A model generated the notes under the pieces. The model worked only from the letters and a program-made list of their open reading frames with translations, was not told the origin of the DNA and ran no database searches. A program made the translations under genes and the position numbers. Shown piece by piece: positions 1-64,000 of a stretch of 64,000 nt of DNA (the stretch's first letter is position 1; each line of letters opens with the position of its first letter). Origin of the DNA: Terriglobia bacterium (GTDB taxonomy: Bacteria > Acidobacteriota > Terriglobia > Terriglobales > SCQP01); contig JAJPKR010000027.1 of the NCBI GenBank assembly GCA_021323595.1, positions 1-64,000 on the forward strand, written 5' to 3'.

Positions 1-537
1 CAAGACGTCGAGCGCGGCCAGCGGTTCGTCGGCCACGATCAGCCGCGGCCGCGGCGCGATGGCGCGCGCGATCGCCAAGCGTTGCCGCTCGCCGCCGCTG
101 AACTGGTGCGGATAGTGCCGCGCGCGCCCGGGATCGATCCCCACCGCGGCCAGCAGTTCCGCCGCCCGGCGCGCGCGCGCCGCCGCCCCGCGGACGGCGG
201 GATCGCGCGCCAGCGCCAACGCTTCGGTCACGATCTCGCTGGCGCGCCAGCGAGGGTCCAACGAAGTGCCGGGATCCTGGAAAATGCCCTGGGGACGCGC
301 GAGACGTGAAGGCGCCCGCTCCGCTCCATTCCATAGAATCCGGCCCTCGTCGGGCGCGAGAATGCCCAGCGCGTTCCGCCCCAGCGTCGTCTTGCCTCCG
401 CCCGATTCGCCGGCGATCGCCAGGGTTTCTCCGGGCGCCACGGCCAAGGAAACGGCACGCAGCGCGGTGACCCGGCGGCCGCGCGCCCGAAAAGTCTTGG
501 AAACGCCGCGGAACTCGAGCAGCGGAGGCGCCGTCAT
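1..537 (-). CDS. Peptide ABC transporter ATPase (DppF/OppF-like), 3' end outside window
   Basis: This is the second ATPase of the peptide importer encoded to its right; it would hydrolyse ATP at the cytoplasmic face of the two permeases. Only the first 179 codons lie in the window and the reading frame runs off the left edge. Visible motifs are the Walker A GESGGGKT, the ABC signature FSGGERQR and the Walker B region LIVADEP. The ATG at 537 overlaps the TGA of the preceding ATPase (ATGA), so the two are probably translationally coupled. Substrate specificity cannot be read from the ATPase. Some family members are annotated for nickel or glutathione instead of peptides. Confidence 0.9.
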   Translation of the reverse strand, partial: MTAPPLLEFRGVSKTFRARGRRVTALRAVSLAVAPGETLAIAGESGGGKTTLGRNALGILAPDEGRILWNGAERAPSRLARPQGIFQDPGTSLDPRWRASEIVTEALALARDPAVRGAAARARRAAELLAAVGIDPGRARHYPHQFSGGERQRLAIARAIAPRPRLIVADEPLAALDVL

Positions 538-1358
538 GGCGCTATCTCCGAGGCGGCGCGCGCGCCCAGAACCGGCGAGGCCGCCAGCAGGGCGCGCGTG
601 TATTCGCTGGCCGGTTTCGCAAGGAGTTGCGCCGCCGGTCCCGCTTCGGCGAGCGTGCCTTCGTGCAGCACGACGATCGCATCCGCCAGCGCGGCGGCCA
701 CCGCCAAATCGTGGGTGATGAGTAGAATCGCCATGTCGAAAAACGTAGCCGCCGCCCGGAAAAGTGCCCGCACCTGCGCGGCGGCGCTCCCATCCAGCGC
801 CGTGGTCGGCTCATCGGCCAGCAGCAGGCGCGGCCGCGGCAGCAGCGCACTGGCGATCAACACCCGCTGGCGTTCGCCGCCGGAAAGTTGAAACGGATAA
901 CTGGCCAGGCAGCGGTTTGGCTCAGCGATCGCGAGATCGGCGAGCAACGCCTCCATCTGCCGCCGCGCCTCCCGCCGCGGACAAGCGCGCGGCAGCGCTT
1001 CCCGCATCTGCGCGGCGATTGTGCGGCGCGGATCGAGCGCCGCCAGGGTTTCCTGGGGAATCCAGGCGATTTGCTCCCCGCGCAGCCGCCGCAGCCGGCG
1101 CTCGCCGGCGGCGAGCAGGTTTACCGGCTCGCCATCGCTGTCGGCGCGAAAGCGCGCCTGGCCGGCGGCGCGAACGCCGGGCGGCAGCAACCCCAAGAGC
1201 GACAGCGCGGTCAGTGTCTTGCCGCTCCCCGACGGGCCGGCCAGCGCCACGATGGCGCCCCCGGGGATCGCGAACGTCAAGTCCCGCACGATCAGGCGGC
1301 GATGGCCGCCCGCGCGCAGCTCGACGGTGAGCCCTTCGACCTCGAGCCGCGCCGCCAT
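534..1358 (-). CDS. Peptide ABC transporter ATPase (DppD/OppD-like)
   Basis: First ATPase of the dipeptide/oligopeptide importer, 274 aa, a little short for the OppD family (about 320 aa). Walker A GPSGSGKT is near residues 40-47, followed by the signature LSGGERQR and the Walker B LLLADEP with the downstream switch histidine in LLITHDL. The start abuts the stop of the permease gene at 1359, and the stop overlaps the next ATPase start by four bases, so the unit reads permease-permease-ATPase-ATPase. The shortness comes from a reduced C-terminal extension; the oligopeptide-type cysteine cluster seen in some relatives is not obvious here. Confidence 0.93.
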   Translation of the reverse strand: MAARLEVEGLTVELRAGGHRRLIVRDLTFAIPGGAIVALAGPSGSGKTLTALSLLGLLPPGVRAAGQARFRADSDGEPVNLLAAGERRLRRLRGEQIAWIPQETLAALDPRRTIAAQMREALPRACPRREARRQMEALLADLAIAEPNRCLASYPFQLSGGERQRVLIASALLPRPRLLLADEPTTALDGSAAAQVRALFRAAATFFDMAILLITHDLAVAAALADAIVVLHEGTLAEAGPAAQLLAKPASEYTRALLAASPVLGARAASEIAP

Positions 1359-2207
1359 CTACCCGGTCCTCCGGCGCGCCTGGGAAAAGGCATAGAGATT
1401 CAGGCATGTCACCACTGGCACCAGCACCAGCAGCGGCGAGTACAGCCACCAGGCGCGGCTCGCGAGCGCTATATCCTTGAGCGGCAGCAGCATGTTGCCC
1501 CAGCTCGGCAGCGGCGGGGGCACGCCCAACCCGACCAAAGAGAGGCTGACTTCCACGGTGGCGGCGGCGGCAAACAGCAGCGCGAAATAGGTCGCCGCCA
1601 GCGGCGCCAGATTGGGCAGCACGTGGCGGCGCAGGAGGTAGAGCCGGCCGCCGCCCATTGCGCGCGCGGCGGTGATGAAGTCGCGGCGCAGCAGGTCGCG
1701 CGCGGCGCCGCGCAGCACCCACGCCGGCACCGCCCACGAGCCGGCGGCGAAGAGCGCCACCAAGACCGCGAGAATGACCCACCGCGGCGAGTCCAGCGGC
1801 AGCGCCGCGCGCACCGCGATCAGCATGAATAGCCAGGGCAGGCTGCGAGTCAGCTCGCCCAACCAGCGCAGCGCGCCGTCGGCGGCCGCCGAGCCGACCG
1901 AGAGCAAGGCCGCCGGCAACGCCACCAGCAATGCCGCCCACGCCATCGCCAGCGACAGCAGCAGCGAAACGCGGCAGGCCACCAGCAAGCGCGACAGCTC
2001 GTCGCGCCCAAACTGATCCGTGCCGAGCCAGTGCGCGCCGCCCGCCGTGCCGGGGGCCGCCGCCGCGCAGTCGCGGCAAGGCGCGATCAAGATCGCCGCG
2101 CGATCCTGGTGATTGTAGGCGTAAGGGGCGAAGACCGGACCCGCGAGCGCCAGCAGCGCCCAAGCGGCGACGGCAGCGAAGGCCCAGAACCGGCGCGACG
2201 CCAGCAT
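1359..2207 (-). CDS. Peptide ABC transporter permease (DppC/OppC-like)
   Basis: Inner-membrane permease of 282 aa. It has the N-terminal helix and periplasmic segment typical of DppC, including HWLGTDQFGRDELSRLL, the conserved segment just before the transport domain. The EAA-type loop that contacts the ATPase is RDFITAARAMGGGRLYLLRR. I chose the ATG at 2207 because it overlaps the stop of the upstream permease by one base (TGATG) and because homologues begin with a short basic segment before the first helix. The protein ends directly before the ATPase gene. Confidence 0.92.
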   Translation of the reverse strand: MLASRRFWAFAAVAAWALLALAGPVFAPYAYNHQDRAAILIAPCRDCAAAAPGTAGGAHWLGTDQFGRDELSRLLVACRVSLLLSLAMAWAALLVALPAALLSVGSAAADGALRWLGELTRSLPWLFMLIAVRAALPLDSPRWVILAVLVALFAAGSWAVPAWVLRGAARDLLRRDFITAARAMGGGRLYLLRRHVLPNLAPLAATYFALLFAAAATVEVSLSLVGLGVPPPLPSWGNMLLPLKDIALASRAWWLYSPLLVLVPVVTCLNLYAFSQARRRTG

Positions 2208-3190
2208 CAGACTTCGCCTTCCAACCGCAGCCGCGGATTGGTCCAAAGTTGCAGCAGGTCGGAGACGATGCCGGTCGCGATCACCAACAAGCTGGTGAGT
2301 AAGACGATGGCCGACAGCAGCGGCAGATCCCGTTGCGCGGCGGCGGAGACTGCGAGCTGCCCCAGCCCCGGCCAGCCGAGCAGCGTCTCGACGATCACGG
2401 TGTCCACCAAGAGCTGCGTGACGGTCAGCGAACCCAGCGGAATCAGCGTATCGAAGGTATTGGGCACCACGTGCTTCCACAGCACGCGGGCGCGGCTGAG
2501 GCCGCGGGCGCGCGCGGCGACGACGAAAGGCTGGCCCAGCGCGGTCTGCAAGGCTTGCGCGGTTTGTAAATACAGCGCGGGGATGAATTCGCAGGCCAGG
2601 ACCGCCGCCGCCAGCCAGGGCCATGTCGCCGCTCTCCCGCCGCCGAAATCCGCCAGCCCGGCCAGCCAGGCGACGGGCGCCACGATCAGCGCGACGACGG
2701 CCACGAAGCCCACCGGCAATGAGGACCAGGCGGCGGCCAGCGCGCCGCTCACTCCGTGCAGCAGCCCGCCCCAGCGGGAATGCGCCAGCAGCGCCTCACT
2801 CAATGCCCAGAAGAGCGCCAGCAGCCACGCCAGCACGAACGCCAGCCCCAGCAGCCGCAGCGTCGCGGGCGCGCGCTCGCGCAACAGGCTCGCCACCGGC
2901 CGATGAAACGCCAACGAATAACCCAGTTTGCCGCGCTCCAGGCCCGTCGCCCAGGCGCGCAAGCGCGCCGTCACGCCGCTCTGCGCCGCGTAGCGCGCGC
3001 GCAGCGCGGCCAGCGTCGCCGGCGGGATCGCGGGATCCAGCTCCAATTGCGTGAACGCATCCCCGGGTGTCATTGCGGACAGGGCAAAACACACCAGCAA
3101 AGATGCGATGATCGTCGCGAACAGGGTCGCCATGCGGCCCGCGACGCGACGAATGCGCCAAGACGCCATGAGCGAGAGTGAAGCCAGCAT
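2207..3190 (-). CDS. Peptide ABC transporter permease (DppB/OppB-like)
   Basis: First permease of the importer, 327 aa, with about six predicted membrane helices and the EAA-type loop FVVAARARGLSRARVLWKHV, which couples to the ATPases. The N-terminal part carries the long periplasmic segment after helix 1 (residues about 40-110) that is typical of DppB. The ATG at 3190 has a short AGG just ahead of it; an internal ATG at 3169 is an alternative. The start region overlaps the start region of the divergent binding-protein gene, so this gene's promoter would have to lie inside that coding region. Confidence 0.9.
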   Translation of the reverse strand: MLASLSLMASWRIRRVAGRMATLFATIIASLLVCFALSAMTPGDAFTQLELDPAIPPATLAALRARYAAQSGVTARLRAWATGLERGKLGYSLAFHRPVASLLRERAPATLRLLGLAFVLAWLLALFWALSEALLAHSRWGGLLHGVSGALAAAWSSLPVGFVAVVALIVAPVAWLAGLADFGGGRAATWPWLAAAVLACEFIPALYLQTAQALQTALGQPFVVAARARGLSRARVLWKHVVPNTFDTLIPLGSLTVTQLLVDTVIVETLLGWPGLGQLAVSAAAQRDLPLLSAIVLLTSLLVIATGIVSDLLQLWTNPRLRLEGEV

Positions 3191-4952
3191 AGCCTATCGG
3201 GCGACGAAGGTCAGCGACAAAGCTCGTGCCGCTACGAGCGCGGCGCGGAACCGGCGGCGGCGCGGGCGCGCGCTGGCGATCGCCAGCGCGTTCGTGGTCT
3301 TTGCGCTGGGCGGCGCGCCGCGCTGCGCCTCCGCCGCGGCCGCCGCCGGGGCGCCGTCGCCACGTCGCGGCGGCATCTTGACGATTCCCGAAGCTTCGGC
3401 GCCGCTGACCTTCAACCCCGTTTTCGCGCAAGACAACGTTTCGCGCCTGGCGGCCAGCCTCACCATGGCCGACTTGATGCACATCAACCCGGTCACCGAG
3501 CAAGTCGAGCCGGAGCTGGCGCTGCGCGTCATCCACCAGACGCCGCTGCGCTGGCGCATCGAGCTGCGGCGCGGCGTGCGCTTCAGCGATGGCGCGCCAT
3601 TCACCGCCGAGGACGTCGTCTTCAGCTTCGACGTCTACACCGATCCCAAGCTGGCCGCGCCGCAGCGCGCGCTGCTGGTGTTTCACGGCGCGCCGGTTCG
3701 CGCGCGCGCGCTCGACGCCTACACCGTCGAGCTGACCCTGCCCTCGCCCGACGCCGTCGGCGATCGGCTCTTCGACAGCCTGTGGATGCTGCCCCGGCAC
3801 CGCCTGGATGCGGCCTTTCGCGCCGGCCAGCTCAGCACCGCATGGGGCTTGGCGACGCCGCCGCCCGAGCTCGCGGGGCTGGGGCCGTTCGCGCTGCGCC
3901 GCTATGATCCCGGCCGGGCGCTGGTCTTCGCGCGCAATCCCTTCTATTGGCGCCGCGACGCGGGCGGCCAACCGCTGCCCTATCTCGATCAAATCCGCCT
4001 CGGCATCGTGCCCGACGCCAACCTGCGCACCGCGCTCTTCCTGCGCGGACAGGTGGACGGGCTCCCCTCCGTGCGCACCGAAGATCTGCCGCTGCTCGCC
4101 CATCGCGCCGGCCTGCGCGTGCTCGATGCCGGACCGAGCTTGCAGCCGGAAACGCTGCTTTTCAATCTCAACGAAGTGGCCGGCCATGCCGCCCTGCAAC
4201 ACCGCCAGAGCTGGTTCGCGCGCCGGGAATTTCGCCAGGGCGTCTCCGCCGCCATTGACCGCGCCAACCTGGCCGCCAATGTCTACGGCGGCAAAGCCCA
4301 AGGCCTCAACACGCTCACCAGTCCTGCCGAGCGCGGCTGGGCCGACGGCCGGCCGGCGCCGGCGCGCGATGACGCCGCCGCGCGGCACGACTTCTTGGCC
4401 GCCGGCCTTCACTACCGCGACGACGGCCTCTATGACGCATCCGGCCAACCCGTGGCTTTCTCGCTGATCGTGCCCGCCACGAACGCGCAACGGCAGAAGA
4501 TCGCCGTCTTCATTCAAGAAGACTTGCGCCGCGTGGGCATCCCCGTCTCCGTCGTGCCGCTCGACTTCGATACCTACGTGGATCGACTACTGCACCGCCG
4601 CGACTATGACGCCGCGCTGCTCGGGCTTTCTTTCCCCGATGCCGATCCCAACGTGGAAGCGGCGATCTGGCCGCTCGACGGCGCGCTGCACGTCTGGGAC
4701 TTGCAGCCGCGCCAGCCGCGTGTATGGGAGCGCGAGCTCGATCGTTTGTTCGCGCGCCAGCGCGTCGCGCTCGATCCCCAGCGCCGCCGGCTCATCTACC
4801 GCCGCATCCAAGCCATCGAACGCGAAGAGCTGCCGCTGATCCCGCTGGTCACGCCGGATGTGGTCGTCGCCGTCAAATCCGGACTGCAAGGCGTCGAACC
4901 CGGCGTCTTGGCGCCGCATCTACTTTGGAACGCCGCTACCTTGCACTGGTAG
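3168..4952 (+). CDS. Extracellular peptide-binding protein (SBP family 5)
   Basis: Periplasmic solute-binding protein that would deliver peptides to the divergent permease/ATPase genes. The ATG at 3168 gives 594 aa with an arginine-rich n-region (around residues 18-34), a hydrophobic core and an alanine-rich cleavage region, a plausible signal peptide. The mature part shows the family-5 hallmark FSDGAPFTAEDVVFS and later NPFYWRRD. There is no lipobox cysteine in the usual place. No convincing ribosome binding site precedes any candidate start, and the reading frame is open further upstream to 3051, so the N-terminus is uncertain. The gene is convergent with the TPR-like gene at 4999. Confidence 0.88.
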   Translation: MSESEASIAYRATKVSDKARAATSAARNRRRRGRALAIASAFVVFALGGAPRCASAAAAAGAPSPRRGGILTIPEASAPLTFNPVFAQDNVSRLAASLTMADLMHINPVTEQVEPELALRVIHQTPLRWRIELRRGVRFSDGAPFTAEDVVFSFDVYTDPKLAAPQRALLVFHGAPVRARALDAYTVELTLPSPDAVGDRLFDSLWMLPRHRLDAAFRAGQLSTAWGLATPPPELAGLGPFALRRYDPGRALVFARNPFYWRRDAGGQPLPYLDQIRLGIVPDANLRTALFLRGQVDGLPSVRTEDLPLLAHRAGLRVLDAGPSLQPETLLFNLNEVAGHAALQHRQSWFARREFRQGVSAAIDRANLAANVYGGKAQGLNTLTSPAERGWADGRPAPARDDAAARHDFLAAGLHYRDDGLYDASGQPVAFSLIVPATNAQRQKIAVFIQEDLRRVGIPVSVVPLDFDTYVDRLLHRRDYDAALLGLSFPDADPNVEAAIWPLDGALHVWDLQPRQPRVWERELDRLFARQRVALDPQRRRLIYRRIQAIEREELPLIPLVTPDVVVAVKSGLQGVEPGVLAPHLLWNAATLHW

Positions 4953-4998
4953 CCGCCCCGCCTGCTGCCCGCGCTCCCACCGGTCCCCCGGGGGGCGC

Positions 4999-5604
4999 CT
5001 AGCGCATGCTGTGGCCGCGGGCGTGCGCGGTTTCCAGCGCCGCCGCCTGGCATGCGCGCGTGGCATAGAGCCCGCCCGAAGCGCAGAGGCGTTGGAACAG
5101 CGGTTCGGCCGCGGCGACTTGATTGGCGCGCACCAGCGCCACCGCGCGATACCAATCGGCGCTCTGCGCCAGCGACCCCGAGGCCAGCTCGGAGGCGCGC
5201 GCGAAGCTCGCTGCCGCCGCCTGATTGTCGCCGAGAAAGAGCCGGCTCACGCCGAGATAGAACCACGGCTCCGGTTGCCCGGGCGAGGAACGCGCCACCG
5301 CCGCCAGCGCCTGCGCCGCCGCCCGGTAACGATCGTCGCGATAGAGCAGCAGCGCGCGCGCGAGCGGCGCCTGGGAAGCGGCAATGGAAACCGCCACCGG
5401 CGGCTTATCCACCTGAAAGACCGCCGCCGCCGTCAGCCGCGCCGTGGACACAGGCTGTGCGGGCGAGAGGCGCGTGGCCTCCAGCCGCCAAACCACCACG
5501 CTCGCCACCATGGCGAAGATCAAGGCCGCAGCCACCAGCACGATGGGCAGCCAGAGCGACCGCCAGGAACCCGCGGTAACCGAAGATGGAGAATTAGCCG
5601 CCAC
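4999..5604 (-). CDS. Membrane-anchored TPR-like protein
   Basis: A 201-aa protein with a single hydrophobic helix at about residues 18-41 and a C-terminal alpha-helical region that reads as two or three tetratricopeptide-like repeats (PWFYLGVSRLFLGDNQAAAA, then a related stretch). Topology suggests a short cytoplasmic N-terminus and a periplasmic repeat domain, which would make it a scaffold. It starts ten bases after the HD hydrolase gene and is the last gene of the run nuoB-HD-TPR. I cannot assign a partner; a role in assembling or stabilising an envelope complex is only a guess. Confidence 0.72.
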   Translation of the reverse strand: MAANSPSSVTAGSWRSLWLPIVLVAAALIFAMVASVVVWRLEATRLSPAQPVSTARLTAAAVFQVDKPPVAVSIAASQAPLARALLLYRDDRYRAAAQALAAVARSSPGQPEPWFYLGVSRLFLGDNQAAAASFARASELASGSLAQSADWYRAVALVRANQVAAAEPLFQRLCASGGLYATRACQAAALETAHARGHSMR

Positions 5605-5614
5605 GAATCTCGGA

Positions 5615-6184
5615 TCAGACGCCGGCGGCGCCGGCCAAACCCAGCGCGGGCGCGGCGGCGCGCATAGCGTCGAGACAAACTTGGATGTGCTCGTCCAGGC
5701 TCACTCCCAACTGCTCGGCGCCCGCATAAATGTCCTCGCGGTGCACGGAGCGGGCGAACGCCTTGTCCTTGAGCTTCTTTTTTACGCTCGCCACTTCCAC
5801 CTCGTTCAGGCTCTTATTCGGCTTGACCAAGGCGCAGGCGGTGAGAAAGCCGGCCAACTCGTCGCAGGCGAACAGGCTCTTTTCCATCGGCGTGACCCGG
5901 GCAACGTTCATGTAGTCCGCGTGCGAGAGGATCGCGCGGCGGATATCCTCGGGCCAGCCGAGCTGCGTCAAAATCTCGTTGCCCTTTTGTGGATGGTCGG
6001 GGGGATCGGGCCAGCGCTCGTAGTCGAAATCGTGCAGCAAGCCGGTGACCGCCCAGCGCTCCTCGTCCTCGCCGAAGCGGCGCGCGTAGGCGCGCATGCA
6101 CGCCTCCACCGCCAGCGCATGCTTGCGCAAGCTGGGCGACTGCGTGTACTCGTGAAGCAACTCCAGGGCTGCCGCGCGGTCCAT
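5615..6184 (-). CDS. HD-domain hydrolase
   Basis: A soluble 189-aa protein of the HD superfamily, metal-dependent phosphohydrolases that often act on nucleotides. Metal ligands visible are H22, the HD pair at 51-52 (GLLHDFDYERWP), H64 and H88 (ILSHADYM). The arrangement matches the short stand-alone HDIG-type proteins found widely in bacteria. It begins three bases after the nuoB stop, which implies co-transcription, yet no HD protein is a known complex I component. The true substrate cannot be predicted from sequence. Confidence 0.85.
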   Translation of the reverse strand: MDRAAALELLHEYTQSPSLRKHALAVEACMRAYARRFGEDEERWAVTGLLHDFDYERWPDPPDHPQKGNEILTQLGWPEDIRRAILSHADYMNVARVTPMEKSLFACDELAGFLTACALVKPNKSLNEVEVASVKKKLKDKAFARSVHREDIYAGAEQLGVSLDEHIQVCLDAMRAAAPALGLAGAAGV

Positions 6185-6187
6185 TGA

Positions 6188-6751
6188 TCAGGGCAAGTTG
6201 AGGGCGCGCTTGAGGCTGCCGCGCTCGGCGTCGATTTTTTTCTGCAGCATCAAGATCGCGTAGATCAACTGCTCGGGCCGCGGCGGGCACCCGGGCACGT
6301 ACACGTCGATCGGAATCACCTGGTTGACGCCCTGTACCAACGCGTAGTTGTTGTACACGCCGCCGGAGGTGGCGCAGGCGCCCATGCTGATGGCGTATTT
6401 CGGCTCCGGCATCTGCTCGTAGAGCTGCTTGATCACCGGCGCCATCTTGTTCGACACGCGCCCGGCGATGATCATCAGATCCGATTGCCGCGGCGAGGGC
6501 CGGAAAACCTCGGCGCCGAAGCGCGCGATGTCGAAGCGCGACGCCGACATGGACATCATTTCGATGGCGCAGCAGGCCAGCCCGAACGTCATCGGCCAAA
6601 TCGAGTTCTTGCGCACCCAATTGATCGCCCGGTCGATCGTCGTCAGCACCACGCCTTCGTGCTGCTGGCTGCCATAGAAGACCTCTTGTACGCCCGCCGG
6701 CCGATAGTCGTGCGGATCGAGATTTTGGTAGCGCTCGCTGCCGAGGCTCAT
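6188..6751 (-). CDS. nuoB: NADH-quinone oxidoreductase subunit B
   Basis: NuoB carries the terminal iron-sulfur cluster N2 of respiratory complex I and passes electrons to quinone. The protein is 187 aa. The N2 ligands are present: the tandem pair C60-C61 in [11 protein letters not shown]126 in GACATSGG and C155 in [10 protein letters not shown] start it at the ATG at 6751 because GGGAGAA lies seven bases upstream, although the frame is open to 6826. None of the other thirteen subunits is nearby on either side; the downstream genes are an HD hydrolase and a TPR-like protein. Confidence 0.95.
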
Positions 6752-6874
6752 GAGTTTATTCTCCCACAACGATCCGGGAGACGGACATACGGGCGGGCGG
6801 GGCGGACACCGGCGGACGGAGGGCAAGCGCCGCGCGGCGGCAGCGCAGACGCCCCGCCGCGCCCTGCCCGCGTT

Positions 6875-9150
<2,276 letters not shown>

Positions 9151-9154
<4 letters not shown>

Positions 9155-9609
9155 TGCGCGCCTCCCTGCGCCGCCGCCTTGATCGCGGCGCGAATCCGCT
9201 GATAGGTCCCGCAACGGCAGATGTTGCCGCTCATGGCTTCCTCGATCTGCGCGTCGCTCGGGCGCGGATGCGCGCGCAGCAGCGCCACCGCCTGCATGAT
9301 CTGTCCCGCTTGGCAGTAGCCGCATTGCGGCACGTTTTCCGCGATCCAGGCGCGCTGCACCGGATGCAGCTCACCGTTCGCCAGCCCTTCGATGGTGACG
9401 ATCTCGCTGCCCGCCACCCGCGCCATCGAGGCAACGCACGAGCGAATCGGCCGGCCGTCTTGGTGGACGGTGCAAGCGCCGCAAAGCGCGGCGCCGCAGC
9501 CGAATTTCGTGCCCGTCAGTCGCAACTCATCGCGCAGATACCACAGCAGCGGCATATTGGGATCGCCGTTGAAACTGTAATCGCGACCGTTGACTTTGAT
9601 TCGCAGCAT
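9151..9609 (-). CDS. Molybdenum hydroxylase small subunit, two [2Fe-2S] clusters (IorA-like)
   Basis: Electron-transfer subunit of 152 aa with two [2Fe-2S] domains. The plant-ferredoxin-type cluster uses C38, C43, C46 and C58; the second, helical domain uses C96, C99, C131 and C133 (CGYCQAGQ and CRCGTYQRI). I chose the ATG at 9609 because AGGGG precedes it at normal distance and homologues begin with a short beta strand; the frame extends to 9678 without support. It is translationally coupled to the large subunit by an ATGA overlap. It lacks its own export signal and would travel with the Tat-targeted partner. Confidence 0.93.
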
Positions 9610-9739
9610 GGGGAAGCCCCTCAGGCTGAAGAAATTATCCGCCGCCGCGCCGCACGCGGCAAGCCGGAAATCGCACACAACTGGCCGAATGCGGTCGGCA
9701 GCCGGGAGCGGGCAGGGGTTGGCGAGCGTGCACCGATTT

Positions 9740-9755
9740 CGCCCGTGTGCGGGCG
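9740..9755. terminator. Short hairpin downstream of the MDR reductase
   Basis: CGCCCG and CGGGCG (six base pairs) flank a TGTG loop in the 246-base gap between the molybdenum hydroxylase small subunit and the zinc-type reductase gene. No U-tract follows on either strand, so this is at best a weak or Rho-assisted terminator for the reductase gene. The rest of the gap is GC-rich with no recognisable promoter. Confidence 0.3.
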
Positions 9756-9855
9756 CTTGGGCGGCGCGTCGAGGGTTCCCGGCGGCGCGTCAACGCTGGG
9801 GCGCCGACCGCGCCCGCGCCCCGCGACGCCAGGCCCAAACCCATTTCGCCGCGCC

Positions 9856-10884
9856 TTATGAGACCGACAGCACGACTTTCCCAAACTGCTGCTTTTCCTC
9901 GAGATACCGGTGCGCCGCGGTCGCTTCGGCCAGCGGGAAGACGCGATCCACAACCGGCCGCAGCTGTCCCGAGGCCACGAAAGGCAGTAGCTCGCGCAAC
10001 TCCGACCGCGAACCCATGTAAGAGCCCACGAAACGCAACTGCCGGGCAAAGAGGTGCCGCAGATCGAGCGTGGCTTGATGGCCGCTGGTGGCGCCGCAAG
10101 TGACCAGGGTGCCGCCGGAGGCCAACGCGCGCACGCTCTGTTCCCAGGTGGCTTGCCCGACGTGCTCGACGACCACATCCACGCCGCGGCTGGCGATCTT
10201 TTTGACCTCGGCGGCGAAGGTTTCGCGATAGTGGTCGAAGACGTAATCCGCGCCCAACTGGCGCGCCAGCTCCAGCTTGCGCTCGCCGCCGGCGGTGGCG
10301 AAGACGCGGCAATGAAAAAGCTTCGCGATCTGGACCGCCGCGCTGCCGACTCCGCTCGATGCCGCCAGCACCAGCACATCCTGGCCCGGCCGCAGCCCGG
10401 CGCGCGCGACCAGCATGTGCCAGGCGGTAAGAAATACCAGCGGCACAGCCGCGGCCTCCACGAAATCCAAGTTCGGCGGCATCGGCAAGGCGTTTTCCGC
10501 CGGCGCCTTGACGTATTGCGCGCACCCGCCATCCAACGCATAGCCCAGCACCGTGTAGTGGCGGCAGAAGTTCTCCTGGCAGGCGTCGCAAGCCGCGCAG
10601 TGGCCGCAGCTTACCCCCGGCGACAGCACCACCTTCTGACCCACGGCCAGATCCCGGACCCCTTCCCCCAGGGCGGCGATTTCGCCGGCCACGTCGCTGC
10701 CAGGAATGTGCGGCATGGGGATGCGCGCCCCGGGAATTCCCGCGCGCACGAAGAGATCGAGGTGATTGAGCGCGCAGGCGCGGACGCGCACCACCACTTC
10801 GCCGCAGCCGGCGACCGGATCGGGGGCCGCTTCGAAGCGCAGCACTTCCGGTCCGCCATGCTCGTGAAATCGGATCGCTTGCAT
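9856..10884 (-). CDS. Zinc-type MDR alcohol dehydrogenase / quinone reductase
   Basis: Medium-chain dehydrogenase/reductase of 342 aa, using NAD(P)H. The N-terminal GroES-like domain includes HIPGSDVAGEI and the structural-zinc cysteine set in CGHCAACDACQENFC. The Rossmann domain shows the quinone-reductase-like ASSGVGSAAVQIAK. Presence of both the four structural cysteines and this dinucleotide motif places it in the group often annotated as zinc-binding quinone oxidoreductase. The frame is open far upstream to 11760 but that extension is antisense to xdhC; the ATG at 10884 fits the family N-terminus. A role alongside the neighbouring molybdenum hydroxylase is possible but not shown. Confidence 0.9.
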   Translation of the reverse strand: MQAIRFHEHGGPEVLRFEAAPDPVAGCGEVVVRVRACALNHLDLFVRAGIPGARIPMPHIPGSDVAGEIAALGEGVRDLAVGQKVVLSPGVSCGHCAACDACQENFCRHYTVLGYALDGGCAQYVKAPAENALPMPPNLDFVEAAAVPLVFLTAWHMLVARAGLRPGQDVLVLAASSGVGSAAVQIAKLFHCRVFATAGGERKLELARQLGADYVFDHYRETFAAEVKKIASRGVDVVVEHVGQATWEQSVRALASGGTLVTCGATSGHQATLDLRHLFARQLRFVGSYMGSRSELRELLPFVASGQLRPVVDRVFPLAEATAAHRYLEEKQQFGKVVLSVS

Positions 10885-11079
10885 GACGCCAGAGTACGGC
10901 AGTTGACGGTGGACGGCCGGCGGCGGACGGCTGGCGGCGGGCCGGCGGGTGCCCTGGCGGCCCCGGGCGGCGCGTCCAGCCGGCCCCGGCGCCGGATTGC
11001 CGATCCCGGCTCCCCGGCCGCCGGCGCGCGGCGTGCTTCCGTTGTCCGCCTGCGGCCGGCGCCCGCTAAAATGGAGCCG

Positions 11080-11898
11080 ATGGACGACATCTACGCCGAG
11101 ATCGCGCGATTGCGAGCGGCGGGCCAGAACGCGGCGCTGGCGACGATCATTCAGGTGCGCGGCTCCATCCCTTCCTTCGAAACCGCCAAATTTCTGGTGC
11201 GTGAAGATGGCTCGACGCTGGGCACGATCGGCGGCGGCTGCGTGGAAGCGGAGGTGTGGCAGGCGGCGCGGGAGGTGATGCGGGAGGAGAAGTCGCGCCG
11301 CTTGGTCTTTCATCTCAACCAAGACGCCAAGGAGGAGAACGGGCTCATCTGCGGCGGCACGCTGGAGATCTTCGTCGAGCCGGTGCTGGCGCAGCCGATC
11401 GTGTGGCTGATCGGCGCCGGCCACGTGGCGCGCGCGATCGCGCAAGTCGCCGAGACGGCCGGGTTCGCGACCGCGGTCGCGGATGATCGCGAGGCCTTCG
11501 CCAGCCGCGAGCGGTTTCCCCACGCGCGCGAGCTCCACGTCGGCGACCTCGACCAGGTGCTGCCGCGCCTGCGCATCGGCGCCAGCGCTTATATCGCGAT
11601 CGTCACGCGCGGCCATAAGGGCGACATGCGGGCCCTGGCCTGGGCGGTGACCACCCCGGCGCGCTATATCGGCATGATCGGGTCGCGGCGCAAAGTGATC
11701 GAAAGCTACAAGGAGTTGCGGCGGCAAGGCGTGGCGGCCGCGGCGCTGGAGCGGGTGCACGCACCCATCGGATTGGACATCGGCGCGATCACCCCCGAGG
11801 AGATCGGCGTCGCCGTGGTGGCGGAGATGATCGCGGCACGGCGGGGCGCGGCGGCGGGTGCACCCTCGCTCGCCCTGGGCGCGGCAGCGCTGCGATGA
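11080..11898 (+). CDS. XdhC/CoxI-family molybdenum enzyme maturation protein
   Basis: XdhC-family proteins bind molybdenum cofactor and help insert and sulfurate it in xanthine-dehydrogenase-type enzymes. The 272-aa protein has the N-terminal XdhC_CoxI domain (ATIIQVRGSIP, then GTIGGGCVEAEVW at about residues 45-57) and a C-terminal Rossmann-like XdhC_C domain starting with IGAGHVARAI and containing YIGMIGSRRK. The start is ambiguous between ATG 11071 and 11080; a GGAG sits between them. Its stop overlaps the mocA-like start (ATGA). The natural client is the molybdenum hydroxylase encoded divergently at 6875-9609. Confidence 0.92.
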   Translation: MDDIYAEIARLRAAGQNAALATIIQVRGSIPSFETAKFLVREDGSTLGTIGGGCVEAEVWQAAREVMREEKSRRLVFHLNQDAKEENGLICGGTLEIFVEPVLAQPIVWLIGAGHVARAIAQVAETAGFATAVADDREAFASRERFPHARELHVGDLDQVLPRLRIGASAYIAIVTRGHKGDMRALAWAVTTPARYIGMIGSRRKVIESYKELRRQGVAAAALERVHAPIGLDIGAITPEEIGVAVVAEMIAARRGAAAGAPSLALGAAALR

Positions 11899-12551
11899 AG
11901 GGCATCGCCGCTATCGTGCTTGCCGCCGGCGCCTCGGAGCGCATGGGGCGCGCCAAAGCCCTGCTCCAATATCCGGCGCCGCTGGCCGGCTGGCCGGGCC
12001 CGGAAGCTCCCAACTTTCTGCTGGCGTGCGCGTGCAAGCTGCGCGCGGCGGGCGCCGAGGTCTTCGCCGTGCTCGGCCATGACGCCGCCGAGATTCAGGC
12101 GCGCGTCGAGGCGCAGGCGCCCGCCTTCGCGCCGCGCTGGGTGCTCAATCCCGATCCCGCGCGCGGGCAATTCAGCTCGCTGCAGACCGGCGTGCGCGCG
12201 GTGCTGGCGCTGGCGCCGGCGCCGGCGGCCTTGGTCGCGCCGGTGGATCATCCAGCATTCGCGATCGAGACGGCGCGGGCCTTGCTTCGCGCCTGGCGGG
12301 AGCGCGGCGCGCCGCTCGTCAAGCCGTGCTGCGAGGGGCGCAACGGCCATCCCGTGCTATACGGGCGCGAAGCGCTCGCCGCTATCGCCGCGGCCGACGC
12401 TGACGCCACCGCCCGCGCGCTGCAGGCGCAATGGGCGGCGCGCGCCGAACTGGTTGCCGTGGACGATCCGGGCGTGCTCGCCAACATCGATACCGCGGAG
12501 GATTACGCGCGCCTGCGAGCGGCCTTCACAGCGCCGCCATGCCCACGCTGA
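11895..12551 (+). CDS. MocA-like molybdenum cofactor cytidylyltransferase
   Basis: A 218-aa nucleotidyltransferase of the MobA/MocA group. MocA joins CTP to molybdopterin to give the MCD form used by CO-dehydrogenase and aldehyde-oxidase type enzymes. The nucleotide-binding signature VLAAGASERMGRAKALL is at residues 8-24 and the metal-binding aspartate lies in LVAPVDHP. Coupling to xdhC by four bases, and the hydroxylase across the divergent gap, make a MCD-loading role likely. Its last 26 bases overlap the convergent Yip1-like gene. Confidence 0.88.
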   Translation: MKGIAAIVLAAGASERMGRAKALLQYPAPLAGWPGPEAPNFLLACACKLRAAGAEVFAVLGHDAAEIQARVEAQAPAFAPRWVLNPDPARGQFSSLQTGVRAVLALAPAPAALVAPVDHPAFAIETARALLRAWRERGAPLVKPCCEGRNGHPVLYGREALAAIAAADADATARALQAQWAARAELVAVDDPGVLANIDTAEDYARLRAAFTAPPCPR

Positions 12552-13302
12552 ACAGCACCCACACGATCCACAGGCCGACGATCACGCCCAGCGTCGTGGC
12601 GAACTTGAGCTTGTTGCCGAGCTTGGCCAGCCCCAGCGCCAGCAGCGCCATGATCCAAAAGCCGAAAAGATCGATTTGGCTGAGCAGCTTGCTCATCACC
12701 GGCGACGTCGTGCTGGGGTCGGCGTAAAAGAGCGCGTTCGAGCCGATCGGCGCCTGAAAGTTCACGCCGGTCGGATCCGCGCGCAGAAACAAGATCAGCA
12801 CCACCAGCAGCGCCATCAGCGCGTTAGGCAAATAGGCATGGGCCACGACCCCGAGCACGCCTTTATAGCGCACCGACTGTCCGAGCAAGAAATTTTCGAC
12901 GGCAAGAAAGATCGCGGCGAGCACCAAGGTAAAAATGATGACGAAGACGGGCGGCAGGGCCTGGAAAATAATCGGTGCGATCTTGGTATCGAGCGCCACC
13001 GCGCGCTGCATTTGATCCGCCGGCAGCGACTGCATGCGCGCGCCGCCCGCGGCCACCATCTGCCGCGCCAGCTCCGCCGGACCGACGCGATGCACCAGCG
13101 TATAGCCCATGAGGATGCTGCAGACGATCAAGACGACCCAGGCCAAGATGAAGTGCGGCTCGCGGGCGATGTCTTCGAAAGTCGCCACCGGCGCGTAGAA
13201 TACGCCGAAAATGCGCGCCACCGGCGACATGCGCCGGCCGGAGGCGGGAGGTTGCAGGCCAGCGCCGGATTGCGCGGAGGAAGCAGCGGCGGAATCGGTC
13301 AT
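12526..13302 (-). CDS. Yip1-family integral membrane protein
   Basis: A 258-aa membrane protein with about five helices and a short, alanine- and serine-rich cytoplasmic N-terminus. FGVFYAPVATFEDIAREPHF at about residues 32-51 is the typical start of the bacterial Yip1 domain, and hydrophobic segments follow to the C-terminus. I used the ATG at 13302; the open frame to 13509 is unsupported. Function of bacterial Yip1 proteins is unknown. The gene converges on mocA and shares 26 bases with it. Confidence 0.75.
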   Translation of the reverse strand: MTDSAAASSAQSGAGLQPPASGRRMSPVARIFGVFYAPVATFEDIAREPHFILAWVVLIVCSILMGYTLVHRVGPAELARQMVAAGGARMQSLPADQMQRAVALDTKIAPIIFQALPPVFVIIFTLVLAAIFLAVENFLLGQSVRYKGVLGVVAHAYLPNALMALLVVLILFLRADPTGVNFQAPIGSNALFYADPSTTSPVMSKLLSQIDLFGFWIMALLALGLAKLGNKLKFATTLGVIVGLWIVWVLFSVGMAAL

Positions 13303-13402
13303 AGCTCGGATATTAAAGTCGAATGCGCGTGCGAATGCAACCGGCGGCTGAGCGGAACGCCGCGTGCCGAACGCGGCGAGCGGACGGGAGGGACGCGGCG
13401 CG

Positions 13403-14515
13403 TTAATCGGCGAGCGCGCAGCAGGCGGGCGGGCCGGATTGCGCCGGCGGCGCGGGCGCGCCCGGCGTACCCGGCTGCGGCAGCGGCTGCGGCATCTGCG
13501 GCTGGCCATTCCGCGTAGCCGGCGGAAGGGGTGCGCCCGGAATCAAGATCGGTGCCGGGCCCGCGGCCTCGCGCCCCGAAGCGCCGGGTGCGACTTCGCC
13601 CGGCCGCCGCAGCGTCGGCCGCTGCTGGTCGTCGCCGTTTGCCGCGGCGCTCGCCGCCGTCGCAGTGTTGGCGGGAAGCGTGATCTCCGGTGTCACGCGC
13701 ACCACCTTGGTGCCATCCGCCTTGTAATCGATGACGCGAATCACGCGCCCGCCCTCCAGCCGGACGAAGGTGGTGTCGCCGGGCGGATGGCCGTACACCC
13801 AATCGGTATATTCATCCCCGGTTTTCGGATCGGTCTCGTGATATTTCTCGTCGGCGCGGCCCTTCGCCGCCATCACCATGTCGCTGTTCATGCCGACGAG
13901 CACTTGGTGGCTCTCGATCGCTTTCTTGACCGCGGGCGGCATGGAACGGGCAAGCGCCGCGATCGGCGCTTCGCGCAAGTTCCATTCGATCACCGGCGAC
14001 AACAGCCGCTTGAGCTGCGCCGCCGTGAGGCCGGCGGGAATCCCGGCGGGAAACTTCAGCGTGATCACCGAGCCGTGGCTGACCCGCTCGAGCGCCACCG
14101 GGCTGGTGGTCGAGCCCATGCCGATCGAAAGATGGTTGTACCAATGGGTGCGAGTCGGACCCCCGTTGATCTCAAGCACGATGTCGTGGCTGCCGAAGCT
14201 GATTTTGGTGATCTCGACGCGGTCGCCGGGCCGCACGGCAGGACCGCGGTCGATCACCTCTTGATGCACGTCGGCTTGGTTCGCCACTTGGCCGTCGGCG
14301 AGTACAACGCCTTTCTTGTCGCCGGGAAACGCCTCCTTGGCGATGCCGACCTCGGCGACGATGCCGCGAATGAGGCTAATCTTTTCGGCTTCCGTGAGAT
14401 GCCGGCTCGCGGCGCGGGCCAGCGCCGGGAGGGCGAGGCCGCAGCAGGCGCACGCCAGCGAAGCGGCAAAGACGCGGCGGCGGAGAACGGAAGCAAGAAA
14501 GGCCCGCTGCTGCAT
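13403..14515 (-). CDS. Secreted protein with BamE/SmpA-like segment, proline-rich tail
   Basis: A 370-aa exported protein. A signal peptide is clear (basic start, hydrophobic ASLACACCGLALPALARA). The middle domain (about residues 40-210) has no fold I recognise. Residues about 212-262 read like the SmpA/BamE fold: a VLVGMNSDMVMAAKGRADEK helix, then DEYTDWVYGH, FVRLEGGRVIRVI, the usual pattern for that small periplasmic fold. The last 90 residues are Pro/Ala/Gly-rich and likely unstructured. Start ATG 14515 follows a G-rich stretch; the frame extends to 14767 without support. Function unknown. Confidence 0.7.
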   Translation of the reverse strand: MQQRAFLASVLRRRVFAASLACACCGLALPALARAASRHLTEAEKISLIRGIVAEVGIAKEAFPGDKKGVVLADGQVANQADVHQEVIDRGPAVRPGDRVEITKISFGSHDIVLEINGGPTRTHWYNHLSIGMGSTTSPVALERVSHGSVITLKFPAGIPAGLTAAQLKRLLSPVIEWNLREAPIAALARSMPPAVKKAIESHQVLVGMNSDMVMAAKGRADEKYHETDPKTGDEYTDWVYGHPPGDTTFVRLEGGRVIRVIDYKADGTKVVRVTPEITLPANTATAASAAANGDDQQRPTLRRPGEVAPGASGREAAGPAPILIPGAPLPPATRNGQPQMPQPLPQPGTPGAPAPPAQSGPPACCALAD

Positions 14516-14821
14516 AGACCCCCGCGCAGAGGGAGGAGTGCGGCTCCAGTATAACTCCGCGACGCGCCGGCCTCGCACGCCGGCGGCTCCGTCTCCGCGT
14601 GGTCCCTCCGCCAACACACTTCCACCCCTGTGGATTCGGCTTACGGCTCGCGGTTCAGGGCTCCCGGACGGCGCACGACGCACGGACGCTAGGTGACGTC
14701 GAACGGCAGCTCGCGTCGTGGCTCGCGGCGGCACCGCGGGCATGGTCCACGCAATTTCCCTCCCCAATCCACGATTTCTGCAATCTCCGTCCCGTCTTGC
14801 TCGTCGCGCATCGCTGGAAGA
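14516..14821. other. Divergent intergenic region, 306 bases
   Basis: This gap separates the divergent secreted-protein gene at 14515 and the AsmA-like gene at 14822. On the minus strand there is a TATACT -10-like hexamer at 14548-14553 but no -35 at the right distance. The central part contains degenerate short repeats of the type CGGCTCGCGGTTCAGGGCTC. I see no convincing gene. Confidence 0.4.
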
Positions 14822-16003
14822 ATGAGCCGTAGCGGCCGCACCGCACTATGGATCGTGGCCGGTTTGGCCATTCTCTTCGTAGTTGTCGTGATCGTCTTGC
14901 CGGCGGCGCTGGGCAACAACGTCGTCCGCCACCGCGTGGAACGGCAACTGAGCGCAGGATTGGGCCGGCCGGTGCGCATCGGGCATCTGCATGTCTCGCT
15001 CAGCGGCGGCAATTTGGACGCCCGGCAAATCACGATCGCCAATCCCCCGGAATTCGGGCCGGCGCCGCTGGCGGAGATCGCGGAGGTGCGCGCACGGCTC
15101 GACTTTTGGCCGCTGATCTTCGCCCATCGTTTGCAAGCGCAGTCGGTGGTGATCGAGCGGCCGGTGGCGCGGCTGCTCCGCTCCGCGCACGGCGCGTGGA
15201 ATTACGCCGGCATGCCGCCGCCGGCCGCGCCCGGAGCGCAAATCGGCCGCTTGCGGTTGCTGTCGGGCAGAATCACGGCCGCGCGCGAGGGGACGCAGGA
15301 ACACGTGAGTTTTGCCGTGCCTGAGATTGAGGCACGCGAAGTCTCGCTCGACCGGCGGTTCCCGGTGCGCATGAACCTGCAGGAAGCTCCGAATGGCGCT
15401 GCGCAGGCTTCCGGCGCGATCGGGCCCCTCGACCGCCACTCGCGGCGCGCGCCGCTGGACCTGGAGATCGCCGCCCAAACGCTCCCGGCGGCGGGTTTGA
15501 CGCGAGTGGCGGCACTGCTGGGCTACGCGCCGGTGGATTTCGCGGTTGTCGGCGGCGTGGTCGACGCGCAGTTGCTGGTGACGGGCACCGTCGGCGCGCC
15601 GAGCCTGGCGGGCACCATTCGCGGCAACGGCATCCGGCTGACTCGGCTGGCCATTCCCCAGACCGGGCCGCTGGCACAACTGGCGATGACCGGCGGCAGC
15701 GGCGAGATGAAGATCGAGCGGCTGCGCTGCGAATTCAGCAATGGCCCCAACGGCTTCTCGATGCGCAGTCTCGCCGCCCAGACGAACTTCGGCACGGTGA
15801 CGGGCGCGGGCTGGATTCGCCCGGACCAGCGCCTGCAATTCTTGTTGCACGTGCACTTGCGGTCGCTCCCCGGCCAATCGGGAGCGGCCGGCTGGCTGGG
15901 CGCGCTGGTGCGCTTGTTCCGCGCCGCGAAAAATCCCAACCTAACGCTGCGCATCTCCGGGACGATCGTGCACGCGCAGGTCGCGCAAATGCCGCCGTCC
16001 TAG
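14822..16003 (+). CDS. AsmA-like inner-membrane protein
   Basis: A 393-aa AsmA-family protein: a single N-terminal membrane helix (about residues 8-30) and a large periplasmic part with AsmA-like features, including GRPVRIGHLHVSLSGGNLDA near the N-terminus and a later segment (residues about 230-375) of the AsmA C-terminal kind with ILLVTG-like strands and a GNGIRLTRLAIP element. AsmA-like proteins are thought to move phospholipid between membranes. The ATG at 14822 was chosen because it directly precedes the hydrophobic helix; the frame is open to 14693. It is shorter than E. coli AsmA (617 aa). Confidence 0.78.
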   Translation: MSRSGRTALWIVAGLAILFVVVVIVLPAALGNNVVRHRVERQLSAGLGRPVRIGHLHVSLSGGNLDARQITIANPPEFGPAPLAEIAEVRARLDFWPLIFAHRLQAQSVVIERPVARLLRSAHGAWNYAGMPPPAAPGAQIGRLRLLSGRITAAREGTQEHVSFAVPEIEAREVSLDRRFPVRMNLQEAPNGAAQASGAIGPLDRHSRRAPLDLEIAAQTLPAAGLTRVAALLGYAPVDFAVVGGVVDAQLLVTGTVGAPSLAGTIRGNGIRLTRLAIPQTGPLAQLAMTGGSGEMKIERLRCEFSNGPNGFSMRSLAAQTNFGTVTGAGWIRPDQRLQFLLHVHLRSLPGQSGAAGWLGALVRLFRAAKNPNLTLRISGTIVHAQVAQMPPS

Positions 16004-16095
16004 CGCCCAGGCAGGCGCGTCCGCCCACCTCCGGTCCACGATCTTCGGTTGTTGCAGCCGAACTGACGCTCCATGCGCCCGCAGCCTTCGCCTAG

Positions 16096-17652
16096 CTAAT
16101 CCTCACGCTTGAACTGCGGCTTTTTCATGATCCAGACCACGGGCGAAATCAGCACGAACAGAAACGCCAGCAGCCGGAACTCGTCGAGATAGCTGAGGAT
16201 TGCGGCCTCGCGCTGCACCAGCAAGTAGATCACCGCCCAGGCTTGATGTCCGGCGAGCACCAGGCTGGAGCCGGCGTGGTGGAGGTAGGACTGCAGGGCG
16301 GCGTGCAACTGGCGCAGCCGGGGATCGGCCACGCTGAGCTCGGCAATCAGGCGGTTCTGATGCACCTGCGATTGCCGCGCCAGCAGCGTCGCCGCGATCG
16401 AGATGCCGAAGCTGGCGCCGATGTTGCGCGTGAAGGCGGTGATGCTCGTCGCGTAGCCCATCTCGTGATTGGGAATCGGGTCGACGGTGATGGTCGCGAA
16501 CGGCACGAAGACGAACGAAAGGCCGGCGCCCATGACCAACTGCGGAACGAGGAAGTTCCAGGGACCGGCGCTGTAGCTGAGCAGCGAAAACAGGAGCACG
16601 CCGGCGGCGGAAGCCAAGATGCCGCCGAAGATCATCGCCCGCATATCCCAGCGGCGGCCGATGAGAAAGCCTGCCAGCGGCATCAGGATCATCGTCGCGA
16701 TGCCGCGGGGCGCGTTCCAGAAGCCGGCGGTGATGGCGGGAAAGTTCAAGACCTCCTGCATGAAGAGCGGAAGCAGAAGGATGCTGCCGTAAAGCACGAA
16801 GAACAAGACCACCGACAGGCAGACGCCGGCGGCGAAGGTGCGGTATTTCAGCAGCCGCAAGTGCACTACCGGGTCGCGGGCGCGCAGCTCCCAAACGATG
16901 AACGCGATGAGGCACGCCGCCGCGACGATGGCCAGCGCGGCGATGTAACGCGAGCTGAACCAATCCGCCTCCTGGCCCTTGTCGAGAACGACTTGCAGGC
17001 TGGCCACGCCCAGCGCCAGCATTCCCATGCCCCAGTAGTCCACGCCGCGGGAGACGCGCCGCAGGTAGGGCGGATCGAAAACGTACACCTGCACCATCAG
17101 CAGGCCGAAGACGCTGATCGGTACGTTGATGAAGAACACCCAGCGCCAGGAATACTCGGTAGTCAGCCAGCCGCCCAGCACCGGCGCAAGAATCGGCGCC
17201 ACGACGATGCCCACGCCCCACAAGGCCATGGCATGGCCGCGCTCTTCGCGGGGAAAAGTCTCGAGCAAAATGGCCCGCGTGGTCGGCTGCAGCGTGCCGC
17301 CGAAGAAGCCTTGCAGCACGCGGCAAACGATCAGCACCGGCAGGGTCGGCGCCAGCCCGCAGAGCATGCTGGCGAGGGTGAAGCCGGCCACGGCGGTGAG
17401 CAGCAGCCGCTTGCGCCCGAAGCGCCCGGCCAGCCAGCCGGTAAGCGGCAGGATGATGGCGTTCGAGATCAGGTACGAGGTCAGCACCCAGGTGGCCTCG
17501 TCGATCGAGGCGCTGAGATTGCCGGCGATGTAGGGGATGCTGACGTTGACGGCCGAGGTATCGACCAGCTCCATCACGGCGCTGGCCATGACCGCGACCG
17601 CAATCAGCCAGCGAAGGCGGGGATTGGTAACGTGCGAAGGAGCCTCGGCCAT
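16096..17652 (-). CDS. DHA2-family MFS drug exporter (EmrB/QacA type)
   Basis: A major facilitator transporter of 518 aa with about 14 predicted helices, the DHA2 arrangement of proton-driven multidrug exporters. Motif D1-like ELVDTSAVNVSIPYIAG is in helix 1, motif A GWLAGRFGRKRLL in the loop after helix 2, and antiporter motif C GIVVAPILAPVLGG in helix 5. The substrate is unknown. No EmrA-type membrane fusion partner or TetR regulator lies next to it, so it may work alone or with a partner elsewhere. An ATG nine bases upstream (17661) is an alternative start. Confidence 0.93.
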   Translation of the reverse strand: MAEAPSHVTNPRLRWLIAVAVMASAVMELVDTSAVNVSIPYIAGNLSASIDEATWVLTSYLISNAIILPLTGWLAGRFGRKRLLLTAVAGFTLASMLCGLAPTLPVLIVCRVLQGFFGGTLQPTTRAILLETFPREERGHAMALWGVGIVVAPILAPVLGGWLTTEYSWRWVFFINVPISVFGLLMVQVYVFDPPYLRRVSRGVDYWGMGMLALGVASLQVVLDKGQEADWFSSRYIAALAIVAAACLIAFIVWELRARDPVVHLRLLKYRTFAAGVCLSVVLFFVLYGSILLLPLFMQEVLNFPAITAGFWNAPRGIATMILMPLAGFLIGRRWDMRAMIFGGILASAAGVLLFSLLSYSAGPWNFLVPQLVMGAGLSFVFVPFATITVDPIPNHEMGYATSITAFTRNIGASFGISIAATLLARQSQVHQNRLIAELSVADPRLRQLHAALQSYLHHAGSSLVLAGHQAWAVIYLLVQREAAILSYLDEFRLLAFLFVLISPVVWIMKKPQFKRED

Positions 17653-17696
17653 GCGCGGCAAAATCCGAGGGTATCACCCGCGGCGGCGCCCGTCTT

Positions 17697-19316
17697 TTAG
17701 GGCAGCAGGCCGAATACGGCAACGCCGGTGGGCGTGCCGACGAAGACCTTGCCATTGGCGATCATCGGAGTGATGAACTTGTTGTCGGCGAAGGAATCGC
17801 GGCTGGCGTTTCGCGCGCTGTTGTAGAGTTCGTGGGCGAGATTCGCGGCATCGTACGCGTGCAGAATACCGGCGCCGCCCCTGTTCTCGACCACCCAGAC
17901 GATACCATTGGCGGCGCCATTCGCGCTGACGCTCGGCGTCGCGCCGGGATAGCCGAAGGTCGCGGCGGATTGCGACGCGGGCGGGGCCGCCAGCAGCGCG
18001 GAAGAGACGGTGAAGGCCTTCAGCGCATCGCCGACGGCGGCGTAATAGACCCTGCCGTTGAAATAGGCGGGAGCGGAAAAGACGCTGCCGGCGAGGCCGC
18101 CGGCGCCGATCTCCTGATAAACCGCATCGCCGGCGGCATTGAAGCCGCCCATGCTGTCGCGGTTGACGACATAGATGTTGCCGTCCTTGCCCGCGCCCAC
18201 CGCCAGATGTCGAACCGTTCCCGCGGCGTCGCTGGCATCGGGAAGCACCAGCACGCCGCCCGACCCGAGGTCCTCGTCGGCATTCGACTCGGCGACGGTG
18301 TTCGACGGGGTGAAATAGCCAGCGACCGCCAACCCGCCGTTGGCGGTGGAGAGCTTGAGGAAGGCGTTGCCGTAATCGCCTTGCGCGGGGCGGCCTTGCG
18401 CATCCAGGAGGGTGTCGAAGGTGCCGTTGGCGTCGAGAAAATAGACGTTGCCGGCGGCGTCGGCGGCGAGGCCCGCGCCCGCCATCCAGACTGAGCCTTC
18501 GCTGCCATTCGGGGTCAGATTCAACACCGCCGTCTGCCGCAGCGTCGCCTCATCGTAGGCCATCACCCAGCCCTGATAGCTGCCTTGGTCGCAATGCGAG
18601 GTGAAGGCCAAGTAAATCTTCCCATTCAGCAGGAGCAAGCCGGCTCGCTCGGCGTAATTCCCGGGATCGAAGGTATCGGTCACACCTGAGCCCGGCGCGG
18701 TATAACGGGCTTGGATCTCGACGGGACTGCCGGGCAATTCTGCGCCCGTCGCCAGATCCATCGCGTGCAGGCGCTGATGATAGGCGCCGCTCGCGTCCTT
18801 CGACATCGCGACCAAGAAGATGGCGCCGTGGGCGCCGAACGCGGGATCGATAACGGGGGTATCGGTCACGCCGATCTCTGGCGTGATTTGCCCACAGCCG
18901 TGATCGTCGCTGGGGACTTCGCCCGCCGGCGACACGGAGACGCTCCAGAGCGGGGTGAAATTATCTGCATCGAAGGCGTGGACCTCGTCGTGCTCGGTCG
19001 CGACATAGACGACATTGTGGGCCGCGCCCGCGATCGTCCACTGCGAGACATAGAGCGGCTCCGCATCCACCAAGCCGTTGACCGGCAAGAAGCCGATCTT
19101 GCCGAACGTCGCGCCGGAGACATTCGCGGGGGTGAGAATCGTCTCCGCCAGATTCTGGCCGGTGCGCGCGAGATCGTTGTGATAGGTCAAAACGTTGACG
19201 GCGCCGCTTGGAGGGGGCGGCGGCGGCGGCGAGACGCTTTGCCGGCCGCAGCCGGCCGCGAGCAGCACGGTGGCGAGAAGCGGAGCGGCAATCGAGACGG
19301 AGCGCGCCGATCGCAT
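17697..19316 (-). CDS. Secreted beta-propeller (PQQ-like repeat) lipoprotein
   Basis: A 539-aa lipoprotein. The signal peptide ends in a lipobox (LLAAGC, cysteine at about residue 23), followed by a proline run as a linker. The rest is a repeat of short beta strands such as VVYVATEHDEVHAFDADN, GNVYFLDANGT, GNIYVVNRDSMGG and GKVFVGTPTGVAVFG, the pattern of PQQ-enzyme/quinoprotein-type beta propellers. No PQQ ligand tryptophan docking or catalytic aspartate is evident, so I would not call it a dehydrogenase. Proteins of this style are common in acidobacterial genomes. Confidence 0.85.
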   Translation of the reverse strand: MRSARSVSIAAPLLATVLLAAGCGRQSVSPPPPPPPSGAVNVLTYHNDLARTGQNLAETILTPANVSGATFGKIGFLPVNGLVDAEPLYVSQWTIAGAAHNVVYVATEHDEVHAFDADNFTPLWSVSVSPAGEVPSDDHGCGQITPEIGVTDTPVIDPAFGAHGAIFLVAMSKDASGAYHQRLHAMDLATGAELPGSPVEIQARYTAPGSGVTDTFDPGNYAERAGLLLLNGKIYLAFTSHCDQGSYQGWVMAYDEATLRQTAVLNLTPNGSEGSVWMAGAGLAADAAGNVYFLDANGTFDTLLDAQGRPAQGDYGNAFLKLSTANGGLAVAGYFTPSNTVAESNADEDLGSGGVLVLPDASDAAGTVRHLAVGAGKDGNIYVVNRDSMGGFNAAGDAVYQEIGAGGLAGSVFSAPAYFNGRVYYAAVGDALKAFTVSSALLAAPPASQSAATFGYPGATPSVSANGAANGIVWVVENRGGAGILHAYDAANLAHELYNSARNASRDSFADNKFITPMIANGKVFVGTPTGVAVFGLLP

Positions 19317-19394
19317 GTTCCTATGCTAAACGGCGGCATTCGCGGTCGCCATCGCCCGTGCGGCCAGGCGCGCAAGGCCCGTTACACGCGTTCT

Positions 19395-20186
19395 TCAGGC
19401 CTGGCGCTGAATGACCAGTTTGGCGGCGGCGCGGCGCAAGGTCTCGTTGACGTTCTTGTTCGAGGCCAGCAGGCGGAGGTCGTTGATGAAGAGGTGCTTC
19501 GCCAGATTGAGGCCGATTTCGAGCGGCGTGCGGGGATTATTCACCAGGTTCTTGATGATCGTCATCGATTGGCGCCAGCGGCGATGCTGGCCGATATGGC
19601 GCAGCACTTCATCGCTAACATTGCGCATGGCGGCGATCAGCTCCACGTCGCTTTCGGTGAGCCGCGGCGAGGTGATCACGGCGCGCTGGACCACCTTGTT
19701 GGAGTCACGCACGAGCAGCAGCCGCTCCTCGCGGCTGCCCAGCAGGGCGCGGCGCACGCGCTCGGGCACCGACATCTTGGCGAGGCGCACGAGCGGGTTT
19801 TCGTTCGGATTCGAGGCCGAGGACAGCGCCGCCAACGCCGCGCGCTCTTCCTCGCTCGCCTCGACCAACTCGAACGCCGCCGGCTCGTTTTCGGCCGCCG
19901 CCAGCAAGGCATGTTGTTCGGCGGTGAGCACGGCGGATTTGGCGAAGGCCGGGCAATCGGGGCGCGCCACCAGCTCGGCAATCGCGCCGGGATCGAAGCG
20001 CGCCAGCGTGCCGGCGGCGAGGGCGGCGTGCGGCGAGTCGCCGGCGGCCAGATACAGAAGCAGCGCGAGACGGTCGGGGGCGGGCAGGCTGAGCGTGCCG
20101 AGCGCGGCTTGGCGCACAATCTCGGCGGGCACGCCGGAGGCGGCCATCAGCTCCACGAGACGGTTGGCGGCTTGGAAATCCGGCAT
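19395..20186 (-). CDS. Helical-repeat protein of unknown function
   Basis: A 263-aa, cytoplasmic, almost wholly alpha-helical protein without signal or membrane helix. The C-terminal half (about residues 165-260) contains related helix pairs, with repeats of an NxxTPxxxxxxLxxxL kind (NNPRTPLEIGLNLAKHLF, SNKNVNETLRRAAAKLV), suggestive of an armadillo/HEAT-like superhelix for protein binding. The ATG at 20186 is thirteen bases after the RodZ-like stop, so the two are probably co-transcribed and may interact. I cannot name a family with confidence. Confidence 0.7.
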   Translation of the reverse strand: MPDFQAANRLVELMAASGVPAEIVRQAALGTLSLPAPDRLALLLYLAAGDSPHAALAAGTLARFDPGAIAELVARPDCPAFAKSAVLTAEQHALLAAAENEPAAFELVEASEEERAALAALSSASNPNENPLVRLAKMSVPERVRRALLGSREERLLLVRDSNKVVQRAVITSPRLTESDVELIAAMRNVSDEVLRHIGQHRRWRQSMTIIKNLVNNPRTPLEIGLNLAKHLFINDLRLLASNKNVNETLRRAAAKLVIQRQA

Positions 20187-20199
20187 GCGCCGCCTCGGC

Positions 20200-21099
20200 T
20201 CAGGGCTGGACCGTGCCGGCGGCGCCGGCATGCGGGGTCGGCTCCGCCGCCGCCCCCTTCACCGAGGGCGTGCCGGCGGGAACCGCGGCCGGCGGATAGA
20301 GCCAATAGGCGATCGCGCCATCACCGCCCAACGACGGCTGGGTCGTGCCGTCAAGCGTGAGATGCACGGCGGCGGCGTTGCCGGTCACCAGGCGTAGCGG
20401 CGGCAGGAGCTGATAGCTGAGTTCGGGGCCCGGCTGCAGCGTATCTTCCAGGATGAGCTTGTGATTCGATTGCAGTTTCACCCAAGCCGGCGCCGTCACC
20501 GAGATCTGCAAGCTGACGGTTCCGGCCGGGGCCGGCTTGGAGGCAGGCGCACGTGCGGCGGCAACGGAGGCAGACGCCCGCGATTCCGCAGCGGCCGGTT
20601 TAGTCGGCGTCGCCTGCAAAGCGGCGCCGCGATCGCGCGCCACGGGCGGAGCCGGGCGCGGCGTTGCCGCCGCGGTCACGGGGGCCTGCCGGCGCGAGCG
20701 CAGCAGAGCCGCGCGCCGGCTTTGCCGCCACAGCCCCACGCCGGCATAGCCGCCGACGACCACGACGATCGCGACGGCAACGATCAGCAATAGCTGCGGC
20801 GACAGCCACGCCGGCCCGGGAGGCGCGGGGGCGGGCTGCGCCGCCGCTTCGGACGGCTCTTCGCCGCTGACGGCAAGGTAAGCACCGACGATGGGCTTGT
20901 CGTCCAGCCCCAAGTAGCGCGCGTAGGTCCGAATGAAGCTGCGGTTGAAGATGCCGCCCGGTAATGCGCGCGCATCGCTGGCTTCGATGGCGCGCAGCAA
21001 GCGCACGCCGATCTTGGTAGCCGCGGCTACCTCGTTAAGCGACAAACCCCGTTCCCGGCGCGCGCGCGCCAGCGCTTCTCCCCACTCGACGGTCGCCAC
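20200..21099 (-). CDS. RodZ-like HTH membrane protein
   Basis: A 299-aa protein with the RodZ architecture: an N-terminal HTH_25-type helix-turn-helix (residues about 7-70; GLSLNEVAAATKIGVRLL and YLGLDD), a proline-rich linker, one membrane helix (about 105-125, IVAVAIVVVVGG) and a C-terminal beta-rich domain of the DUF4115 type (SVTAPAWVKLQSNHKLI, then PLRLVTGNAAAVHLTLDG). RodZ couples MreB to peptidoglycan synthesis. No mre genes are near, so a general membrane-anchored role is also possible. The HTH tryptophan/phenylalanine residues needed for MreB binding were not checked. Confidence 0.85.
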   Translation of the reverse strand: MATVEWGEALARARRERGLSLNEVAAATKIGVRLLRAIEASDARALPGGIFNRSFIRTYARYLGLDDKPIVGAYLAVSGEEPSEAAAQPAPAPPGPAWLSPQLLLIVAVAIVVVVGGYAGVGLWRQSRRAALLRSRRQAPVTAAATPRPAPPVARDRGAALQATPTKPAAAESRASASVAAARAPASKPAPAGTVSLQISVTAPAWVKLQSNHKLILEDTLQPGPELSYQLLPPLRLVTGNAAAVHLTLDGTTQPSLGGDGAIAYWLYPPAAVPAGTPSVKGAAAEPTPHAGAAGTVQP

Positions 21100-21258
21100 G
21101 AGATGCTCTCATTGTAAAAAGCCTGCCGGGCAAAGACCAGCCCGCGCGCACCCGTCGCGTGTAATCACATGGGTGCATGGCGGCAGGACCAGGGTCATTA
21201 AGTTTGCGAAACGGCGGGCCACGCCGAAGCTAGAGGAGGCGCCAGTCTCCCGGCGCCG

Positions 21259-21274
21259 GGCGCCCCCGGGCGCC
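21259..21274. terminator. GC hairpin without U-tract after ABC permease
   Basis: GGCGCCC and GGGCGCC form seven base pairs around two bases in the 214-base gap between the RodZ-like start and the ABC permease stop. It lies about 40 bases past the permease stop in the direction of its transcription. There is no poly-U, so termination here would be inefficient or Rho-dependent. Nothing else is recognisable in the gap. Confidence 0.25.
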
Positions 21275-21313
21275 GTCGGCGGCGAGCGGCGCGGGCGTGC
21301 GCCCCGGGGGGAA

Positions 21314-22141
21314 TTACAGATCGCGGCGGGAGAAATGGCGCATGGCGATCCACAGGGCCAGGCAGAGATAAACGCCCGCGTAGGCCAGCATCAGGCCGCT
21401 CGGCGCGGAACTGGTGTTGAAGGGAGAAAAGCCGATCGCGCCCAGCAGCGGCGACTGCATCTCGAAGACCGCGCGCCGCCATAATGCCTCGCTGGGCATC
21501 ACCAGGCTGGCAAGGACGCCGAGGCGCAGCGCCGCGGGGCGATGCGTGACGGCGCCGATTTGCTCGACCCAACCGCCAAGAAACGCAAGTCCATAAAGAC
21601 CGACCGCGCAGATACCGCTCGTCAGCGTGGAGCAAAAGGTCCCGAACCACAGCGTCACGGTAAGCAAGATCAGGCCTTCCCACCAGATCAGCAACAGGCC
21701 GGCGGCGAGGTGCGGCGGCGTGAACCCCTCCGTCCAGCGCATGGCCAGCACCGTGCCGCCGCCGACAAGGACGACGTAAAGCGCCAGAATGGCGGCATAG
21801 CCGAGCCATTTGCCCAGGACCAAGTGCCAGCGCTCGAGCGGGCGAATGGCGACGGTCTGGATGGCGCCGGAGGCGATTTCGCCGGCCAGGGAATCGATGG
21901 AACTGAGCACCGCGAGCAGCGCGGTAAAGAGAGCGACGCCGTACAGCCCGACCATCAACAAGCCGCTGTCGATTTCGCGCCGGAGCAAACTGGTCGACGG
22001 CGCTGCGCAGCTGGGGCAGCGCAGCAGGCCCCAAGAGAAGAGGCCGACGAAGGCGGTACTGAGCAAGGCCGCCGCCAGCAAGATTTTCTTGCGGGCGGCT
22101 TCCTGAAAGGTCACGAGCGCGATGACGGCTATGCCTCTCAT
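21314..22141 (-). CDS. ABC-2 type exporter permease
   Basis: Integral membrane permease of 275 aa with about six hydrophobic segments, forming an exporter with the adjacent ATPase. The N-terminal MRGIAVIALVTFQEAARKK is a typical ABC-2 cytoplasmic lead helix. The first periplasmic loop carries a CPSC motif (RCPSCAAPS), which might be oxidised or bind metal. The start at 22141 overlaps the ATPase stop (ATGA). The order sigma, anti-sigma, ATPase, permease makes it likely that expression is under the ECF sigma at 24327-24887. Transport substrate unknown; bacitracin, lantibiotic or Na+ exporters have similar layout. Confidence 0.85.
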   Translation of the reverse strand: MRGIAVIALVTFQEAARKKILLAAALLSTAFVGLFSWGLLRCPSCAAPSTSLLRREIDSGLLMVGLYGVALFTALLAVLSSIDSLAGEIASGAIQTVAIRPLERWHLVLGKWLGYAAILALYVVLVGGGTVLAMRWTEGFTPPHLAAGLLLIWWEGLILLTVTLWFGTFCSTLTSGICAVGLYGLAFLGGWVEQIGAVTHRPAALRLGVLASLVMPSEALWRRAVFEMQSPLLGAIGFSPFNTSSAPSGLMLAYAGVYLCLALWIAMRHFSRRDL

Positions 22142-23154
22142 TGGCCCACCGCGTCGCCGACGATCTCGAGGAACAGATCTTCGAGCGTGACCGGCCGCGG
22201 CGCGAAGGAATAGACGCGCGCGCCGCCGGCAATCAGCGAAGCCAGGATGGCGGGCAGGGCTTCTTCGTCGCGGGCGACGAAACTCAATTCTCCGTCCACG
22301 TGGCTGATCTCGGCGGCCCAAGCGGTCAAAGCGGCGAGGCCGGCGGGGGACAACCCAGCCACCCGCGCCACGACACGCAGCCCGCGCGCCGCGGCGCCCA
22401 CGTTGCGCACCGCGCGCACCTCGCCGTCGCGCAAGAAGGCGACGCGGTCGCAGGTGGCCTCGACTTCGCCGAGCAAATGCGAGTTTAAGAAGATGGTGGC
22501 GCCGCGCTCGCGCTCGCGCCGCAGGATTTCGCGCACCAGCCGCCGCCCGGCGGGATCGAGCCCGGAGGTGGGTTCGTCGAGCACGATGAGGTCCGGCCGG
22601 TTGAGCAGCGCTTGCGCAAGACCGGCGCGCTGCAGCATGCCTTTCGAGTACTCGCGCAAGCGGCGGTCGGCGTGATCGGCCAGCCCGACCCAGCGCAGCA
22701 ATTCGTCGGCCTGCCGGCCCAACTCCGCTGCCCCGCCCAAGAGGCGCGCGTGCAGGCGCAGGAGCTCGCGCGGGGTGAGCCAATCATAGAAGCGGAAATG
22801 CTCAGGGAGAAAGCCGATTCGCGCGCGAATGGCGCTGTCGCCGGGCGGATAGCCCAGCACCCAGGCCGCGCCGCCGCTGGGGCGCACCAGTCCCAGGAGC
22901 ATCTTGACCGACGTGCTCTTGCCGGCGCCATTCGGGCCCAAGAAGCCGAAGACTTCGCCGCGCGCGACCCGCAAGCTCAGATCGCGCACCGCCCATTTTT
23001 CGCCATACCGCTTGCACAGCCCCTCGGTCCACAGGGCGCAATCCTCGGGCCGCGCCGGGGATGCGCCGCTGGCGCCTTCCGCGACCGCGGCCGGCGCTCC
23101 CACGCGGTTCTGGCGAGGCGATCGCGCGGCGGCAAAGTCGCGGGCCGGAGTCAT
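22138..23154 (-). CDS. ABC exporter ATPase
   Basis: A 338-aa cytoplasmic ATPase with an N-terminal extension of about 45 residues of low complexity. Walker A is GPNGAGKS, the signature is YSKGMLQRAGLAQ, Walker B is LIVLDEPTSGLDP and the switch histidine sits in FLNSHLLGEVE. The C-terminal extension after residue 260 is like that of the CcmA/Nod I/bacitracin-exporter group. It overlaps the permease by four bases and starts sixteen bases after the anti-sigma stop, consistent with one operon. Confidence 0.92.
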   Translation of the reverse strand: MTPARDFAAARSPRQNRVGAPAAVAEGASGASPARPEDCALWTEGLCKRYGEKWAVRDLSLRVARGEVFGFLGPNGAGKSTSVKMLLGLVRPSGGAAWVLGYPPGDSAIRARIGFLPEHFRFYDWLTPRELLRLHARLLGGAAELGRQADELLRWVGLADHADRRLREYSKGMLQRAGLAQALLNRPDLIVLDEPTSGLDPAGRRLVREILRRERERGATIFLNSHLLGEVEATCDRVAFLRDGEVRAVRNVGAAARGLRVVARVAGLSPAGLAALTAWAAEISHVDGELSFVARDEEALPAILASLIAGGARVYSFAPRPVTLEDLFLEIVGDAVGQ

Positions 23155-23170
23155 CTGCTCCTACGATAGG

Positions 23171-24307
23171 TCACTGCATTTGACCCGCCAAGTTCAGCGC
23201 GGCCGCGGGATCGCCTCGGCCGCTGAAAGAGTAGATCACGCCCTGGCGCACCCAAATCAAGGCAAAGGCGGGCAAGGCGCGCCGCGCGTCGGTTTGTTGC
23301 AGCAAGATGCCGGAAACGCCATCCACGGGCAAGCGCTGATAGGTGCTGTTGTCCCGGGGCACGGGAATCACTAGCGTCGAGCGCCAGTCAACGGCGCGGC
23401 AAAACGCCGCCGCCTCCTCCGCGCTCATTCCGGCGAATTGCAGCCCGATCTCGGCCAGTTGATTCAGATCGAGGCCGGGCGGCACGCTCAAAGTGGGCGA
23501 GGGGACCTCGCGGAGGCGCAAGCAATTCGCATCCACGAGACGCGGCCGGGGATTGCCGGGCTTCGCTTCCATCTGGCATTGGCCGTAATCGGCGAGGACG
23601 CCGCGAGGGATCTGGACGGCGATCAACGCGCCGTCAATGTTCGCCGGCAACTGCAAATCCGGACGGCCGGCTTCGTTTAGGATCGCCTGGGTTCGTTCGC
23701 GATCGACGGTCATCTGGAATGCGGCGGCGCCACTGACTTCCAAGCGGGAGGGCGCGGCCTCGGCCGGCAAGCGCAGCTTGAATCCGGCGAGAGCGGCGGC
23801 GGTGGCGGGCGAGGCGGCCAGTTGCGGCGGTCCGGGCTTAACCGTCACGACGAGCCGGCTCGAGATCAGTTGCTCGATCATTTGCCCCACTTGCCGCCGC
23901 ACCTCGGGCTCGCCGGCCAAAGGCGGCGTGACCGGCGCGACCGTGACGTTCTCCACGCGCAGGAGGGCGAGCACGTCGGCGGCACGGGACCGCGCGGCCG
24001 GCCAGATCGCCAGCGTCACCAGCACCGCCGCCGCCGCGCCCACCCCTGCCCAGCGCGGCCACTGCGGCGTCCGAGCGGCGCGGGCGCGCGCCTGCCACCG
24101 GCGCCAGCTCGCGGCGGCTTCGGGCGCGGCGCCGCCGGCGCTTGCCTCGAAACGTTCGGCGACCCAACCCGCGCGCTCGCGCAACTCAACCAGGCGCGCT
24201 CGGCAGTGCGGGCAATGCGCCAAATGCCCGGCGAGTTCGGTTTCGCGATCCGCGGCGAGCCCGCCGTCGAGTTGCGCTCTCAGTTCACCTTCGCTCATGC
24301 AAGCCAT
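23171..24307 (-). CDS. Zinc-finger anti-sigma factor, transmembrane
   Basis: A 378-aa anti-sigma factor. The N-terminal zinc-finger (zf-HC2) shows the HxxxCxxC set in GHLAHCPHCRARL at about residues 27-39; this domain would hold the ECF sigma factor at the membrane. One membrane helix (about 94-110) follows, and the large C-terminal domain (about 265 aa) is extracytoplasmic and likely the sensor; I do not recognise it. The ATG at 24307 was chosen because GGAGG lies seven bases upstream. It starts 19 bases after the sigma stop and precedes an ABC exporter. Confidence 0.9.
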   Translation of the reverse strand: MACMSEGELRAQLDGGLAADRETELAGHLAHCPHCRARLVELRERAGWVAERFEASAGGAAPEAAASWRRWQARARAARTPQWPRWAGVGAAAAVLVTLAIWPAARSRAADVLALLRVENVTVAPVTPPLAGEPEVRRQVGQMIEQLISSRLVVTVKPGPPQLAASPATAAALAGFKLRLPAEAAPSRLEVSGAAAFQMTVDRERTQAILNEAGRPDLQLPANIDGALIAVQIPRGVLADYGQCQMEAKPGNPRPRLVDANCLRLREVPSPTLSVPPGLDLNQLAEIGLQFAGMSAEEAAAFCRAVDWRSTLVIPVPRDNSTYQRLPVDGVSGILLQQTDARRALPAFALIWVRQGVIYSFSGRGDPAAALNLAGQMQ

Positions 24308-24326
24308 CGTGCTGCCTCCGACTCCT

Positions 24327-24887
24327 TCAACCGGTCTTGTAGCGTCGCTTATATTCGCGTTCGAAGGCGGCTTCGGCACGGGCCAAAAGCGCACCTACCG
24401 AAGCGGCCTTGACGCCGGTTGCCGCCGCGATCTCCGCGTAGCTCGCTCCGGTATGGCGCAAGATCAAGAGCGCCGCCGCGCGGCGGCCGAGGCGCGCGAG
24501 CACGGCGCGAACTTGCGCCGCTTGCTGCGCGGCCATCGCCTGCGCCAGCGGCGTGGTTCCGGCCGCGCCCGCCGTCATCATGACGGCAGCCTGCGCTTCG
24601 TAGCGCAGCCGCCGGCGGCGGGCGCGCGCGGCGTCCAGCCCCAGCCGGATCACGGCGCGAAATAGCCAGTCGGCTGGGCGGCTTCGGTCGTGCGGGCAGG
24701 CACGAAACAAACGCCAAAAGGCCTCGATGGCCAATTCCTCGGCTTGGACGCCATCGGCGCTCAGCCGCCGCGCCACCGCGGCGACGCGGGCAAAATGCTC
24801 CAAGAATAAGCCCTCGAATTCGCCCGGCCGCCAGGCGCGGGTCCCGGAAGGCGCCGCCGCCGGGATGGCCTCGTTCATAGCCGCCAT
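24327..24887 (-). CDS. ECF-type RNA polymerase sigma factor
   Basis: An ECF sigma factor of 186 aa. Region 2 spans about residues 20-85 (LEHFARVAAVARRL, then ELAIEAFWRLF), and region 4 is near the C-terminus (ASYAEIAAATGVKAASVGAL, a helix-turn-helix that reads the -35 element). A zinc-finger anti-sigma follows 19 bases downstream, the normal partner arrangement. Starts at 24917, 24887 or 24878 are possible; a TGTCACA/CGTT-like pair at 24921-24947 would place transcription around 24915 and favours 24887. Target genes probably include the operon itself. Confidence 0.9.
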   Translation of the reverse strand: MAAMNEAIPAAAPSGTRAWRPGEFEGLFLEHFARVAAVARRLSADGVQAEELAIEAFWRLFRACPHDRSRPADWLFRAVIRLGLDAARARRRRLRYEAQAAVMMTAGAAGTTPLAQAMAAQQAAQVRAVLARLGRRAAALLILRHTGASYAEIAAATGVKAASVGALLARAEAAFEREYKRRYKTG

Positions 24888-24920
24888 GGTAGTTTCCGCG
24901 AAATCTTTCGACACCATTAA

Positions 24921-24947
24921 AACGCCGCTCCGCGCCCGGTTGTGACA
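24921..24947 (-). promoter_or_regulatory. Candidate ECF-type promoter
   Basis: Read on the minus strand, TGTCACA is followed 16 bases later by CGTT, the general layout of ECF promoters of the TGTCACA/CGTC class. It sits just upstream of the sigma gene and would allow autoregulation. The match rests on a remembered consensus, is off by one base in the -10, and is one of many possible pairings in GC-rich DNA. Confidence 0.35.
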
Positions 24948-24972
24948 GCCATTCGGGGCTGCAAGCGAGCTG

Positions 24973-24994
24973 CCCCCGCCCAGCCCGGCGGGGG
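24973..24994. other. Strong GC inverted repeat in sigma/manA gap
   Basis: CCCCCGCC and GGCGGGGG form eight base pairs around the loop CAGCCC in the divergent gap between the ECF sigma gene and manA. It lacks a U-tract on either side. It could be a DNA-level operator or structure in a leader; its centre is about 40 bases upstream of the candidate ECF promoter. Confidence 0.35.
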
Positions 24995-25075
24995 TAACAA
25001 TGAATGTTCCGCTCCGGCGGAGCCGCGATTTTCTCGTGCTAGAATTCACCCACTCGCTTCTACTGCCCGAAGTCT

Positions 25076-26020
25076 TTGCGTTCTGATCCGGTAGTCGGTT
25101 TGGAAGCGCCACTCATCGCAGAGCCTGTCTTTAGCCCGCGGCTGTGGGGCAGCCGCGATCTGCGGCCTTTTTTCGCCGAGCGCCCCGACCAGCCGATCGG
25201 CGAGGCCTGGCTGACTGCCGACAGCTGCCGCGTGCTGGGCAAGGCGTTAACTCTGAAGCAGTTGGCGGCGGAGGCCGCGACCGAACTTTTCGGCCCAGGG
25301 CAGCCGGCGCAAGACACTTTCCCGCTGCTGATCAAAATTCTGTTTCCCACCGATTTCTTATCCGTTCAGGTCCATCCCGACGATGCCTACGCGCGCGCGC
25401 ATGGCTGGAGCGGCGGCAAAACGGAGATGTGGCATATTTTGCGCGCCGAACCGGGCGCGCGCATCGGCCTCAATCTACTGCCTGGGAAAACGCTTGAGGA
25501 GCTATTGGCGGCCTGCCGCGCCGGCAAGAGCCGCGACCTGCTGGAGTGGCACGAGCCGCGGGAACGCGACACCTTCTTCGTGCCGGCGGGAACGATTCAT
25601 GCCTTGGGCCCAGGGCTGGTGCTATGCGAGGTGCAACAGGCCTCGGACGTGACCTTTCGGCTCGACGATTTCGGACGCCGCGACGCCCAGGGGCGGCTGC
25701 GCGAACTGCACCTGGAGCACGGGCTGGCAGTGGCGCGACCACGGACCCAGGCAGGGCGGGTCGGCCGGCATGGCAACGAAGAAGGCATGGTGCTGGAATG
25801 CGAATACTTCCGAGTCGCGGTGCTGGAGCTCACGGGCACGGCCGTTGCGATTCCCGCGGGATTTCGCGTCTTGGTGCCGTTTACGGAAGGCTTGCGCCTC
25901 ACGCGCGCGCAGAGCACGCCGCTGCCGCTGCGCCCGGCGCATGCGGCGATTCTTCCGGCCTCCGCCGGGCCCTGGCGGTTGGAAGGCACGGGACGGGCGC
26001 TCGACGTGACCTTGCCTTAG
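25076..26020 (+). CDS. manA: Mannose-6-phosphate isomerase, class I
   Basis: ManA interconverts mannose 6-phosphate and fructose 6-phosphate, supplying GDP-mannose for glycans. The 314-aa protein is of the compact cupin class (many family members are about 310-390 aa). Metal and active-site residues are in QVHPDDAYA (Gln and His), KTEMWH (Glu) and GTIHALG (His). There is no ATG at the 5' end: a TAG at 25040 closes the frame, so translation must use TTG at 25076 (or TTG at 25100). The stop codon overlaps that of the convergent gene at 26017. Confidence 0.9.
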   Translation: MRSDPVVGLEAPLIAEPVFSPRLWGSRDLRPFFAERPDQPIGEAWLTADSCRVLGKALTLKQLAAEAATELFGPGQPAQDTFPLLIKILFPTDFLSVQVHPDDAYARAHGWSGGKTEMWHILRAEPGARIGLNLLPGKTLEELLAACRAGKSRDLLEWHEPRERDTFFVPAGTIHALGPGLVLCEVQQASDVTFRLDDFGRRDAQGRLRELHLEHGLAVARPRTQAGRVGRHGNEEGMVLECEYFRVAVLELTGTAVAIPAGFRVLVPFTEGLRLTRAQSTPLPLRPAHAAILPASAGPWRLEGTGRALDVTLP

Positions 26021-27648
26021 ACGTGCACCGGGGCCGGCAGCGACGCCGCGCGGCCGCGATGCCAGCCCAGGTAGAGCGCGCGCGCCTGCGCGCCCAGCCC
26101 CACGACCAAGATCAGACCGCAAATCACGAGCCCGATGTTGAAAGGCAAATTGAGCGCGACGCGCTCGATAGCCAGCCCCAGCCCCAGCATTGGCCAGGAA
26201 GAAGCGTTCACCGGCAACTCGCCGAGCAAGCCGCGGCCGAGCCACAAGCCCACTACGATTCCGGCGAGGTAGATGGCTACCGCATAGGCCATCGCCAAGA
26301 TAACGGTGATGGGAATGCCGATCAGAGTAAACGCCGCTAAGATAGCAAGGATGGGGGTCGCCACCAAAACCACGATGCCCAGCCCGAGGGTGGCGCCGAC
26401 GGCACTCGCGGAGGGCCCCAAGCCGCCGATGCAGCGGCGCAGGTACCCAGGAGTCAGCGCCAACAGCAGCCAACCCAGGACAAAAGCCGCGGCCCAATGC
26501 AACACCTGGTTCCAATAGAACGACCACGTGCGCCACGCTGCGTGCGGGCGCGGCGAAAGATACTGCCAGCCGCCGGCGATGGCCGCGCCCGGCGAGATCG
26601 CTGGCGGTTGGGCTCCGCGCAGGATGAGGCGGCCGCCGATCCGGGCTCCGGAGGCGACTTGCAAGTGATTGCCGATCGCCTTCACGTCACCGCCGATCCG
26701 GCCGCTGATCGTGGCCCAGTTGGTGCTTAGGATTAGGTCGCGCCGGACGGCACCTTCCAAGTCGAGGCTTTCGCAGGCGAGCGTTGCCGCGCCCAACTGC
26801 CCAGCCGCGCCTACACGCAGGTGGTGGATGAAGCCATAGAGGCTTCGGCTGACCTCGCCGGAGATCGTGACATAGTCGGAAAAGCTGGCGACATCCCCAT
26901 TGACGGTGCCGGGAAGGTTCAGGTACTTGGAGAAGGTAAAGACGTTGCCGGCGACGACGCCGTTCACGGTGACGCTGCGGGAAAACGCCACCAGATCGCC
27001 GTCGATCGTGCCGTCGATGCGGACCGAGTTCGCCTCGACGAAAAGATCGTCATGGAGCGTTTGACCGGCCGGAAGCACGAAGTCGCTCCCTCGAAACACG
27101 CGCGCCGCTTGCATAGGGCCGGGGTTGGCCAGCAATACGGGCAGGAGCAAGACGCCGGCGGAAACGCGCCAGGAGCGACGTCCGCGTCCGCGCAGCAACG
27201 CCAAGCCCAGCGCCCCGATGGCAATGATCGCGACGGATTGGAAATCGGCAAACAGCCGCGCCCAGCGCGGCCAAAACAAGCCATTGAAGAAGGCCAGCGA
27301 CAACACATCGTTGAAGCTGATTCCGTTGGCCAGCCAGCGCTCCAAGGGCCCGAGCGCCATGGCGGCGGCCGAAGCGGCCGCCGCCACGCCGATCAGCCAA
27401 AGCGACCCGGGCGCGATCCGGCTGCCGAGGCGAGCCCAAGCGGAAGCCGGGACGGCCGGAGCCGGCTCGGGCGCCTGCAAAGTTTGGGTCAGCCACCGCG
27501 ATTCGCGCTCGAGCTGGCCGAGCAAACGGCTGCAAGCACGGCAACGCTCGGCGTGTGCGGCCACTTCCAGAGCCCGCTCGGAGGGCAGTTCGCCATCGAG
27601 GTAGAGCAAGCCCACGAGCGTATCGAAATGGCCGGGGTCCGGCGTCAT
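26017..27648 (-). CDS. Anti-sigma zinc finger fused to membrane helices and bactofilin-like beta-helix
   Basis: A 543-aa multi-domain protein. Residues 1-60 form a zf-HC2 anti-sigma domain with HxxxCxxC in AHAERCRACSRLL. Three hydrophobic segments follow between about 90 and 190. Residues about 195-380 are a repeating beta-helix (DGTIDGDLVAFSRSVTVNG, PGTVNGDVASFSDYVTISG, SGRIGGDVKAIGNHLQV), the hexapeptide-like pattern of bactofilins and polymer-forming cytoskeletal proteins. At least three more membrane helices close the protein. The ATG at 27648 overlaps the ECF sigma stop (ATGA). The topology would put the beta-helix outside the cytoplasm, unlike true bactofilins. Confidence 0.85.
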   Translation of the reverse strand: MTPDPGHFDTLVGLLYLDGELPSERALEVAAHAERCRACSRLLGQLERESRWLTQTLQAPEPAPAVPASAWARLGSRIAPGSLWLIGVAAAASAAAMALGPLERWLANGISFNDVLSLAFFNGLFWPRWARLFADFQSVAIIAIGALGLALLRGRGRRSWRVSAGVLLLPVLLANPGPMQAARVFRGSDFVLPAGQTLHDDLFVEANSVRIDGTIDGDLVAFSRSVTVNGVVAGNVFTFSKYLNLPGTVNGDVASFSDYVTISGEVSRSLYGFIHHLRVGAAGQLGAATLACESLDLEGAVRRDLILSTNWATISGRIGGDVKAIGNHLQVASGARIGGRLILRGAQPPAISPGAAIAGGWQYLSPRPHAAWRTWSFYWNQVLHWAAAFVLGWLLLALTPGYLRRCIGGLGPSASAVGATLGLGIVVLVATPILAILAAFTLIGIPITVILAMAYAVAIYLAGIVVGLWLGRGLLGELPVNASSWPMLGLGLAIERVALNLPFNIGLVICGLILVVGLGAQARALYLGWHRGRAASLPAPVHV

Positions 27649-28289
27649 GCCTCGCCTCCCGGCGCATCGCTTTCGAGAGCCTCGCGCAACGACTGGCGCG
27701 CCCGCAGCAGCAGCACCCCGACATAGGGCCGGGGCACGGCGAGCGCCGAGGCGATCTCGTCGTAGCTCAGCTCGCTGTAGTAGCGCAACAACAGAACCAT
27801 GCGAGAGCGCGCGGGCAAGCGCTCCAAAGCTGCGCGCACTCGCTCGCTGCTTTGCCGTTGAATCACCCGCTCCAGCTGATTCTGACCGGGCTGGGTGATG
27901 GCAACGGTTTCGATGTCGTCTTCGCCGCGCATCTGCCGGCTGCGGCGGCGCAAGATGTCGAGGCAATGGTTCGCGGCTACGCGGTACAGCCAAGGAGCGA
28001 AAGGCCGCGAAAGGTCGAAGCGGTCGAGGGCCAGGCGCACTTTGAACAGCACTTCGGCGGCGGCATCCTCGGCGTCTTCCCGATGTCCCAGCGCGTGGCG
28101 GCAAAAGCGCATGATCGGGGGCTGATACTGTGCGTAGATGCCGGCCCAGGCGGCGCTATCGCCGTTGCGCGCGCGACGGAGCAACTCGCCTTCGTCGGGC
28201 AACAGCGCAGCCGCCGGTGCGGAAGCCACTGGGGGCTCGGGTACTGCGGCAGAGGCGGGCACCGGTTTTCGCTTTCTTCCTCTGATCAT
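27645..28289 (-). CDS. ECF-type RNA polymerase sigma factor
   Basis: A 214-aa ECF sigma factor with an alanine/proline-rich N-terminal extension of about 35 residues. Region 2 is at about residues 45-115 (AWAGIYAQYQPPIMRFC, then LDRFDLSRPFAPWLYRVAAN, with the usual PFAPWLYRVAAN core). Region 4 is SYDEIASALAVPRPYVGVLL, a helix-turn-helix. Its stop overlaps the start of the anti-sigma/beta-helix gene, so the two are made together. The ATG at 28289 has no good ribosome binding site. Confidence 0.93.
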   Translation of the reverse strand: MIRGRKRKPVPASAAVPEPPVASAPAAALLPDEGELLRRARNGDSAAWAGIYAQYQPPIMRFCRHALGHREDAEDAAAEVLFKVRLALDRFDLSRPFAPWLYRVAANHCLDILRRRSRQMRGEDDIETVAITQPGQNQLERVIQRQSSERVRAALERLPARSRMVLLLRYYSELSYDEIASALAVPRPYVGVLLLRARQSLREALESDAPGGEA

Positions 28290-28292
28290 GCT

Positions 28293-28321
28293 TACGCCGA
28301 AGTCCCCGGAAAACTTTCAAC
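28293..28321 (-). promoter_or_regulatory. Candidate ECF promoter upstream of sigma gene
   Basis: On the minus strand GTTGAAAGTTTTCC is followed eleven bases later by CGTA, a layout like an ECF autoregulated promoter. The CGTA lies only four bases before the ATG at 28289, so use of this promoter would give a leaderless message or require a later start. Confidence is low. Confidence 0.25.
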
Positions 28322-28575
28322 GGGCCGCCGGGGCCCAGATCCAGAGTACCCTGGCCGGCCGGCCGGTGCGCTGCCGGCCCGCCGCCGGAATGATATGAGA
28401 ATATGGAGTTTAGGCTGCTCGGAAAACGTTGAGAACCGTGCCGCCCCCCGATGGGCGAGTGCGGCAGTGCGGCGGCAATGGGAGTAAACTGCTTTCTTTC
28501 CGGAGCTGGGTTGTTGCGCCGCCGCTCCGGGGGAAAGCTCGGCCGCCCTGCCAAGCCAACCGGATTTGCCAAGCC

Positions 28576-29574
28576 ATGAGCGTTCAACATCAACCAAGCC
28601 TGGGGCGCGCTCCCTTGAGCGCGTCAACTCTGCGGAAGTACTTGCGGCAAATGCTGACCATTCGCGAATTCGAGCGGCTGGGTGAGCGCGAGTTCCGCAA
28701 CGGCCTAATCCGCGGCTACTACCATTCCTACGCCGGCCAGGAAGCGGTGGGCGTGGGCTTTCTGAACGCGCTGGATCTCACGCGCGACTACGTGGTGGAC
28801 CATTACCGCGACCACGGCCATTGCCTGCTGATCGGACTCGACCCGACAGCGATCTTCGCGGAGTTGTTCGGACGCGCCTCGGGTGTTTCCAAGGGCAAGG
28901 GCGGCAGCATGCACATGTACAGCCCGGAACGCCACTTCTTGGGCGGGGACGGCATCGTCGGCGGCGGCCTATCGGTGGCCTGCGGGGTGGGGCTGGCGCT
29001 CAAGCGGCGCAGCGGCGACCCGATCTGCGTGTGCTTTTTCGGTGACGGAGCGCTCGACACCGGCACCTTTCATGAATCCATGAACATGGCCAGCCTGTGG
29101 AGCGTGCCGACCCTATACGTCTGCGTCAACAACCTCTACAGCATGGGCACGCGCATCGACGAACATTCCTCCTTGTCGCAGTTGATCGACCGGGCGCAGG
29201 GCTATGGAATGAAGACCGAGCAGGTGGACGGACAAGACATTTTCGCCACCGCCGAAGCCGCCGAGCGCATTTTCAAGTACATGCGGCAAAACAAACGGCC
29301 CTATTTCGTGGAAGCTCTGACCTACCGTTACCAAGGCCATGGCATCCACGACAAGCCGCTAAACTACCGCACCGCCGAAGAAGAGGCGCAATGGCATGCG
29401 CGCGATCCGATCGGACTGCTCACGGCGCATATCGTCGCCGAGCAAATCATGAGCGCCGAGCAAATCGAGGCCATGCGGCAGGAAGTGGTCGCGGAGCTGG
29501 AAGCGCACGTGGAGCGCGCGAAGCAGGCGCCGCTGCCCGACCCGGCGGAATTGCACCGGGATGTGCTGGCCTAA
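28576..29574 (+). CDS. pdhA: Pyruvate dehydrogenase E1 component alpha subunit
   Basis: The alpha subunit of the thiamine-diphosphate E1 of the pyruvate (or branched-chain) dehydrogenase complex, 332 aa. The ThDP-binding motif is GDGALDTGTFHESMNMASLW at about residues 155-174 with the terminal NN in VNNLYSMGT. The conserved KGKGGSMHMY stretch precedes it. HGHCLLIGLDP and the later YRYQGH are as in PDH alpha subunits. The ATG at 28576 begins the conserved part. The E1 beta gene starts 28 bases downstream; E2 and E3 are not in the window. Confidence 0.93.
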   Translation: MSVQHQPSLGRAPLSASTLRKYLRQMLTIREFERLGEREFRNGLIRGYYHSYAGQEAVGVGFLNALDLTRDYVVDHYRDHGHCLLIGLDPTAIFAELFGRASGVSKGKGGSMHMYSPERHFLGGDGIVGGGLSVACGVGLALKRRSGDPICVCFFGDGALDTGTFHESMNMASLWSVPTLYVCVNNLYSMGTRIDEHSSLSQLIDRAQGYGMKTEQVDGQDIFATAEAAERIFKYMRQNKRPYFVEALTYRYQGHGIHDKPLNYRTAEEEAQWHARDPIGLLTAHIVAEQIMSAEQIEAMRQEVVAELEAHVERAKQAPLPDPAELHRDVLA

Positions 29575-29602
29575 GGCGGGGAAACGCGAGAGATTCGAAG
29601 CC

Positions 29603-30589
29603 ATGAAAAAACTAGCCATGCACGAGGCGCTAAACCAGGCGCTGCGCGAAGAGATGCACCGCGACGAACGCGTGGTGCTGATCGGCGAGGAGATCGGCAA
29701 GTACAACGGCGTGCACTATGTCACGCGCGGCTTGTGGGCCGAGTTCGGCAAGGACCGGGTGATCGACACGCCCATCTCGGAGGAGAGCTTCGTGGGCGTG
29801 GGCGTGGGCATGGCCATCATGGGCCTGCGGCCGGTGGTCGAGATGATGCGCATGGACTTTTCCTTGCGCGCCATGGACCAGATCTACAACCACATGGCGA
29901 AGATCCGCTACATGTCCGGCGGGCGCCTAAGCGTGCCCATGGTGCTGCGCGGCCCGGAAGGGCCGGGCCCCAATCCGGGGCTGACGGCGCAGCATGGCCA
30001 GCAACTGACGCTGCTTTTCGCCCATTGCCCCGGACTGCGCGTCGTCACGCCTTCGAACCAATACGATGCCAAAGGGATGCTGAAGGCGGCGATTCGCAGC
30101 GAGGATCCGGTCGTGTTTCTCGAGCCCGGGCCGCTGAACAACAAGCAGGGCGAGGTTGGCGAGGATGATTACCTTGTGCCGCTCGATCGTGGCGAGATCA
30201 AGCGCGAAGGCACCGACATTTCCCTCATCGGTTACGGCGCGAGCGTGGCGCTGTGCCTGCAAGCGGCGCGCGACCTGGAGGCAGAAGGCATCTCGGCCGA
30301 GGTCGTGGATTTGCGCTGTTTGCGCCCGCTCGACATGAGCTGCGCCTTCACGTCCGTGGCCAAGACCAATCGCGCCGTCGTGGTCGAGTACGCGTGGCAA
30401 AGCTACGGCCCCGGCGCCGAGATCGTCGCACGGCTGATGGCGGAGGCGTTCTGGGATCTGGCGGCGCCCGTTACCCGGGTCAGCGGGCAGGAAGTGCCGC
30501 TGCCTTATGCTTCCAATCTGGAAGACTTGAGCAAGCCACAACCCGAAGCGATTCTCGAAGCAGCCCGCTCCGCCATCCGCGCTTCCTAG
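29603..30589 (+). CDS. pdhB: Pyruvate dehydrogenase E1 component beta subunit
   Basis: Beta subunit of 328 aa that completes the heterotetrameric E1 with pdhA. Conserved features include the ThDP aminopyrimidine-contacting glutamate region IGEEIGKYNGVHYVT, TPISEESFVGVGVGMAIMG, the potassium/binding-site stretch RGPEGPGPNPGLTAQH and the C-terminal transketolase_C domain beginning at about residue 205 (TDISLIGYGASVALCLQAA). The start at 29603 follows a GAGAG stretch. The absence of E2/E3 here implies they are encoded elsewhere, or that this E1 serves a branched-chain keto acid complex. Confidence 0.93.
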   Translation: MKKLAMHEALNQALREEMHRDERVVLIGEEIGKYNGVHYVTRGLWAEFGKDRVIDTPISEESFVGVGVGMAIMGLRPVVEMMRMDFSLRAMDQIYNHMAKIRYMSGGRLSVPMVLRGPEGPGPNPGLTAQHGQQLTLLFAHCPGLRVVTPSNQYDAKGMLKAAIRSEDPVVFLEPGPLNNKQGEVGEDDYLVPLDRGEIKREGTDISLIGYGASVALCLQAARDLEAEGISAEVVDLRCLRPLDMSCAFTSVAKTNRAVVVEYAWQSYGPGAEIVARLMAEAFWDLAAPVTRVSGQEVPLPYASNLEDLSKPQPEAILEAARSAIRAS

Positions 30590-30607
30590 GAACTTCCCGG
30601 GCTTCTC

Positions 30608-31126
30608 TCAAGCCGTAGCCGCAGCCCGCCGCGCGGCGCGCTGGCGCGCCCAAGCGTAAACGCCGAAGATCGCCGCCGCATAGATCAGGTCACCGGCGGC
30701 CATGCGGTAGGCAAAGGGCAGCCCAGCTACATAGCACTCCGCCAAACCTTGGCCGGTGCGCGGATAAAGCACGCCGGCAGCCCACACGCCAAAATTGCTG
30801 ATCAAGAAGAACGCCGCCGCTCCGAGCACGGTGGTGCCGCCGATGCGGAGCGGCTTGAGGCTATGGCGCAGCAGGAGATAGCCGAGCCCGAGATAGACAA
30901 GCCAGCCGGCCCACTGGAAATACTGGTCAGCGTTCGGGGCGGCGTGCAGCACCAAGCCGTTCAAAAGGAAGTCACTGCCGATGATGGCGGCCATAGGGAT
31001 CCAGAGCCGTTTGGCGCCCATCCAAGCGCCGCAAAACAGCAACATCGCGCCGATGGGAGTGAAGTTGGGAACATGCGGCAGGAAGCGCATTCCCACCGCC
31101 GCCAGCACCAACAAAACGAAAGACAT
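30608..31126 (-). CDS. DUF6580-like membrane protein
   Basis: A 172-aa protein with about five hydrophobic helices. The N-terminal MSFVLLVLAAVGMRFLPHVP NFTPIGA region resembles a family in which a helix precedes NFTPIGAMLLF. The start at 31126 is supported by GGAG nine bases upstream; an ATG at 31147 is an alternative. Sequence looks like the energy-coupling-factor S-component-like DUF6580 group, from memory only. It converges on pdhB and no partner transporter lies nearby. Function is unknown. Confidence 0.65.
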   Translation of the reverse strand: MSFVLLVLAAVGMRFLPHVPNFTPIGAMLLFCGAWMGAKRLWIPMAAIIGSDFLLNGLVLHAAPNADQYFQWAGWLVYLGLGYLLLRHSLKPLRIGGTTVLGAAAFFLISNFGVWAAGVLYPRTGQGLAECYVAGLPFAYRMAAGDLIYAAAIFGVYAWARQRAARRAAATA

Positions 31127-31249
31127 TGGCGTCGTCTCCGATGCCAACAGCGTACCATACCCCGCGCCCTGAGCCGCGCCTAGGGCGAGCGCCGCTGCAC
31201 TGCAAGTGGCGTATTCCGACCGTCGGATGGCAGTCAGAGACCGACGTGG

Positions 31250-31282
31250 AAAAAAAATGGCGCCCCGATGGTCTGGGGCGCC
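31250..31282 (-). terminator. Rho-independent terminator of the OmpA-family gene
   Basis: GGCGCCCC and GGGGCGCC form a perfect eight-base-pair stem around an eight-base loop, and on the minus strand the stem is followed by A and eight U residues. It lies 31 bases beyond the OmpA-family stop at 31313. This is the cleanest intrinsic terminator in the window. Confidence 0.9.
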
Positions 31283-31312
31283 TTGCCTCTGGGACTCCGT
31301 ATGGACTGGAGA

Positions 31313-32236
31313 TTACAGGAGAGGCTGCTGCTGCGAATTCGCCGCCGGTTGACTCGCCGGCTGCGGCGCAGCCCCGGCTAGATCATTGTGCAGGATGCGA
31401 ATCTCCACCCGGCCGCCCCGGGTCAGACGCGCCTCACCCGTGCCGGTGCTGGTGGCGGCCACCGGAGCATTGCCCATGCCCATGGTGTAGATGCGGTAGA
31501 GCGGAATGTTGTGCTGGAGCACAAGGTAGCGGACCACCGTATCGGCTAGCCGCTGGCTATTCTCCATGGCTCGCAAGCCACGGCCGGCGGAGAATGCCTG
31601 CACTTCGACAATGTAGCCCTTCTGGTTCGCGAGACCGGCCAAGAATTGATCCAGCGATTGCTGAGCCGCCGTATTCAGGCGTGCAGTGCCGGGGCGGAAG
31701 TTGAGTTGCGCCGTCTGCGCCACGTGATATTGGTCCACGTTCTCGACGGTGCTCTGGACGGTATTGACCTGCTGATCCAGCTGCTGCGCCTTGGTTGCGG
31801 TCTCCTGTGCCTGTTGTGCGGCGCTGGAGGCTTCTTGATTGGCCTGATCGGCGCGGCTCTGCGCCTGCTGAATGCCGGCTCGGGTTTCCGCATCCACGCG
31901 GCTAAGTTGCTTCGCGTTGTCGGCGGTCAGCTCATCCAGTTCGTTGAGCCGGTCGCGAACCGGCTGGAGTTGCTTGTTGACGTACTTCTTGCGCGCAAAA
32001 GGATTGATGCGGCCCCAAAAACCCTCATGCGTCTGGGGTTTAAGCGGTTGAGCTTCGACTTGGTTGGCCTTGTCGATGGATTCCTGCTCCGCTGCCTGCG
32101 TGGAGTTGGTGGATTGGGCGGCGGCCTGAGCGGTGGTCTGGTCCTGTTGCGGCTGGGTTTGCTGTGCCGCGCAGGGCACCATCAGCGCCGCCGCGAGTCC
32201 GCCGATGGCCAGCCACGATGTTTGAGTGCGCATCAT
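31313..32236 (-). CDS. OmpA-family outer membrane protein with coiled-coil
   Basis: A 307-aa exported protein. The signal peptide ends near CAAQQ (ATG 32236, supported by AGGGA seven bases upstream). A Gln/Ala-rich segment and a long coiled-coil-like stretch (about residues 90-170, repeated QAQSRADQANQEASSAAQQ kind) are followed by an OmpA-like peptidoglycan-binding domain (about 180-290): NFRPGTARLNTAAQQSLDQF, VEVQAFSAGRG, NSQRLADTVVRYLV and GRVEIRIL. Divergent from the GH36-like gene. Expression has its own terminator at 31250-31282. A role in anchoring outer membrane to cell wall is known for the family and inferred here. Confidence 0.88.
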   Translation of the reverse strand: MMRTQTSWLAIGGLAAALMVPCAAQQTQPQQDQTTAQAAAQSTNSTQAAEQESIDKANQVEAQPLKPQTHEGFWGRINPFARKKYVNKQLQPVRDRLNELDELTADNAKQLSRVDAETRAGIQQAQSRADQANQEASSAAQQAQETATKAQQLDQQVNTVQSTVENVDQYHVAQTAQLNFRPGTARLNTAAQQSLDQFLAGLANQKGYIVEVQAFSAGRGLRAMENSQRLADTVVRYLVLQHNIPLYRIYTMGMGNAPVAATSTGTGEARLTRGGRVEIRILHNDLAGAAPQPASQPAANSQQQPLL

Positions 32237-32299
32237 GTGATTCCCTCTTTCAGTCTCCCCCGATCCCCTATGGCCCAAGCGTTCAGCCTTGGTGGTGTC

Positions 32300-32334
32300 G
32301 GAGCCGAAAGGGGGAGCGGATCCTTTTCGGCTCC
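32300..32334. promoter_or_regulatory. Ten-base-pair inverted repeat upstream of the OmpA-family gene
   Basis: GGAGCCGAAA at 32300-32309 and TTTCGGCTCC at 32325-32334 are perfectly complementary, with 15 bases between them. It begins 64 bases upstream of the OmpA-family start codon, so it would be in the 5' leader if transcription starts further upstream, or an operator at DNA level. There is no U-tract. Confidence 0.5.
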
Positions 32335-32477
32335 GGAGCACTCGTTTCGGCCCAATACTGCTAGGCCAAAACGGAGGATTCTGACCTCCACCGCCATCTC
32401 GTACACGCGGAGGGCCAAACTCCCGCGAATGGCATGTCCTTGCCAGTCAGGAACATAGCTACGAGAATCAGCAGCGA

Positions 32478-32551
32478 TTCCGGTCCGGCAGCAAGGAATT
32501 TCTGCGAGGGAGCGCGTAAAAATCCGCGCCCCCGCGCAGGCTGGACCGGAA
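32478..32551. other. Large structured element upstream of the GH36-like gene
   Basis: An inner stem pairs 32502-32516 with 32525-32539: 15 positions, 13 pairs and two mismatches, around the loop TAAAAATC. Outside it TTCCGGTCC (32478-32486) pairs perfectly with GGACCGGAA (32543-32551), with an asymmetric internal loop that contains an AGC/GCT pair. Neither strand has a poly-U after it. The element ends 64 bases before the GH36-like start codon. It might be a folded 5' leader, a small RNA, a recombination or protein-binding site. Confidence 0.6.
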
Positions 32552-32615
32552 CGCTCGCCGGATTCGCGCCGCGCGTTTCGGCGGAAGGGGCTTGCACTTT
32601 ACGGCCGCCTAGGTC

Positions 32616-35321
32616 ATGCTCCCTGCGCGGAAAGTGAACCACCGAACGATCGCGATTGGCGCCGCGCTGCTGATGGGTTGCACGCTGGCGCAAGCTCAGG
32701 CCTACGCCCACGTTGATGGCGCCCAGGTGCGGCTGGGGAACCGCTTCCTCGAACGCACGATTGAGGTGCGCGATGGTATCGTCGGCACCGTCTCGCTGCG
32801 CAACCAACTCACCGGGCACGATTACGCGCTCGCCGGCGCCGAGTTCGCCTTGCGCCTGATTTACGAACGGGTTGGGTATGGCCCGGACAGTGAAAACCCG
32901 TGGGTACTTACGGCGCGGGATTTTCAAGTGGCAGGGCGCGAGATTACCGCCGAGCCCGACGGCGGGCAGCGCGTGACTTACCATTTGGCGCTGCGGCGGG
33001 GCCGCTTGCGGCGGCCGCGTCTGACCGTGGACCTGGTCTATGAGATCCGGCCGGAAGACTTTTTCACGCGGCAGTGGCTCCAGTTGGCGGTGAGCGGCAC
33101 CGGAACCTATTTCATCGATTCCGTGGCGGTGCTGCGCGACCGGCTGGCGGGCGCGCCGGTTTCGCTGGGCGGCTTCGGCCAACCGCTCTTCGCCGGTGAT
33201 TTGTTCCTAGGCCTCGAATACCCGGCGTCGTTCAACACCGAAGACGGCGAGGTTGTCTCGTTGGCTCGAATCGTCGGGGAAAACATCCCGCCCCAGGGCT
33301 TCGTGACCCAGCCCGCGGTGATCGGGGTGGCGCCGGGGGGCGGCGCGGCGTTGCACCGGCAGTTCATGGCCTACGTGGACCGGATTCGGGTGGCGCCGGT
33401 GCGACCCTACCTGCTCTACAACACCTGGTACGACCTGCAGTCCACCCACATGAACGGCGCGAACACGCTGGAGCGGGCGGCGGAATTCAAGAGAATCTTG
33501 ATTGAGCATTATGGTTTGCATCTGGATTCGTTCGTTCTCGACGATTCTTGGGACGATTTCCAGAACCTCTGGCGGATCGATCCGAAGCGCTTCCCGAATG
33601 GCTTCTCGGATCTGACTGCGGCACTGCGCAGCGCCGGCAGCGGGCTGGGCCTGTGGTTTGGCCCGATCGGCGGATACAGCCATCGTCAACTGCGGCTGGC
33701 GGCGGGACGCCGGATCGGCATGGAGATCACCACCAACGGCCAATTCCTCTGCTTGGCAGGCCGCAACTACAGCCGCTATTTCACCGACGCCGTCACCGGC
33801 TACGAAAAGCAATACGGCATCAACTACTTCAAGATCGACGGCACACCCTTCGGCTGCAACGACCCCTCGCATGGCCACCCGGTGGGCATCTACTCGCGCG
33901 AGGCCGACATGCGCGTGCTCATCGGCTTATTGCGCGACTTGCGGCAGGAAAATCCGAAGGTATTTCTCAACATCACCACCAGCATCTGGCTGAGCCCTTG
34001 GTGGCTGCAGTACGCGGACACGGTGTGGATGGGCGGCGAGGACAGCGGCTATTTGCCCGCCGTGCCCACGCTCACCCCGCGGCAGAGCGCGATCAGCTAT
34101 CGCGATTCGGTGCTCTACGACGATTTCGTGCGCCAGCGTTATCAGTTCCCGATGTCGTCAATCATGACCCACGGCATCATCAAAGGCCGCTACAACGAAT
34201 TGGGCGGCACGCAGGAAACGGCGAAGGACTGGGATGATGCCGTCGTGCACTACTTCAGCGTGGGGAACATGATGTACGAACTCTACATCAGCCCCGACGA
34301 ACTCTCGTCAGCGCAGTGGGATGCGCTGGCAGGCGGCATTCGCTGGGCGGAGGCGCACGCGCATCCTTTGCTCGACAATTCGACCTTCGTCTTGGGCGAT
34401 CCGGCGCGCCGCGAACCCTATGGCTTCGTCCACGCCTCGCCCGCCGACACCATCGTGACCTTGCGCAACCCTTTCGTGGTTCCGCGCATGGCGACGTTGG
34501 CGCTTACTGCCGATAACGGGTTCACTGGCGGCGATACACCGCTGGAGGCGGAGGTGGTATATCCCTATCGCGAGCGCTTGCCCGGCACTTGGCGCGCGGG
34601 GGACACACTGAATGTGGATCTGGGCGCGTATGAACAACAAGTGATCGAATTGCGGCCGCTGCGGAGACGGACTCTGTCCATCGAGGGAACACGTTACGAG
34701 GTGAGCGACGCCGGTCCCAACGGGGTAACGCTCGACCTTTACGCCCCGGAGGGAGCGACTCGGCCGGTCCGAATCGTGGGCGGCCAAACGTCCGGGATGA
34801 CGATGGCAGGCGCGCTGACCCTCCATTTCGGCAGCGCCAAGACGCAGACGCCATCTGCGCCGCGCTTTACTGCCCCGCAATTAATGCTCAGGACCGCTCC
34901 GAACGGCGGCCGCGACGCGCGCTTGCGCGTGGCGGCGACCGTGCCTGCCGATTTCGCGGAGGCGCGCCTCGCCGTGCTGCTCCAGCCCCCAGTGGAAACC
35001 AAAGGCGTGACCGCGTCGGCCAGCGACAACGGCCGGGCGGTAACGCCGGCGCTCGAAAACGGCGGGCGCGGACAATGGTATTGGTTCTCCGTGCCGCTGG
35101 TCCCCGGCCAGCATGCCGTCACTCTGGATATGAACTTGCCGGCAACGCTGCCGCGAGGAACGCAGTGTTCGGTTTGGCTGCTGGCCACCCGCTTGCTGGC
35201 CCGGCGCCAACTGCAGGTGCGGTTGGACACGGGGGTCGCCCCTCCGCCCGCGGATACCTTGCCGCAGCGCGCGGCCTCGCAAGCCGAGACTTACAACTTG
35301 CTGCAGCGGACGCTGCCTTAG
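32616..35321 (+). CDS. GH36-like secreted alpha-galactosidase family protein
   Basis: A 901-aa exported glycosidase-like protein. A signal peptide covers about residues 1-28 (possible lipobox around LLMGC). The N-terminal half is a beta-rich domain and the centre (about 265-560) a TIM barrel of clan GH-D: NTWYDLQSTHMNG, LDSFVLDDSWDDF, LGLWFGPIGGY, and YFKIDGTPFGCND, where the Asp of KID (about residue 406) aligns with the GH-D nucleophile. C-terminal 300 residues are beta-sandwich-like. Substrate is unknown (alpha-galactoside, N-acetylgalactosaminide or raffinose-type are all possible). It stands alone, with no sugar transporter next to it. Confidence 0.78.
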   Translation: MLPARKVNHRTIAIGAALLMGCTLAQAQAYAHVDGAQVRLGNRFLERTIEVRDGIVGTVSLRNQLTGHDYALAGAEFALRLIYERVGYGPDSENPWVLTARDFQVAGREITAEPDGGQRVTYHLALRRGRLRRPRLTVDLVYEIRPEDFFTRQWLQLAVSGTGTYFIDSVAVLRDRLAGAPVSLGGFGQPLFAGDLFLGLEYPASFNTEDGEVVSLARIVGENIPPQGFVTQPAVIGVAPGGGAALHRQFMAYVDRIRVAPVRPYLLYNTWYDLQSTHMNGANTLERAAEFKRILIEHYGLHLDSFVLDDSWDDFQNLWRIDPKRFPNGFSDLTAALRSAGSGLGLWFGPIGGYSHRQLRLAAGRRIGMEITTNGQFLCLAGRNYSRYFTDAVTGYEKQYGINYFKIDGTPFGCNDPSHGHPVGIYSREADMRVLIGLLRDLRQENPKVFLNITTSIWLSPWWLQYADTVWMGGEDSGYLPAVPTLTPRQSAISYRDSVLYDDFVRQRYQFPMSSIMTHGIIKGRYNELGGTQETAKDWDDAVVHYFSVGNMMYELYISPDELSSAQWDALAGGIRWAEAHAHPLLDNSTFVLGDPARREPYGFVHASPADTIVTLRNPFVVPRMATLALTADNGFTGGDTPLEAEVVYPYRERLPGTWRAGDTLNVDLGAYEQQVIELRPLRRRTLSIEGTRYEVSDAGPNGVTLDLYAPEGATRPVRIVGGQTSGMTMAGALTLHFGSAKTQTPSAPRFTAPQLMLRTAPNGGRDARLRVAATVPADFAEARLAVLLQPPVETKGVTASASDNGRAVTPALENGGRGQWYWFSVPLVPGQHAVTLDMNLPATLPRGTQCSVWLLATRLLARRQLQVRLDTGVAPPPADTLPQRAASQAETYNLLQRTLP

Positions 35322-35376
35322 AGAGCCGTCGCGCCTGGCTCGCGTCCCCGGGCTCATCGGTCACCACGCAGTTCAC

Positions 35377-35417
35377 GGGTGGGGGCTGGAGGCGGCGGAG
35401 CAGGGGGCGATGGAGGG
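35377..35417 (+). other. Potential G-quadruplex-forming stretch between convergent genes
   Basis: Four G-runs occur on the plus strand (35377-35379, 35381-35385, 35403-35407, 35415-35417) with connecting loops of 1, 17 and 7 bases. The long middle loop makes this a weak candidate. It lies between the stop codons of the GH36-like gene and mfd, in a purine-rich 140-base gap. Confidence 0.25.
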
Positions 35418-35464
35418 TGGAGGACGGTGGTTAGCGGATGGCCGGATTCGCCGGGCAAGCGGGA

Positions 35465-38400
35465 TTAGGAGGCGACGGGGGCGGGCACGATAGATTCAAG
35501 GCGGGCCAGCCAGGCGCGCGTTTGTTCAAGTACCGCAGCGGCCGGTGAGAGCGGCAGGCGGAGCACGCCGGATGGCGAAAAATGCGCGCCCCGCGTAGAC
35601 CCCGCCAGTTCGGCCAGCGCGCGCGGCTCGACGGGAGTCTGCGGCGTGAAGTGAAATTGCAGGCTGTCGCGCTTACGCTCAAGCTGGCTGACGCCGGCGC
35701 GGCGGCAGGCCGCTTTGAGGGCGCCGTATTCGAGCAGGTGGCGGACGGGCGGAGGCGGCGGGCCATAGCGGTCGGCCAGTTCGCGTTCCACGTCTTGCCG
35801 GCGCGCGTCGTCTTCGGCCTCGGCCAAGCGCTTGTACATGCGCAGCCGCTGGCTTTCTTCCGGGATGTATTCGGCGGGAATGCGCACGTCCAAGCCCAAC
35901 TGGATGCGCGGCTCGAATTCGGTGCGCGTCTCCTCGCCCTTGAGTTCACGAACGGTTTGCTCGAGCATGCGCACGTAGAGGTCGAAGCCCACCGCCTCAA
36001 TATGGCCGCTTTGCTCGCCGCCGAGCAGATTACCGGCGCCGCGCAGCTCCAGGTCGAGGGCGGCGATCTTGAAGCCGGCGCCCAGATCGCTGAACTCGCG
36101 CAACGCCGCCAGCCGTTTACGCGCGATCGGCGTCAGCTCGACGTCGGCGGGCACCAGCAAATAGGCGTAGGCGCGGCGGTTGGAGCGGCCCACACGGCCG
36201 CGTAATTGATACAGTTCGCTCAGCCCCAAGCGGTCGGCGCGATTCACGATCATGGTGTTGGCGAGCGGAATGTCGAGACCGTTTTCAATGATCGTCGTGG
36301 CCACCAGCACGTCGGCTTCGTGGCGGATGAAGCGCAGCATCACGCGCTCCAGTTCGTTCTCCTCCATTTGCCCGTGGCCGACGGCGATGCGCGCGTTGGG
36401 CACGAGCCGCTGTACCAAGGCCGCGATTTCCCAGATCGTTTCCACCCGGTTGTGAACGAAATACACCTGGCCGTCGCGCGCTAGTTCCGTCTCGATCGCA
36501 CTCTGCACCAGCCCTTCATCCCAAGCGGCCACGACGGTTTGGATCGCGAGCCGGTCCTTCGGCGGCGTTTCGATCACGGAGAGATCGCGCAAGCCGGCCA
36601 GGGACATATTGAGAGTGCGAGGGATCGGGGTGGCGGAGAGCGCCAGCACATGCACTTCGCGCTTGAGCTGCTTCAGCCGCTCTTTGTGGCGGACGCCGAA
36701 GCGCTGTTCTTCATCCACGATCAGCAGGCCGAGATTTTGAAAATGCACGTCCTTGGACAAGAGCCGATGGGTGCCGATGAGGATGTCGATCTTGCCGGCC
36801 GCCAGGCGCTCGAGGATGTCTTTTTGCTGCGCCGGCGCGCGGAAGCGGCTCAGCATTTCAATCGTGACCGGGAAGGCGGCAAAGCGCTGCTTGAAAGTCT
36901 CGAAATGCTGAAAGGCGAGCACGGTCGTCGGCGCCAGCACGGCCACTTGCCGATTCTCGCTGACGAGCTTGAAGGCGGCGCGCATGGCCACTTCCGTCTT
37001 GCCGTAGCCGACATCGCCGACCAAAAGGCGGTCCATGGGCCGGGCCTGCGCGAGGTCGCGGCGCACGTCGGCGATGGCGCGCGCCTGGTCCTCGGTCTCG
37101 GCATAGGGAAAGGCGTCTTCGAATTCGCGAAGGAAGCGGTCGTCGGCTTGGCAGGGCTCCAGGCGCACGGCCTGGCGGGCGGCGTAGAGCTTAAGCAGCT
37201 CATCCGCCATGTCCTTCATTGCCGTGCGCACGCGCGCCTTGCGCTGCTGCCATTGCGTGCCGCCGAGGCGGTCGAGCGCGACGCGGGGAACCTCCGCCTC
37301 GGCGCCGGCGCCGCCCCCGGAACGGTACTTCTGCACGAGATCGAGCCGCTGCAGAGGCACGTAGAGCTTGGCGCCCTCGGCGTACTCGAGCAGCATGAAA
37401 TCCTGATGGCCGCGCTCACCGTCGCTCTCGCCCTCGACCGTCTTGAGGCCGAGATAGCGGCCAATGCCGTGCTCGACGTGAACCACATAATCGCCGACGG
37501 CCAGGTCGCGAAAGTCGCTGAGGAAGGAAGAAGCGCGGCTGCGGCGGGGCTCGCTCTCGCGCGCCAGCACGGCTTCGTCGCCGGGGAAGAGGTCGGCGTG
37601 GCCCAGCACCGTGACTTCCTGCTCGGGCAAGACGAAGCCATGCGCCAGGCGGCCGCGGAGCAAGACATTGCTCGGCACCTCGGTCGTGTAATAGGACTTT
37701 TCCGCCAAATAATCGTCGCGGCGAGCGGGACGCACGCCCAATTGAAAGGCAACGCCGTATTCGCCGAACAGATCGGCCAAACGCTCGACTTCGCCGAGAT
37801 TGGCGGCGACGAGCGCGAGGCGCTCGCCACGCTCGAGGCAGGCTTTGACTTCCTCGATTAAGCGCGTGACGCCGCCATGAAAACGCGGGGCCGGCCGCGA
37901 GGGCCAGGCGGCCTGCGCGGCTGGCCCTTCCAATCGCAGTTCGCGAAATTCGGCGCCGGGCACGGAGTTCAGCATGGCGAAAAGCTCGTCGGGGGTGTAG
38001 AAAACGCTCTCCGGCGGCGGCGCGCCCGGGCGGGCGGCGGCATGTTTTTGCCGCAGACGCCGCCACCAGGCCTCGATTTCGGCGCGCACCGCCTCGGGCT
38101 CGAGCACCAGCACCGCCGCTTCCGGCGCGAGATCGAAGACGGAATGGTGAAAGCCTTCCAAGCCGGGCACGAGAAACTCCCAGCCGGGCGGCAGAGCGTC
38201 GGGCGCAAAGTCGCCGAGCCGGGCGTCGGCCAACTTGGCGAGGCGCTCGGGCGTCGGCGGCAGCGAGGTGAGCGGCAGCACCGTGGTGTGCGACAGCTCT
38301 TCCAGGGAACGCTGCGATTCGGGATCGAAGGCGCGCAGCGACTCGATCTCATCGCCCAGCAGTTCGATGCGCACAGGATGCTCGGCCTCGGGGCTGTAAA

Positions 38401-38977
38401 CATCCAATAAGCCGCCGCGCACGGAAAACTGGCCGGGCAACTCGACCGGCTCCTGGCGCTGATAGCCGACCTGCGTCAAGTGCTCGGCGAGACCATCGAG
38501 ATCGAGAATGTCGCCGCGGCGCAGGACGCGCGCTAGCGTGCGATAAGCGGCCGGCGGCGCCAGCCGGGTGGCCGCCGCCACCGCCGGGACGACCAACAGC
38601 GGCAACCCTTGCGTGGCCTTCCATTGCGCGAGGGCGCGGCGCTCGAGGATTTCGTCATGGGGCGAGAGGCCCTGGTAGGGGTCGACCTCGAAGGCCGGGA
38701 GCACCAGCGGCCGATCCTCAGGATGTTTTTGGGTCAGGGTCTGAAAGGTTTCAACTTCGGCGCGCAGCCGCTCGGCGGCGCGGTCGTCGGGTACGACAAG
38801 AAGCATCGGGCGCTCCAGACGCCGATGTAACAGCACCGAAGCCAGCGCTTGCGCAGGAGAAACTAAGCCGGAAAGAGCGGCCCGCCGATCCGCCGCGATC
38901 GCCGACACCACTGCCTCCCAGCCCTCGGAGGCAGGGGCTAGTCCCAGAAAGAAATCGCGGACGAACGGAACAACCAT
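35465..38977 (-). CDS. mfd: Transcription-repair coupling factor
   Basis: Mfd displaces RNA polymerase stalled at DNA lesions and recruits UvrA. The 1170-aa length is normal. UvrB-like N-terminal domains (about 1-450) are followed by the RNA polymerase-interacting CarD-like domain ([20 protein letters not shown], about 485-505), then the helicase. Walker A is [16 protein letters not shown], the DExx box DEEQRFG, and helicase motif III/IV elements include [15 protein letters not shown]. The TRG motif precedes the C-terminal TRCF domain. The ATG at 38977 gives the expected start; 39004 is an alternative. A 7-bp stem lies just ahead of 38977. Confidence 0.95.
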   Translation of the reverse strand: [1170 protein letters not shown]

Positions 38978-38979
38978 CG

Positions 38980-38999
38980 GCGGGGTTGCACCACCCCGC
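38980..38999 (-). other. Hairpin directly before the mfd start codon
   Basis: GCGGGGT and ACCCCGC pair over seven bases around a six-base loop. In the mRNA the stem ends three bases before the ATG at 38977, and no Shine-Dalgarno sequence is visible. If the upstream ATG at 39004 is used, the stem lies within the coding region. Confidence 0.4.
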
Positions 39000-39296
39000 T
39001 TCATTTTACGCTGCGCCGGAGCGTTCACGGAGAAGCCCAGCGTCGGCCAGGACGGCCCGCTCCGCGTCGATTCTCCAGGATCGCACCGGGCGATCCCAAA
39101 GCAAGGTCTCGACCTTCGCGCTCGGCTCGATCGCCTCCCGAGCAAATCGACCTCTGCGTGACCCTCTGAGAAAAGCGCCGATTCGCCTGGCCGCAATGCC
39201 AGGCATGGGTGCGCTAAAGGTTACCTGGTCCTACACTTAAGGGGCAATCGCGGGCCGGGGCCATCGGCTATACTGTGGCCACTTTCCTGAGCCGCC

Positions 39297-40334
39297 ATGC
39301 CGGATGCCGCCCAAGTCGCGTGCACGGACATCACCCACGATATCGCCGAACGCCTGACGTCGACTCTGCAGCTTGACGGCCTCCTCGAGCGAATCAACGC
39401 CGAAGCGCAGCAGCACTGCCAGCCGCTGGGTTGCTGTCTAATGCTCGTGGATGGCCGGCGCGGCGTGCTACGTTCCTTGGCGGTCAGCGGCGCCGGTTGG
39501 GAAGACCTGGCGGAACGCGAAGTGCCGCTTTCGCGCTTGTCGGGGGCGGTGCTGGTCGAAGCGGCGGACTTGGCCGGCACGGCCACCGGCAAGGTGTTCA
39601 CGCAATCGCTGGAGGCATCCTTGCTGCCGCTGCGAGATTGCCATCCGCCCGAGCTCGCGCAATCGGTCTTGTTGCTGGCGTTGCGGCATCAGGGACGGCT
39701 GCTGGGCGTCGAGCAAGTGCTATTCGCCGCGCCACCGGGGCCGCTCGAAACGCACCGCAACGAGCTTTGGGCGGTGGCCAATTACGGCTCGATTGGACTC
39801 TCCAACGCGATGGAGATGCTGGAACTGCGACAGCTCTCGATCAGCGACGACGTTACCGGCTTGTTCAATAGCCGCTACTTGTATCAGGTGCTCGAGACGG
39901 AAATTCGGCGTTCCGAGCGCTTCGGCTACGCCTTTTCGTTCTTGTTCCTCGATCTCGACCACTTCAAGTGGGTTAACGATCGGCACGGCCACCTGGTCGG
40001 CAGCCAATTGCTGCGCGAGTTCGGCGATTTGTTGCAATCGCAAGTGCGCCGCATTGACTGGGTGTTCCGCTATGGCGGAGATGAATTCGCGATTTTGTTG
40101 CCGCAAACCGGCAAGGCCAATGCCCGGGTCGTTGCGCAGCGGCTGCTGGAAACCATCCGCGCGCGGCGCTACGCGGTCGGCCACAACGTCTCGATCAAAG
40201 TCACCGCCAGCGTGGGCATGGTTTCGTTTCCAGACGATGCGCGCGAGGCGGCGCAGGTCGTGCGGCGGGCCGATGAGTTGATGTACCAGGTCAAGAACAC
40301 CACCCGCGACGACTTGGCCGTGGCAGGCGGGTAA
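39297..40334 (+). CDS. GAF-GGDEF diguanylate cyclase
   Basis: A 345-aa soluble protein that likely makes cyclic di-GMP. Residues about 15-175 form a GAF-like sensor domain. The C-terminal GGDEF domain begins at about residue 185 (DDVTGLFNSRYL, FLDLDHFKWVNDRHGHLVG) and has an intact active site, YGGDEFAILLP. An RRID sequence five residues before GGDEF matches the RxxD inhibitory (I-) site, so product feedback is plausible. No membrane helix or signal is seen, so the sensor works in the cytoplasm. It is divergent from mfd, with no obvious effector next to it. Confidence 0.9.
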   Translation: MPDAAQVACTDITHDIAERLTSTLQLDGLLERINAEAQQHCQPLGCCLMLVDGRRGVLRSLAVSGAGWEDLAEREVPLSRLSGAVLVEAADLAGTATGKVFTQSLEASLLPLRDCHPPELAQSVLLLALRHQGRLLGVEQVLFAAPPGPLETHRNELWAVANYGSIGLSNAMEMLELRQLSISDDVTGLFNSRYLYQVLETEIRRSERFGYAFSFLFLDLDHFKWVNDRHGHLVGSQLLREFGDLLQSQVRRIDWVFRYGGDEFAILLPQTGKANARVVAQRLLETIRARRYAVGHNVSIKVTASVGMVSFPDDAREAAQVVRRADELMYQVKNTTRDDLAVAGG

Positions 40335-40344
40335 GATCAAGCGC

Positions 40345-40947
40345 TCAGCCGCTCACGCGGGCGAGGCGATGCTGCGCTAAAACAGCTTCCGTAAAGCGGG
40401 CCAGCAAGATCACCTGGCGCCGGGCATCCGCGGGGAATAGACGCCGGGGATCGCTCACGACCAACAGCGCGCGCCCCGCCGGCCAGAGCAAGCGGATGGC
40501 GATCACGGGCGGCGGCCAACCGGGGAGTTCCGCGATGCCGTAGTCGGAACGCACTTCGCCCTTGGCGAGCGCGATGCCGAGGAATCCTCCGCTTCGTGGC
40601 GGATGCAGCTCATTGATGAAGATGACTTCCGCACGAACGTCCAATTGCGCTTGGGCCGCTTCGGCCAGAGCGCTAAGGATGGACCTGGGCGAAGGCGCGT
40701 CCAAGATCGCGGCCAGCGCGTGCACCTGCGCGTTGCGACGGCCCGGCTGCGGCTGCAAGTAGAGTTTCAGCAAGAGTTCGCGAGCCGAGTGCACTTCCAA
40801 TTTCGCGTAGACATTCTTCAGCCGTTCTTTCAGCGTGTTAGGGCTGATGCCCAGGCGCGCGGAGATCTCCTTGATGGAGCCCCCAGCCTTGAGCTCCTCG
40901 ACGGCGCGCTCTTCGCTCGGAGTTAAGCCTCGCACGCGGGTGATCAT
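40345..40947 (-). CDS. LuxR/FixJ-type HTH regulator
   Basis: A 200-aa regulator with the LuxR-type helix-turn-helix at the N-terminus (LTPSEERAVEELKAGGSIKE, ARLGISPNTLKERLKNVYAKL; residues about 8-60) and a C-terminal region of about 140 aa that could sense a ligand but is not a receiver domain. That order (HTH first) is the reverse of NarL-type regulators. The start at 40947 is supported by AGGA eight bases upstream; the frame is open to 41064. It converges on the diguanylate cyclase gene. Targets unknown. Confidence 0.75.
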   Translation of the reverse strand: MITRVRGLTPSEERAVEELKAGGSIKEISARLGISPNTLKERLKNVYAKLEVHSARELLLKLYLQPQPGRRNAQVHALAAILDAPSPRSILSALAEAAQAQLDVRAEVIFINELHPPRSGGFLGIALAKGEVRSDYGIAELPGWPPPVIAIRLLWPAGRALLVVSDPRRLFPADARRQVILLARFTEAVLAQHRLARVSG

Positions 40948-41156
40948 CGGCGCAATCCTAACCCCGCAACACCCCCGGACCGATTGACATAATTTTGCCA
41001 GTTCCGCCTGCCACCACATACCCCTCTTTCGGGTGGGACCGGCGGCAAGGGATGGTTTCTGCAACTAGATGGATCTGAAACGGACAAAGCGGCGATTCCA
41101 CCGCACGGGGCGGGCCAAGGCAGGTAGAATAGCGGGGCATCCTCGGAGACAGACAG

Positions 41157-43346
41157 ATGCGGCCCTGGATCCGCCTTTCAATTTTTGTCGTGGTTCTTGC
41201 CGCCTGGCTCGCAGCTGGCCGGAAAACCGCTCTCGCACCCAGCTCCATACGCGGCTTCTCCGCGACGACGGCAGCGGCGGAAGAGCATTGGGAAGAGATC
41301 TATCGCGGTATACCCGATCCGGGGCGCTTGCGCGAGGACATGCGCCGGCTGACGCTCGAGCCGCATGCGCTGGGCCAGCCCTACGATGCCGACAATGCGC
41401 AATGGATCCTCCAGCAACTCCACGCCGATGGGCTGGACGCGCATATCGAAACCTTCCACGTACTGTTTCCAACTCCGAAGCTGCGGCAGTTGGTGCTGGT
41501 GGCGCCCGAGTCTTATGAAGCCAAGCTCTCGGAACCCGCCGTTCCGGGCGATCCGACCTCGGCGGAAGCGGGCCAACTGCCGCCGTATAACGCCTATTCG
41601 ATTGACGGGGACGTCATCGCGCAATTAGTGTTCGTCAACTATGGCACGCCCGAGGACTACGAGCAACTTGCAAAGATGGGCGTGGACGTGCGCGGTAAGA
41701 TCGTCATCGCCAAATACGGGGAGGGGTGGCGCGGGGTAAAGCCCAAGGTTGCGGCGGAACATGGCGCCATTGGTTGCATCATCTATTCCGATCCGCACGA
41801 CGATGGGTACTTCCGCGGCGACGTGTTTCCCAAAGGCCCGTATCGGCCGTCGGACGGGGTGCAGCGCGGCAGCGTTCTCGACATCAGCCTGGGCGAGGGC
41901 GATCCTTCCACGCCGGCTCTGGCCGACGGCAACCTCGATCCGCCGCGGCTGAAGCCGGGCGAAATTCCCACGATCACCAAGATTCCGACGCTGCCGATCT
42001 CCTACGGCGACGCGGAACCTCTGTTGCGGTCGCTGGCCGGACCGGTTGCGCCGGAGGCTTGGAGGGGCGCTCTGCCCATCACGTACCACATCGGCCCCGG
42101 GCCGGCGGTGGTGCATCTGCGAGTTGCGTTCGATTGGAAGATCGTGCCGCTGTACGACGTGATCGCGGAGATCCCCGGCACGGAGTTTCCCGATCAATGG
42201 GTGATACGCGCCAATCACCACGATGCTTGGGTCTTCGGCGCCGACGATCCGGTCAGCGGCACGGCTTCGCTGCTGGAGGAGGCGCGGGCGCTCGGCGAAT
42301 TGCGCCGGCAGGGCTGGCAGCCGCTGCGAACCATTGTGCTGGCGTTCTGGGACGGCGAAGAGCCGATGACGCTGGGTTCGACGGAATGGGCGGAGGTGCA
42401 TGCGAAAGAGCTGGAACAAAGAGGAGTCGCTTACCTCAACACCGACAACAGCGACACCGGCTTCTTGCGCATTGCCGGCTCGCACACGCTGGAGCATTTT
42501 TTCAATCAAGTGGCCCGGGACGTTCCGGATCCGGTGGCGGCGGGCGAGTCGGAGTGGCAAACGCTGCGCGCGGAGGAGTTGAAGCGGGCGACCCCCGAGC
42601 GGCGGGCCGAGATCGCCGGCCGCGCCGATCTGCGCATCGGCGCGCTGGGATCGGGCTCCGATTACACGGCGTTCCTCGATCACTTGGGCATCGCCTCGGC
42701 CGACCTTCGTTTCGCGAACCCGGACGGGGGCGGCGGCGTCTACCACTCGGCTTACGACGACTTTTTCTGGTACACGCATTTTGGCGACACGACGTTCGTG
42801 CATGAGCGCGCCTTGGCGCAGACGATGGGAACGGCGGTCCTGCGCCTCGCCGACGCGCCGGTGCTGCCATTCGAGTTCGGTGACTTCAGCGACACCATCG
42901 CGCTCTATGCCCGGCAACTGAAGGCGCTCACGACGCCGGCGCAAGGCGCGCCGAGCTTCGATTGGAGCGCCCTCGATCTAGCGCTGGCGCAGTTGAACCA
43001 AGCGATAACGAAATACCACGACGCGTGGAAAGCCGCGAGCACGTCGGGTCAGGTCTTCGCGCTGCCGGCGCCGCGGTTGGCGCAGCTCAATCAACTGCTA
43101 TATCAGACCGAACGCAAGATGACGGTTCCCGGCGGCTTGCCTGATGGCCGCGGCTGGTACAAAGACGTGATCTACGCACCGGGAACCTATACCGGCTACG
43201 GCGCCAAGACCCTGCCCGGCCTGCGGCAAGCGATTGAAGGCAAGCAGTGGGCGGAAGCCCTCGAGCAGGAGCGCGTCGTCGCCGGGGCGCTGACCGCCGT
43301 GGCGCGGCAGATCATTGCCGCGCGCAACGCGCTGGGCGCGCAATGA
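41157..43346 (+). CDS. M28 metallopeptidase, glutamate carboxypeptidase II-like
   Basis: A 729-aa exported M28B peptidase, the family of N-acetylated-alpha-linked acidic dipeptidase. The N-terminal helix (residues 4-20) serves as signal or anchor. A PA (protease-associated) domain is inserted at about 160-320 (VRGKIVIAKYGEGWRGVKPK). The zinc site is complete: His in ANHHDAWVFG, Asp in the following DDPVSGTASL, Glu-Glu in WDGEEPMTLG, Asp in NTDNSDTG and His in YHSAYDDFF. The C-terminal segment (about 590-729) resembles the transferrin-receptor dimerisation domain. It may release glutamate or terminal amino acids from peptides outside the cytoplasm. Confidence 0.9.
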   Translation: MRPWIRLSIFVVVLAAWLAAGRKTALAPSSIRGFSATTAAAEEHWEEIYRGIPDPGRLREDMRRLTLEPHALGQPYDADNAQWILQQLHADGLDAHIETFHVLFPTPKLRQLVLVAPESYEAKLSEPAVPGDPTSAEAGQLPPYNAYSIDGDVIAQLVFVNYGTPEDYEQLAKMGVDVRGKIVIAKYGEGWRGVKPKVAAEHGAIGCIIYSDPHDDGYFRGDVFPKGPYRPSDGVQRGSVLDISLGEGDPSTPALADGNLDPPRLKPGEIPTITKIPTLPISYGDAEPLLRSLAGPVAPEAWRGALPITYHIGPGPAVVHLRVAFDWKIVPLYDVIAEIPGTEFPDQWVIRANHHDAWVFGADDPVSGTASLLEEARALGELRRQGWQPLRTIVLAFWDGEEPMTLGSTEWAEVHAKELEQRGVAYLNTDNSDTGFLRIAGSHTLEHFFNQVARDVPDPVAAGESEWQTLRAEELKRATPERRAEIAGRADLRIGALGSGSDYTAFLDHLGIASADLRFANPDGGGGVYHSAYDDFFWYTHFGDTTFVHERALAQTMGTAVLRLADAPVLPFEFGDFSDTIALYARQLKALTTPAQGAPSFDWSALDLALAQLNQAITKYHDAWKAASTSGQVFALPAPRLAQLNQLLYQTERKMTVPGGLPDGRGWYKDVIYAPGTYTGYGAKTLPGLRQAIEGKQWAEALEQERVVAGALTAVARQIIAARNALGAQ

Positions 43347-43349
43347 ATT

Positions 43350-43373
43350 AGCCGCGACGGACATAGCGCGGCT
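43350..43373. terminator. Hairpin after M28 peptidase gene
   Basis: AGCCGCG and CGCGGCT form seven base pairs around a ten-base loop just after the peptidase stop (43346). No U-tract follows, so this is a weak terminator candidate. Confidence 0.35.
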
Positions 43374-43541
43374 GCGTTGAGAGTCATCGCAGGAGCATGG
43401 AAACGCAGCCACGCCACGCGACAATTCCGCTCAGCGTAAACCTCCAGCGCCCGGCAGCCTTCCCATTCGACAAACCTGCAAGTTCCCGTGTGAGCACGGC
43501 CGCTCCCCTCGAGAGCGGAGCGGCCGAGGAAGAGATCTGGC

Positions 43542-45179
43542 TTGGCATCGGCGCGACTTCCCTTCTCTCCCGATCCGGGCGCCTCCGCCTCGGTGCTGGC
43601 GCGGCCGAGCGAGCGCGCATGGCATTCGCCGCGCGCAAGCTGGCGCGCGCTGATTGCACTGCTGGCGGTGGGAGCGGCGATCGGCGGCCTGTGCTCGCTG
43701 CGGGAAGCGCGCCGCGATATGGCGCTGGCCGCCGATATCACCACGCCGGACTCGGTGGTGGTCGCGGCGGCGCTGCGGGCTCGCCAGACCGGCCACTTGT
43801 ATCCGCTTTGGAGCGCTCCGCCCTACACGCCGACGCCCTACGGACCCGTCTATTACGGGGCGGTGATGGCGCTGAGCGAGATTACCGGGACCCATTTCGC
43901 GCGCCTTGTGATCGCCGCCCGCCTCTTCACGCTGCTGTGCTTTTTGGGCGTGATCGCGCTGGCCGGCGCTTGCTGCCGGCGGCTGGAAGCGGGATTAGGA
44001 TGGGCGGCGCTGGCGGCGGCGCTGGCGGCGTCGGATCTCGGGTTTGCGCATTGGAATCTGACCACGCGCCCCGACATGACGGCGCTGCTGGCCAGTTTGG
44101 CCGCCGTCTGGGCCGCAAGCGGGCTGCGCAATGGGGCGGGCGCGCTCAAGCGCGAGATCGGCGTGAGCCTGTTGCTGGCCGCCGCCGTGCTCAGCAAGCA
44201 ATCGTATATCGCCGCGCCTCTGGCAATCGCGATATGGCTCGCCGCGCAGCGCGAGTGGGCGCGCCTGGCGCGCATCGCGAGCGCAGCGCTGGGGACGACA
44301 GCGGTGGTGCTGGGCGCGCTGGCGGCGCACGGCGATCGCGTCGCAGCCAACCTGCTGGCGCTGCGCGGCGCGCGGCCCGCCGTGGCCACGGGCATTGGCA
44401 TCGTCCTTCGTTCGCTCGAAGATTACGCGCCGCATACTTTGCTGCTGGCGCTGGCCGCGGTCGGCCTGGCGGCGGCTTGGCGAGCGAGCGGCCCGGGGCG
44501 GCCGGCGCGGCTGCTGGCGCTCTACGCGATGCTGGCGTGGCTGCTGGGCATTGGCATGCTGCTCGCCAACAGCGGCGGCGGTGAAAACTATTTGATCGAG
44601 GGCTGGGCCATATCGGCGGTATTCGCCGCCTATGCGGTGGCGACGCTGAGCCGGCAATGGGCGCAGACGCCGGCGGCGGCGCGCGCCCTGCTCGTGATCT
44701 GGGTGGCGGTTTGCATGGGCGCGGGCGTGGTCGCATGGCATCACGAGGCCTTCACGGCACAGCCGGCGGGGCACGGAAAATTGGCCAAGGCCGTCCACGG
44801 CTGGCGTGTTTTGTCGGACGTGCCCTACCTGGCGCTGCAAGGCCGCGACCCGGCGTATCTAGATCCCTATCTGCTGCATACGCTGGAAGTGAACGGCCGC
44901 TGGAGTTCGCGACAACTGGCTCGCAGCCTGGCGGCGCAACGATTCGACGTGCTGCTGCTGGATGATGGCACGGGCGCGGTCAACACCGTCTGGCGCGGGC
45001 TGTCGCACTACGACGCCGCCACGATGGCCGCGATCGCAGCGCATTATCGCCCCAGTTGCGCCTCCTATCCGGTGATCGCATTCTTGCCAACGCCTGTGCC
45101 CGCGGGAGCATTGGCGCGCCTGGAAGCAGCGGGTTGCCGGCCGCTGGGAAGTCTCAAAATCAATCCGGCTCAGCCATGA
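43542..45179 (+). CDS. GT39-like membrane glycosyltransferase (ArnT/PMT family)
   Basis: A 545-aa integral membrane protein with about ten helices, with the organisation of dolichyl/undecaprenyl-phosphate-sugar transferases. The N-terminal periplasmic loop contains LWSAPPYTPTPYGPVYYG, and a later motif TTRPDMTALL sits after the third helix. Enzymes of this kind transfer a sugar from a lipid carrier to a protein, lipid A or polymer. Start codons are non-ATG: TTG at 43542 (with GAGGAAGAGA upstream) or GTG at 43593. Substrate unassigned. Confidence 0.7.
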   Translation: MASARLPFSPDPGASASVLARPSERAWHSPRASWRALIALLAVGAAIGGLCSLREARRDMALAADITTPDSVVVAAALRARQTGHLYPLWSAPPYTPTPYGPVYYGAVMALSEITGTHFARLVIAARLFTLLCFLGVIALAGACCRRLEAGLGWAALAAALAASDLGFAHWNLTTRPDMTALLASLAAVWAASGLRNGAGALKREIGVSLLLAAAVLSKQSYIAAPLAIAIWLAAQREWARLARIASAALGTTAVVLGALAAHGDRVAANLLALRGARPAVATGIGIVLRSLEDYAPHTLLLALAAVGLAAAWRASGPGRPARLLALYAMLAWLLGIGMLLANSGGGENYLIEGWAISAVFAAYAVATLSRQWAQTPAAARALLVIWVAVCMGAGVVAWHHEAFTAQPAGHGKLAKAVHGWRVLSDVPYLALQGRDPAYLDPYLLHTLEVNGRWSSRQLARSLAAQRFDVLLLDDGTGAVNTVWRGLSHYDAATMAAIAAHYRPSCASYPVIAFLPTPVPAGALARLEAAGCRPLGSLKINPAQP

Positions 45180-45309
45180 GCCCGACGACAGCCGTCGCCA
45201 ATCCTAAGCCGGCGAGACCCATTTGCGACGCGCGACCGGCCGAGACAAAATGACGAGGGGCGCCGTTGGCGCGGCCAAGGCCGCGCCGAGCGGAGCGCTT
45301 GCGACGAAT

Positions 45310-45513
45310 ATGCAGATCGTCTTCAACGGCGAAGCGCGCGACGTGCCGGAAGGCCTAACGGTCGCCAGTTTGTTGCGGCATCTGGGATTGCCGCAGGAGC
45401 GATTGGCCGTGGAACGCAATCTGGCTTTGGTGCCGCTCCGCGAATGGGACAACACGCCGGTGGCGGCCGGGGATCGCTTTGAGGTGGTCCACTTCGTCGG
45501 GGGTGGGGTGTAG
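45310..45513 (+). CDS. thiS: Sulfur-carrier protein ThiS
   Basis: A 67-aa beta-grasp sulfur carrier for the thiazole moiety of thiamine; ThiF activates its C-terminal glycine and ThiG uses the thiocarboxylate. The sequence ends EVVHFVGGGV: the Gly-Gly pair needed for activation is followed by an extra valine, so it must be trimmed before use, or this is not a conventional ThiS. The chosen ATG at 45310 begins MQIVFNGEARDVPEGLTVASL. Longer starts at 45250 or 45223 are possible. No thiG, thiF or thiC is adjacent. Confidence 0.82.
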   Translation: MQIVFNGEARDVPEGLTVASLLRHLGLPQERLAVERNLALVPLREWDNTPVAAGDRFEVVHFVGGGV

Positions 45514-45581
45514 CGCGGAATCGCGCAGCGGGGCGGCGCTCGCCGGCCGCGGCGACCGGCAACGGAGGCCCGTTTCACTCG

Positions 45582-45628
45582 GGCAACCCTCAAGTTGCCG
45601 CGATCGGGAACTGCTTTCTCCATATACT
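45582..45628 (+). promoter_or_regulatory. Promoter with dyad ahead of DUF1059 gene
   Basis: A TATACT -10-like hexamer at 45623-45628 lies 22 bases before the ATG. GGCAAC and GTTGCC (45582-45587 and 45594-45599) form a perfect six-base dyad with a CCTCAA spacer about 45 bases upstream of the predicted transcription start. No good -35 is present, consistent with activation by a dimeric regulator or with a non-canonical sigma. Confidence 0.4.
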
Positions 45629-45649
45629 GGACGGCAAGAGGGGGTTTCC

Positions 45650-45838
45650 ATGGCCGACCAGCCACAAAAGTCATTTCGTTGCGCCGACGCCGGCATGCCG
45701 CAATGCGATTTCGAGGCCCGCGGCAAGACCGAAGAAGAAGTGATGCGCCAAGTGGAGCAACACGGGCGCGAAGCGCACGGGCTGCAACTCAGCGATAAGC
45801 AGAAAGAAGAGCTTAAGAAGCGCATTCGCGCCGCTTAG
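45650..45838 (+). CDS. DUF1059 small protein
   Basis: A 62-aa cytoplasmic protein matching the DUF1059 pattern: FRCADAGMPQCDFEARGKTE, then EEVMRQVEQHGREAHGLQL. Two cysteines (about residues 11 and 19) are seven residues apart. The start is certain: GAGGGGG lies 5 bases before ATG 45650. Small DUF1059 proteins are often stress related but no function is established. It converges on trmD with only three bases between stops. Confidence 0.85.
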   Translation: MADQPQKSFRCADAGMPQCDFEARGKTEEEVMRQVEQHGREAHGLQLSDKQKEELKKRIRAA

Positions 45839-45841
45839 GCG

Positions 45842-46573
45842 TTAGCGGCGCGATTCCGCCAGCAGGTCCGGGCGATTCGCTCGCGTCTTGTAGAGTGCCT
45901 GTTCGCGGCGCCAGGCGGCGATAGCGGCATGATCGCCGCCACGCAAGACGTCGGGGACGATCCAGCCGTGGAAGTCCACGGGACGAGTGTATTGCGGGCA
46001 ATCGAGAATCGTCGCGCCGGCCTCCGCCGCGAAACTCTCGTTGACAATCGATTGCTCGTGGCCGACGACTCCGGGCAGCAGCCGCGCCACCGCATCGAGC
46101 ACGCAGGCGGCGGCTAACTCTCCGCCGCTGAGCACGAAATCGCCCAGTGAGAGCTCCTCGTCGGCCAAGTGCTCGGCAACGCGCTCATCCACGCCTTCAT
46201 AGCGGCCGCAAATCAGGACGATACGGGCCAGACCAGCGAAACGGCGCGCCACCGCTTGGTTGAAGACATGACCTTGGGCCGAGAGCAGAATCACGCGGAC
46301 CTGCTCCTGCTGGCCGCTGGCCTGGCGAGCGGCGCGCTCCGATTGCCCTAACAAGTCGGCTAGGCAGTCGTAAATCGGCTCGATCTTCATGACCATGCCC
46401 TCGCCGCCGCCGAAGGGACGGTCATCGGTCGTGCGGTGCGGATCGCGCGTATATTGGCGCAGATCGTGAGCGGCGATCTCGACCAGACCTGAACGCACGG
46501 CGCGGCCGACCACGCCATAATCGAACAGGCCGCGAAGCATATCCGGAAAGATGGTGACGAGATCAAAGCGCAT
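45842..46573 (-). CDS. trmD: tRNA (guanine-N1)-methyltransferase
   Basis: TrmD methylates G37 of tRNA next to the anticodon, preventing +1 frameshifting. The 243-aa protein has the SPOUT features: knot motifs RYEGVDERV, then SLGDFVLSGGELAA (SAM loop), and an N-terminal MRFDLVTIFPDML. Start at 46573. It abuts the end of rimM with no gap, in the conserved operon ffh-rpsP-khpA-rimM-trmD. rplS, which usually follows trmD, is absent here; the next gene is on the other strand. Confidence 0.96.
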   Translation of the reverse strand: MRFDLVTIFPDMLRGLFDYGVVGRAVRSGLVEIAAHDLRQYTRDPHRTTDDRPFGGGEGMVMKIEPIYDCLADLLGQSERAARQASGQQEQVRVILLSAQGHVFNQAVARRFAGLARIVLICGRYEGVDERVAEHLADEELSLGDFVLSGGELAAACVLDAVARLLPGVVGHEQSIVNESFAAEAGATILDCPQYTRPVDFHGWIVPDVLRGGDHAAIAAWRREQALYKTRANRPDLLAESRR

Positions 46574-47137
46574 CTAGGAACGCTCCGGGAGGCGGTCGGG
46601 CGCGTTCAGCTCCAAAAGGCCGTCCGGCAGCCGGAGGCGGATACGACGGGCCTCCAGATCGACTTCCTGCAAATACTCGGCAACAAAGGGAATAAGAATT
46701 TCTCCGCCCTGGGCGGCGGCAATCTCCAGCAGGTCGGGAGCGCCGGAAACCGTTTGCAGCCCGCACAATCGACCGATTGGCCGCGACCCGGCATAGACAT
46801 CGCAGCCGATTAGGTCGGAGGTGAAGTAGCTACCGGGCGGTATGGCGACGCGCTCGGCGGCGGGGATTTGCACTTCGGCTCCGACCCAGGGTTCCGCGGC
46901 GCTGAGGTCTTCCAGGCCGCCGAGCTGCAGAATGACCAACCGCTTGTGAAACCAATGGTGCAGCAGGGGAAAGGAGCGGGGCGGCGCCGGCGGCTTCCAG
47001 AGATAGATGCGCTCCAGCACGGCGAAGCGATCGGGGAAATCGGTGGCTAGTTGCGCCCCCAATTCGCCGCGCCGCCCTTGCGTTTTGACCACACGCGCGA
47101 CGGTGATGAAGCCGGGAGGCGCGGCAGCGGAGGGCAA
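46574..47137 (-). CDS. rimM: 16S rRNA processing protein RimM
   Basis: A 187-aa ribosome maturation factor that helps assemble the 30S head with S19. The N-terminal RimM domain shows VARVVKTQGRRGELGAQ and the C-terminal PRC-barrel has LIPFVAEYLQEVDLEARRI. Standard length. It overlaps neither neighbour but is separated by 12 bases from khpA upstream. Context matches the conserved operon. Confidence 0.94.
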   Translation of the reverse strand: MPSAAAPPGFITVARVVKTQGRRGELGAQLATDFPDRFAVLERIYLWKPPAPPRSFPLLHHWFHKRLVILQLGGLEDLSAAEPWVGAEVQIPAAERVAIPPGSYFTSDLIGCDVYAGSRPIGRLCGLQTVSGAPDLLEIAAAQGGEILIPFVAEYLQEVDLEARRIRLRLPDGLLELNAPDRLPERS

Positions 47138-47149
47138 GCGGAGACCTCT

Positions 47150-47392
47150 TCAGCTTTCGTCGCGATCGAGGACTTCCAACTGGCAACCGCGCTCGGAGTC
47201 GCGGCTGGCAGCGGCGAGCACGGTACGCAAAGAACGGATCGTGCGTCCCTGGCGGCCGATGATGCGGCCCACGTCCTCCGGCGCGACGGTCAGTTCCAGC
47301 AGCGTGTCGCGACCGAGCTCGCTCGCCGTGACCCGCACCGCGTCCGGCTCGGAGACGAGCAAGCGAGCCAAGGCGGTGATCAAGTCTTGCAC
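47150..47392 (-). CDS. khpA: KH-domain RNA-binding protein
   Basis: An 80-aa single KH-domain protein (KhpA/YlqC), which with KhpB binds small RNAs and mRNAs in many bacteria. The signature GRIIGRQGRTIRSLRTVLAA (GXXG loop GRQG) spans about residues 43-62. It starts nine bases after the rpsP stop and precedes rimM, the usual location. The ORF matches the family length. Confidence 0.95.
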   Translation of the reverse strand: MQDLITALARLLVSEPDAVRVTASELGRDTLLELTVAPEDVGRIIGRQGRTIRSLRTVLAAASRDSERGCQLEVLDRDES

Positions 47393-47401
47393 CTCGCGCT
47401 C

Positions 47402-47668
47402 CTAGCTTTCCGTGGCGGGCACGGCGGCGGCGCGCTGGTCCTGCCGCCGCAACAAGTGGCCGACGGTCGTGGAAATTTGCGCGCCCTTGCTCCGCCAATA
47501 CTCGATGCGCTCGCGATTCAGCTCGATCTGGGCGGGGTTGGGCACGGGATTGTAATGGCCGAGAATCTCGACGGCGCGGCCGTCGCGGGCGGCGCTCTTT
47601 TCCAGCACCACCACGCGATAGTTGGGTTTCTTCTTCCCGCCGACGCGGGCGAGGCGAATGACAAGCAT
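47402..47668 (-). CDS. rpsP: 30S ribosomal protein S16
   Basis: Ribosomal protein S16, 88 aa. It begins MLVIRLARVGGKKKPNYRVVV and shows the conserved NPVPNPAQIELNRERIEYW; the alanine/proline-rich tail is a little longer than in E. coli (82 aa). It follows ffh by 23 bases and precedes khpA by nine. Confidence 0.97.
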   Translation of the reverse strand: MLVIRLARVGGKKKPNYRVVVLEKSAARDGRAVEILGHYNPVPNPAQIELNRERIEYWRSKGAQISTTVGHLLRRQDQRAAAVPATES

Positions 47669-47691
47669 GGCTTCCTTTCGCGCCGAGGCGT

Positions 47692-49083
47692 TCAGCCCTG
47701 GGCGCCGGGCAATTTCGTGTTGGCGAGCCGCTTAGCCATGAAGGGCGAGGCGGCGACGGATTTGAACATCTTGCGCATTTGCACGTACTGCTTGAGAACT
47801 TGGTTGACTTCTTGCACGCTGGTGCCGCTGCCGCGGGCGATGCGCTTGCGGCGGCTGCCGTTGATCACTTGATGATGCCGGCGCTCCTGCTCGGTCATGG
47901 AGTTGACGATGGCCTCGATGCGCGTCAACTGCTTTTCGTCCACCTCGCGGGCGGCGGCGCGCTGGAGATTTTGAAACATGCCGACGCGCGGCATCATCTT
48001 TAGCAGATTGTCGATCGGCCCCATCTTGCGGACCTGGCGCAACTGATCGCGGAAATCGGCCAAAGTAAAGGCGTCGCTGCGCAGCTTCTTTTCCATCTCC
48101 GCCGCTTGCTGGCGATCAATCGTTTCTTCGGCCCTTTCAATCAGGCTGAGAATGTCGCCCATGCCGAGAATTCGGCCGACAATGCGGTCGGGATGGAACA
48201 CCTCCAGGCCGTCCAAGCGCTCGCTGGTGCCGATGAACTTGATCGGCTGGCCGGTGACGCGGCGGATGGAAAGGGCGGCGCCGCCGCGGGTGTCGCCGTC
48301 GAGCTTGGTGAGGACCACGCCGGTGAAGCTGAGCTGGCGGTGGAACTCGGCGGCGGAGTGGACCGCGTCCTGCCCGACCATGGCGTCGGCGACGAACAGG
48401 ATCTCGCCCGGGGCCAGCGCTTGTTTGAGCTGCCGCATTTCCGCCATCAGCGGCTCATCGATGTGGAGGCGGCCGGCGGTATCCACGATCAGCACATCGC
48501 AGCCGGAGCGCACGGCGTCGCGGCGGGCGGCTTTGGCCAGATCGAGCACGACGGCGGTGCCCAGGGCCGCGCCGGCCTGGGCCACCAGCTCCGCGCCGGC
48601 GAAAAGCGGCGCCGGGACTTGCTCCGCCAGCAGGGCCAGTTGCTCGCGGGCCGCGGGGCGGTACACGTCCACGGAAACGAGCATGGGGCGATGGCCGCGC
48701 TTCTTGAGCCAGGCGGCCAACTTAGCGCTCGTGGTGGTCTTGCCGGAGCCTTGCAAACCGGCCATGAGCACGACCGCGGGCGGCGCGGATGATTTGACGT
48801 TCACGCGCGCCGCTTCCCCGCCCCCGAGCACGTCCAGCAGCTCGTCGCGCAAGATCTTGATCACCTGCTCGGCCGGAGAGAGGGCTGCCATGACTTCCTG
48901 ACCGAGCGCCTTGACGCGAATATCGGCCACCACCGCCTCGACAATCGACTGAGCGACGTCGGCCTCGAGCAGCGCCAGGCGGATCTCCTCCAGCGTCTCG
49001 GCCATGTTGGCCTCGGTGAGCCTGGCTTCGCCGCGCAAGCTCTTGAAGACGCGTTGGAGCCTATCGGTTAGGGTCTCGAACAT
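47692..49083 (-). CDS. ffh: Signal recognition particle protein Ffh
   Basis: Ffh binds signal peptides with 4.5S RNA and docks at FtsY. The 463-aa protein has N and G domains (GTPase G1 GLQGSGKTTTSAK, G3 DTAGR, G4-type TKLDGDTRGG) and a methionine-rich M domain with the RNA-binding GSRRKRIARGSG. I start it at ATG 49083 because the MFETLTDRLQ N-terminus is conserved; a GTG at 49101 adds six residues and is less likely. The start codon has no Shine-Dalgarno sequence and is directly preceded by a hairpin with six Us (49085-49109). Confidence 0.95.
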   Translation of the reverse strand: MFETLTDRLQRVFKSLRGEARLTEANMAETLEEIRLALLEADVAQSIVEAVVADIRVKALGQEVMAALSPAEQVIKILRDELLDVLGGGEAARVNVKSSAPPAVVLMAGLQGSGKTTTSAKLAAWLKKRGHRPMLVSVDVYRPAAREQLALLAEQVPAPLFAGAELVAQAGAALGTAVVLDLAKAARRDAVRSGCDVLIVDTAGRLHIDEPLMAEMRQLKQALAPGEILFVADAMVGQDAVHSAAEFHRQLSFTGVVLTKLDGDTRGGAALSIRRVTGQPIKFIGTSERLDGLEVFHPDRIVGRILGMGDILSLIERAEETIDRQQAAEMEKKLRSDAFTLADFRDQLRQVRKMGPIDNLLKMMPRVGMFQNLQRAAAREVDEKQLTRIEAIVNSMTEQERRHHQVINGSRRKRIARGSGTSVQEVNQVLKQYVQMRKMFKSVAASPFMAKRLANTKLPGAQG

Positions 49084-49084
49084 G

Positions 49085-49109
49085 AAAAAAGGGCGGGACA
49101 CGACCCGCC
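49085..49109 (-). terminator. Intrinsic-terminator-like hairpin abutting the ffh start codon
   Basis: On the minus strand GGCGGG and CCCGCC form a six-base-pair stem with loop TCGTGT, followed by C and six Us, then one C and the ATG of ffh at 49083. It is 27 bases past the mscS stop (49136) and would terminate mscS transcription. It leaves no room for a promoter and ribosome binding site of ffh between it and the start codon. Confidence 0.75.
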
Positions 49110-49135
49110 ACCGTCAATTTTAACATCGGGGCCGA

Positions 49136-50023
49136 TCAGGGATTCCCCGGCTGCGTAACAGGCAGAGGCAAATTGACTTGCGGATACCACGCAGCGATAC
49201 CCGCCGCGGCGAGCTCTCTCCGCACGGCGGCGCGCAACGCGCGCAGGAGATCGTCATGGGCGGAGGGCAGAGTGCGGCACTGCAATAAGTAATCGACTTC
49301 GTCGCCGTTGATGCGGTCGATTCCCGGCACCACGACATCAGCCAACAGGCGATTGCGGAAGTTGGCATCGGCGCGCACCGCCCTCCCGGCGGCGCGCAAG
49401 GCGGCGATGACCTTGTCGGGATCCTCGCGGTAATGCACGGCTACCCGCAGTTGTGCCAGCCGCCAATCGCGGGTCAAGTTGGTCACGACCTGCAAGTCGC
49501 TGTTGGGAATGAAGTGCACTGAGCCGTCGCCGTCGCGCAACACGGTGCGGCGCAGGGTCAGCCGCTCGACCGTGCCCTGGACGCCGGCGGCGCGAATCGT
49601 GTCGCCGACGCGGTATTGATCGTCGAGCAGCACGAAAAAGCCGGTGATTAGGTCCTTTACCAGCGTTTGCGCGCCGAAGCCGATGGCCAAGCCGGCAACG
49701 CCGGCGCCGGTCAGCAGCGGCCCCACGGGCACGTTCGAGGCGACGAGGATTTCAAAGGCCGCGATCAACAGGATGAAGCCGGTGAAACTGCTGTTGACCA
49801 CCGTCGCCAGGGTGCGCAACTGCTGCTCCCGGCCGCTATCGGGACGATGCGCGGCGATGCGCACGATGTGCGCGGCCATGAGGCGGACGATCCAGATCAA
49901 AATCAGGGCGACGATAACAATCGCCAAGATTTTGAAGCCGTGGTTATGCAGCCAGCGCAAGAGATCGTCGCTGGTCCCAAACAAAAGTTGCAGCGGAGGC
50001 ATGCAGAGGAGATTAGCGGTCAT
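49136..50023 (-). CDS. MscS-family mechanosensitive channel
   Basis: An MscS-type channel of about 295 aa that opens when membrane tension rises. Three helices are followed by the pore-lining stretch GLAIGFGAQTLVKDLITGFF and the beta domain (FIPNSDL), with FVLLDDQYRVGDTI between. Start candidates are ATG 50023 and ATG 50002; a perfect -10 hexamer TATAAT on the minus strand (50022-50027) overlaps the former and favours the latter. The frame is open to 50224 but not supported. Gene-symbol-level assignment (mscS versus ynaI types) is not possible from sequence alone. Confidence 0.88.
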   Translation of the reverse strand: MTANLLCMPPLQLLFGTSDDLLRWLHNHGFKILAIVIVALILIWIVRLMAAHIVRIAAHRPDSGREQQLRTLATVVNSSFTGFILLIAAFEILVASNVPVGPLLTGAGVAGLAIGFGAQTLVKDLITGFFVLLDDQYRVGDTIRAAGVQGTVERLTLRRTVLRDGDGSVHFIPNSDLQVVTNLTRDWRLAQLRVAVHYREDPDKVIAALRAAGRAVRADANFRNRLLADVVVPGIDRINGDEVDYLLQCRTLPSAHDDLLRALRAAVRRELAAAGIAAWYPQVNLPLPVTQPGNP

Positions 50024-50267
50024 TATACGGCAGAGATCCCTAGCGCTGCAGGCGAGCACGGCAGGCGGCGGCGCGGTGGTTCGGGCACGGGACGTGAATG
50101 GCGGGCGGCGGTCGAGGCCAGGCGCGGGTGAGGGCCGCCAAAGGAATGGCGCCGGCGAGTGGGTGATGCGCGATCGCGCGGGAATGATCGTGGTGGAAAG
50201 GAGACGGTGGCTTTTCCTGGCCAAAGGGCAGCGACAATTGCGCTAGCCTGAATTCCAGGAGGACTCT

Positions 50268-50630
50268 ATGCGCGAATTCGCGGGAACGATGGTGCTCGCG
50301 CTGGTGCTGGCAGGCGTGGGCGCTTGGGGCCGGACGGCGGCGCAGAACCCAATCCCTTCCCTGCCGCCTGGCGCCGCACCCCCGGTCCTCACGTCGCCGC
50401 AATTGAGCATCGATCCCAAGCTCCTTCACGAGCAAGAGCGCAAACGACGGGAGCTAGAGCAGAAGCAACTCCGCCAGGATGCCGCGCAATTGCTCGCGTT
50501 GGCGCAACAGCTCAAGACCAGCGTCGATCGCAGTGACAAGAACATCCTTTCTCTGGACGTCATCGATACGGCCAATAGGGTGGAAAAACTGGCGAAGAAG
50601 ATCAAAGATTCGATGCTGACCGGCCGCTAG
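50268..50630 (+). CDS. Small secreted helical protein, unknown function
   Basis: A 120-aa exported protein with a clear signal peptide ([17 protein letters not shown] region, cleavage near residue 25), a proline-rich segment, and a C-terminal charged helical part ([27 protein letters not shown]...). Start ATG 50268 has the strongest ribosome binding site in the area, AGGAGG. Its last 29 bases overlap the 3' end of the convergent amidase gene. Not a family I recognise. Confidence 0.72.
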
Positions 50631-52056
50631 CCTCGAGCGTCAGGGCCGGCCAACGATGGCTCCATGGGCACGCTTGTTCGAGTTGGCTGGCCAAGCGGAA
50701 GAGCGTGGCCTCGTCGCCCGCACGGGCGAGGAACTGGACCCCGATGGGCAAGCCCGACGGATTGACCGCCAACGGCACGGACATCGCTGGCTGGCCGGTG
50801 ACATTGGCGAGAGGGGTGAACGCAACGAATTCGGCCGCGGATAAGAGCGCAGCGAGAGGGAAATCCGCCGGCGCGTCGAAAGCCCCAAGCGGCGGCGGCG
50901 GCTGGGTCAGCGTGGGCGTCAGCCAGAGATCGTGGTCGGAGAAAAACGCCATGAACCGCCGGTTCTGCCGCTGCAATTCTTCCCAAGCGCGGAGATAAGC
51001 GGGGGCGGAGTGCTGGCGTCCGGCCTCGGCGAGCGCTGCCGTGAGCGGCTCGATCTCATCGGGAGCAGGCGTGCGGCCCACGGCGCGAACGGCTTGATCG
51101 AGCGCCCAGGCGATGCTCGAAGTCCAAATCACGAAAAAGCTGTCGCGCCAGGCGTCGCGATCGAAGGATGGGCCGGCTTCGGTCACCTCATGGCCTAGTT
51201 CCGAACACAGCCGCGCCGCCGCTGTAGCAGCGGCGCGACAGTCCTCATGCACAGCAACCCCTTCAGCCGTGGTAGTGAAGGCAATGCGCAATCTTCCGGG
51301 CGGCAGGCCGACTTCCTCCACGAAGGGACGCGCGGGCGGCGGCGCCGAGTAGGGATCGCCGGGCATAGGACCGGCGATGGCGTCGAGCAAGGCGGCGCTG
51401 TCCCGCACGGAGCGAGTGAGGGCATGCTCGACCACGAGTCCGCCGGCGATGTCTCCGAGATCGGCGCCCAAGGGCACGCGTCCGCGCGTCGGCTTGAGGC
51501 CAAACAAGCCGCAACAGGAGGCCGGAATGCGAATCGAGCCGCCGCCGTCATTGGCATGCGCCATCGGCACCATGCCGGCGGCGACGGCGGCGGCAGAGCC
51601 GCCGCTTGAACCGCCGGGCGTCCGGTCAAGGCTCCAGGGATTACGTGTGGCGCCTTGCCACTTGGGCTCGGTGGTCGGCAAAATGCCCAACTCCGGACAA
51701 TTGGTCTTGCCGAGCACGATCAATCCGGCGCGTTTGAAGCGCCGCGTCAACTCGCTGTCATGGCCGGGAACGAAGTCGCGCAAAAAGCGGCTGCCGGCCG
51801 CCTGACGAACTCCGCCCAACGCGGCCAGGATATCTTTCAAGAAAAACGGCACGCCCGCGAACGGGCCCGCGAGCGGCCGTTCCGCCGCCGCCAGGGCGCT
51901 TTCAAACAGCGGCGTGATGACGGCGTTGAGTTGGGGGTTGAGTCGCTCGACGCGAGCGATGGCCTCGGCCACCAGCTCGCGGGCGTGCACTTGCTTGGAG
52001 CGCACCAAGGCCGCCTGCTCGGTGGCGTCCAAGCGCATGAGTTCGTCGCTGAACAC
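50602..52056 (-). CDS. Amidase (amidase-signature family)
   Basis: A 484-aa amidase-signature hydrolase. The Ser-cisSer-Lys triad is complete: Lys in FFLKD, the cis-Ser and Gly-rich loop in [11 protein letters not shown], and the nucleophile Ser in [16 protein letters not shown]. The region [11 protein letters not shown] follows. The family includes peptide amidases, acetamidases and GatA; absence of gatB/gatC nearby makes GatA unlikely. Start is GTG at 52056 or ATG at 52038. Cellular role unknown. Confidence 0.9.
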
Positions 52057-52127
52057 CCGGCAAGCGTAGCAGAGCGTCCGGCGGCGCGCATCTAAGCACG
52101 AAGCACGAAGATTGCGGCCGTATTAAA

Positions 52128-52424
52128 TCAGGCGGTGCGGGCCAGCGGGCGACGCGGCTGCGGCCGTGCCTCGTTGTGTTCTAGCAACTCGGCTCGCGCC
52201 AACTCGGCGGCGGTTGGCCGCCCGGGATCGGCGGTCGCCCAGGCTGCCGCTTCCCAGAGATCGGCGGATGGGGCCATGGGTTCGAGATCGAGCACGCCAT
52301 CGTCCAGGCTGGCGCTCGCTTTTTGCCAGTGGCGTTCAAACAGCCAGCGCCCGAGCACCAACAGGCCGATGGCGGCCGCGAGGCTCGTCAGATATAGGTC
52401 TGCCAGCAAGCGAGCGGCGAACAT
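52128..52424 (-). CDS. Small membrane protein, unknown function
   Basis: A 98-aa protein with one N-terminal hydrophobic helix (about residues 7-30) and a polar, alanine-rich C-terminal part. Start ATG 52424 has a weak AGGG upstream. It is flanked on the downstream side by a degenerate tandem repeat (AGCACGA) at 52094-52110. Coding potential rests on the frame length and composition; it could be spurious. Confidence 0.5.
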   Translation of the reverse strand: MFAARLLADLYLTSLAAAIGLLVLGRWLFERHWQKASASLDDGVLDLEPMAPSADLWEAAAWATADPGRPTAAELARAELLEHNEARPQPRRPLARTA

Positions 52425-52599
52425 ACCCGACCCTGAGCACGCCGGCGTCCCAGTGGCGCGGCAGGCGCAAACTCTTGGCTTTTCGTCACTTCAATGGGGC
52501 GCCCCGGGCATGGGCTGGCGCCGGCCTAACCATGGCGGGCACAAAAGTATCAACTGTTCCGGGAACGCGCCTGGCCTAAAGGCGAGATAATGCTGAACG

Positions 52600-53382
52600 A
52601 TGAGTCAGGAGCGACCGCTGGACAATGGGGAAACGATGGGGCCTTTTGTCGTAGGCAGCCGCCCCAGTCTAAGCGGACGGGCCGGGAAACTCCACCGCGG
52701 GCCACTTTTGGAAGTCGTGGTCAGCACGGTCGCCGACGCAGTCGCGGCCGAAGAGGGCGGCGCCGGCCGGATAGAATTGGTAGCCGGAATCGAGCAGGGC
52801 GGCCTGACGCCGGACCTGGCGATGATTCGCTCCGTCCTGGCGGTGGTGCGAATCCCGGTGCGCGTCATGCTGCGCGACAACCCAAGTTATGCCGCTGCCG
52901 ATGAAAGCGAAATTCGCCACCTCTACTCTTTTGCCCAGGAACTCGGGCGCTTGGGCGTGGCGGGACTGGTCTTGGGGTTCATCCAGGACGGCAAAGTGGA
53001 TCTGGCCCTGGCCTGCCGGCTGCTGAGCGCCGCGCCCTTATTGAACGCAACTTTCCACCGCGCCTTCGACCAAGCCACGCATCCGATGGAGGCTCTCGCC
53101 GCGCTGAAGAGTTGCGAACAGATCGATCGCATTTTGACCGACGGCGGCCCGGGCGACTGGCCGGAGCGCGCGCGCCGGCTGGAAATGCTGCGCGCGCGGG
53201 CCCGGCCCGAGATTACGGTCATGGCCGGCGGCGGCCTTGACGCCGAGGCCCTGCGGCTGCTGCGCACGCGCACCGAAGTGCGCGAATTTCACGTCGGCCG
53301 CGCCGCCCGCTTGGAACCGAACTGGCAGTCGCCGGTGGACGCGGCGCGGGTGCACCATCTCGTCGGCGTTCTCAAGGGCTGA
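52600..53382 (+). CDS. cutC: CutC-family copper homeostasis protein
   Basis: A 260-aa TIM-barrel protein of the CutC family. Beginning at about residue 42, LEVVVSTVADAVAAEEGGAG RIELVAGIEQGGLTPD-type strands match CutC (RIEL, GGLTP), then VRVMLR, ATFHRAFDQ, ILTDGG and VMAGGGL. The first 40 residues are a long, poorly conserved lead, so a later start is possible. The link of CutC to copper is disputed in E. coli; the enzymatic role is not known. Confidence 0.88.
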   Translation: MSQERPLDNGETMGPFVVGSRPSLSGRAGKLHRGPLLEVVVSTVADAVAAEEGGAGRIELVAGIEQGGLTPDLAMIRSVLAVVRIPVRVMLRDNPSYAAADESEIRHLYSFAQELGRLGVAGLVLGFIQDGKVDLALACRLLSAAPLLNATFHRAFDQATHPMEALAALKSCEQIDRILTDGGPGDWPERARRLEMLRARARPEITVMAGGGLDAEALRLLRTRTEVREFHVGRAARLEPNWQSPVDAARVHHLVGVLKG

Positions 53383-53536
53383 TGGCGGCGAGGGCGATCA
53401 GCGCCGGGTGACTTCGTTCCCGCACGCGCTTACGTGCGCCGCCGGCTTCCGCGCCGCGCATCTCGCGGGCGGTTCCCTCGCCGGCTGCCGTTGCCGGCGG
53501 CCGCGGCCCATGGGAGCGATCTGCTAGGCTACAGGC

Positions 53537-54604
53537 GTGACGGCTTCCAGCGACATTGCCGCGATCGGAGAACGAGTCGCCGCCGGCGAACGACTCAACG
53601 CCGCGGATGCGGCTCGCTTGTGGCGCGAGGCCTCCGATGCGCAACTGCGGCGGTGGGCCGCCGCCGCCCGCGCCCGCTTTCATCCGCCCGACCGCTGCAC
53701 GTATCTGATCATGCGCATCATCAATTACACGAACGTGTGCGTGGCGCAGTGCGACTATTGCGCGTTCTACGCCTTGCCGGGCAACCCGGAGGGCTACGTG
53801 CTCGAGCGCGAGCAGGTCTTCGCCAAGATCGACGAATTGCTGAAACTGGGCGGCGATTTGGCGGGCTTCAACGGCGGGTTTCACCCCCACCTGACCCTGG
53901 ATTACTACTGCGATCTCTTCGCCGCGATTCGCGCCCGCTACGGCGAGCGGCTCGAGTTCTACGCGCTGACGGTCGCGGAGTTCCTGTATCTGGCCGATCG
54001 CGCCAAGCTGAGCTTGGAGCAGACGGCACTCCGCTTGAAAACAGCCGGGGTCCGGTGGATCACCGGCGGCGGCGCCGAAATCTTGACCGAGGACTTCCGG
54101 CGGCGCCATAGCAAGTTCAAGTACACGGTGGAGGACTTTTTCGCCGCGCAGCGAGCCATCCTGAAGGCCGGCCTGCGCACCACCGCCACGATGGTCATCG
54201 GCTTTGATGAAAGCCTCGAAGAACGAATCGAGCATCTCGAGCGCGTGCGCGAATTCCAGGATGAAACCGGCGGCTTGGCCAGCTTCCTGTGCTGGACCTA
54301 TAAGCCCTTCGGCACGAAGCTTGGGGGCGCGGAGGTCTCCCGCCGCGAGTATTTGCGCCACTTGGCACTCTGCCGCCTTTACCTCGACAACGTGGAACGC
54401 TTGCGGACATCGGTGCTAACGCAGAACGAAAACGCGCTCGAAGGCTTGCTCTGGGGCGCCGACGATTTCGATCTGCCGATCGAGGACGAGGTGACGCAAA
54501 AAGCCGGCGCGGTCATCGACCTGGACTTCGAGTCGCTCCTCGCCCGCGTGCGCGCCCTGGGCCTGACGCCGGAGTACCGGCGCGCCGCCGCGGCCGCGGC
54601 CTAG
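53537..54604 (+). CDS. mqnC: Cyclic dehypoxanthinyl futalosine synthase
   Basis: Radical SAM enzyme of the futalosine menaquinone pathway that cyclises dehypoxanthine futalosine. The 355-aa length is normal. The Fe-S cluster motif CX3CX2C is CVAQCDYC at residues about 70-77, followed by FYALPGNPEGYVL and the later GGGAEIL, FGTKLGG and TMVIGFDES stretches. The start is GTG at 53537. Other mqn genes are not in the window. An alternative, CofH/FbiC of the F420 pathway, is less likely given TGG-A (residues about 172-180) and the length. Confidence 0.85.
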   Translation: MTASSDIAAIGERVAAGERLNAADAARLWREASDAQLRRWAAAARARFHPPDRCTYLIMRIINYTNVCVAQCDYCAFYALPGNPEGYVLEREQVFAKIDELLKLGGDLAGFNGGFHPHLTLDYYCDLFAAIRARYGERLEFYALTVAEFLYLADRAKLSLEQTALRLKTAGVRWITGGGAEILTEDFRRRHSKFKYTVEDFFAAQRAILKAGLRTTATMVIGFDESLEERIEHLERVREFQDETGGLASFLCWTYKPFGTKLGGAEVSRREYLRHLALCRLYLDNVERLRTSVLTQNENALEGLLWGADDFDLPIEDEVTQKAGAVIDLDFESLLARVRALGLTPEYRRAAAAAA

Positions 54605-54632
54605 CCGCCGCGCCGCGGTTCCACCGCGCATC

Positions 54633-54648
54633 CGTGATCCATATCACA
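54633..54648. promoter_or_regulatory. CRP/FNR-family-like binding site
   Basis: CGTGA and TCACA with a six-base spacer match the CRP-type TGTGA-N6-TCACA in nine of ten positions. The centre is about 60 bases upstream of the predicted transcription start of the cysteine-protein gene, the class I activation position. Confidence 0.5.
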
Positions 54649-54665
54649 CAACGCGCGCGGCCGGA

Positions 54666-54694
54666 TTGTGTATTCATCACTCACGTTATATATT
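54666..54694 (+). promoter_or_regulatory. Sigma-70-like promoter of the small cysteine-protein gene
   Basis: TTGTGT at 54666-54671 and TATATT at 54689-54694 are separated by 17 bases. Transcription is expected around 54701. The -35 is weak (three of six), consistent with activator dependence. Confidence 0.65.
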
Positions 54695-54716
54695 CAACGT
54701 GACCATTTTTGGTCAC
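54681..54716. promoter_or_regulatory. Two overlapping inverted repeats over the -10 and start site
   Basis: TCACGTT (54681-54687) and AACGTGA (54696-54702) form a 7-base dyad with an 8-base spacer that covers the -10. GTGACCA (54699-54705) and TGGTCAC (54710-54716) form a second 7-base dyad with a TTTT spacer, at the start of the message. The first suits a repressor operator; the second could be an operator or an RNA hairpin near the 5' end. Confidence 0.55.
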
Positions 54717-54728
54717 AAGGGGTCTGAC

Positions 54729-55088
54729 ATGAAAAGGGCAACGTTGGCGATGATCGCGGCGGCGCTGGTGATTCTCGGCGCCGCCGGATGGTTGGCGGCG
54801 CAGGACCAGCAGGCGAGCGAGGCGCCGCAAACCTACACGGGAACGGTGAGCGACTCGATGTGCGGGGCAAAGCACGAGGGCGACGCCAAGGCGTGCACGC
54901 TCAAGTGCATCGACCAGGGGGCGCAATGGGCCTTGGTCGTGGGCGACAAAGTCTACACGCTCACCGGCAAGACCGACGACTTGAAGCAGTTCGCGGGCGG
55001 CCGGGCCACGGTCACCGGCAAGCTCGACGCCGACAACGGCAGCATTGAAGTGACGGCGGTGGCGGCGGCCGAAGACAGCGGGGCCTAA
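54729..55088 (+). CDS. Small secreted cysteine protein (DUF5818-like)
   Basis: A 119-aa exported protein with a hydrophobic signal (LAMIAAALVILGAAGWLAA). The mature part contains a YTGTVSDSMCGAKHEGDAKA segment followed by CTLKCIDQGAQWALVV, i.e. MCG...H and a CxxxC pair, then VYTLTGKTDDLKQFAGGRAT and VTGKL, a small beta-barrel-like pattern. This fits the DUF5818 family as I remember it. The cysteines and histidine suggest metal or redox binding, not shown. Start 54729 has AAGGGG upstream. It shares its last four bases with the convergent tyrA gene. Confidence 0.75.
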   Translation: MKRATLAMIAAALVILGAAGWLAAQDQQASEAPQTYTGTVSDSMCGAKHEGDAKACTLKCIDQGAQWALVVGDKVYTLTGKTDDLKQFAGGRATVTGKLDADNGSIEVTAVAAAEDSGA

Positions 55089-56011
55089 GCACGGGAGCGC
55101 GTCCGGCCGGTCTTGGCCGGCCGGACCGCCGGCAGCCGGAGCGCCAGCCCCGCCGCGGCGGCGAACATTCTCTGCATTTCCCGTCCCCGCAAAGCAAGGC
55201 GCATCTCTTCTAGAATCTGCTGCATTTCGGACAGCGCGGCATCGATGGCGTCGCTATTGGTCAGCAAGATATCGCGCCAGAGCGAGTAGGGACTGGCGGC
55301 GAGGCGGAGCATGTCGCGCGCGCCCGGACCGGCGGCGCCGAGCAGCGGCCGTCGGTCAGGATCGCGGAAAACCTTGTCGAGATGGCACGCGAGGGCGGTG
55401 GAGACGAGCTGCGGCAAATGGCTAAGGCGCGCCAGCGCGGCATCGTGATCGGCGGGGCCGGTCCAGAGAGGTTTGGCGCCGACACGGGCGACGAGCGTGA
55501 TAAATCGCCGCGCCTGGCGCCGGAGCCGCAGCCAGTCCGCCGGCTCGCCGGCCAGCAGCCAAGTGGCGCCGGCGAATAGGCGCGGATCGGCGTTTTCGAT
55601 ACCGCCCGTCTCCCGGCCGGCCATGGGATGACCACCAAGAAAAACGGCACCCGGCGGAAACGAAAGGCTGCGAGCGGCGGCACAGATGCGGCGTTTGGTG
55701 CTGCCGGTGTCAGTGACCACGGTTCCGGGGTCCAGCGAGGCGGCGATGCGGGGCAGCAGGTCGAGAATTGCTCCGATCGGCAACGCCAAGAGGACTACGG
55801 CCGCACCCCGGCAGGCGGCTTCAAGGCTCGGCGAGCGCCGGTTGATCGCGCCTCGGCGCTGCGCCGCCGCCAGGATCTCGGGCCGGTCGAACCCCCGGAT
55901 CTCCCCTTGGTAACCGGAATCCCGCAAGGCGAGACCGAAGGAACCGCCGATCAAACCCGTGCCCACGATCGCGATCGGGGCTCGGGAACTGGGAGGACTC
56001 GCGGCCGACAT
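55085..56011 (-). CDS. tyrA: Prephenate dehydrogenase
   Basis: TyrA oxidatively decarboxylates prephenate to 4-hydroxyphenylpyruvate for tyrosine synthesis. The 308-aa protein begins with a Rossmann dinucleotide fold IVGTGLIGGSFGLALRDSG, then TDTGSTKRRI and the catalytic/prephenate-binding HPMAGRETGGIENADPRLF. The C-terminal helical domain follows; there is no fused chorismate mutase or ACT domain. Arogenate preference cannot be judged from sequence. Start ATG 56011. Confidence 0.92.
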   Translation of the reverse strand: MSAASPPSSRAPIAIVGTGLIGGSFGLALRDSGYQGEIRGFDRPEILAAAQRRGAINRRSPSLEAACRGAAVVLLALPIGAILDLLPRIAASLDPGTVVTDTGSTKRRICAAARSLSFPPGAVFLGGHPMAGRETGGIENADPRLFAGATWLLAGEPADWLRLRRQARRFITLVARVGAKPLWTGPADHDAALARLSHLPQLVSTALACHLDKVFRDPDRRPLLGAAGPGARDMLRLAASPYSLWRDILLTNSDAIDAALSEMQQILEEMRLALRGREMQRMFAAAAGLALRLPAVRPAKTGRTRSRA

Positions 56012-56199
56012 TTCAGGATCGTAGCAGGGCGCAGGGCTGCGGCGAGGGAAAGTTGGCAGAGGGCAAAGGGGTTTGGGCGAGGTCGGCCGGGAGGAGGCGC
56101 CGGTCCTGCGGATGCCGGCAGCGGTTCAGTCGCACATCACCGGCGCCCCTCGCGTCAAGGCGAAGCCCATTGGACAGCACGGTTGGGCCGGACCGCAAG

Positions 56200-56228
56200 T
56201 TGCCGAAAGCTACAATTTTTTATATATT
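56200..56228 (+). promoter_or_regulatory. Sigma-70-like promoter of the DedA-family gene
   Basis: TTGCCG (56200-56205), 17 bases and TATATT (56223-56228) make a good sigma-70-like promoter. It predicts transcription at about 56235 and therefore excludes the ATG codons further upstream as DedA start codons. Confidence 0.7.
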
Positions 56229-56273
56229 CAGACCGGCTGTTCTGCTGATTCTGGTAGGGGATTACCCGCAACC

Positions 56274-56879
56274 TTGCAGCACTTCCTCCTCCATTACGGG
56301 TACGCCTTCCTCGTTCTAGGCCTGATTGTCGAAGGAGACGCGACCCTGGTCGCGGCGGTCATTCTGGCCGAGCAGAACTACTTCAGCCTGCGCTGGGTGG
56401 TCGGCCTCGGGATCGTCGTGAGCGCCTTGCTCTACGAAGCTCTGTACGAACTTGGGGGACGGGGCCGCAAGCTAGGCTGGCTGCCCCCAGACCACCAAGC
56501 GCGCGCGAGCCGCTGGCTGCACGGACGCTCGGCCCTGAGCGTGATTTTCTTCGGCCGCTTCATGTGGGGATTCCGTTTGGTGATCCCCTTCGCCTCCGGC
56601 ATACTGCATTTCCGAAGGCGGCGTTTCGTGTGGGCCAATTTCTTGGGTGCGGCGTTCTGGACGTTCTGCCTGGTCTTTTTTGGGGTGGCGCTGGAAGCTG
56701 CGATCTGGAAGCTGCTGCGCGATTTGCATCACTACCAATCGGCCGTGGCCGTCGCGATTTTCTTGGCGGGCATGGCGTTCGCCCTGGGCTCGATTCCCTT
56801 GCAAATCACCTTGCGCCGACGGCGCAAGCAGCCGGAGCCGGTGCTGTCTTTAGAACTCACCGAAACGAAAAAGGGCTGA
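56274..56879 (+). CDS. DedA-family membrane protein
   Basis: A 201-aa membrane protein of the DedA/SNARE-associated group, some members of which flip undecaprenyl-phosphate or phospholipid. The conserved features are VEGDATLVAAVILA near the N-terminus, EALYELGGRGRKLGW and FGRFMWGFRLVIPFASGIL (the G-R-F-x(n)-R-x-x-x-P-F-x-A-G pattern) then RRFVWANFLGAAFW. No ATG is available after the promoter at 56200-56228, so TTG at 56274 is the likely start; the frame continues to 56073 upstream. Confidence 0.85.
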   Translation: MQHFLLHYGYAFLVLGLIVEGDATLVAAVILAEQNYFSLRWVVGLGIVVSALLYEALYELGGRGRKLGWLPPDHQARASRWLHGRSALSVIFFGRFMWGFRLVIPFASGILHFRRRRFVWANFLGAAFWTFCLVFFGVALEAAIWKLLRDLHHYQSAVAVAIFLAGMAFALGSIPLQITLRRRRKQPEPVLSLELTETKKG

Positions 56880-56897
56880 ATTTGCAGGCCCAAAGCC

Positions 56898-56927
56898 TTG
56901 ACCTCGCCCTAAGCTATTGAATAGACT
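56898..56927 (+). promoter_or_regulatory. Sigma-70-like promoter of the HU gene
   Basis: TTGACC at 56898-56903 and TAGACT at 56922-56927, with 18 bases between, lie in the 83-base gap before the HU gene. Predicted transcription begins about 30 bases before the ATG. Confidence 0.55.
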
Positions 56928-56962
56928 GCCGTTGCGGTAAATCATCGACGTTCGAGGCGATC

Positions 56963-57232
56963 ATGATCAAGCTCGACATCATTAACGAAGTCGTCAATCG
57001 CACGGGCATCAGCAAGGCCAAGGCGGAGGAGGCGGTGGAGAGCGTCTTCGCGGGCATGAAGCGGGCTCTGGAACGCGGTGACCGGATCGAGTTGCGAGGC
57101 TTCGGAGTCTTCAATGTCCGGCCGCGCAAGACCGGCATTGGACGCAACCCGCGCACGGGCGCCCAGGTCAACATCGCTCCCGGCAAGGCCATCCGGTTCA
57201 AGCCGGGCAAGGATCTCCAATCGATCGAGTGA
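56963..57232 (+). CDS. HU/IHF family DNA-binding protein
   Basis: An 89-aa DNA-bending protein of the HU/IHF family. It shows MIKLDIINEVVNRTGISKAK, the GFGVFNVRPRK arm and RNPRTGAQVNIAPGKA of the DNA-contacting beta ribbon. The proline at the arm tip (in NIAPGKA) is present. GAGG precedes the ATG. It would act as a homodimer. It lies next to ssb in a plus-strand run but with its own promoter. Confidence 0.95.
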   Translation: MIKLDIINEVVNRTGISKAKAEEAVESVFAGMKRALERGDRIELRGFGVFNVRPRKTGIGRNPRTGAQVNIAPGKAIRFKPGKDLQSIE

Positions 57233-57309
57233 AAGATCATCCCTGATGGGGGGATGGTGCAAGCGCCGTTCCGCCTTATGATGGAGGGCAGAACGGAGAG
57301 CCTTTCGTC

Positions 57310-57756
57310 ATGCCACGCAGCGTCAATCGCGTCATTCTTCTCGGGCACCTGGGCAAGGATCCGGAGTTGAAGTACACGGCCTCCGGACAAGCCGTGACCA
57401 AGCTTCGGCTGGCCACTTCCGAACGCTGGAAGGATAAGAACGGCGAATGGCAGGACCGCACCGAATGGCACGACGTCGTGCTGTGGGCAAAGATGGCGGA
57501 GACCGCCAACCAGTACCTGAACAAAGGTTCGCAGGTTTATATCGAAGGCCGCCTGCAAACCTCGAGTTGGGACGACAAGGACGGCAAGAAGCATTTCCGC
57601 ACCGAAATCGTCGCCAGCGACATGGTGCTGTTGGGTGGCCGGGGGCAGGTTTCGGAGCGCGAAGCGCTGCCGCGAGCACGAGGCGAGGAACCGGCGGAGG
57701 CAGTGCCGGTGCCGAATCGCGGCCCCGAAATCACCGACGACGACATTCCGTTCTAG
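57310..57756 (+). CDS. ssb: Single-stranded DNA-binding protein
   Basis: A 148-aa SSB with an OB fold (MPRSVNRVILLGHLGKDPEL, then WHDVVLWAKMAETANQYL and GSQVYIEGRLQTSSWDD) and the acidic C-terminal tip ending DDDIPF that recruits repair and replication proteins. The linker is short. It precedes a hypothetical gene by 12 bases. Confidence 0.97.
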   Translation: MPRSVNRVILLGHLGKDPELKYTASGQAVTKLRLATSERWKDKNGEWQDRTEWHDVVLWAKMAETANQYLNKGSQVYIEGRLQTSSWDDKDGKKHFRTEIVASDMVLLGGRGQVSEREALPRARGEEPAEAVPVPNRGPEITDDDIPF

Positions 57757-57768
57757 CTCAGGCTCCCG

Positions 57769-58197
57769 ATGCGATTCGCCGGCGTCACCGCGCCCGCTTC
57801 GAATGCACCGTCCGTGGAGCTCGAGGTCGAAGGAGCTCGCTTCGACTTGCGAGAAAACCTGCAATTCATCGGCTTGACCTACGGACCGGAAGAAGGCATG
57901 GCGACAATGGGCTGGTCGGCAGCCGCGGAGATGCAAGTGCGGCGCGGCCACGAGCGGGGTGCGCTGATCGGGATCGAGCTCAGTTGGCACCGCGTTTCGC
58001 GGTTCGAAGTCTCATTTCAACCGGCGCCAAGCGCCGAAGACGAAGCGGTTCGCGCGGGTGCGCTCGAGTATTTCGAGTTTCGCCACGACCCAGAAGCCAC
58101 ATTCGTATTCTTCTTCGAGAATGGAACCGTGCGGGTGAGCGGCGGCGAGATGCAGGGCACCGTGCTCCTGGAACCGGCGGAGCGACCGATCCAATAG
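57769..58197 (+). CDS. Hypothetical protein, unknown function
   Basis: A 142-aa, soluble, beta-rich protein without signal or helix of membrane type. It shows a repeating hydrophobic pattern (VELEVEGARFDLRENLQFIG, TYGPEEGMATMGWSAAAEMQ) and ends with EGTVLLEPAERP-like strands. It is in the same direction as ssb, 12 bases downstream, so may be co-transcribed. No recognised family. Confidence 0.6.
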   Translation: MRFAGVTAPASNAPSVELEVEGARFDLRENLQFIGLTYGPEEGMATMGWSAAAEMQVRRGHERGALIGIELSWHRVSRFEVSFQPAPSAEDEAVRAGALEYFEFRHDPEATFVFFFENGTVRVSGGEMQGTVLLEPAERPIQ

Positions 58198-58450
58198 GAA
58201 TGACGCAGTGATCGGCGTGGGTGGCCGGCAGCGGTCCACGCTTTGGAATTCCGCAGGCTCCGCAGGATCGGCTTAGCTCGTCAGCGTTGGCCATCCACTC
58301 GCAGGCAGCCGCACTTCGCGACCGAAGGGCCGCAGGCGTCCCGTGGAAATTTCCTGAGCGCGGACGCAGCTCCAGCCTCGCCGGATCACGCGGCACTGTC
58401 CGCGAGTCCGGTTACTTTAAGGCTTTCGCCTGGATGGCAGCCCGGCCCGG

Positions 58451-59971
58451 GTGGCTATACTCGAAGATGTGAGTGGAGTTTTTTCCAGGCTGGCCGCGCG
58501 CCTGGGAATGGTCGTGGCGAGCCTGGTGTTCGTAATCGCCGCCGCAGCACAACTGCCGCCGGCGCCGAATTTGACTGCGCCCGAACCCACGCCCAGTTGG
58601 ATGGATCGCCTGATTCCAGCGGCGGCCGCGCCGCCGCCGGCGCACTACTTGCGCGCGGTGTTTTATGCGACCGACGCGGATTCCGGGATCGAGAGTTTTC
58701 GCGCTCACGCGGATGCAATCAGCCTGGTCGCGCCGCAGTGCTTTGCTCTTGACCGGCACGGCGTGCTGCATGGCTCGGTGCCGGACGAGCTCATGGCCAT
58801 CGCCCGCGCGCATCACGTCGGCGTAATGCCGCTGGTCATCAATAACGGCTTTTCCCGGCGCGAGGCGCATGACTTCTTACACGACGCCTTGGCGCGGGAT
58901 CGCGCCGTGGGAAGCCTGCTGGAGACCGCGCGGGATGACAACTTGGCCGGCTTCCAGGTCGATTTCGAGGGCCTGCTCTGGACCGATCGCGACGCGTTCA
59001 GCCGCTTTATCGAGGAGTTGGCCGCCGGCCTGCATCGCCATGGCAAGATTCTCAGCGTGGCGGTGGCGGCCCGCACGAGCGAGGACCTTACCGACAATTT
59101 CAAGACGTATTCCGGCGTTTACGACTACGCTCGGCTGGCGGGGGCGGCCGATTTTCTGAGCGTGATGGCTTATCCGGAACACAGCGGCGGCGACCCGGGC
59201 CCGCTGGCGAGCTATCCCTGGGTCGAGCAAGTGATCCGCCATGAGTTGCAGTACATTCCGCCGGACAAATTCTCTCTGGGCGTGCCGACCTACCAAACCG
59301 ATTGGACGGAGCGGCGCGTGCGCATCTCCATTTGGCGGCGCATCGGGCGGCGGCTGCGTCGGTTTTTCCGGTGGACCTATCACCTGTTTGGCCGCACGCA
59401 ACCGGCTTCGACCGCCAATCCCGACGACCTGCGCTGGGACCCGGTGCTGAGATCTTCCTACCGGGTTTACGGCAACCGGCGGCACTATCACGTGGTGTGG
59501 ATCGAGGACGCGCGCAGCTTCGCGGCCAAATTAAGCTTAGCCCGTGAGTATCATCTGCGCGGCTTTTCCGTCTGGAGGCTAGGGCTGGAAGATCCCGGCA
59601 TTTGGGCGCAGTTGCCCGCGCCGGTGGCGCCGGAAGCAAGCCTGGTCGAAACCGCGGCGCCCGCGGCCGAGCGGCCGGCGATCGGCCCGGTGCCGATTGG
59701 CGCAAGCGGCTATGCGGCGGCGCGAGCGCACGTGCCGGCGGCGCCGGCGCTGCACCGGCGCGTGGCGCACCGGCGTATCGCGCGCAGTCGGCCGCGGCCC
59801 CGCACGCGCGTCGCGCGACGCAGAGCGCCGCATGTACGGAGGCATGTGCCGCGGCGGCGGACCACCGCTTCACGCCGCACTTCGACCGCGCGGCGCGAAG
59901 CGCGCGCGGCCAAACGAAAGCCCCTCACCCGGAAGAAGGCGCGCGAGGCAAGCGGCGGCAGCGGCCATTAG
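58451..59971 (+). CDS. GH18-like secreted protein with arginine-rich tail
   Basis: A 506-aa exported protein. After a signal peptide (about residues 10-33) a TIM-barrel of the GH18/spore-cortex-hydrolase type spans about residues 60-390: NLAGFQVDFEGLLWTDRDAF carries the DxE active-site pattern (Asp-Phe-Glu), with VMAYPEHSGG and GFSVWRLGLEDPGIW later. Most family members cleave N-acetylglucosamine polymers; the substrate here is unknown. The C-terminal ~100 residues (about 395-506) are very rich in Arg/Ala/Pro and strongly basic. Start is GTG 58451 or 58469. Confidence 0.75.
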   Translation: MAILEDVSGVFSRLAARLGMVVASLVFVIAAAAQLPPAPNLTAPEPTPSWMDRLIPAAAAPPPAHYLRAVFYATDADSGIESFRAHADAISLVAPQCFALDRHGVLHGSVPDELMAIARAHHVGVMPLVINNGFSRREAHDFLHDALARDRAVGSLLETARDDNLAGFQVDFEGLLWTDRDAFSRFIEELAAGLHRHGKILSVAVAARTSEDLTDNFKTYSGVYDYARLAGAADFLSVMAYPEHSGGDPGPLASYPWVEQVIRHELQYIPPDKFSLGVPTYQTDWTERRVRISIWRRIGRRLRRFFRWTYHLFGRTQPASTANPDDLRWDPVLRSSYRVYGNRRHYHVVWIEDARSFAAKLSLAREYHLRGFSVWRLGLEDPGIWAQLPAPVAPEASLVETAAPAAERPAIGPVPIGASGYAAARAHVPAAPALHRRVAHRRIARSRPRPRTRVARRRAPHVRRHVPRRRTTASRRTSTARREARAAKRKPLTRKKAREASGGSGH

Positions 59972-59983
59972 ACGCAACGTGGG

Positions 59984-60424
59984 ATGAGCGAAGCCGGGAG
60001 TGAAGACGAACAGTGGATGCGGCAGGCGATCCGCCTGGCGCAAAGGGCGAGAGCGGCCGGCGACACCCCAGTCGGAGCGCTCGTAACCCGCGAGGGCCGC
60101 GGGGTGGCCGAGGGGATCGAAGCCGTGCGCTCCACGCTGGATCCGGCCGCGCATGCCGAGCTGCTGGCGCTGCGCGAGGCCTGCCGCGCGCTTCGAAGCT
60201 TTGAACTTTCCGACTGTATTTTGGTCACTACCGCCGAACCGTGCTGGATGTGTTCCTTCGCGGCGCGCCAGGTGCGGATCGGCCGCATTCTCATCGGGCG
60301 CGCCACGCCCCATATCGGTGGAATTTCGTCGAATTACCCCATCCTCAGCGCCAGAATCGGGAATTGGGGTCCGCCGCCGGAAATCGTCAGCGGCGTGCTG
60401 GCGGCGGAGTGCGCCGCTCTGTAA
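59984..60424 (+). CDS. Cytidine/deoxycytidylate deaminase-family protein
   Basis: A 146-aa zinc deaminase of the CDA superfamily (nucleoside, guanine or tRNA-adenosine deaminase type). The zinc and proton-shuttle motifs are AHAELLAL (His and Glu) and EPCWMCSFAARQV (PCxxC). The spacing (about 33 residues) matches the tRNA adenosine deaminase / guanine deaminase branch. It overlaps nothing, starting 12 bases after the GH18-like stop. Substrate unassigned. Confidence 0.85.
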   Translation: MSEAGSEDEQWMRQAIRLAQRARAAGDTPVGALVTREGRGVAEGIEAVRSTLDPAAHAELLALREACRALRSFELSDCILVTTAEPCWMCSFAARQVRIGRILIGRATPHIGGISSNYPILSARIGNWGPPPEIVSGVLAAECAAL

Positions 60425-60464
60425 GGCGCGCGCGGGTCCGGACGGCAAGGCAGCGGGAGCGCCG

Positions 60465-60875
60465 CTAGGACCGATAGAGCATCCAGTACACAACAACGCC
60501 GGTGATGGAGACGTAGAGCCAGACCGGCAGCGTCCATCGCGCCCAGCGGCGATGGATGGGGAAGCGCCCCAAGAGCGCCAAGCTCAAGGTGACGATCGCC
60601 AAGACCGGAACCAAGGCGGCGAGGACCGTGTGCGTGCCGAGCACGACGAAATAGGCATCACGGATCCAGCCCTGGCGGTGGAAATAGACGAGGCCCACGA
60701 CAAAATGCCGCCAAAGATAAAACGCCAGAAATGCCGCGGAGATGGCAAAGGCGCTGAGCATGCACAGCTTGTGGCGCGCGACCTGGCCACGGCGGATGAA
60801 GACGAATCCCGCGACCAGAAACCCGGCACTGGCGGCATTGCAGGCGGCGATGAGCCCCGCGGAAGGCGCGATCAT
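60465..60875 (-). CDS. DUF420 membrane protein
   Basis: A 136-aa membrane protein with four helices of the DUF420 family, often encoded near cytochrome oxidase genes (for example YozB/CtaM-like). Features are the histidine-rich tract RHFVVGLVYFHRQGWIRDAY and LGTHTVLAALVPVLAI, with several conserved histidines that might bind metal or heme. Its ATG at 60875 overlaps the permease stop by four bases. A role in oxidase assembly is inferred from position in the cta cluster. Confidence 0.82.
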   Translation of the reverse strand: MIAPSAGLIAACNAASAGFLVAGFVFIRRGQVARHKLCMLSAFAISAAFLAFYLWRHFVVGLVYFHRQGWIRDAYFVVLGTHTVLAALVPVLAIVTLSLALLGRFPIHRRWARWTLPVWLYVSITGVVVYWMLYRS

Positions 60876-61726
60876 CGGCGGGCGGCGCGCGCGCCTTCCC
60901 CGCCGACCATCGCCAAACCCCAGCCCAACATCACGAGGTCGAAGGCGGCGATGACGCCGAGCGAGAGCCCCAGCGGCAGCGCAGCGCGGCCAAACAGCAA
61001 GGCGCGCAGCGCCTCGGTGCCATAGGTCAAGGGATTGGCGAGCATCACGTAGCGCACCCAAGGCGAGGCGCCGGCCAACGGGAACAGAGCTCCGGAGAGC
61101 AGCCAGGCGGGAATCAAGAACAGATTGACGATGGCATGAAACGCGTGGGTCGAGTCGAGCCGCCAGGCGACGGCAAAGCCGACGCCGGTCAGGCTCAGAG
61201 CCACGAGCGCCAGCGCTCCGAAGATCGACCAAAATTGCCAGAATCCGACGCCGATGCCGAGGGTCGGCGCCAGCACCAAGAACACGATTCCTTGCAAGGT
61301 CGCCAGCGTGGCGCCGCCGAGGGATTTGCCGAGCACGATGCTGGCGCGCGGGCACGGCGCCACCAAGACCGACTGCAAGAAGCCTTCCTGCCGGTCTTCG
61401 ATCACCGACATCATCGTGAAGACGGCGGTGAACAGAACGATGAGCACCATCGTGCCCGGGAAGAAGTATTCGAGATAGCCTTGCTTGCCGGCCGCGGCGC
61501 CCGTAGCGAACGAGGATCCGAAGCCGGCGCCGATGATCAACCAAAAGACGATCGGAGAACCGATCACGCCCACCACGCGAGCCCGCTGGCGGTAGAAGCG
61601 CACCAATTCACGCCACCAGAGCGTGGCCGCGGGGAGGCACAGGCCGGTCGCCGGCGGCGGCGGAGAAACTTGGGGCGCCGCGAGGGAGACTGCCGATTCT
61701 TGCACCGCGCTCGGTTGCAGGGACAT
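60872..61726 (-). CDS. ABC-2 type permease in cta cluster
   Basis: A 284-aa permease with about six helices and the ABC-2 signature PGTMVLIVLFTAVFTMMSVI. It follows the ATPase gene with a three-base gap and overlaps the DUF420 gene. In this position many bacteria encode an ABC exporter of unknown substrate; heme or a copper-chelated compound has been suggested for related transporters but not established. The cta neighbours suggest a part in oxidase maturation. Confidence 0.87.
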   Translation of the reverse strand: MSLQPSAVQESAVSLAAPQVSPPPPATGLCLPAATLWWRELVRFYRQRARVVGVIGSPIVFWLIIGAGFGSSFATGAAAGKQGYLEYFFPGTMVLIVLFTAVFTMMSVIEDRQEGFLQSVLVAPCPRASIVLGKSLGGATLATLQGIVFLVLAPTLGIGVGFWQFWSIFGALALVALSLTGVGFAVAWRLDSTHAFHAIVNLFLIPAWLLSGALFPLAGASPWVRYVMLANPLTYGTEALRALLFGRAALPLGLSLGVIAAFDLVMLGWGLAMVGGEGARAARR

Positions 61727-61729
61727 CGT

Positions 61730-62674
61730 CTAATTGGCCTCGGCGTTCTCCGCGCTCCAGCGCTGACCGGTTCGATGGACGAAAACGTCTTCCAGCGTGG
61801 GGCGGGCGACGGTGATGGAGCGAATGTCAGCGGCGAAGGCTTGCATCAAGGCGGGAACGAACTCGTGGGCGTTGGGGCGCTCCAGCCGCACTTGCCGGCC
61901 CACCACCTGCGCCGGCTGCTGGAAGCGCTCTTGGATGCGCTGGCGGAGACGATCGGGCGCGGCCGCTTCCATGACCAGCACCTCGCCTTGGATCTCGTCG
62001 GTCAAGGCCGCCGGCGTGCCCAGCGCCGCCAAGCGGCCGCGATGGAGGATGGCAATGCGATCGCAATCTTGCGCCTCTTCCAGCAAGTGGGTGGTGGTCA
62101 GCACGGCCAAGCCGTCGCGCTCGCGCAGCAGCGCCAGGTAGGACCACAACTCGCGGCGGGCCAAGGGATCGAGGCCCGTAGTCGGCTCATCGAGCAACAG
62201 CAGGCTGGGCCGGTGCATGAGGCCCTTGGCCACCTCGATGCGGCGCCGCTGCCCGCCCGAGAGCGTTTCCGCCGGGGCGCGCCGCCGGTCAGCGAGACCG
62301 ACGCGCTCCAGCATCTCCGTCACCCGCAGCGCCAGCGCGCGGCCGCGCAGGCCGTAGAGGCGGCCCTGGTGCTCGAGATTTTCTCCGGCGGTCAGCTTGG
62401 GATCGAGGCTCGAAGCTTGAAACACGACACCGATTTGGCACCGCACCGCAGCAGGCTCGCAGCGCAGATCGTGGCCGCAGATCCGGGCATTGCCTTCCTG
62501 CGGCCGCATCAGCGTGGAAAGAATTTTGAAGAGGGTGCTCTTGCCGCCGCCATTCGGACCCAAGAGGGCGAAGAGCTCACCGGCCGCGACCGCGAAGCTG
62601 ACGCCATCCAGCGCGCGCAGGTCGCCATAGCAGTGCCCGATCGCTTCGATTTCGACCGCGGGAGGCGTCGGCAT
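61730..62674 (-). CDS. ABC exporter ATPase in cta cluster
   Basis: A 314-aa ATPase. Walker A is GPNGGGKS, the signature LSGGQRRRIEVAKGL, and Walker B LLLLDEPTTGLDP, with the switch His in TTTHLLEEAQ. The C-terminal 90 residues are as in ABC-2 exporter ATPases. It overlaps ctaB by one base and is 3 bases before the permease. Together with the permease it forms a dedicated exporter. Confidence 0.92.
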   Translation of the reverse strand: MPTPPAVEIEAIGHCYGDLRALDGVSFAVAAGELFALLGPNGGGKSTLFKILSTLMRPQEGNARICGHDLRCEPAAVRCQIGVVFQASSLDPKLTAGENLEHQGRLYGLRGRALALRVTEMLERVGLADRRRAPAETLSGGQRRRIEVAKGLMHRPSLLLLDEPTTGLDPLARRELWSYLALLRERDGLAVLTTTHLLEEAQDCDRIAILHRGRLAALGTPAALTDEIQGEVLVMEAAAPDRLRQRIQERFQQPAQVVGRQVRLERPNAHEFVPALMQAFAADIRSITVARPTLEDVFVHRTGQRWSAENAEAN

Positions 62675-63630
62675 CAGCGCTTATCCATCATCATCAAGGC
62701 GAAGATCAGCGGCAGGTACAGCACCGAAGCTTGCAGCAGCCGCCGCGCCGCCAGACGCGTTTTGGAGCGGGCGGTCTGCACGCCGACGGCCAGCAGCCCC
62801 GCGCCCAAGGCCAGCGCCCCGGCGAAGTACCAGAATCCGGCGATTCCCAAGACCGCCGGCAGCAGGCTGACCGGCAGCAACGCCAGGCAATAGAGAATCA
62901 CCTGGCGGCCGGTTTCTTCCCCGCTCTCATCCACCACCGGCAACATGCGAATGCCGGCCTTGGCGTAATCCTCGCGGTAAAGAGCGGCGATCGCGAGGAA
63001 ATGGGGGAACTGCCAGAGGAACTGGAGCCCGAACAGCGCCCAGGCGCCGGCATCCAGCACGCCGCGGGCCGCGGCCCAGCCGATCAAGATCGGCCCGCTG
63101 CCCGGCAGCGCCCCGATGACCGTGCTCAAGGGCGAACGGTACTTGATCGGGGTATAGAGCAGCAAATACGAAGCCGCAGTGGCCAGCCCCATGGCCGCGC
63201 TCAGCCAATTGATGCGCCAAGCGAGCAGTCCCAAGCCGGCGGCGGAAAGCGCCAGGCCGAAGATCAGCGCCGTCGCCGGCGCCAGGCGATGCGCCGGCAA
63301 AGGACGGATCTTGGTGCGGCGCATGAGCGCGTCACTACGCCACTCCCACAGCTGGTTGAGCGCGGCGGTGCCGCCCGCCAGCAGCGCCGTCGCCGCCGTC
63401 AGTTCAAAGAGGTACCAAAGCGCCAGCGGGCGCTGCGAACCCACGTAGCAGGCGGCCAACGCGGTCACGGCCACGAGCAGGGTGACCCGCGGCTTGGTCA
63501 GCGCGAGACAGGGGGAGACCGCGCGCCGCGCCGTTTGCCAGCGCCCGCCGGCCAGGACGGGCCGCAAGGCGTTGGCGCCCAGACCGGGCTGGGCCGGTTC
63601 CACGCGCGCCGTCGAAGTCGCCGGCTTCAT
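62674..63630 (-). CDS. ctaB: Heme O synthase (protoheme IX farnesyltransferase)
   Basis: CtaB (CyoE) adds a farnesyl group to heme b to give heme O. The 318-aa protein has the UbiA-type prenyltransferase motif (NQLWEWRSDALMRRTKIRPL, DxxxD with two aspartates) and a second DE..E site near YREDYAKAGIRMLPVVDESG. About seven helices are seen. The ATG at 63630 overlaps the ctaA stop. The N-terminal extension (about 40 residues) is longer than in E. coli. Confidence 0.93.
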   Translation of the reverse strand: MKPATSTARVEPAQPGLGANALRPVLAGGRWQTARRAVSPCLALTKPRVTLLVAVTALAACYVGSQRPLALWYLFELTAATALLAGGTAALNQLWEWRSDALMRRTKIRPLPAHRLAPATALIFGLALSAAGLGLLAWRINWLSAAMGLATAASYLLLYTPIKYRSPLSTVIGALPGSGPILIGWAAARGVLDAGAWALFGLQFLWQFPHFLAIAALYREDYAKAGIRMLPVVDESGEETGRQVILYCLALLPVSLLPAVLGIAGFWYFAGALALGAGLLAVGVQTARSKTRLAARRLLQASVLYLPLIFALMMMDKR

Positions 63631-64000
63631 GCGGTCAAGTACTTCCTCGCTCGCAGCGTCAACACCAACGCGGTCGCCAGCAGCAGGGCTCCGCAAACGA
63701 GATGGATGCTCGTCGCCAGGACGCGATTCTCGGGCGGCTGCAGCGCGCGCAGTGTCGCGATCTTGATGTCATACGCCATCCAGCCCAACGACAATTGCAC
63801 GGCCAAGAGGACCGCCAGCAGCTTCGCCGCGTTGCGCAGCGCCGGCTGGCGATGGCGGCGCAAGGTCAGCACGATCGTCGTCACCGCCAAGATCGTCACC
63901 ACCCCCGCCCCCACGAGATGCGGGGCAACGCCGATCGCGCCGTGACGGTAACCGGCGCCGACGATCAGCTGCGCATAGATTGCCGCGGTGGTCGCGACGC
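63627..64000 (-). CDS. ctaA: Heme A synthase, 5' end outside window
   Basis: Partial: only the C-terminal ~124 codons are in the window; the frame is open to the right edge. CtaA converts heme O to heme A for aa3-type oxidases. Visible are AQLIVGAGYRHGAIGVAPHL with the paired histidines, and later NRVLATSIHLVCGALLLATA. Two further heme-ligand histidines are expected beyond the edge. Its stop overlaps the ctaB start (ATGA), so the order is ctaA-ctaB-ABC-ABC-DUF420. Confidence 0.9.
   Translation of the reverse strand, partial: VATTAAIYAQLIVGAGYRHGAIGVAPHLVGAGVVTILAVTTIVLTLRRHRQPALRNAAKLLAVLLAVQLSLGWMAYDIKIATLRALQPPENRVLATSIHLVCGALLLATALVLTLRARKYLTA

Follow-up and report, generated by a model that had tools for sequence, protein, structure and literature searches.

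The region between two divergently oriented genes of a Terriglobia bacterium, encoding an OmpA-family protein and a secreted GH36-like glycosidase, carries a quasi-palindrome of about 100 bp (contig JAJPKR010000027.1; the window, i.e. the whole stretch of DNA analysed, is 64,000 nt long). The element is lineage-specific, and the intergenic region in which it lies is rearranged. If transcribed, it could represent a 5'-terminal stem-loop of the GH36 mRNA, which we put forward tentatively as its best reading.

Structure and stability of the hairpin

The sequence at 32478-32551 (+ strand) matches exactly the hairpin described in an earlier note, as do its parts identified in the sequence and by folding: the outer stem (TTCCGGTCC/GGACCGGAA) is 9 bp long, and the inner one (CTGCGaGGGaGCGCG/CGCGCcCCCcCGCAG) comprises 13 pairs and two A.C mismatches and is closed by the loop TAAAAATC. 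The reported distance to the glycosidase gene is equally correct, its ATG being located at 32616, 64 nt downstream of 32551. The description was accurate for this interval but too small. Folding and alignment of the arms extend the stem outward through GCG/CGC and GAATC/GATTC segments, and the natural unit is an imperfect palindrome at 32465-32565 (+ strand) with 36 pairs in total. A one-sided bulge of 12 nt, AGCAAGGAATTT (32490-32501, + strand; sequence and folding), separates the outer stem from the inner one.

The stability of the hairpin is beyond chance, and the structure itself is real. On the + strand, the minimum free energy (MFE) of a 111-nt window is -62.8 kcal/mol vs -40.4 ± 3.4 in 200 dinucleotide shuffles (z = -6.5), none of which reached the stability of the hairpin. 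On the - strand, the corresponding values are -66.8 and -44.6 ± 3.9 (z = -5.8). Equal pairing in shuffled sequence, named in the earlier note as the outcome that would speak against the hairpin, was thus not observed. As a genomic background, we used 456 kb of stretches from the same genome, split into 30,256 overlapping windows (110 nt, step 15). After correction for GC content the hairpin ranks 6th among them, and it is therefore extreme, not unique. The five windows more extreme for their GC content comprise three coding segments, one dispersed repeat-like element, and one orphan hairpin (L088:10381-10490).

A scan for terminator patterns bore out the absence of poly-U 3' of the hairpin on both strands. 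The sole terminator-like match is made up of the inner half-stem and the ATTTTTA of the loop, and an intrinsic terminator was rejected since the G+C-rich stem is not followed by a U-tract.

Genomic context

The glycosidase gene (32616-35321, + strand) codes for a secreted GH36/melibiase-like protein of 901 aa, with a Pfam Melibiase match that is sub-threshold only. The divergent OmpA-family gene is located at 31313-32236 (- strand), followed downstream on the same strand by a DUF6580 gene (30608-31147). Comparison of the ompA loci fetched from 12 genomes of the family shows DUF6580 as the divergent neighbour of ompA in 11 of them, the place taken by GH36 in the window, while in four relatives the GH36 orthologues are found on contigs other than those of ompA. 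Regions of 250 nt upstream of four close GH36 orthologues contain no comparable hairpin; the best z is -3.4 in one of them and weaker than -1.5 in the remaining three. The hairpin is thus dispensable for the GH36 gene family, and the difference in the ompA-GH36 neighbourhood, together with orthologues devoid of the hairpin, places it on a lineage-specific junction.

An ORF of 67 aa extends across the hairpin (32434-32637). It was rejected as a gene because it has no homologue in the loci of relatives, its Pfam matches are sub-threshold only, and its GC3 is low (0.64 vs 0.75-0.83 in the neighbouring genes).

Promoter-like sites and the putative GH36 leader

A sigma-70-like promoter candidate on the + strand, TTGCCA-17-GAGAAT (32440-32468; consensus match only, 9/12), directly precedes the stem. 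No other such site occurs on this strand in 500 bp, where 0.1 is expected in shuffles. The match is nevertheless weak, with the candidate -10 box GAGAAT agreeing with the consensus in 4 of 6 positions, and it may have arisen by chance. Transcription of GH36 from this site would start near 32475, a predicted position, compared with a stem that runs from 32478. About 3 unpaired nt would be left ahead of the stem, in a GH36 leader of about 140 nt.

On the opposite side, the - strand carries the promoter-like motif TTTGGC-N7-GTGTA of ompA (32402-32419). In the form TTTGGC-N7-(G/A)TGTA, it is conserved upstream of ompA in most relatives (L019-L029, L031, and L033), throughout the family as well as in some sister-family genomes. 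In the genome of the window, the strict form occurs only at this position. Judged by its spacing, the motif resembles a -24/-12 (sigma-54-type) promoter, the -12 element being non-canonical. If this is indeed the promoter of ompA, the hairpin, which sits about 45 bp upstream of it, falls outside the ompA mRNA; judging from this position in the sequence, it is probably part of the GH36 side.

Among the functions suggested earlier, a structured leader, a small RNA, or a protein-binding site, the GH36 leader is still the best functional reading, with a promoter-like site directly before the stem and the ompA motif on its other side, while nothing supports a small RNA or a specific binding site. 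In favour of a leader are also the stability far above that of shuffles and the fold of the predicted transcript, in which the hairpin stands as a 5' domain of its own, with the AUG about 80-90% unpaired. Arguing against it are the GH36 orthologues without the hairpin and the AGG upstream of the AUG, which is mostly paired in the same predicted fold.

As part of such a leader, the hairpin would have a passive role, protecting the mRNA against 5'-end-dependent decay by shielding its 5' end, as the 5' stem-loop of E. coli ompA does. Stem-loops at the 5' terminus that stabilise mRNA have reportedly been documented in E. coli (Emory 1992 and Arnold 1998, as cited in PMC3997798). The element shares with the 5' UTRs of E. 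coli ompA and papA a strong predicted hairpin a few nt from the candidate mRNA 5' end and an AUG that is mostly unpaired. It differs from them in being much longer, in belonging to a glycosidase gene, and in that the start is only predicted. A more elaborate version, in which the element is a genus-restricted regulatory RNA leader of the secreted glycosidase, of an undescribed class and with the 12-nt bulge as a recognition site, seems to us very unlikely.

Search for homologues and copies

BLAST searches disclosed no DNA homologue in 60 near relatives, all drawn from outside the genus of the element, or in 399 genomes of the class; the matches found there, 20-39 nt long and GC-rich, were judged to be due to chance. 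A second copy was not found in the source genome, the best other match being 21 nt long (E = 0.02). A covariance model of the element, run against 30 relatives, recovered the element itself on both strands, followed by matches at chance level (E of at least 0.02 per genome). Plasmids, phages, and viral contigs (IMG/VR) yielded no homologue, and among GTDB contigs scanned for the pattern there was a single palindromic match, in Halorussus, judged to be due to chance; the GTDB and IMG/VR scans used the exact inner-stem pattern and would miss a homologue with an altered inner stem. Likewise, no homologous hairpin was found in the regions upstream of ompA or GH36 in relatives. In Rfam, no family scored above the gathering threshold, and a permissive search of the region returned nothing relevant. 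As far as these comparisons of sequences can tell, nothing supports a conserved RNA, a lack of support that does not count as evidence against the structure.

Alternative explanations

Almost as likely as a GH36 5' stem-loop is a functionless, recent, and neutral quasi-palindrome, made or perfected either by template switching during replication or in the course of the rearrangement by which ompA and GH36 became neighbours. It would accord with the occurrence of the element in one genome only among the collections searched, with a junction that is absent from relatives, and with the five other windows in 456 kb that are more extreme for GC. Hairpin stems are known to arise and to be perfected through template switching (PMC8794818), and quasi-palindromes of that origin resemble the element in being imperfect inverted repeats with near-perfect inner blocks and in being lineage-specific; for the element itself, a switch event is hypothetical. 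Less easily accommodated are the 36 interrupted pairs, which imply several events or some age, while an aged neutral palindrome should decay.

The element could also be what remains of a mobile element, either MITE-like or derived from an insertion sequence, after its terminal repeats had come to lie next to each other, an origin that we find unlikely. Its arms align as imperfect terminal repeats of 25 bp (GAATCAGCAGCGATTCCGGTCC vs GAATCCGGCGAGCGTTCCGGTCC), and with about 100 bp, an intergenic position, and repeat-like ends it recalls ERIC-like imperfect palindromes and MITEs (PMC3116915). Unlike them, it is present in one copy, has no relative among the 399 genomes of the class, plasmids, and phages, and is not flanked by a target-site duplication of at least 5 nt. 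Failure in copy number and target duplication weakens the reading as a mobile-element relic.

More doubtful still is a small RNA, or a protein-binding or cruciform operator between divergent promoters of ompA and GH36. The location between divergent genes, close upstream of the ompA promoter-like motif, would suit it, while its length is far above that of a typical operator, neither strand has a terminator after the hairpin, and in relatives the sequence upstream of the ompA motif is not conserved, though the motif itself is, and strongly so. That the element belongs to a widespread, riboswitch-like class of structured RNA, as its large and stable structure 5' of a gene might suggest, is largely refuted by the Rfam and covariance model results. 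An integron attC site was ruled out by eye because GTTRRRY/RYYYAAC boxes are absent at the stem base.

The observation is sound and its interest limited. Should the hairpin be functional, a little-studied lineage of bacteria would supply one further example of an mRNA tuned by a 5' stem-loop. Should the hairpin be neutral, it would indicate that rearrangement or template switching can yield large hairpins of regulatory appearance, and would advise caution in scans that rank hairpins of a single genome on folding energy.

Other hairpins and repeats

Two more hairpins, GGAGCCGAAAAGG/CCTTTCGGCTCC and CGTTTTGGCC/GGCCGAAACG, are located in the ompA leader (32302-32374, - strand). In three relatives of one genus (L020-L022), a perfect 13-bp hairpin of different sequence occupies a similar position in the ompA leader. 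The orphan hairpin in L088 (10371-10500), imperfect and about 100 nt long (GGCGAACAATAG...CTATTGTTCGCC), lies between divergent ORFs, about 70 nt before a plus-strand gene. In addition, a dispersed repeat-like sequence (GCTTCGTTG...GGCCTCCTTTACGTACTTCCGTGTACG...) was observed in L091:16556-16700, with similar sequences in L051:1081-1194 and L016:1228-1343. Common to the source genome and relatives, it is possibly a REP/MITE-like family.
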